From: Ectocarpus siliculosus
Lineage: Eukaryota > Sar > Phaeophyceae > Ectocarpales > Ectocarpaceae
Length of the DNA: 25,410 nucleotides
Assembly: GCA_000310025.1 (NCBI GenBank)
Contig: FN649731.1
Span: 1,679,831-1,705,240 of the forward strand
Direction of reading: 5' to 3'
The position numbers and the translations under genes were made by a program. The notes under the pieces are model-generated. The model was given only the letters and a program-made list of their open reading frames with translations, was not told the origin of the DNA and ran no database searches. Positions 1-25,410 of this stretch are shown one piece after another (the stretch's first letter is position 1; every line of letters begins with the position of its first letter).

Positions 1-360
1 TCCGGGACCCACTTTTAACCAAAAAACAGCCCGGATTTTCCCCCGTTGGGGGTAAAATTACGGGGGGGGGAAATTTGTTTTAGAAAGGGAGGAAACGGGG
101 GTTCCCCCATCCCCCCCCGGTTAACCCGCCCCCCCCCCCCCGGGGGCTTTTTTTCGGGAATTTTTTGGGGGGGGGTTTTTTCAAGGGCCCGCCCCCCCCT
201 GGAAGGCGGGCGGTTTTTGCCCCAGGGGGGGGATTTCCCGAGCGGGGGGCCCTTGCGGAATACCTTGGGTTTTCTCACAGGGTGGATTTTTTGGGGGGAA
301 AAGCCCCGACCCGGGGTTTTTTGGCGGCCAAGGGGGGGGGGGGGGGGGGGCAACGGCAAC
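1..360. other. Low-quality contig end (homopolymer-stretched)
   Basis: The sequence is a succession of stretched single-base runs, mostly G, C and T, ending in a run of about 17 G near 340. Normal-looking sequence starts after about 360. This is typical of an unreliable read end. Reading frames across it, on either strand, rich in Pro, Gly and Lys, follow from the base runs and should not be treated as genes. Confidence 0.85.
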
Positions 361-748
361 CAAATTACCGGTCCCGCGTCCTCTGTAGAGCTCTGGACCC
401 GGAGCCCATTTGGCACAGTACGCCGGGGCGTCTTTCGTTTTTTGGATGTAGTGACGTTGTGGGATACGCATCGTTTGTGAGGTCCGAGGTCGTTGGTTGG
501 CTGAGTGATAAGGGTAACACCCGAGACTGCGGCAGAAGAGGCGGACGTCTGCGAAGGCCCTACGAGGTGTATTCGCACGTTTCTTCCATGGGAGAAGTTT
601 GCGTGTCGATCGAAAGTTGCTCTCGTAGTGTATCCTGGATTTCTGGCCGTGCCTGTTTCTCTCGGATTCTTACTTGTTTCTGTTCCAGGCAAGAGGACCC
701 ACGGTTCTCCTGTCATCACTTACAGTACCCGCCTGCGTTCGTTCGTTC
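361..748. other. 3' flank with no recognisable gene
   Basis: This stretch lies between the low-quality end and the stop codon of the minus-strand gene at 749. It probably holds that gene's 3' UTR and downstream flank. I see no RNA gene, repeat or protein similarity. Confidence 0.5.
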
Positions 749-3392
749 TTACATGCCGTAGTCTTCGTAGCCGACCCCCCGCAGAAAGTCCACCGGTAGC
801 TCCGCCATATCCCTCTCCACCTGATACATAATAACAACAACAGCAGAGATACATACAGGGGTGTCGTCGTAGACGAGCCAGGGTGCTAACCGCCAGGTTG
901 TGCTCCAAAGCAAAATCAGCAGCGAAAGGAGGGCCCAATAATCGACACACGAGGAAAAGAACTGATAGATATTGGCGAGCCGCTGGGCTGTGACGCAACG
1001 TTGTGTTCCAAAGCAACTCCAGCACACGGATGAAATAATCAACAAGGAAGGGTGGGTAGACACACACGCACATGATCTGCACAGAATGATACGCAAGCTC
1101 AAGATTTTCATTCTTGGGATGATAACATTTCCCCGAGGAAAAAGGAAAATGACAGGGTGGTGAGCGTCGAAAGCAGTCACGCGCCCGTAGGTTTCCGTCA
1201 TTGTCTAGCATCAACTGCCCAATCCTCTCTCAAGGGGTGAGTTGGGAGCTATTGTGCGTGAGGCCAAGCAGCCTTGGGTGTATTCTGCTTCTGCTCGTTT
1301 GGCGCGTAATACTTCGTGTGTGGTGATGACATACATAGCGTCCAGAACTGCCGGCTCGATATTCCATCTAAACTCGTGGCATGCTTTATGCACTTTCAAG
1401 GCAGGGTTGGGTCTGCCTTCTAAATCCACAGTGCGAAGTGCGGCAAGATGGGTGTGCATAAGGGGATACCCTGGCGAAGCACGCCTTCCTGTTCGTTGTA
1501 CGACAAGGCCGACCGCCTCATGCTTCTCCCTCATCCGCTACACGTACACCGATGCATGTGACTCTGAAACGTGCCAACCCTTTTTACGTTTGTCGTGGTA
1601 CGTGTTTGGCGATTTGGCAGCAGCACCTCGAAAAGGCTTGGAAGGGGACTGCTTCGAGTTGCTGTCAGACGTTCCGGAGCGCCGTGTACCTGCAGCATAA
1701 CAATCAATCAGCCTCTACACACCTTGTACGCCTGGCTCACAATTTGTTTTTCCCCGTTCGCTTCAAGCGAATCAACCCCCTGCAGAATGTAGAAGCGAAG
1801 TGGCAGCTCAACCACGCTACTTCGGCAGTCTCTTTATCGTTTGCAAAAAGTGCGTGTTCGACTACGCCCTGAGGCGACCATGAAGATCCTACACGTCCAC
1901 CTGGCTCCCTCACCGTGTACATGACTCGTAGGTGGGCCAGACGCTCCCGCCGGACCTGCTCTTCGTAGGTCACCGGGCTCTCCATGGCCGCATTCATCAA
2001 GGCCTCTAGCTTTGTCATCCGTTCCGCCGCCTTTGCCGCCGCTCTCGCTACGGCACTGTTGCTTGCCCCTTGCCTCCAACATGTGGTGCCGCCACCGCCG
2101 GGCACGTCTTCCGACAAGCCCGCCCCGACCCTGGTACTACTCCTCGCTTGCTTGTTGCCGCCAGCGCCGCTGCCTCCACCAACAGTCCGCTTTGCCCCGT
2201 TTTTTTTCACGGCCATGGTCTCCTTTTTTGTGGCCGCGGCGCTCGTTGGCAAGATGGGCGGGGCAAGGTTGTTGTTCGAATATGCAGCCATGATCCCGTC
2301 GAGTCGCTGAGACGACAAGAGCTTGCCGCCTGCCTTTTGAGGTTTTGTCCTGCCTACGCGCTTCTTTCCGTTTGGGTCCGCCGGTTTTTGGTGAGCTCCT
2401 TTTCTTAAACGTTGTTGCTGTTGTTGTTGGTGATGCTGCTGCGTAGACTGTCGCTCCTCCCTCGTAGAAGCCCCGCCGTCGTGGGAGCTTTGGACCTCCT
2501 GCTGCACCGAAGTCGAAGTAGTGGCGGTATTTTCTTCAGGCGATTCTGCGCTCATGAGAAACGATGTTGGGCCAGGAATCTGAAAACTGCCGAAGCTATC
2601 CTTAGATGGTTGGAGCGGCCTGGTGGAAGCTGGCGGGTTGCCAAATGACGCGTCAATTCCATCAACTGCCATCTCCTCTGCCACCCCTTCCTCTTTTCTA
2701 TCGTGCGAGACAACCACGGGAGCCGCTCCGTCGAGCCTTGATTCTTCATGAAGCGAGGAAGAAGAAACGTCGGTGGTATACAGTCCTTGGCTGTTCTCGT
2801 CATCCGAAGGGTGGGCTGAAGAGAACGCCTGACCTCCTCCGTTCGTGCCCATCACGTCAACATCAGGCGAGCGCTCGGAATCTATACTACCGGTGCCAGG
2901 AAGAATCTTCATGGCAGGGATCTCAAAGCTGTCTGTAGGCTTGCACGTCTTTGTCACGCCTTGCTGCTGCGACCGCTGCTGCTTGTCAAGACCAACAGCT
3001 GTGATGCTTGTATTCCGGCCGGTTTGCCCTGGCTGCTCCGGCCCCTTCGGATTTTTCCGCGGGGCCGTCTTCTGGCTCACACCAGCATGAGCCCGCTTGC
3101 GAGAAATACCACCAACCGCCAACAAAGGGTGCTGCTGCCGAACCCCGAACAACCCGGCATTCTTCGTGCCCACGGGCACCTCTAACGTGTCCGCAGTCGA
3201 AAGCGTCACGGGTGGGGGCCCTGTGGATGGAGTAGCAGCAGCGGCTGCGGCAGCACCCAAGAAGCACCCGGCCGTGATGCTGTTGCCCCCGGTGCTGTCG
3301 AAACGTGATGGCGGTGGCCCTGCTAAGGATGAACGGTCTCGTGCAGGGGTGGTAGGGGCACCTTTCCCGGCGGCCTCAAGCAAAGAGTACAT
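749..3392 (-). CDS. Unknown protein, long disordered region plus C-terminal helices (two exons)
   Basis: Exon 1 runs 3392-1914 (493 codons from ATG at 3392). It ends at a GTGAGG donor immediately after ...HLRVMYT. Exon 2 runs 820-749: a TATCAG acceptor is followed by 23 residues (VERDMAELPVDFLRGVG..., ending YEDYGM) and TAA. Both sides are phase 0, giving 516 aa with one 1.09 kb intron. Residues 1-440 look disordered: Ala run near 45, Gln/His-rich tract near 315-330, basic KKRVGRTK-like stretch near 340-355, Ser/Gly/Pro throughout. Residues ~445-516 look helical and charged (KLEALMNAAMESPVTYEEQ, then RRERLAHLRVMYTVERDM). I do not recognise a domain. The basic patches and low complexity would suit a nuclear or scaffold protein, but that is inference. 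Reading through the donor would give a 551-aa form ending at 1737, with a low-complexity tail. The splice is preferred because exon 2 continues the helix naturally. Confidence 0.7.
2405..2450 (-). repeat. Gln/His codon repeat inside the disordered protein
   Basis: On the minus strand this is a CAG/CAA/CAC-rich tract encoding a run of about six Gln preceded by His and Gln. It is a coding trinucleotide-type repeat and may vary in length between strains. Confidence 0.7.
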
Positions 3393-5800
3393 GATGAAAG
3401 CTCAAGGGAAATGTTGTACGCCTACAATGTACACGTCGTTTGCTTTCGCGAGAGCCTCAAGCCCCTTGTGACGACAGATACCGCCGCCTCGTCAGCGCTG
3501 GCAGCGCCGGAGCCTGGGACTTGTTTCGAATTTCGGTTGAGCGTGAGGGAAGCAGACATGCCCCTGAAGCAGATGCATCTGTCCCATCGCCATGCCACAG
3601 CAATAGCGCAGCAGCAGCAGTGACACATGTTTACGGGAGCACCTTTGATTACATACGCGGCGGCGGCGGAATTAGCCAACCCGAAACGACACATTGGCGT
3701 GGTTCATGGTTCCCGTTCCCTTCTGGCTTCTGGGGAGGAGGAGCAAAAAAAAAATGTCATGCGCATGTCCATGTACATGCAGCCACTCGCACTTCGGTCT
3801 GATACCTTGATACGCACCAATGCGCACAGTATGGTTGGCCGCCGACTCAGCCCTGTCTAGTCTCCAGCACAACCCACGATTACTCTTCTGTACTTTGTGT
3901 GTTGTGTTTTCGTCCAATCTATTCCAGAGGCGCGAATCTTGACAATCTTGCGCAGTGCGGTGCATGAATGTTTTTTGACGCACCCGCTGAGCCGATGCCA
4001 CCCTGGAGTTTATTTTGTGTCTCCTTGCTTCCCCTGCGGTGATGCTTTCGTGCGGTGCTTACAACGTAATCTTTTTTACGAGGAGGTTTCTGCAGGTCCT
4101 CCCTCATCTCGTGTTACTCACGATCGCACGCTTTTCCCGCATTGATTTTTTTTCACTCCAGAGAGATTTGAACCCGCAATCTAGAGAGTCGGAAGGGTAC
4201 GAGGATTCACCACCGGGGCCACCCATCAATATAGTTTTGCCTCAATAAATCAGTCATGAACGCACATGCATACCATTGAGGAAAGTCTCGTGTGCCTGCT
4301 TTAGATGTAGGATATTGTCACAACCAATTCAAACGGTGACGACGCACAGCAGTTCATGTCACACCGCCTTTACTACACACACGCGCGAGGGCAACATGGT
4401 TGACTTTCGTCGGCGGTAGGTGGGGCAAGTGAACAGCAAACCAGGGGCAAACACTTTTTCAGCGAGCGTTGCTCGTTGGACCCCGGATGGTTGTCATAGA
4501 CGCACGCACGAGCGGCAACGTCCAACAACGCACGCACGCACGCACGGAGAGCACAACAGAATCGTGCAACCAAACTTGTGTGAGATTCATCACGCTGTCA
4601 AAAAGAGAGTTTTGTCACAAAAGGAACTCGACAAAGAAAGGTTCCACTGTCTTGTTCGAAGTTGCTCTTGGACAAACCAGAGAACAAGTGTTGTACCTGA
4701 CGGTTTGCGAAAACCATTAACGGATGGCGCATCTAAAAAGCCCACACGCAATTAGTGGCAACCACCCTGTGGCAAATGCTACCGTATACGTGCCGACATC
4801 TATGGGGTGTGCAAACATGCCTGTTCGAATCCTTTCAAGAACAGTCAAGCGCGTGCGTCCAAAAACAACAATACGAACTAAAAAACCTTGCAAAGAGAAA
4901 GGACGCAGGGATCGGGGCGTGTTCCCAGCTGCTAGTCTGCAGGGCCACCGATGGTCCAAACGACTACTTCGAGCGCCTGTTCGTAGCGAGATAATACATC
5001 AGAAAAACAAAGTGGCTGCAGCACTTTGGTTTTCCGAATCACGGTTAGTACGGGAAACAATAAACTCTCACGCTGGACGTGCACGCACAAACTTCAACGC
5101 TTCGACCGCCACCACAAAGGCAATACCCGATCTAGCCGACTGGTCCAAAGGGCGCACAAGTCTCCCGAGAGGTATCCACAACCAACAACACAATCCATGT
5201 GCTATGTGCTCATTTGTCGATTGTGGAGTAAGGCGGAGCAGCACAACGTACGGTGGCGTTTCTGCCCCCCTCCCCGAGCATCCCCTGTCCCAACCCGCCT
5301 CCCGAAAGCGGCATGATAGCAGGCCACAAGAAGCCGTCGTTTTCACAACGTCCACGATGTGATGCGAACAGGACCTCAGGCCCAGAGGCAGCCAAACGTC
5401 ATGTCCGGTTACTAAATTAGCCCTGCGCATCGAAGTGTCCGGGACAACAACAAAAATTGAGGAAAGGCGGCCAGGGTTACAGCATATTCACAGGCAGGGG
5501 TACGAAAGAGCGAGGACACGGTAGGGAGAAGGGGGGGGGGGGGGAGTGGACAACCCACGTGAGTCTTTCTGTAAAAAAGCGCTTCAGATGTGTGCATAGA
5601 CCCTGAACGTAGACTAGCGAGTGCCCAATTGACGACTTGGGAGTGTTTCAGCATTACCTACCCACGGCATCTGGTTAGTAGCAGTTCGTATAAACAAACC
5701 AACAGAATCCAGCCAAATACTGCCCCCCAAGTCTTACCACAAGCGCGACGCGGCTTTTTGCAACGGGCATGCACAAGTCTCCCAGAGCCCGCCCCCCGTG
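3393..5800. other. Intergenic region between two minus-strand genes
   Basis: About 2.4 kb between the start of the disordered-protein gene and the 3' end of the LHCR gene. It includes short simple repeats (GCA units near 3608-3621, GCGGCGGCGG near 3658, GCAC units near 4527-4546, a G14 run near 5531-5544) and a tRNA-like element at about 4150-4232. A 212-codon plus-strand frame at 4724-5362 has no domain, membrane segment or GC3 bias and is not called as a gene. The left part should contain the promoter of the 3392 gene, but no TATA-like element is convincing. Confidence 0.5.
4150..4232 (-). other. Degenerate tRNA-like element with A-tail
   Basis: On the minus strand, an A-box-like TGGCCCCGGTGG is followed about 40 bases later by a good B-box/T-loop, GCGGGTTCAAATCTCTC. 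Eight A follow soon after. The A box has C where the conserved A14 should be, the T stem has a mismatch, and I cannot pair a seven-base acceptor stem. A functional tRNA is therefore unlikely. A tRNA pseudogene or a short tRNA-derived SINE fits better. The hexamers ATTGAT and ATCAAT flank it as an inverted, not direct, pair, so there is no clear target-site duplication. Confidence 0.4.
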
Positions 5801-6146
5801 GCCCGTTGCTCACTACGCAATCCTGAAATCATGCTGGAAGGTGGACAAAACCACTTCTTCCGCGACGAGCGTCTTTGCGGTAGAACTACCATAAACGAAA
5901 CATTGATTCGGGCGACGAAAAAAAAAAAAATACACGCAGTGTCGAGATACCACAACATCACAGCAAAGGATGGAATACACGTCCACGCTGCAGGCAGACT
6001 CCCTAGATCTACAAAAAAAAAAATATATGGTATTTCGCAATTGATAGGCGGCAACGTACCGAGTAAAGCTTCCCCGAAAAAGCTCCTCGGCTCATCGAAA
6101 AGAAACAAAAAAAACAAGCGCACAAAAAAAAAAAAAAAACACTCAC

Positions 6147-9100
6147 GAAGAGGTTGTCCATCGCTCCCCCGTCGGTGGTGAGGCCCTGCATGATCATCCC
6201 CGCCGCCGCCCACATGGCCAAGCGGCCGTTCTTGATCTCCTGCAGCTCGAGCTTGGCCTTCTTCTCTGGGTTCTTGTCGAGCTTGAGGGGGTCGATGCCG
6301 AAGTCTCCCGGTGCCCGGTCCCCCGACTCCTGGCCCAACGACGTGGCGATTCCCGAGATGACTGTTTTTGAGCAGTAGTCAAATTCCCAGTAAATCGGTT
6401 CGCGGGGAGGGGGGGGATAGCAGGGAGGCGCGGAAGGAAAGGAAGGGGGGCGGTTCGTTAATCTTTCGTGTAGGACGGGCCCTCCAGGAGTCGCGGGACG
6501 CGGTTGTGTTGATAGAGAGATTTTGCATGCATGATGTCTGCGTTCCGATATATCCAATGAGCGATCTATAGCTGCGTAGGCCGCCTCTTCCGTCGTCTGT
6601 AAGCATACACGAAACGCCGACCTACTTCTCCAAAGCGGGCATCCCAAATACGAAACACTTGTAGCACATGTTTCGACTTGCCAGAGGGGGACTGCATCTT
6701 TGCTGGCCGCCTCCCCCCGTGCCAGCTGCTTCTTCGGATTTGGGATATATGGGCGTGACTGCTATTTTTGCGTCCTATTTGTTTGTTTTGATTCTGTGGC
6801 ACCTCGCCCTACCACGGCGCGTGCGCTGTTCGTACCCAGGAAGTGTCGAGAGAGGGTGCCTCAACAGCAGCGAGAGCGATCGCACCGCACCTAGACCGTC
6901 TTTCAAAGCTCGACTAAATACTCCACAACAGCGAACGAGGGTGCGAGAGCCGACCGATACGAGGCAGAAAAGTTCTTACATTTTTGAAAGACGACATTTT
7001 TCTACGACATCATTCCAGTACCACCCTTGTCGGCACTGGCAGACACGCTCTCTTGGTTTTGGAGCAGCATCGAGCAATGGAACTCAGCCTGGAAGGCGTG
7101 CGATCCTTCGCCTTTCTATGGTACACCCCCCCACAATGGGGCCCTAACCCCCACCATCAGACGCGACACCGTCTTGCTAACCCGAAACCAATCATGCATG
7201 GAAGAGTACGGACTGATGCCCTTCCCCCGCCATCCAAAGTTCTCTACTCCGGTATGGAAGCCATAAAAACCCCGTTACTCTGCTTTCAACCCCGGGACGG
7301 GGTTGGAACAACGGGATATCCCGGTTATTAAGGAGTGGATACAAGCGACAACAAAAACCGACGAATATTTGGTGCGAAGCTTTCGCGTGCCAGCCCTGTT
7401 GTCCCCTCCCTCTACCTTACGATTCTTATGCTTCCAAGCAAACCGGACCAATGCCGAACCTTGGTTGACGGCTTCCAACACGCAAACCAGAGTTTTGAGG
7501 ACTCAAACTCGAAGCCCTAGGCGAGACCTTACACAAACTTTGACTCCTTGTGCACTTCTCCTCCCCCAAGTTTAGCGACGATGCTGCTGCTGCTGCCGCA
7601 AGACGACCTTCGCGTGGGTCCACACAACCACAAACCATTAACAGCAACCCACACACACCTCACTCGACTGCTTCAAAACCATCTCGGCTCTCTTAACAAA
7701 AACGAAAAACTGCCTGCCTACTTGACAAGTGAATATCGACACACACACTAATACATGCTGCTTTTGAGCTAAAAACTCACTTTCGGCGATGCCGCAGAAG
7801 ATGATCCCGGCCGCAACGTACTGGGGCTTCTCCGCCCACACCTCCCAGAAGAGCTTCATCTGGTTCACGCCCGAGGGGAAGCCCGGCAGGGAGCCGAAGG
7901 CGTCGCACCAGAGCACGCCCACAGTTGCGAGCATGGCAACGCGCCCGTGCTTGAGCTCCGCCTCGCGCATCCAGTACAGGTCCGCGCCCGCGAGCCCGGC
8001 GATGCTGGAGAGGCCGAGCGGGTCGAAGCCGACGTCGCCGGCCATGGAGCCGTCCAGCTAGAGGGGGGGAAGGCGTTTTTTTTGTTTGTTTTTGTTCCCG
8101 CCCCGTTCATGTAGATTTCGCATCCAGTAGATGTTATAGGAAACACACCGCCGTTGTGTGTAAGAAGTCCAGGCAAGCACACGCACGTTTCGCGCGTCGG
8201 TGTGTGTTGAAATTGTGGTTTTCGCCACGTGAAACAGGCACAGATCCATTGTCCGGTTTTTCCCGGGAACCCAGTGCGCATAAGAGTACACGGCGGATCA
8301 GTCCCCCCCCCGCCAAGGCGCACGGGAAATAAAAGCCGGTGTGGCAGGTGAACGCGCCGCCAGCGGCGGAGCCCAACGCAGTCCATGATGTCAACGAGTA
8401 GCAAGAAGACGATAGGCGAGAGGGGACGGCGCAAGAAAAAAACAAGGAAGGAGATGTGAAAAAAACAGGTTAGAAAACAACCGCGCACGCGTATGCACAT
8501 GACTTGCTGCTGATTTTTGGATGTGGGGAAACAGGTGGATGGGGTTGTGCACGCTTCAAGGGGGGGGGGGGGGGGGGCAAGCGCATGCACGCCATCAACT
8601 GTTGCCGTAAAATCCGTCCAGGAGGGTGTCGGCAGATTGGGACTGGTGCGAGAGAAAACCGATTTCAAGTTTCTTTTGTCTGGACTGCCCGTTATAGGTG
8701 GGCAAGAGGGCGGAACATCATGCACCAACAATGACCCTGTGGCATTCCCTTTTGGTGGTTAGGCAGCTCGATAGATTCCCGCTTGGAGCATTTGTACGTA
8801 CGGCTTGAGGTTGCCGGTTTCGTGCGCAGCAGACAGGCGTCGAAAAAATATTCATCCATGTAGGATACGCGATGACAAAATAGACCAATCAGAGCATGGG
8901 GATCTCGTTCTGCGTATTTCGTGTTCCAGCTTTGCCATACAAGCGCTTCGTCGGCAGCGCATGACACCAACGCCAACGTCTTTCTCAAGAGGGTTGGTCA
9001 CCAACAAGTAACGGACACAACTAAAAGGGGTGCCGCGGCAGCACACCTCCGCCACAATCGTTGGGGAAACGTATCAGGCCGGTTGAGAGTCTCATCGTAT

Positions 9101-10347
9101 GTAGGCTGGGTGACCACCACTCTTCTTCCTGTCTGAGATACGGGCTACCTACACAAGCTTGTTTTTCACCGCGCAGGCCCGAACTGTACGCGAAAACGTC
9201 ATTTACCAAGATGACCACCGCTGAACAGGGCTCTCGCTATGTATAAGGAGCCAAGGCAAGGGGCGCTGCGTACACACGTCCCTCACGCATTTGGCGCTAC
9301 TGTACAACAGCAGAGCCGCTCCCACTTACCGAAGTACGTAACCACACGCACGTATTCGTGCGCGCAGGATATATGTACAGATAGGCACATGCATGCGGGT
9401 CTTTCTAGTAGCTGGCCCGGGAGCACAACAAACAAATAAATCAGCGCATGACAAGAGAACTTACGGTGGAAGAGGAGTTGTGCAAGCATGTGTTAGGAAG
9501 CGTTCTACATTTGGGAGCTTCAGAATCACGTGCGATACAACAGGGGGACACGCAGATGCACGTTCTCGGCGCAGATGATGCTGCCCGCTGCTGCGCTCGA
9601 AACAGCGTGCGTAGCGGGCACCAAGAGCGGGAAATACAGAAGGAGTGGTGGTTGAACACCGGCATTCCCATCTAGGGTGCGCGTGACCAGAGGAACACAG
9701 GCAGGAGGAATATTACCCTGCGCAATCTCAGACATACATAGCACGCCGTTGCCATTTCAGCGATCTGTCTTGTAGGAAAAAGCATGACGTGTGGATGGTC
9801 AGGTTTTTCGTTCATGATAAAAAAGATCATTTCGGGGTCGTCTTGTGTCCTTGGGAAGGACAGCAAAAATTGTCCGCAGAGGCTCTCACGAATGGGCGCG
9901 ATGAGTCGACAGCAGTCTAATGCTTGATACCGGTGTTAGTGCCATTAAGTGAGGGTATCAAGTTCGCCATGAAACATCGCTGTTCCACTGCTGTCTGCTG
10001 CTGTTGGTGATTCAAACCGGAGACAACGCCGTAGAGAGGAAAAACGACAGCAGGTGGTGTTCGTGCATGCCGGCAGCGACACACTCGTTACCCAAAGCAT
10101 TGATCCCAAATCATCGAACACGTCATATATATCTGCTTCTGTTTTCGCCAGACCTCTCGCTTATTGCCCTTCTTACCAGAGGAGGCTGGGGAAGCATCGG
10201 CAGCGACTTCGACCGGTCTCCCGCCATCATGCTCGTCTTCGAGGATGCGCTCGACGAAGCAACGCGGGTGTTCAAGGGAACGGAGGGAGCAACGAACGCC
10301 GAAGACCCGGCGGCCAACGCCAATGTAGCAGCCATCTCAAACTTCAT
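6147..10347 (-). CDS. Light-harvesting chlorophyll a/c-binding protein, LHCR type (plastid)
   Basis: Binds chlorophyll and carotenoid in thylakoids; LHCR proteins are the red-lineage antenna mainly serving photosystem I. Exon 1 is 10347-10177 (57 aa), exon 2 8057-7781, exon 3 6361-6147. Donors are GTAAGA, GTGAGT and GTGAGT; acceptors CTAG and ACAG; phases match, giving 221 aa before the final exon. Residues 1-17 are a hydrophobic signal peptide, with SSA/FVAP at 15-21 resembling the stramenopile ASAFAP plastid-entry motif, then a Ser-rich transit peptide. The mature part starts near [11 protein letters not shown]. Helix 1 carries [12 protein letters not shown] and ELKHGRVAM (E91, H94, R96), helix 2 spans roughly 130-155, and helix 3 carries EIKNGRLAM (E191, N194, R196). 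Both ExxH/NxR chlorophyll-binding motifs are intact. The last exon is ambiguous: 5833-5813 adds HDFRIA and a stop, while 6008-6003 adds one Ile and a stop. Introns are 2.1 kb, 1.4 kb and about 0.1-0.3 kb. LHCR rather than LHCF is judged from the sequence pattern. Confidence 0.92.
6362..7780 (-). other. Intron 2 of the LHCR gene
   Basis: A 1.4 kb GT-AG phase-1 intron between exons 2 and 3. No nested gene is recognisable. It contains two adjacent inverted repeats at 7287-7323. Confidence 0.85.
7287..7323. repeat. Two adjacent inverted repeats in LHCR intron 2
   Basis: The first is a perfect 8-bp stem with a 3-base loop (CAACCCCG, GGA, CGGGGTTG; 7287-7305). Six bases later comes a perfect 12-bp palindrome, CGGGATATCCCG (7312-7323). 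Function unknown. Confidence 0.6.
8058..10176 (-). other. Intron 1 of the LHCR gene
   Basis: A 2.1 kb phase-0 intron separating the targeting leader from the mature antenna domain. It holds a run of 18 G at 8560-8577. A 75-codon plus-strand frame at 9448-9675 cannot be supported as a nested gene. No mobile element is recognisable by eye. Confidence 0.85.
8560..8577. repeat. Poly-G mononucleotide run
   Basis: Eighteen consecutive G on the plus strand within LHCR intron 1. Likely length-variable and prone to sequencing error. Confidence 0.8.
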
Positions 10348-10741
10348 GGTGGTGGAGGTAGCTTGGCTCTTAAAAGACTGCTAAAGGGTTGTTGTTTCGC
10401 GTGAAGGATGGTCCTGCACCCGGTGACGAGAGATGACAGAGCTTGAATACGATCTAGGGGACACGCAGAGTGTATCCCACAAAGGGAATGAAGGGGGGCG
10501 GGCGTTGTAAAAATCAGGAGGCGGTGTAATCGTGTATTGTAACGCCACTTTTTTGCTCTCGACGGCAAACGACGACGACGAGGACGGGGTTTCGTTGTTG
10601 TCGTGCGGAGGAATTCGGTAGCGCCGTAAACGAGGACGCGCACCCCCGACACAACTAGCACCATTTGGCGGCATAAGCTGCTGCTGCAGCAGCAGGAATA
10701 ACAGCAGCAGGAGCGGCGTTGCCGCATTGCTCTGCCCTCGG
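10348..10741. promoter_or_regulatory. Shared upstream region of divergent LHCR and laminin-B genes
   Basis: Only 394 bp separate the LHCR ATG (10347, minus) from the proposed ATG of the laminin-B gene (10742, plus), so both promoters and 5' UTRs must fit here unless non-coding first exons lie further out. The region contains a perfect 18-bp palindrome made of CTG and CAG triplets at 10678-10695. No TATA box or other known element is convincing. Confidence 0.5.
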
Positions 10742-13700
10742 ATGGCGAGGTCGAGGACGAGGACGAGCTCGACGCGGAGAACAAGAAGCACTGCTGTCGG
10801 TCTCCCCTCCTTGTTGACTTTTCTGGTCTCGTGCACATGGAGAACAACAGCAATAGGTATGCATGCATGTTATTGCTTCTAAAAGTTATGGGCTACAAGC
10901 AAGGCGTTGCATGCACTCCAAGTATGTGTTTGTATTTGTATGCACAGAAGCAGCACAAATAATACATGTAGTCGGCCTGCGTGCTGAAGTGCCATTGCCC
11001 TATGTAGAGCTCCAAGGGTGTCCAGAGACACAGTACGACTGACTGTGGACGGTTCTGTTATGTATTTGCGGGGTGTTCCATCAAACTCATGGGGTACATG
11101 CGTGATAACAAGAACAATGCCCTCCCATGCCCTCCCTACAGTTGTAGTTCTTGCAAGCGTGCGACTCGATAGTCATGTAAGCCTCCTTCATGGCTGAACC
11201 TGTTTCGGCTGCACGGGTTACTTCTTTTGTTGGCCGAGCAGAGAGAGAGTGCCCCAACGGGCTGGTGAATGAGTACCACATTGACTACAGATGCGCATTG
11301 CTACTCTTTAGCACCCAGCTTCATGATGACACCTCAACCTCTGGCTCAGATGGAACTTCATCTGCAGGCTACAAAATGAGGGGGTGAAGGACAAGTAACG
11401 TATTTCCGTGGCAAGTGTACCTGTGTCCTGGTAGCGCCAACCCAAACATTGTGAAGTTTGTCTACACACTATGTCTACAACCACACGTTATGTCGCCCTC
11501 TCTGTATCCTTGCTCCACTGCATCGCGCGGATGTCACTGCACCAGCTCCGCTAGCTTTGCATCAAGTGGTTTCTGTGTCTCCCGGGGGAGAAGCAGTGAT
11601 TCGCTTGTCTGGCTACGACTTAGACGGGGACGATCTCGTTGCCACCATATCGTCTTTGCCGGAATCGGGTACCCTTCACCAGGTAGGCCATCGACGGCAC
11701 CGCCTATGACAAGGCTCTGTATGTCTACGTTGATGCGTCGAATAGCACGAGATTCTCCGTCCCTGATATGCTGGTCGAACTCTGTTCGATTTGTCCGTGA
11801 AGCTGCTCCCTCTCGTATTCCATGTTGCAACCCTCTATGCCAACTTTGCACATCATGGTCGGGTGACCAACAAAATACATTCCTTATTCGCTTCCTGCTA
11901 TCAAAGCACCAAATATTGTGCTAGTAAGGCGGGGGCACTGGCCTAGGCGGCCGCTGTCAAAAATGGAGCAGCTGACGTCTTTCGTCGGTGTACCTAACAA
12001 ATGAGCAGCTCTTGGGGCCCGTGTACCACCTCCACGAAGCCATCGTACGTACTGGCCAGCCTCTATAATCACGTGCGAAAATAATAGCGGAGCAGTTTTT
12101 TACATTGTTGCTTGCAAAGCGTATCCATTTCGTGCTGACCACGCACATCACCATTGCTCGCGTCGACCACGTCATCCTCGTAGCTTTCCAAGGTGTACTC
12201 TGAGTACGGGTACGACCCAGCAGCAGGCGAGGTTATCGCTGGAAGTGGTGGCGTTGAAGTGACCGGTTCAGGCAATCGTGTGGTGTACAAGAGACCGGCG
12301 GCGGATGCTGAGCCAACTGGGCGATGGGGAAGGTATGTAGGTGACCCCAACTTCCAACAGCAGTGCCAGAACCTGAGAGGAGATGCGGGGATCCTTTCGC
12401 TGCACGCGCGACGAACGCCTTCCGCGTGTGTCCCCGATTGGTTGTGCCTACACCGTTCTTTCTTGCGGACGAGAAACGGATTGCTCGAATTTCGAAATTT
12501 CCACTATTCTATCCTACAGCAGGACAAGATATTCAGTTCATATTTTTGACTAACGTCGTCCGTGAGCGCCGTGACCGTGCCACCAACGCCGCAGTGTCAG
12601 GCAGAACAGTATCGAACCTATGCTCATAGGCCGTGCCGCAACACGTAGTATTGATCCTCAAACCTGACATGCCAACCTTGAGCCTAGGAAAGTGTCCTTC
12701 AATAGGCGCTAGGCTCATTCACCCTTTCTTCCCACCGTGCCCCTTCGTATTTCCGCGTCATGGCAGTTTCACTTACACCGTGTCTGACGGGAGCGACTCA
12801 GCGAAGGCCGGCACGGTGTACCTGGTGTCGGGGGGGGGGCTCCTGGAGGCTGCGGAGTTCGACTTTGGAGTCGGCACCTGGAAGGTATGATGACATGGCA
12901 ATAATAGATTTGGTGTTTTGCCATTTACGACAAACAGCGAATATTTCGGGGGCACAAGCGACCAATGAACTCGTTGCCGACGGGAGAACAAGTTATAGCA
13001 GGCAACGCCACCCCGGATATTAGAGTTGTGGTTCCAATTTTTCCGAGATGCCGTCTGACAACGCCTATTCGAAGTCTCGATATTGGAGGGGGCGCGACCG
13101 TCGCGAACAAGGCTGCTCTGCAGCTAGAAGTATGCAACATGGAACAAGGTAACAAGCGCGCGGCTTGTCCGCGCCCTAGTCAGCACCTGTCCTTTCAAGC
13201 GCGACGCGCCGCTGCTTGCTGCCGCCGCGTTGCGTGCATAGGTGTGCCAGAGCGGAGGGTCTTACTGCGAGGCGGCGAGGCACGATCCGAGCAGCAGGGG
13301 GTTGCTGAGCTTTTTCTTGTCGGGGTCGGACACGATCGTGCACTCAGACGGTGAGGGCGTCACGTACCCTTTGTTGACAATATATATTGATGAGGTTGGG
13401 ATCGTCGCGCTAAATAAAACGCGAGGAGGTGTCGAGCACGCGGCACGCGACTGTTTGTACCGAATATGTGCCCGAGACATGGAGCATCTGGTGTCTGGTG
13501 TCGTTCGAGATATAATATATTTTCGAGTGGACTCTTACGCGAGAATGCTTGCGTTGGGCGTGATATCCGTTTCCAGAATTCCGTGGAAGTGTCGGGCAAC
13601 CGGACTTCGCCGCGAGCAGAAACGCGAACACCACAGTAGTCGCCTTGAAAACAAATGGTGATTTACCGTGTTCTCTTTCGAAGTGATAGATACTTACTCG

Positions 13701-15833
13701 GGTGCATGTTTCTCGTGTTCTTTGTATTTTCTTCTTCATCAACCTCCTCTGACCCTACGAAACATCGGGGTTCCGACATCAGTGTATCCAGGGGGAGACT
13801 AAACGATATTCTGATTTCATGTTAGGGGCCTTACGAGTAACCCCTGCTCCCCTTGATCACGTGCCTGCCGCTACAATGCACATCCTTCTGCCTGCCGCTG
13901 CAATGCACATCCTGCCGATTGCGCCCCTTTTCCCGTCCGACGGACCAGCCGACGGGGTAGACGACACGCTGTGGTGGTTCAAAGCCGATTCTGCCTTTTC
14001 GGGAAACCTGGGGGTGGCGTACGCGGGGACCCTGGAGTTCTCAATCGGATCGTTCTCGGGAACCTTCTCAGAAGGTGGGTGGGTTCGTCCGCGCCGTTCT
14101 CCCCCTTGCCCATGCCGCAACAACAGCAGGCATACAAGTAGCAGCAGGGCCTTGCATGTATCCTCCGTGCGAGCCTTCCACCTTTCGCACAAAGTACTGG
14201 AAGGAGACGGAGGAAGAAGGGGGACCCTGGCAGCATGATAAGCACCAACGACAGACCGTGTTGACGCAAGACACAGCCCTAAACACACGTACCGACACAC
14301 CTAACCTGCAGCTGCTTAACCTACCCGACCCCACCCCCCCCATCTGCAGAAAACCTGAACGGCGACGCCCTCCGGTTGGTCGAGCTCTACTGCTCGGCGT
14401 GCGCGAGAAACACGGGGACGACGCTGGCCTTTCCCCTGTCCGTCGCGGGGGGGTTCGCGGGCGGGGGAACCGGGGTGTCATTCTCCATCCCCCTCTCCGA
14501 GACGGGGGGGTGGCTGAAGGACCCCGAGAATACCTTGAAGCAGGTGCGAAGCGTGGTGTAGTATGCAGAGAGTGGAGGCTGGGAAAACTGCAACTTCCGG
14601 GCATTTTTCCTGTGTCGGGAAAAGATTGCTGCAGCGCGATGTACAGAGGATCGACCTGATCACGAAGGAGAAGCTAAACAGGCTCACCCTGACTGTGTCA
14701 TGTGCGGCAAACGTCGAGCGTCTGTCCTCAACTCTTTGTCGGTTACGCTTTGCCGCCTGAGTTTTTTCTCGAAATTCTGCCTAGCTTTCCTCAATTTTTG
14801 TACGTTCTTGTGATCGGGCCGGTGCTGTGTACACCCTTGCTCTCTCGGCTCTCCCACTTCCGTTCGGGGAAAGCGCAGCTCGTGCATGGACTGGTGGGGA
14901 AATGGGTGACGCGTGATGGAGGTCTTGAACGAAAGAGATCGCGACAAGTACCCAATCTCTTAGACCCTATATCCCGCTTTGTTCTTGTTGAGATGCTGGG
15001 CATCACACCCGAAGAATAAAGTGCCCCCCCCCGCCCCTCCGCTCCCCCCTCCCCATTTGGCTAAACCCCCGCGCCACAATCCAGGCCGCCCCCCCAACCA
15101 AGTGCGAGATGGCGGAGGTGCTGTCTAACCTCAGCGAGCTCCGAATACTCGGGGGTAAGTATACAGTAGTGTTCGACCGGGCCTTTCCTGCCATTTGCGG
15201 CAAAAAGCGGCTCCCGGATAGTAGTTGAGGGAAAGGGTGAAACCGTGCAGGGGAAGAACGTTCTTGAGAGGTTTCCGCTGCAGCGTGAAGGGTGGATATT
15301 GTCGGACAATGCTGTTGGCACCGCCAGTGCACCGCACCCCGTGGGCAGTCGAGCTCCTTCCCGACCTTACCGGCTGTGTGTTTCGAAGGCCAAAGCGTGT
15401 GATCATGGGCTCTCTACAACTGTAACATTGCTTGTGTTTCCAAGGACCTACATCCCAGAATCGCGAGAGGCACAATATCCAGAACGGTTCAGACTAATAG
15501 CAACATACGCGTAAAAACACACGGCGATTTCCACGGCTTACACACACATGATCCAGTACTAACTTCCCATTTTCATGTTTCAACCCCCACCCCCGTGCCT
15601 CATCGCATTCGTGTCCCGTGTTATACGAAACGGTCGAATCCCCGTCCATGGTCGTCTTCGATTCGTCAGACTTCACGAAGCGACACGAGAGTGTCGCTCT
15701 GGACTCGGTGTACATCCGGGCGGCCGGGAGTGGAACGTCTAGTGGTAGTGGAGGCCTCGGCGGCGGAATCGGCGGCAGTTCTCTCCCCGTCTGCGCTCAG
15801 GGGTCTCCGGATGCCACCGTTTGCTCGTGCTAA
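10742..15833 (+). CDS. Predicted secreted protein with cadherin-like repeat and laminin-B (domain IV) modules
   Basis: Nine exons join in phase: 10742-10856, 11546-11682, 12184-12332, 12767-12884, 13242-13350, 13949-14074, 14350-14543, 15085-15154, 15670-15833 (TAA). Total 1182 nt, 393 aa. Residues 1-39 have an Arg/Ser/Thr-rich n-region and the hydrophobic stretch AVGLPSLLTFLVSC, a likely signal peptide ending in TAIA. Residues ~40-160 form a cadherin-like/tandem repeat-type module, with SVSPGGEAVIRLSGYDLDGD, SLPESGTLHQ and GSFTYTVSDG. Residues ~160-360 match laminin B: GLLSFFLSGSD, LWWFKADSAFSGN, YAGTLEFSI, then WLKDPENTL, EMAEVLSNLSELRILGDF and ESVALDSVYI, the usual ending of that domain. 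The tail is Gly/Ser-rich with Cys at 381, 391 and 393. No transmembrane segment follows the signal peptide, so secretion to the cell wall or matrix is inferred. Exon 1 is the least certain part; its phase and leader fit. A G10 run (12830-12839) lies in coding sequence without breaking the frame. Confidence 0.85.
13862..13913 (+). repeat. Tandem 27-bp repeat, two copies, before a laminin-B gene acceptor
   Basis: Units at 13862-13886 and 13889-13913 share 24 of 25 bases (TGCCTGCCGCT, A or G, CAATGCACATCCT). They sit in the fifth intron, ending 35 bases before the acceptor at 13948, so they overlap the likely branch-point region. Confidence 0.8.
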
Positions 15834-18075
15834 AAAAAGGGCTACGGAAAAAACGTGGCAGAGGCATCGCCGCCGGATCCATGTGTGGTGTATGTACTCA
15901 TGTGTGTTTAGTCCTTTGAACAACCCAAGAAAAGAGCTTTCGTGCGTGCTTCTCGACGCCGCCAGGTGGGGGGGGGGGTCGTGGCTTGTCCTCTTCCTTT
16001 ATGATACCAAGCGCCTGTTCGTGTATGATGCCCAGCGGGAACGAAAGGGGTGCATGCAGTGGTGGGTGAGTGTCCGCTGATGATGCAGTCCGCCACCCGC
16101 TTAGCGCCGAGGCGCTTATCGTTGGCACTAGCAGGACATGACGGTGCGCCAGCTACACGTCCTGTGCACATCCTGAGTCATTGAACATGTGCATACTACA
16201 CCCTGTCCCTGCACATGCCAGAGGGGTGCGGGGGTTGTATAGTGTGTCGGGTGCTCGTGTAGGTCGTGTGGGGTGAAGTGAGATAGTCTCCCGATAAATG
16301 GCGACGTCCATGTAATACAGTAGTTAGTACCTTGCAGACGTAATTTCAAATATTTCTGCGCCGGGTAACCGAGGCGAACGAAAGCAGTTGAACGAAGTAG
16401 TCGCACCCACGCCCTTCTCCTAAAGAACAGTGGTCGCCGTGATGACGGGGGGGCAAGGTTTGCTTTTGACTCAACGGGTTGATGGGGGATAGAGCTGCAC
16501 CCTCACCACGGAAAGGCTTACTGGCGGATCCAGTTAACTACATATGGTATATTGTCACGCTCTTTTTGACGTGCAACACGACGTTGTCCTCGCTATTCGG
16601 TCTTAAGAGAGGGGCACCTTAAAATGAGATCGGACGGGAGACCAGGCAATGCACGGCAATAAGCCATCTAGGTCGTACTCTATCTGTGCTCCTCCAGCAC
16701 TCGCCGGAGAATTTTTGTCGTGTGCACGTATCTTCCTCGTTTTTCTCGAGCCGAGGTCACCGATCTTCCGGCGAGCTTTGCCTTTCCCAGAGGATGTTCG
16801 ACAACATCGGGCATGCCCGCGCACGTCGGCGATTGGATATCCATCCACGTTGGTCCGCCGTCATTTCTTAACCGTTATATCTTAGCAGCTCGGTTCTGAC
16901 TCCGAGATGTTTGGACCTTACTGACAACGGGTGGGGTCGGGTCGGGTTTGCACAGGTCCCGGGAGCCCGCTACACAAGGCGAGGCCTTTGCAAACCGTGA
17001 GCTGCTCTCACTGCTCCAAGCTTGGCTGCTCCATAAGGGGGCTTCATCGAATATTACCGTCCAAGTTAAGGGTTGTCCCCAAGCTTTCCTACAAGAAAAG
17101 TAAGTCCGTGTTACATACACAGGTTACATATCTCGCTTGAACCCGGTGCCCTCTTAACACCAGGCTCCCTGAAAACGTAGCCCGCACTATTGCTGTAGTA
17201 TACATCTACTACATGCCCCATTAACTCAACCAATCGTTGAGGCAGTCTACACTATACTCTTTACAATGCAACCCCACACGCATGTGCACTCTCCTGATTT
17301 CTTAAAAAACATATACATGCAACTGTGATAGACCTTACAACTAGCCCCGAACTAACGCGTAGGCAGCACGAAGCACTCATATCCTACTTTTTGTACGCAG
17401 TAACGGCCTCGGCTCGATTAAGCAACGGCACGTAGGACTGGCGTCAATCCGCTTAAGACTGAGCTCTCGCTCGGTGCTCTGCCAGGAACGTCACGCCTAG
17501 CACAGGGCACACCCAGTCCACAGCCACAAGTTGGACATTTACATTTGAAACATGAACCGACAAGCAGTTTTCGCACATGCACCGCTGGATCTTCTCTCCC
17601 TTGACCCCGGCCAAACCGACCTCTACCATTGGTCACACGCCGCGATGCTTAACAAGTTCAAAACGAAACACGCCACTGGCGTGTTATGCTATAAACGCAC
17701 GATGAGATGCTGCAAAAGGAACCTACAGCGTCATCCCTCACCTTCTCCTCGACGTCAGAATGAGGGACGAGACACAATTCAACTGACGCTATGAACCCAT
17801 TGCGAAATCTATCCCAGACGCTCATCTGTGAAAGGAGCTGAATTTACTGTGTCATACGTAAGAAAAATAATGAAAACAAACTATCCCCGCGCCTCCACCA
17901 GCCGTGACTTTCATCACACCGGCCAAGCATCATGCGCAGGAGGCAAACAAAACACAAAAATACCACCACGACTAAGTGATTGGTCGGCCAGGATGCAGCG
18001 CAGCGCACAAAGACGGCCTAAACCTCTGCGGCGATTTATCAGCTAGGTACGCACACATTATACATTGCTTCCCGC
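15834..18075. other. Intergenic region between convergent genes
   Basis: About 2.2 kb between the stop of the laminin-B gene (plus) and the stop of the two-TM gene (minus). It should contain both 3' UTRs. I see no rRNA, tRNA or clear transposon. A minus-strand frame at 17636-17418 carries a Cys cluster (CFKCKCPTCGCGLGVPC), reported as a weak finding. A stretch near 16926-16950 has GGGTC-type tandem units. Confidence 0.5.
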
Positions 18076-20960
18076 TCACAACCTGCGGGACATCGGGGAG
18101 GGGCTCCGTACATCACCTCCTGGCCGGGGGGCACAACCGCCGCCGCTGCGCCCATTTGCCCTTCCGTTGGAGGCGGCGCAGCTGCCGTCACCCTCCGGCG
18201 CTTGAAGCCGGTTCCCGCCGCGGGCTCTGCTGCTGCTACCGCCGCCGTTCGCAGCCGCTCCTCCTCCCCGGCCTGTTCCGCAAGTAAAACCCTCACCCCT
18301 GCTCTGCCCCCGCGATGGCGAGCCGCGGGAGGCTAACGCCGCGGCCGCGACCACCGCCGCGAGGGTCACCGCCAGAATTGCCACCGCGGCGGCGTTTCGG
18401 AGCACCCCGGCAACGAGAACTTCGGCCGCTAGCGCTCCGCCCTTGACGTAGCGCTGCAAGATGCCGTTACCACCGCCGACACCACCGCCGCCGTCGCCGC
18501 CGCCGCTGTCGACATCAACGTCGCGCGCTTCCCCCGAAACGAGAGCCGACCACGCCCGCTCCACCTGCTCCGCCTTCGCCTTCTTGATCCCGGCGAGCTT
18601 TATCACGGCGGCGAGCTCGTCCCTCGAGGAGACGATCGCCGGCATGTCGTGCACCGCGGCCGAGAAGAGGTCTCGCACCGAGACGGCTTCGCCGGGGGCG
18701 CCGTTCCGCGACTGTTTCGCCCCGGGAGGCAACGTCGCCGTTGGGCCACTGATCGAGACGCCTATAAGGGATCAGAAAAAGTAGCGACACAGCGGCCACA
18801 CGGTTCTTAAGAACGCGGTTTTCCATCACCGTGCAATGCGTTTATTGAATGGTGCTGCTAAAAACGTGGAATGCAGGATACGTGTAAGTCGAATGGGCCG
18901 GGTAAGACGACGTTGGACTTAAACGAAAAACCATCGTTGCAACAGCTCTCGTCGCGCCAGCGAGAGGTTCATGAAGCGGACAGCTCCCCAGATCCGGATA
19001 TCGTACTGGAACGCGAGTAAAAAATTCATTGTGTTTTGACCTCTGCAGACATGACTAACACGCTCGGAGGGAACAGCATTTACGGAGATACACGATTCTT
19101 ATTTCTCCAAACTCATGTGAACACGTCATGGATCGCTACGGATCGAACACAGCAAGTACTGCAAGAGAGCGTCATGCAAAGGGCCAGTATTCTCTCCGAT
19201 ATAACCTTGTATTTATTGTGCGTCTGGAAGCAAAAAAAAATATTGTCATCGCAATATTGGTTCGTGGCCTCTGTACACGCTGTACGTACCAACAATTCCC
19301 TCCTCTTTTGGTGCTTTCGTCCAACCAGCGGGACACGGTCCTCGAACTCCGTGGCCACAGAGAACAGCAAACTAATTGCACCCTAGGATGTAAAAAATAA
19401 ACCGTCAAAGACCTACACCAAAACCTTCCTCGTTACATATTCGTCTCGAACCCGAAGCTCCACCTACCCACACCGATCCGCCTGCAGACAAGGACCGCGA
19501 CGAGGACGAGAAACGTCACGACCGAGAGCACCCTGATCCACCACCGCTTCTCTCGCTCCCGCCGGTCCGCCGCCCAGCGCGCCCACCCCTCTTCGACGGC
19601 CCTCACCCGCGCCCTCGCGAAGGGTTCGAGAGGGACGGCGCCGTTCCGGTCGATGGCTCCCCGCGTTATCTCGGAGAAGGTCGGGATCGCGTTGGCGGCC
19701 GCGGTGGCGTTGGAGACACCAGCGGTGGCGGTGGTGGTGCCGCCGGAAGCAGCGGTGGAGGAAAACCCGGGGCTAGCCGGCCCTCCGTCGCCGGTCGGCG
19801 ATACCAGCGGCAAGGCTGCCGGCATTGTGGTGGAGTCTACGCCGCCGTTGAAGGAGTACCCGCCGCGTGCCTTGAGCGACTGGCTGATCGAAAGGGGGGT
19901 TGGGGTCCCCTCGCCGGAGCCGAAATGATACCCGCCACCGCTGCCTGCCGTAGAGAGCGGGGTGACGGCGTCTTCGCTACTGAATGCGTTCCTGCCGCCG
20001 TTTAGCAGCTCTCGGGATAGGGGCGACGGGCTTCTATTTCGACGCCCGTTGCTGCTGTAGGTTCGCCTGGGCGATCGAAGGGCAGACAACAACAAATCAG
20101 CACCAGGAGGAGGATTTGTTTGGCACGCGATTCCGCCGGGGGTTTATGTACAGGGTGATACGTCCTGTGCGCGTGGAAGACGTATGTGTCAATGAGGCGT
20201 GGAGATGGGGGATGCCGGCAGTAGCACCTCTGCACTTGCTGGTTGCTGTTCGTGTTGATGTTGGTCCGTGCTTGCTACACAGCAGTAAAGAAAAGAAGAG
20301 ACCTCTTACAAAAAAAAAACCGAACACAAACGCATTTTTTTTTTTTTTCTAAATATGTTTTTTCTGCTTTGTTGGGGGCGTTTTCTTTTTCATCCAATCC
20401 CGTGCGTTAAACAAATGCCGAACGTGTAGACCAGCGCCCAGAAGAGACGGGACGAACAAAGCACAATCACTTTTGCAACACTGGCACAAGGGGACCTTCG
20501 AGTAAACTCTGGACGATCCTTACCAGCGGGGGCCAAAAGAACCTACCATGAAAAGCGCCTCTCCGTTTCAAGTTGGAACAATTTCCTCTGCCTTGTGCAA
20601 GTTTCAGTACCGTCGGATCTATGCATGTGACGCACACTTGTGCAGGCACAATTGCTTTCCAAAGTGCGTCGCGGCAGGGGTTGGCCTCTGACCTTGCCGC
20701 CCCTAGAGCTTGTGGGTGCCTTCAGATTGTTGGAGCTAACGGCTGGTCACGGAGTTCGGTTTACGAGTTTGACATTTGCAGACCAACCGCTGAAAGGAAA
20801 AGTTTTGTGCGCATAATATAGTCGCATCATCGTAGATCGGCTCTGCAGAACAATACACGTGGCAAGCTGGCACTATTCGAGTGACGTGTCGGCGGCAAAC
20901 AGATTGGCCAACATGGTTCTACCTGAGGCAACACTCACCGGCGAGCGGGCTCAGCGACAT
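18076..20960 (-). CDS. Unknown protein with two predicted membrane segments
   Basis: Two exons join well in phase: one ending at 19468 (donor GTAGGT after ...CRRIGV) and 18761-18076 (acceptor TTATAG, starting GVSISGPTATLPPG). The intron is 706 bp. The first part is Ser/Gly/Thr-rich, then charged (FARARVRAVEEGWARWAADR), then a membrane segment WWIRVLSVVTFLVLVAVLVC. The second exon has a charged helix (SSRDELAAVIKLAGIKKAKA), a Gly/Asp linker, a second Ala/Val-rich hydrophobic segment (AVAILAVTLAAVVAAAAL) and a basic, Gly-rich tail ending MSRRL. The upstream exon has no good in-frame ATG near its left border. A candidate start exon is 20960-20939 (ATG encoding MSLSPLA, perfect GTGAGT donor), joining an acceptor at 20010 in phase, for 416 aa. 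A GTGAGG donor near 18290 could end the second exon earlier, so the C-terminus is also uncertain. I do not recognise a family. Confidence 0.6.
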
Positions 20961-21433
20961 CTTGTCCCGCTTTCCCCACAGTGAAGGCCGCGGAGTGCTT
21001 GGGAGGTGCGAACGAAGCGCACATGTTCTCTTTTCCTTCGCGTCTACCGAGTGGCCACACAAGCTACGCCTCTTGGAGGCCTGTGTCGCATACAAGTTGA
21101 TGCTGCAATATGCAGCGGTAAGCGCAACCCTTGATGCAGCAGGCTGTAGCTCCAGCAAAAAGTGTTTCCACTTCTTCTGCTTTCAACCACGGCCGTCAGC
21201 CATTCAGCCGTTGGCTATACGCCACCGGCCGGCGGAAACAGTAGAGACAAAATGCGGCGAAACCTCAACGCGGCGCAACATCCAACCGGCAGCGAACGGT
21301 TCCACTCGGCGGTTTCACGCGCGCTCTATGGCGTTCCTCTGGTCTGTTGTGTTGTTGCAAGCTTCGCTATCCATCGGCGTGCGCGCAAATACTGAGCATT
21401 CGCTGGCGGAGAGCAGGACGCAGATAACCAAAC
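20961..21433. promoter_or_regulatory. Upstream region of MORN gene and, if its start exon is right, of the two-TM gene
   Basis: 473 bp lie between the proposed minus-strand ATG at 20960 and the MORN ATG at 21434. A 243-codon plus-strand frame (20881-21612) covers it and runs over MORN exon 1 in another frame; it has no ATG start at its left end and no recognisable domain, and is not called. No known promoter element is evident. Confidence 0.4.
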
Positions 21434-24393
21434 ATGGGCGACGAAGAAGTGGAGTACAAGGCGGAGTACTTGGACACAGCGGAAGATGCCGAACCCGAGG
21501 TACATGGATATATGTATGCGACCCTCGATGCGGTAGGCCACATCCATGTTTCGTCGATCACGCTGTCTTTGACCATACGTGGGTATGGTTTGACCACCAT
21601 TGTGGCATATGAGGTAGCCAGAGTTTCCTGGTGAGGGCTGCTTAACACATGTTCGATTCTAAGCCCTTCTACTGCTGTATGGATAGTCTACACCGCCAGC
21701 AGGGCTCAACATATGTCGTGATGCGCGCAATCGGCGAGCAAAGATGTAGACTACATGTACTATTGCTGAAGATCCTGACCCTGAGGTCGTCAGGTGCCGC
21801 CTCGATTGCAGACGTCCAACAACAACCGTCGCAGCAGTGAAGCGATGGCTGACGCTGGGATGTTTCTCGACCTTGCTTTTGAATTCCATGCCGATTTTGC
21901 TATTCATCCGGCATGTTCCTGCTGAGTTCACTTGTGTACGTGGCACTGCTGTGCCTCACACATGTGTACGTGTGGCACTGCTGTGCCTCACAGCACAGAA
22001 GTACTCCTGTTTTCATACGAACAAGTTATGAACAATGTCAGCATTATGACGAAGCACGTGAATCCCCCCCTCGTTTCGGTGGAGATGCCAAAAACAAACG
22101 TCACCCCACTGTGTAGACTTGCTTTTTATCATAGTCCAAACAAGTTGTTCATTGTTTTGACCCGCTGTGACAGTGTAGTTGTACATAACATGTGTGTCTC
22201 CCACACCCATATTAGTTTCTGCCTGCACCACATTTGAGGCAGGACATCCCTTCCTCTTGGCGTCTTAAAACATTTTCGTTGCCATCCAACCCCGTTGTGT
22301 ATGCATGTACTACTTTTACGTAACGGTGCGGTTGCTGCCTTTCCCCCGCGTTTCATGCGGGGCGCAGGTGGCAAATTGGCTGCCGAGACCGGGGAAGGCG
22401 AAGGTGACCTATGCCGAGGGGTCGAGCTTCGAGGGGGTCTTCAACGGGGAGCGCATCAAAGACGGACCTGGCAAGTACACCTGGATGAAGCCAGCAGAGG
22501 AAGACGGGGAGGACCCTCAGGTGTTTTCTCTGTTGCAGTCAACCTGTGTTGTGCGGTTCTTGACGTGTCACCTTTCTGGTGGTCCGATCGGGAAAATGCC
22601 GATGACGTGGGTCGAACAAGACTGGAGGTTATTAAATGTGTGTGGTATGTTGGCACGTGTCGCGCTTGTTGGTCTGTTGCAGAACACAACGCACTGTGCC
22701 CTGTGGTTTGCGGTGAATTGGGCTAATCGATGTGTTCGGGCTCTCCCATCTATTGCGAGACAGGCGAACGCAGGAGAAATTTGGTCTCCGTGGGAAAAAT
22801 GTCGACACTGCGTAGAACACAAGACTGCCTCCTGGTGGATGTTTTCTCGAAGGTGGTCAAAGAAAAGGAACACTACAGCAGTACACGGCTTTGCCAATCG
22901 TTCTGAACGCCTGAACACATCGTGCGCCGAACACCAACCAGGTACACGCAACGTACGAGGGCAACTACACGGACGGCAAGAAAGCCGGCACCGGCAAGAT
23001 GACGTATCCTAACGGAGACGAGTATACGGGGGAATGGAAGGACAACGCCATGGAGGGAGAGGGGACCTACGTGTACAAGGTTCGTCCTCGTTTCGCCGTG
23101 CACAGAGATGGAATGAACGATATGGCTGGAGGTCTAGCAAAGTCGTTCAACTCAACAGTACCACGCAACCATACAGTATTTAGCAGATAGATGTCGAACT
23201 CTGAACAGGTTTAAATGAGCGTTGCTGGATGCATTGTTGTTGTTTATTGTCGTTACATGAAAAAACTCTCCAGGCTGGCCCAACTGACGCGGACCCCTTC
23301 TTCGTGGTATATTTCATGCAACTAATCAACTTACCCCGGCAGCCATCAATCAAAAAAATAAAAAACGAGGCCAACCTGAAAGTACCCACCAGCGTACCAC
23401 GCTCACCGATGAACATTCAGTTCCCACGCCAGTATTGTCCCATCTCGCAGTTCTCCCCACTCAATGGCCTAGTCGCTCGACACCCGCGTCGCAACGGACG
23501 AAGGATAGAGCTATACAGTGGCTGTTGGGTGAACCTGTCTCGATGATCAAGGACAAAACTCAGTTGTTTCCGATGGCCTCGGTGTTGAATCGCTCTTGTT
23601 GCCTGACTTCTATGCGTGCCGACTCCCGTGTTGCGCACACACAATTCAAAAACACTGACGGCAGGCAACGGGGGACATCTACAGCGGCACCTGGGTGGCC
23701 AACAAGAAGAGCGGCCAGGGAATGTACCAGTTCGGCGCGGATGACAGCACCATGCACGGCACGTGGGTCGACGGCACCATCACCGAGGGGACGTGGGTCT
23801 TCAAGGTAAAATATGCGGTCATAGAAAGTTTCCCACCACCAGAAGATTACTGCTGTGGACTGTGGACTAGTATTCAAAGTTGAGTTCTTCCTGATCACGG
23901 CTCCCTGCGTCTTGTTATGACCTGTCGACGTTCCCCGAACGCGTGGCATGCCGCTTTTGGGGTTCGAGTACGGGTCATGCTTTCTCACGGTCTTCTCTCT
24001 GCGCAGCTTTTGTCCTCTGCTGGAGAACTTCTGGCTGTTTCGTTTTATTGGCAACCTTTTCGAAGAGCCTCGGGTAGAGGAGGCCGCCGATGGTGAACAG
24101 TTTCGCCCAAACTACCGAGTCAGCCCTCTCCCGCCCGTCTTGTCGGACACTCGTTGATGACCGCGATAACGTCCTTAATTATTTTCTTGTCTACCATCTC
24201 TGTTTTTCCTCACCAGGACGGAACGGTGTACACGGGCCGCTTCGAGGGAGGGCGGCCAAAGGGCGAGGGGACGTTCGCTTTCCCGAGCGGCATCAGCCAA
24301 CAGGGCTTCTACGAGGCCGTGGTGGCGGAGGATGCAGACGAGGAGGAGCCCCCGGCGCTGCTGTGGCGAGGACAGAGCGTGGTTACGTGCTGA
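21434..24393 (+). CDS. MORN-repeat protein, radial-spoke-like (flagellar) candidate
   Basis: Five exons: 21434-21499, 22368-22520, 22942-23079, 23665-23805, 24217-24393 (TGA). Donors are GTACAT, GTGTTT, GTTCGT and GTAAAA; all acceptors are CAG; all four introns are phase 0. Product 224 aa. Residues 1-40 are acidic, then Pro/Lys (MGDEEVEYKAEYL, LPRPGKAKVTY). MORN units follow, with the YxGxxxxGxxxGxG pattern: SFEGVFNGERIKDGPGKYTW, TYEGNYTDGKKAGTGKMTY, EYTGEWKDNAMEGEGTYVY, IYSGTWVANKKSGQGMYQF, a diverged STMHGTWVDGTITEGTWVF, and VYTGRFEGGRPKGEGTFAF. The tail is acidic and ends LLWRGQSVVTC. MORN repeats bind lipid or build scaffolds. The run of units followed by an acidic tail resembles RSPH1-type radial-spoke head proteins, which would suit flagellate gametes or zoospores, but that assignment is inference. 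Two of the donors are weak (GTGTTT, GTTCGT). Confidence 0.88.
21740..21790 (+). repeat. Diverged echo of MORN exon 1 inside intron 1
   Basis: The 3' half of exon 1 (GAGTACTTGGAC...GAAGATGCCGAACCCGAGGT) aligns with GACTACATGTAC...GAAGATCCTGACCCTGAGGT near 21749-21787 with scattered mismatches and one inserted base. The local reading EDPDPE mirrors EDAEPE. The insertion breaks the frame and the following GTCGTC is a poor donor, so this looks like a decayed duplicate rather than an exon. Confidence 0.4.
21933..21992 (+). repeat. Tandem ~30-bp direct repeat, two copies
   Basis: Units at 21933-21960 and 21963-21992 are identical (TGTGTACG, TGGCACTGCTG, TGCCTCACA) except for a TG insertion in the second. 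They lie within intron 1 of the MORN gene. Confidence 0.85.
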
Positions 24394-25103
24394 ATTTACT
24401 TCGAAAGAGCCTCGCTCGAGACTTTGGGAAAGGCTGAATAAAACCAGTTTTGTTCGAGTTCGGTCTACAGCACGAGGAGAGAACTTGTCTATTCTATGCC
24501 ACCTCCGAAGCCTTGTAGTGTACTCCTGTATTTCCAGTCTAGAAAACACGGAGACATGAGCACGGCAGCCCTACCTTTGGCAGACGCTCCGGGGTCTCCC
24601 CGTGGTCCTGTCGTGTTCTGTTTCGTGGTGTCTAGGTCAGGGAATTCATGATGCCGCCCGGGCGCTTTGTGGAGGGGAGAGTGACAGGCAGTTTTCATGC
24701 AGAGGCATCAGGCTGCTGAGCCACACACAACGCACAAACTTAAGGTACGAACTACTAGGTTCCGCAAATCTGACCACCTTGGGTGTTATGCCAATGGTTG
24801 TTCGCAAACTTGACTTGCATCCGTTCGTCGTTTCGTGCTTCTGTGACCTGCGCCGGATGGCCTAGTTGGGCGCAGCTGGGTCCTTGTGGGGGCGGGGCAT
24901 TCCAATCAGACAAGCGGCAATCCCTCCCGCGGCATAAGACACATGGGGGGCGTTCTCTACGCGCATTCTTCGTGGACCATACTAAAGCACGCTTGGGGCA
25001 CTCAAGTTTTGTCAAGAATAACCTCAGCGCTGGCACAACACGTGTGGCGGAAACAACAGGAGAGCTCGCGATCAAGTCTGATTTTTTCTTTTCCACGCAC
25101 TAA
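24394..25103 (+). other. 3' flank of the MORN gene
   Basis: AATAAA occurs at 24437-24442, 44 bases after the TGA, and is a possible but unproven polyadenylation signal. The remaining ~650 bases show no recognisable gene. An A-box-like TGGCCTAGTTGG lies near 24857 without a matching B box. Confidence 0.45.
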
Positions 25104-25410
25104 ACCGGGGGGGGGGGGGGGGGGGGGGAAAAAAAAAAAAGGGTTTTCCCTTCTCCTCCCAGAAATGGGGAAACCCCCCCCGGGGTGGAAAAAAAGGGGA
25201 CCCCCCCCAAGGGGGGGGGCTATTAACCCCAAAACCCATCCCTTTTTCCCCCCAAACCCCAAAAAAGAAAAGGGTTTTTTCTTTGAATTTTAAGGGGAAA
25301 AGAAAACCCCCCCAAGGGGCCCCCCCCCAAAAAAAGGGGAACCCCCCCCCACCTTCCCCCCCCCCAAAAGGGGGGAACCCCCCCCCCCGGGGGCCCAAAA
25401 AAACAGGGGT
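25104..25410. other. Low-quality contig end (homopolymer-stretched)
   Basis: From the G run at about 25107 to the end, almost every base is in a run of 3-20 identical bases. It mirrors the left end and is read-end noise, not biology. Frames rich in Pro, Gly, Lys and Phe here should be ignored. Confidence 0.85.

What the first reader, a model, noticed from the sequence alone, without database searches (positions are those of the whole stretch)
10742..15833. Cadherin-like module joined to a laminin-B domain in an algal secreted protein
Nine short exons, all joining in phase, give a 393-aa product with a signal peptide, one cadherin-like/tandem repeat-type module, one laminin B (domain IV) module and a Cys-ended Gly/Ser tail. 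Laminin B is best known from animal basement-membrane proteins. A small stand-alone protein with this order, without EGF-like laminin repeats or a membrane anchor, is an unusual architecture and a candidate extracellular-matrix or adhesion factor in a multicellular alga.
Basis: partly seen in the sequence, partly recalled or inferred. Interest (0 to 1): 0.7.

Follow-up and report, generated by a model that had tools for sequence, protein, structure and literature searches.

The report
Algal Ig-like plus laminin-B protein
An intron-rich algal gene appears to make a small, probably secreted protein that joins a bacterial-type Ig-like module to a laminin-B (L4) module; that module is not confined to animals but also occurs in scattered bacteria, and here it may help grip matrix sugars.

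Summary
Nine GT-AG exons (10742-15833, +) join in phase into exactly 393 aa. The product passes Pfam's cut-offs for Big_9 (28.9 bits, aa 39-152) and, narrowly, Laminin_B (23.1 against 22.4, aa 220-361). A profile from 52 bacterial laminin-B segments scores it at 55.2 bits, against at most 8.5 for 2000 shuffles.

The interpretation needs correcting. The N-terminal module is Big_9; Cadherin_5 is below its cut-off. Laminin-B is not an animal speciality: a motif scan found it in bacteria (52 of 56 loci kept, all 52 confirmed by Pfam), and 37 of 38 rows used in a tree fall in 11 phyla. One bacterial protein, L027, has the same order, Big_9 directly before Laminin_B. A bacterial stand-in folds at pLDDT 93.7 and matches perlecan and laminin-alpha2 L4 first, carbohydrate-binding modules more weakly.

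Best reading: a small secreted matrix protein whose L4 domain works like a CBM on wall polysaccharide, the Ig-like module as spacer. Homology is shown; secretion and sugar binding are inferred. First exon and gene ends are unproven. L4 function in laminins is unknown, so a one-module homologue could help test it.

The parts
10742..10856 (+). exon 1 (aa 1-39): basic start and hydrophobic stretch, candidate signal peptide; weakest exon
   Evidence: one of 37 possible openings
11546..11682 (+). exon 2 (aa 39-84), first part of the Big_9 module
12184..12332 (+). exon 3 (aa 85-134), Big_9 module
12767..12884 (+). exon 4 (aa 134-173), end of Big_9 and start of the longer L4 domain (AEFDFGVGTWK)
13242..13350 (+). 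exon 5 (aa 174-210), N-terminal part of the L4 domain
   Evidence: junctions not settled by the profile
13949..14074 (+). exon 6 (aa 210-252), Laminin_B core DDTLWWFKADSAFSGN
14350..14543 (+). exon 7 (aa 252-316), Laminin_B core
15085..15154 (+). exon 8 (aa 317-340), Laminin_B, MAEVLSNLSELRILG
   Evidence: both its junctions rank first
15670..15833 (+). exon 9 (aa 340-393 and stop), end of Laminin_B, Gly/Ser tail with three Cys
10856..12821 (+). Big_9 (PF17963) match, aa 39-152, introns included
   Evidence: 28.9 bits
13978..15734 (+). Laminin_B (PF00052) match, aa 220-361, introns included
   Evidence: 23.1 bits, 55.2 bits with the bacterial profile

Best explanation
A spliced algal gene for a small extracellular protein: a candidate signal peptide, one Big_9 Ig-like module, one laminin-B/L4 module and a flexible Gly/Ser tail with cysteines. 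Shown: the open spliced frame, the two domain families and their order, and homology of the second module to bacterial laminin-B domains and, through them, to the L4 domains of perlecan and laminin. Inferred: the L4 module is a CBM-like beta-sandwich that holds a polysaccharide or glycoprotein of the algal wall or matrix, the Ig-like module is a spacer or second contact, and the cysteines form disulphides that stabilise or link the protein in the matrix. The architecture looks like a small member of a pool of modular surface proteins that bacteria also use, rather than a piece of an animal basement membrane. I put the domain assignment at about 0.95, secretion at about 0.7, and sugar binding by the L4 module at about 0.4.
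For: Nine-exon frame of 393 aa. Pfam Big_9 and Laminin_B over cut-off. 55.2 bits with the bacterial profile against at most 8.5 in 2000 shuffles. Five positions (F, W, A, F, G) invariant in the alignment of the algal domain with 38 bacterial ones. The bacterial protein L027 has Big_9 (48.6 bits, about aa 715-803) directly before its laminin-B domain, which starts near aa 814. A profile of 38 bacterial domains finds perlecan (2.7e-14) and laminin alpha-2 (1.1e-10) in the PDB. The bacterial stand-in L018 models at pLDDT 93.7; Foldseek puts perlecan and laminin L4 first (E 4.7e-11 to 1.4e-9), then CBM11, CBM30, CBM22 and exo-beta-agarase entries. The CASP11 article places L4 in a beta-sandwich class shared with CBMs (PMC4834066, passages).
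Against: No ligand, expression or localisation data. The CBM likeness is of fold only and weaker than the L4 likeness (TM-score over the query 0.36-0.56 for the CBM11, CBM30 and CBM22 rows against 0.65-0.68 for L4); other beta-sandwich proteins with other jobs appear in the same list. It was seen in a bacterial relative at 22% identity to the algal domain (39 of 176 columns); ligand-contacting residues were not compared. The algal domain departs from the bacterial consensus (ADSAFSG for APxKFLG) and has the longest end branch of the tree (3.14), so its function may differ. The Pfam Laminin_B score is only just over the cut-off. Exon 1 is one of many possible first exons.
Confidence: 0.5

Rival explanations
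1. A protein-binding matrix or adhesion protein: the L4 and Ig-like modules hold other proteins, as a laminin-like or cadherin-like adhesion factor, rather than sugars.
For: The same fold search lists a MAM-bearing protein (8a28, E 5.7e-5) among the CBMs, and the title of Moran et al. 2015 (seen only in the reference lists of PMC4834066 and PMC6744579) compares L4 with adhesion modules of ephrin receptors. The function of L4 in laminins is called unknown (PMC6744579, passages).
Against: No partner is known, and a review says that brown algae lack collagen, fibronectin and vitronectin (PMC8307928, passages). Cadherin_5 is below cut-off and no other cadherin family was listed.
Confidence: 0.25
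2. The model is a fragment of a larger protein: further exons upstream (more Ig-like modules, another signal peptide) or downstream (a membrane anchor) belong to it.
For: Exon 1 is one of 37 possible openings; the bacterial relative L027 is a large protein with four Big_9 stretches.
Against: A home-made Big_9 profile finds no further good copy in the window (best 6.3 bits, at exon 4 itself), but that profile is weak: it gives the exon 2 piece only 1.7 bits. The frame closes with a stop at 15831-15833. Regions downstream were not searched for further exons beyond these profile scans and ten Pfam-scanned open frames.
Confidence: 0.2
3. A decaying or non-expressed gene.
For: No expression data here; the algal laminin-B branch is very long.
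Against: All nine exons are open over 393 codons with GT-AG borders, and GC3 is 72% against 53% GC in introns.
Confidence: 0.07

Closest known systems
Bacterial laminin-B (PF00052) proteins, above all L027 (MAG, 'bacterium isolate new MAG-300')
   Same: Same L4-type domain with the FD...GW start and the VLxxLtxLxI...LDNV end; L027 also has Big_9 directly before Laminin_B.
   Different: Bacterial; L027 is at least 1683 aa with four Big_9 stretches and a Por secretion-tail match just under its cut-off (26.3 against 27); the algal protein has one of each module and introns. Best identity to one of the 38 bacterial domains is 31.7% over 186 columns.
L4 (laminin IV) domains of animal laminins and perlecan (4yep, 4yeq, 9i5a)
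   Same: Same Pfam family; the bacterial relatives match them by profile and by fold.
   [quoted passage not shown] none is here. Identity to the two PDB fragments compared is 14.4% and 17.5%.
Oomycete cadherins of Pythium ultimum (PMC2926784, passages read)
   Same: Proteins with adhesion-type repeats of animal-like names outside animals; oomycetes are stramenopiles (the alga here may be one too, untested).
   Different: Those carry cadherin EC repeats with LDRE and DxND motifs; here the module is Big_9 and lacks both.
CBM11, CBM30 and CBM22 carbohydrate-binding modules
   Same: Related beta-sandwich fold to a bacterial laminin-B stand-in (Foldseek E 1.6e-5 to 4.5e-4 for the better rows).
   Different: No such family among the Pfam matches of the algal protein; binding residues and binding not tested.

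Membership tests
Laminin_B / L4 domain (PF00052) | profile score over the curated cut-off | tested here: met
   23.1 bits against 22.4 for the full protein; a trial piece with a wrong exon 8/9 join scored 17.8; bacterial profile 55.2 bits
Laminin_B / L4 domain (PF00052) | L4 beta-sandwich fold | tested here: inconclusive
Laminin (protein family) | laminin EGF-like repeats, LN and coiled-coil domains | tested here: not met
   no such family among the four Pfam matches listed up to E 10
Big_9 bacterial Ig domain (PF17963) | profile score over the curated cut-off | tested here: met
   28.9 bits against 23.6, profile positions 3-87 of 89
Cadherin | cadherin profile over cut-off; LDRE and DxND motifs | tested here: not met
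   Cadherin_5 11.6 against 26.5, no other cadherin family listed; neither motif present; motifs as named in PMC2926784
Carbohydrate-binding module | demonstrated sugar binding | not testable with these tools
   fold likeness only, through a bacterial stand-in
Secreted protein | signal peptide, no membrane span | tested here: inconclusive
   hydrophobic stretch from residue 19 (13-residue mean 1.89) and no span after residue 40, but exon 1 is one of 37 openings; no signal-peptide predictor on hand

The most novel reading that the evidence does not exclude
Photosynthetic eukaryotes carry small secreted proteins that pair an Ig-like module with a stand-alone L4 domain, and in them the L4 domain is a polysaccharide-binding module of the wall. 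L4 would then be an old sugar-binding domain, shared by bacteria and algae, that animals later built into laminin and perlecan, which would give a first direct lead to what L4 does in basement membranes.
Probability: 0.25. Interest if true: 0.65.

Novelty: new variant of a known kind. Interest (0 to 1): 0.42.

Why it matters
The function of L4 domains in laminins is stated as unknown in a 2019 review (PMC6744579, passages). A one-module, soluble homologue from an alga, plus short bacterial relatives, would let sugar binding by this fold be tested without a giant multidomain protein. It also warns against reading a laminin-B match outside animals as a borrowed animal gene, and it adds a candidate matrix protein in algae; for brown algae a review reports integrin-like proteins without the animal ligands collagen, fibronectin and vitronectin (PMC8307928, passages).

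Tried and rejected
Animal origin of the module: neither supported nor excluded. The tree of 38 bacterial domains, the algal one and two PDB animal fragments splits the two animal rows off (97/98, bootstrap not settled, 10 of 38 inner branches well supported), but the algal branch is very long and the AU test does not reject alga plus animals as one clade (p 0.186). On the side of an animal association: a table of an ECM-evolution paper lists Laminin_B among ECM domains (PMC4224354, passages), and laminin gamma is listed among core animal gene families (PMC6040629, passages).

Viral origin: no relative in phage records by DNA or protein; no relative of the full protein in IMG/VR; the four contigs matching an alga-like motif have short frames that do not read like laminin-B; with the bacterial motif and profiles, one 164-kb viral contig (L061/L071) carries a laminin-B-like domain. 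Plasmids gave one weak Ig-like hit (E 0.8). PHROGs gave nothing, NCBIfam only a sub-threshold tandem-95 match.

Direct PDB search with the single algal sequence found nothing; the bacterial profile reached the laminin entries, and below them only weak matches (E 0.03 to 0.5) to a streptococcal protease and a putative phage lysin, not followed.

Searches of the held open-access papers listed no paper that, by title or start of abstract, describes such an algal protein. One search listed only 40 of 28,978 papers and only 15 of 46; the other six listed everything they found. Subscription papers are not held. No paper was read whole: passages only of PMC4224354, PMC2926784, PMC4834066, PMC8307928, PMC6744579 and PMC6040629.

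Rows dropped: of 61 motif matches, 9 were dropped before the profile: the four alga-like viral matches, L009, L026 and L043 (not laminin-B-like on reading), L051 (cut by the contig end) and L061. The structure and tree used 38 of the 52 kept; 14 (near-duplicates and some others, chosen by hand) were left out. The bacterial set was picked by a laminin-B motif recalled from memory, so 52 of 52 Pfam matches says that the picks are real, not how common the domain is; the samples speak to that.

Full report
Observation. Joining nine exons with GT-AG borders on the + strand gives 393 codons and a stop. Exons are 70-194 nt and introns 275-689 nt; the CDS has GC3 72.3% against 52.6% GC in the introns. 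The neighbourhood is that of a photosynthetic organism: of ten open frames scanned, two on the minus strand match chlorophyll a/b-binding proteins (53.6 and 77.5 bits), eight match nothing. That it is a brown alga is my guess from intron style and composition, not a result.

Domains. The full protein passes the Pfam cut-offs for Big_9 (28.9 against 23.6, aa 39-152) and Laminin_B (23.1 against 22.4, aa 220-361); Cadherin_5 is far below its cut-off (11.6 against 26.5) and nothing EGF-like was listed. The Laminin_B score is marginal, so I looked for independent support. A degenerate DNA pattern for a laminin-B motif, recalled from memory, found 56 stretches in bacterial genomes. After dropping 4 of the 56, all 52 ORFs match Laminin_B at E 0.001 or better. 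A profile built from 52 segments of these scores the algal protein at 55.2 bits, its best stretch (50.8) covering aa 207-358, while 2000 shuffles reach at most 8.5. In the joint alignment five positions are invariant in all 39 rows, from F and W of the FD...GW start in exon 4 onward, and the LD.V end in exon 9 is shared by nearly all. The domain is therefore longer than Pfam's model and spans exons 4 to 9.

Splice junctions. Testing in-frame alternatives within 60 bases, the model's junction ranks first for E7/E8 (of 21) and E8/E9 (of 25), and 2nd of 31, 5th of 15 and 5th of 21 for E4/E5, E5/E6 and E6/E7; the better-scoring alternatives there gain at most 3.9 bits and some use GC donors. The junctions before exon 4 were not scored this way. 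A trial piece with a wrong exon 8/9 join scored only 17.8 bits with Pfam against 23.1 for the full model. The first exon is uncertain: 37 ATG-to-GT openings, the chosen one included, reach exon 2 in phase, and the chosen one is 6th by hydrophobic stretch.

What the laminin-B module is. A profile of 38 bacterial domains finds, in the PDB, perlecan (2.7e-14) and laminin alpha-2 (1.1e-10). The bacterial domain L018, folded with 38 sequences, models at pLDDT 93.7 and pTM 0.86. Foldseek places perlecan and laminin L4 first (4.7e-11 to 1.4e-9), then, much weaker, CBM11 (1.6e-5), a MAM protein, CBM30, CBM22 and exo-beta-agarase entries, and further down lectins and other beta-sandwich proteins. The CASP11 article says that L4 belongs to a beta-sandwich class shared with CBMs, with a surface cavity that may bind a ligand (PMC4834066, passages); a 2019 review calls L4 function unknown (PMC6744579, passages).

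Not an animal speciality. Of the 38 bacterial rows of the tree, 37 fall in 11 phyla by record title and L027 in none. The family is sporadic: 5 of 149 genomes of one phylum sample and 3 of 149 of another, each count including the centre genome, and 0 of 14 control genomes. In L027 a Big_9 module (48.6 bits, about aa 715-803) lies directly before the laminin-B domain (start near aa 814, Pfam match 858-974). Of the 52 ORFs, 3 match Big_9: L027, and L054 and L055, where it lies far after Laminin_B. So the algal order has a bacterial parallel, but a rare one: 1 of 52, in a set where some ORFs are cut by the ends of the stretch held. The algal domain is up to 31.7% identical to a bacterial one and 14.4% and 17.5% to the two animal fragments, but the tree cannot place it: its branch is 3.14 and a clade with the animals is not rejected (p 0.186). 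Whether the alga got the gene by transfer, or the domain is ancestral, is open.

Mechanism. I think it most likely that the protein is secreted and that its L4 module acts as a CBM-like binder in the algal matrix, held at a distance by the Ig-like module, with cysteines (aa 175, 182, 266, 269, 323, 381, 391, 393, besides 31 in the candidate signal peptide) forming disulphides. The frame and homology are shown; secretion, binding and disulphides are inferred. The main rival is protein binding.

Verdict. A real, correctly read gene with a modest correction: Big_9 rather than cadherin, and a laminin-B domain of a kind that bacteria also have. I call it a new variant of a known kind. Its main interest is as a simple handle on the unknown function of L4 domains.

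Noticed in passing
window 6009-8057, minus strand: Two pieces match chlorophyll a/b-binding proteins (profile positions 5-103 and 112-161), in an order that fits two exons of one light-harvesting gene.
   Followed up: partly
window 1737-3401, minus strand: A 554-aa open frame (stop to stop), rich in Gly, Ser and Gln, with no Pfam match at E 0.01.
   Followed up: partly
window 1-700 and 25200-25410: Both ends are dense in single-base runs: 284 and 754 bases per kb lie in runs of four or more, against 92 for the whole window, as in low-quality sequence at contig ends.
   Followed up: partly
L027:1645-6693 (minus): Bacterial protein with four Big_9 stretches, one directly before its Laminin_B domain, and an FlgD-type Ig match near the end.
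   Followed up: yes
L061 and L071 (IMGVR_UViG_3300035698_018280, 163,887 bases): The one viral contig found here with a laminin-B-like domain, in a large open frame.
   Followed up: partly
bacterial loci: 10 of 52 laminin-B ORFs also match a PEP-CTERM motif, 6 a CHU_C and 4 a Por secretion tail, so a good part of these bacterial domains is probably on exported proteins.
   Followed up: no
window 13862-13913: A 27-base tandem repeat, 1.9 copies, in the intron just before exon 6.
   Followed up: no
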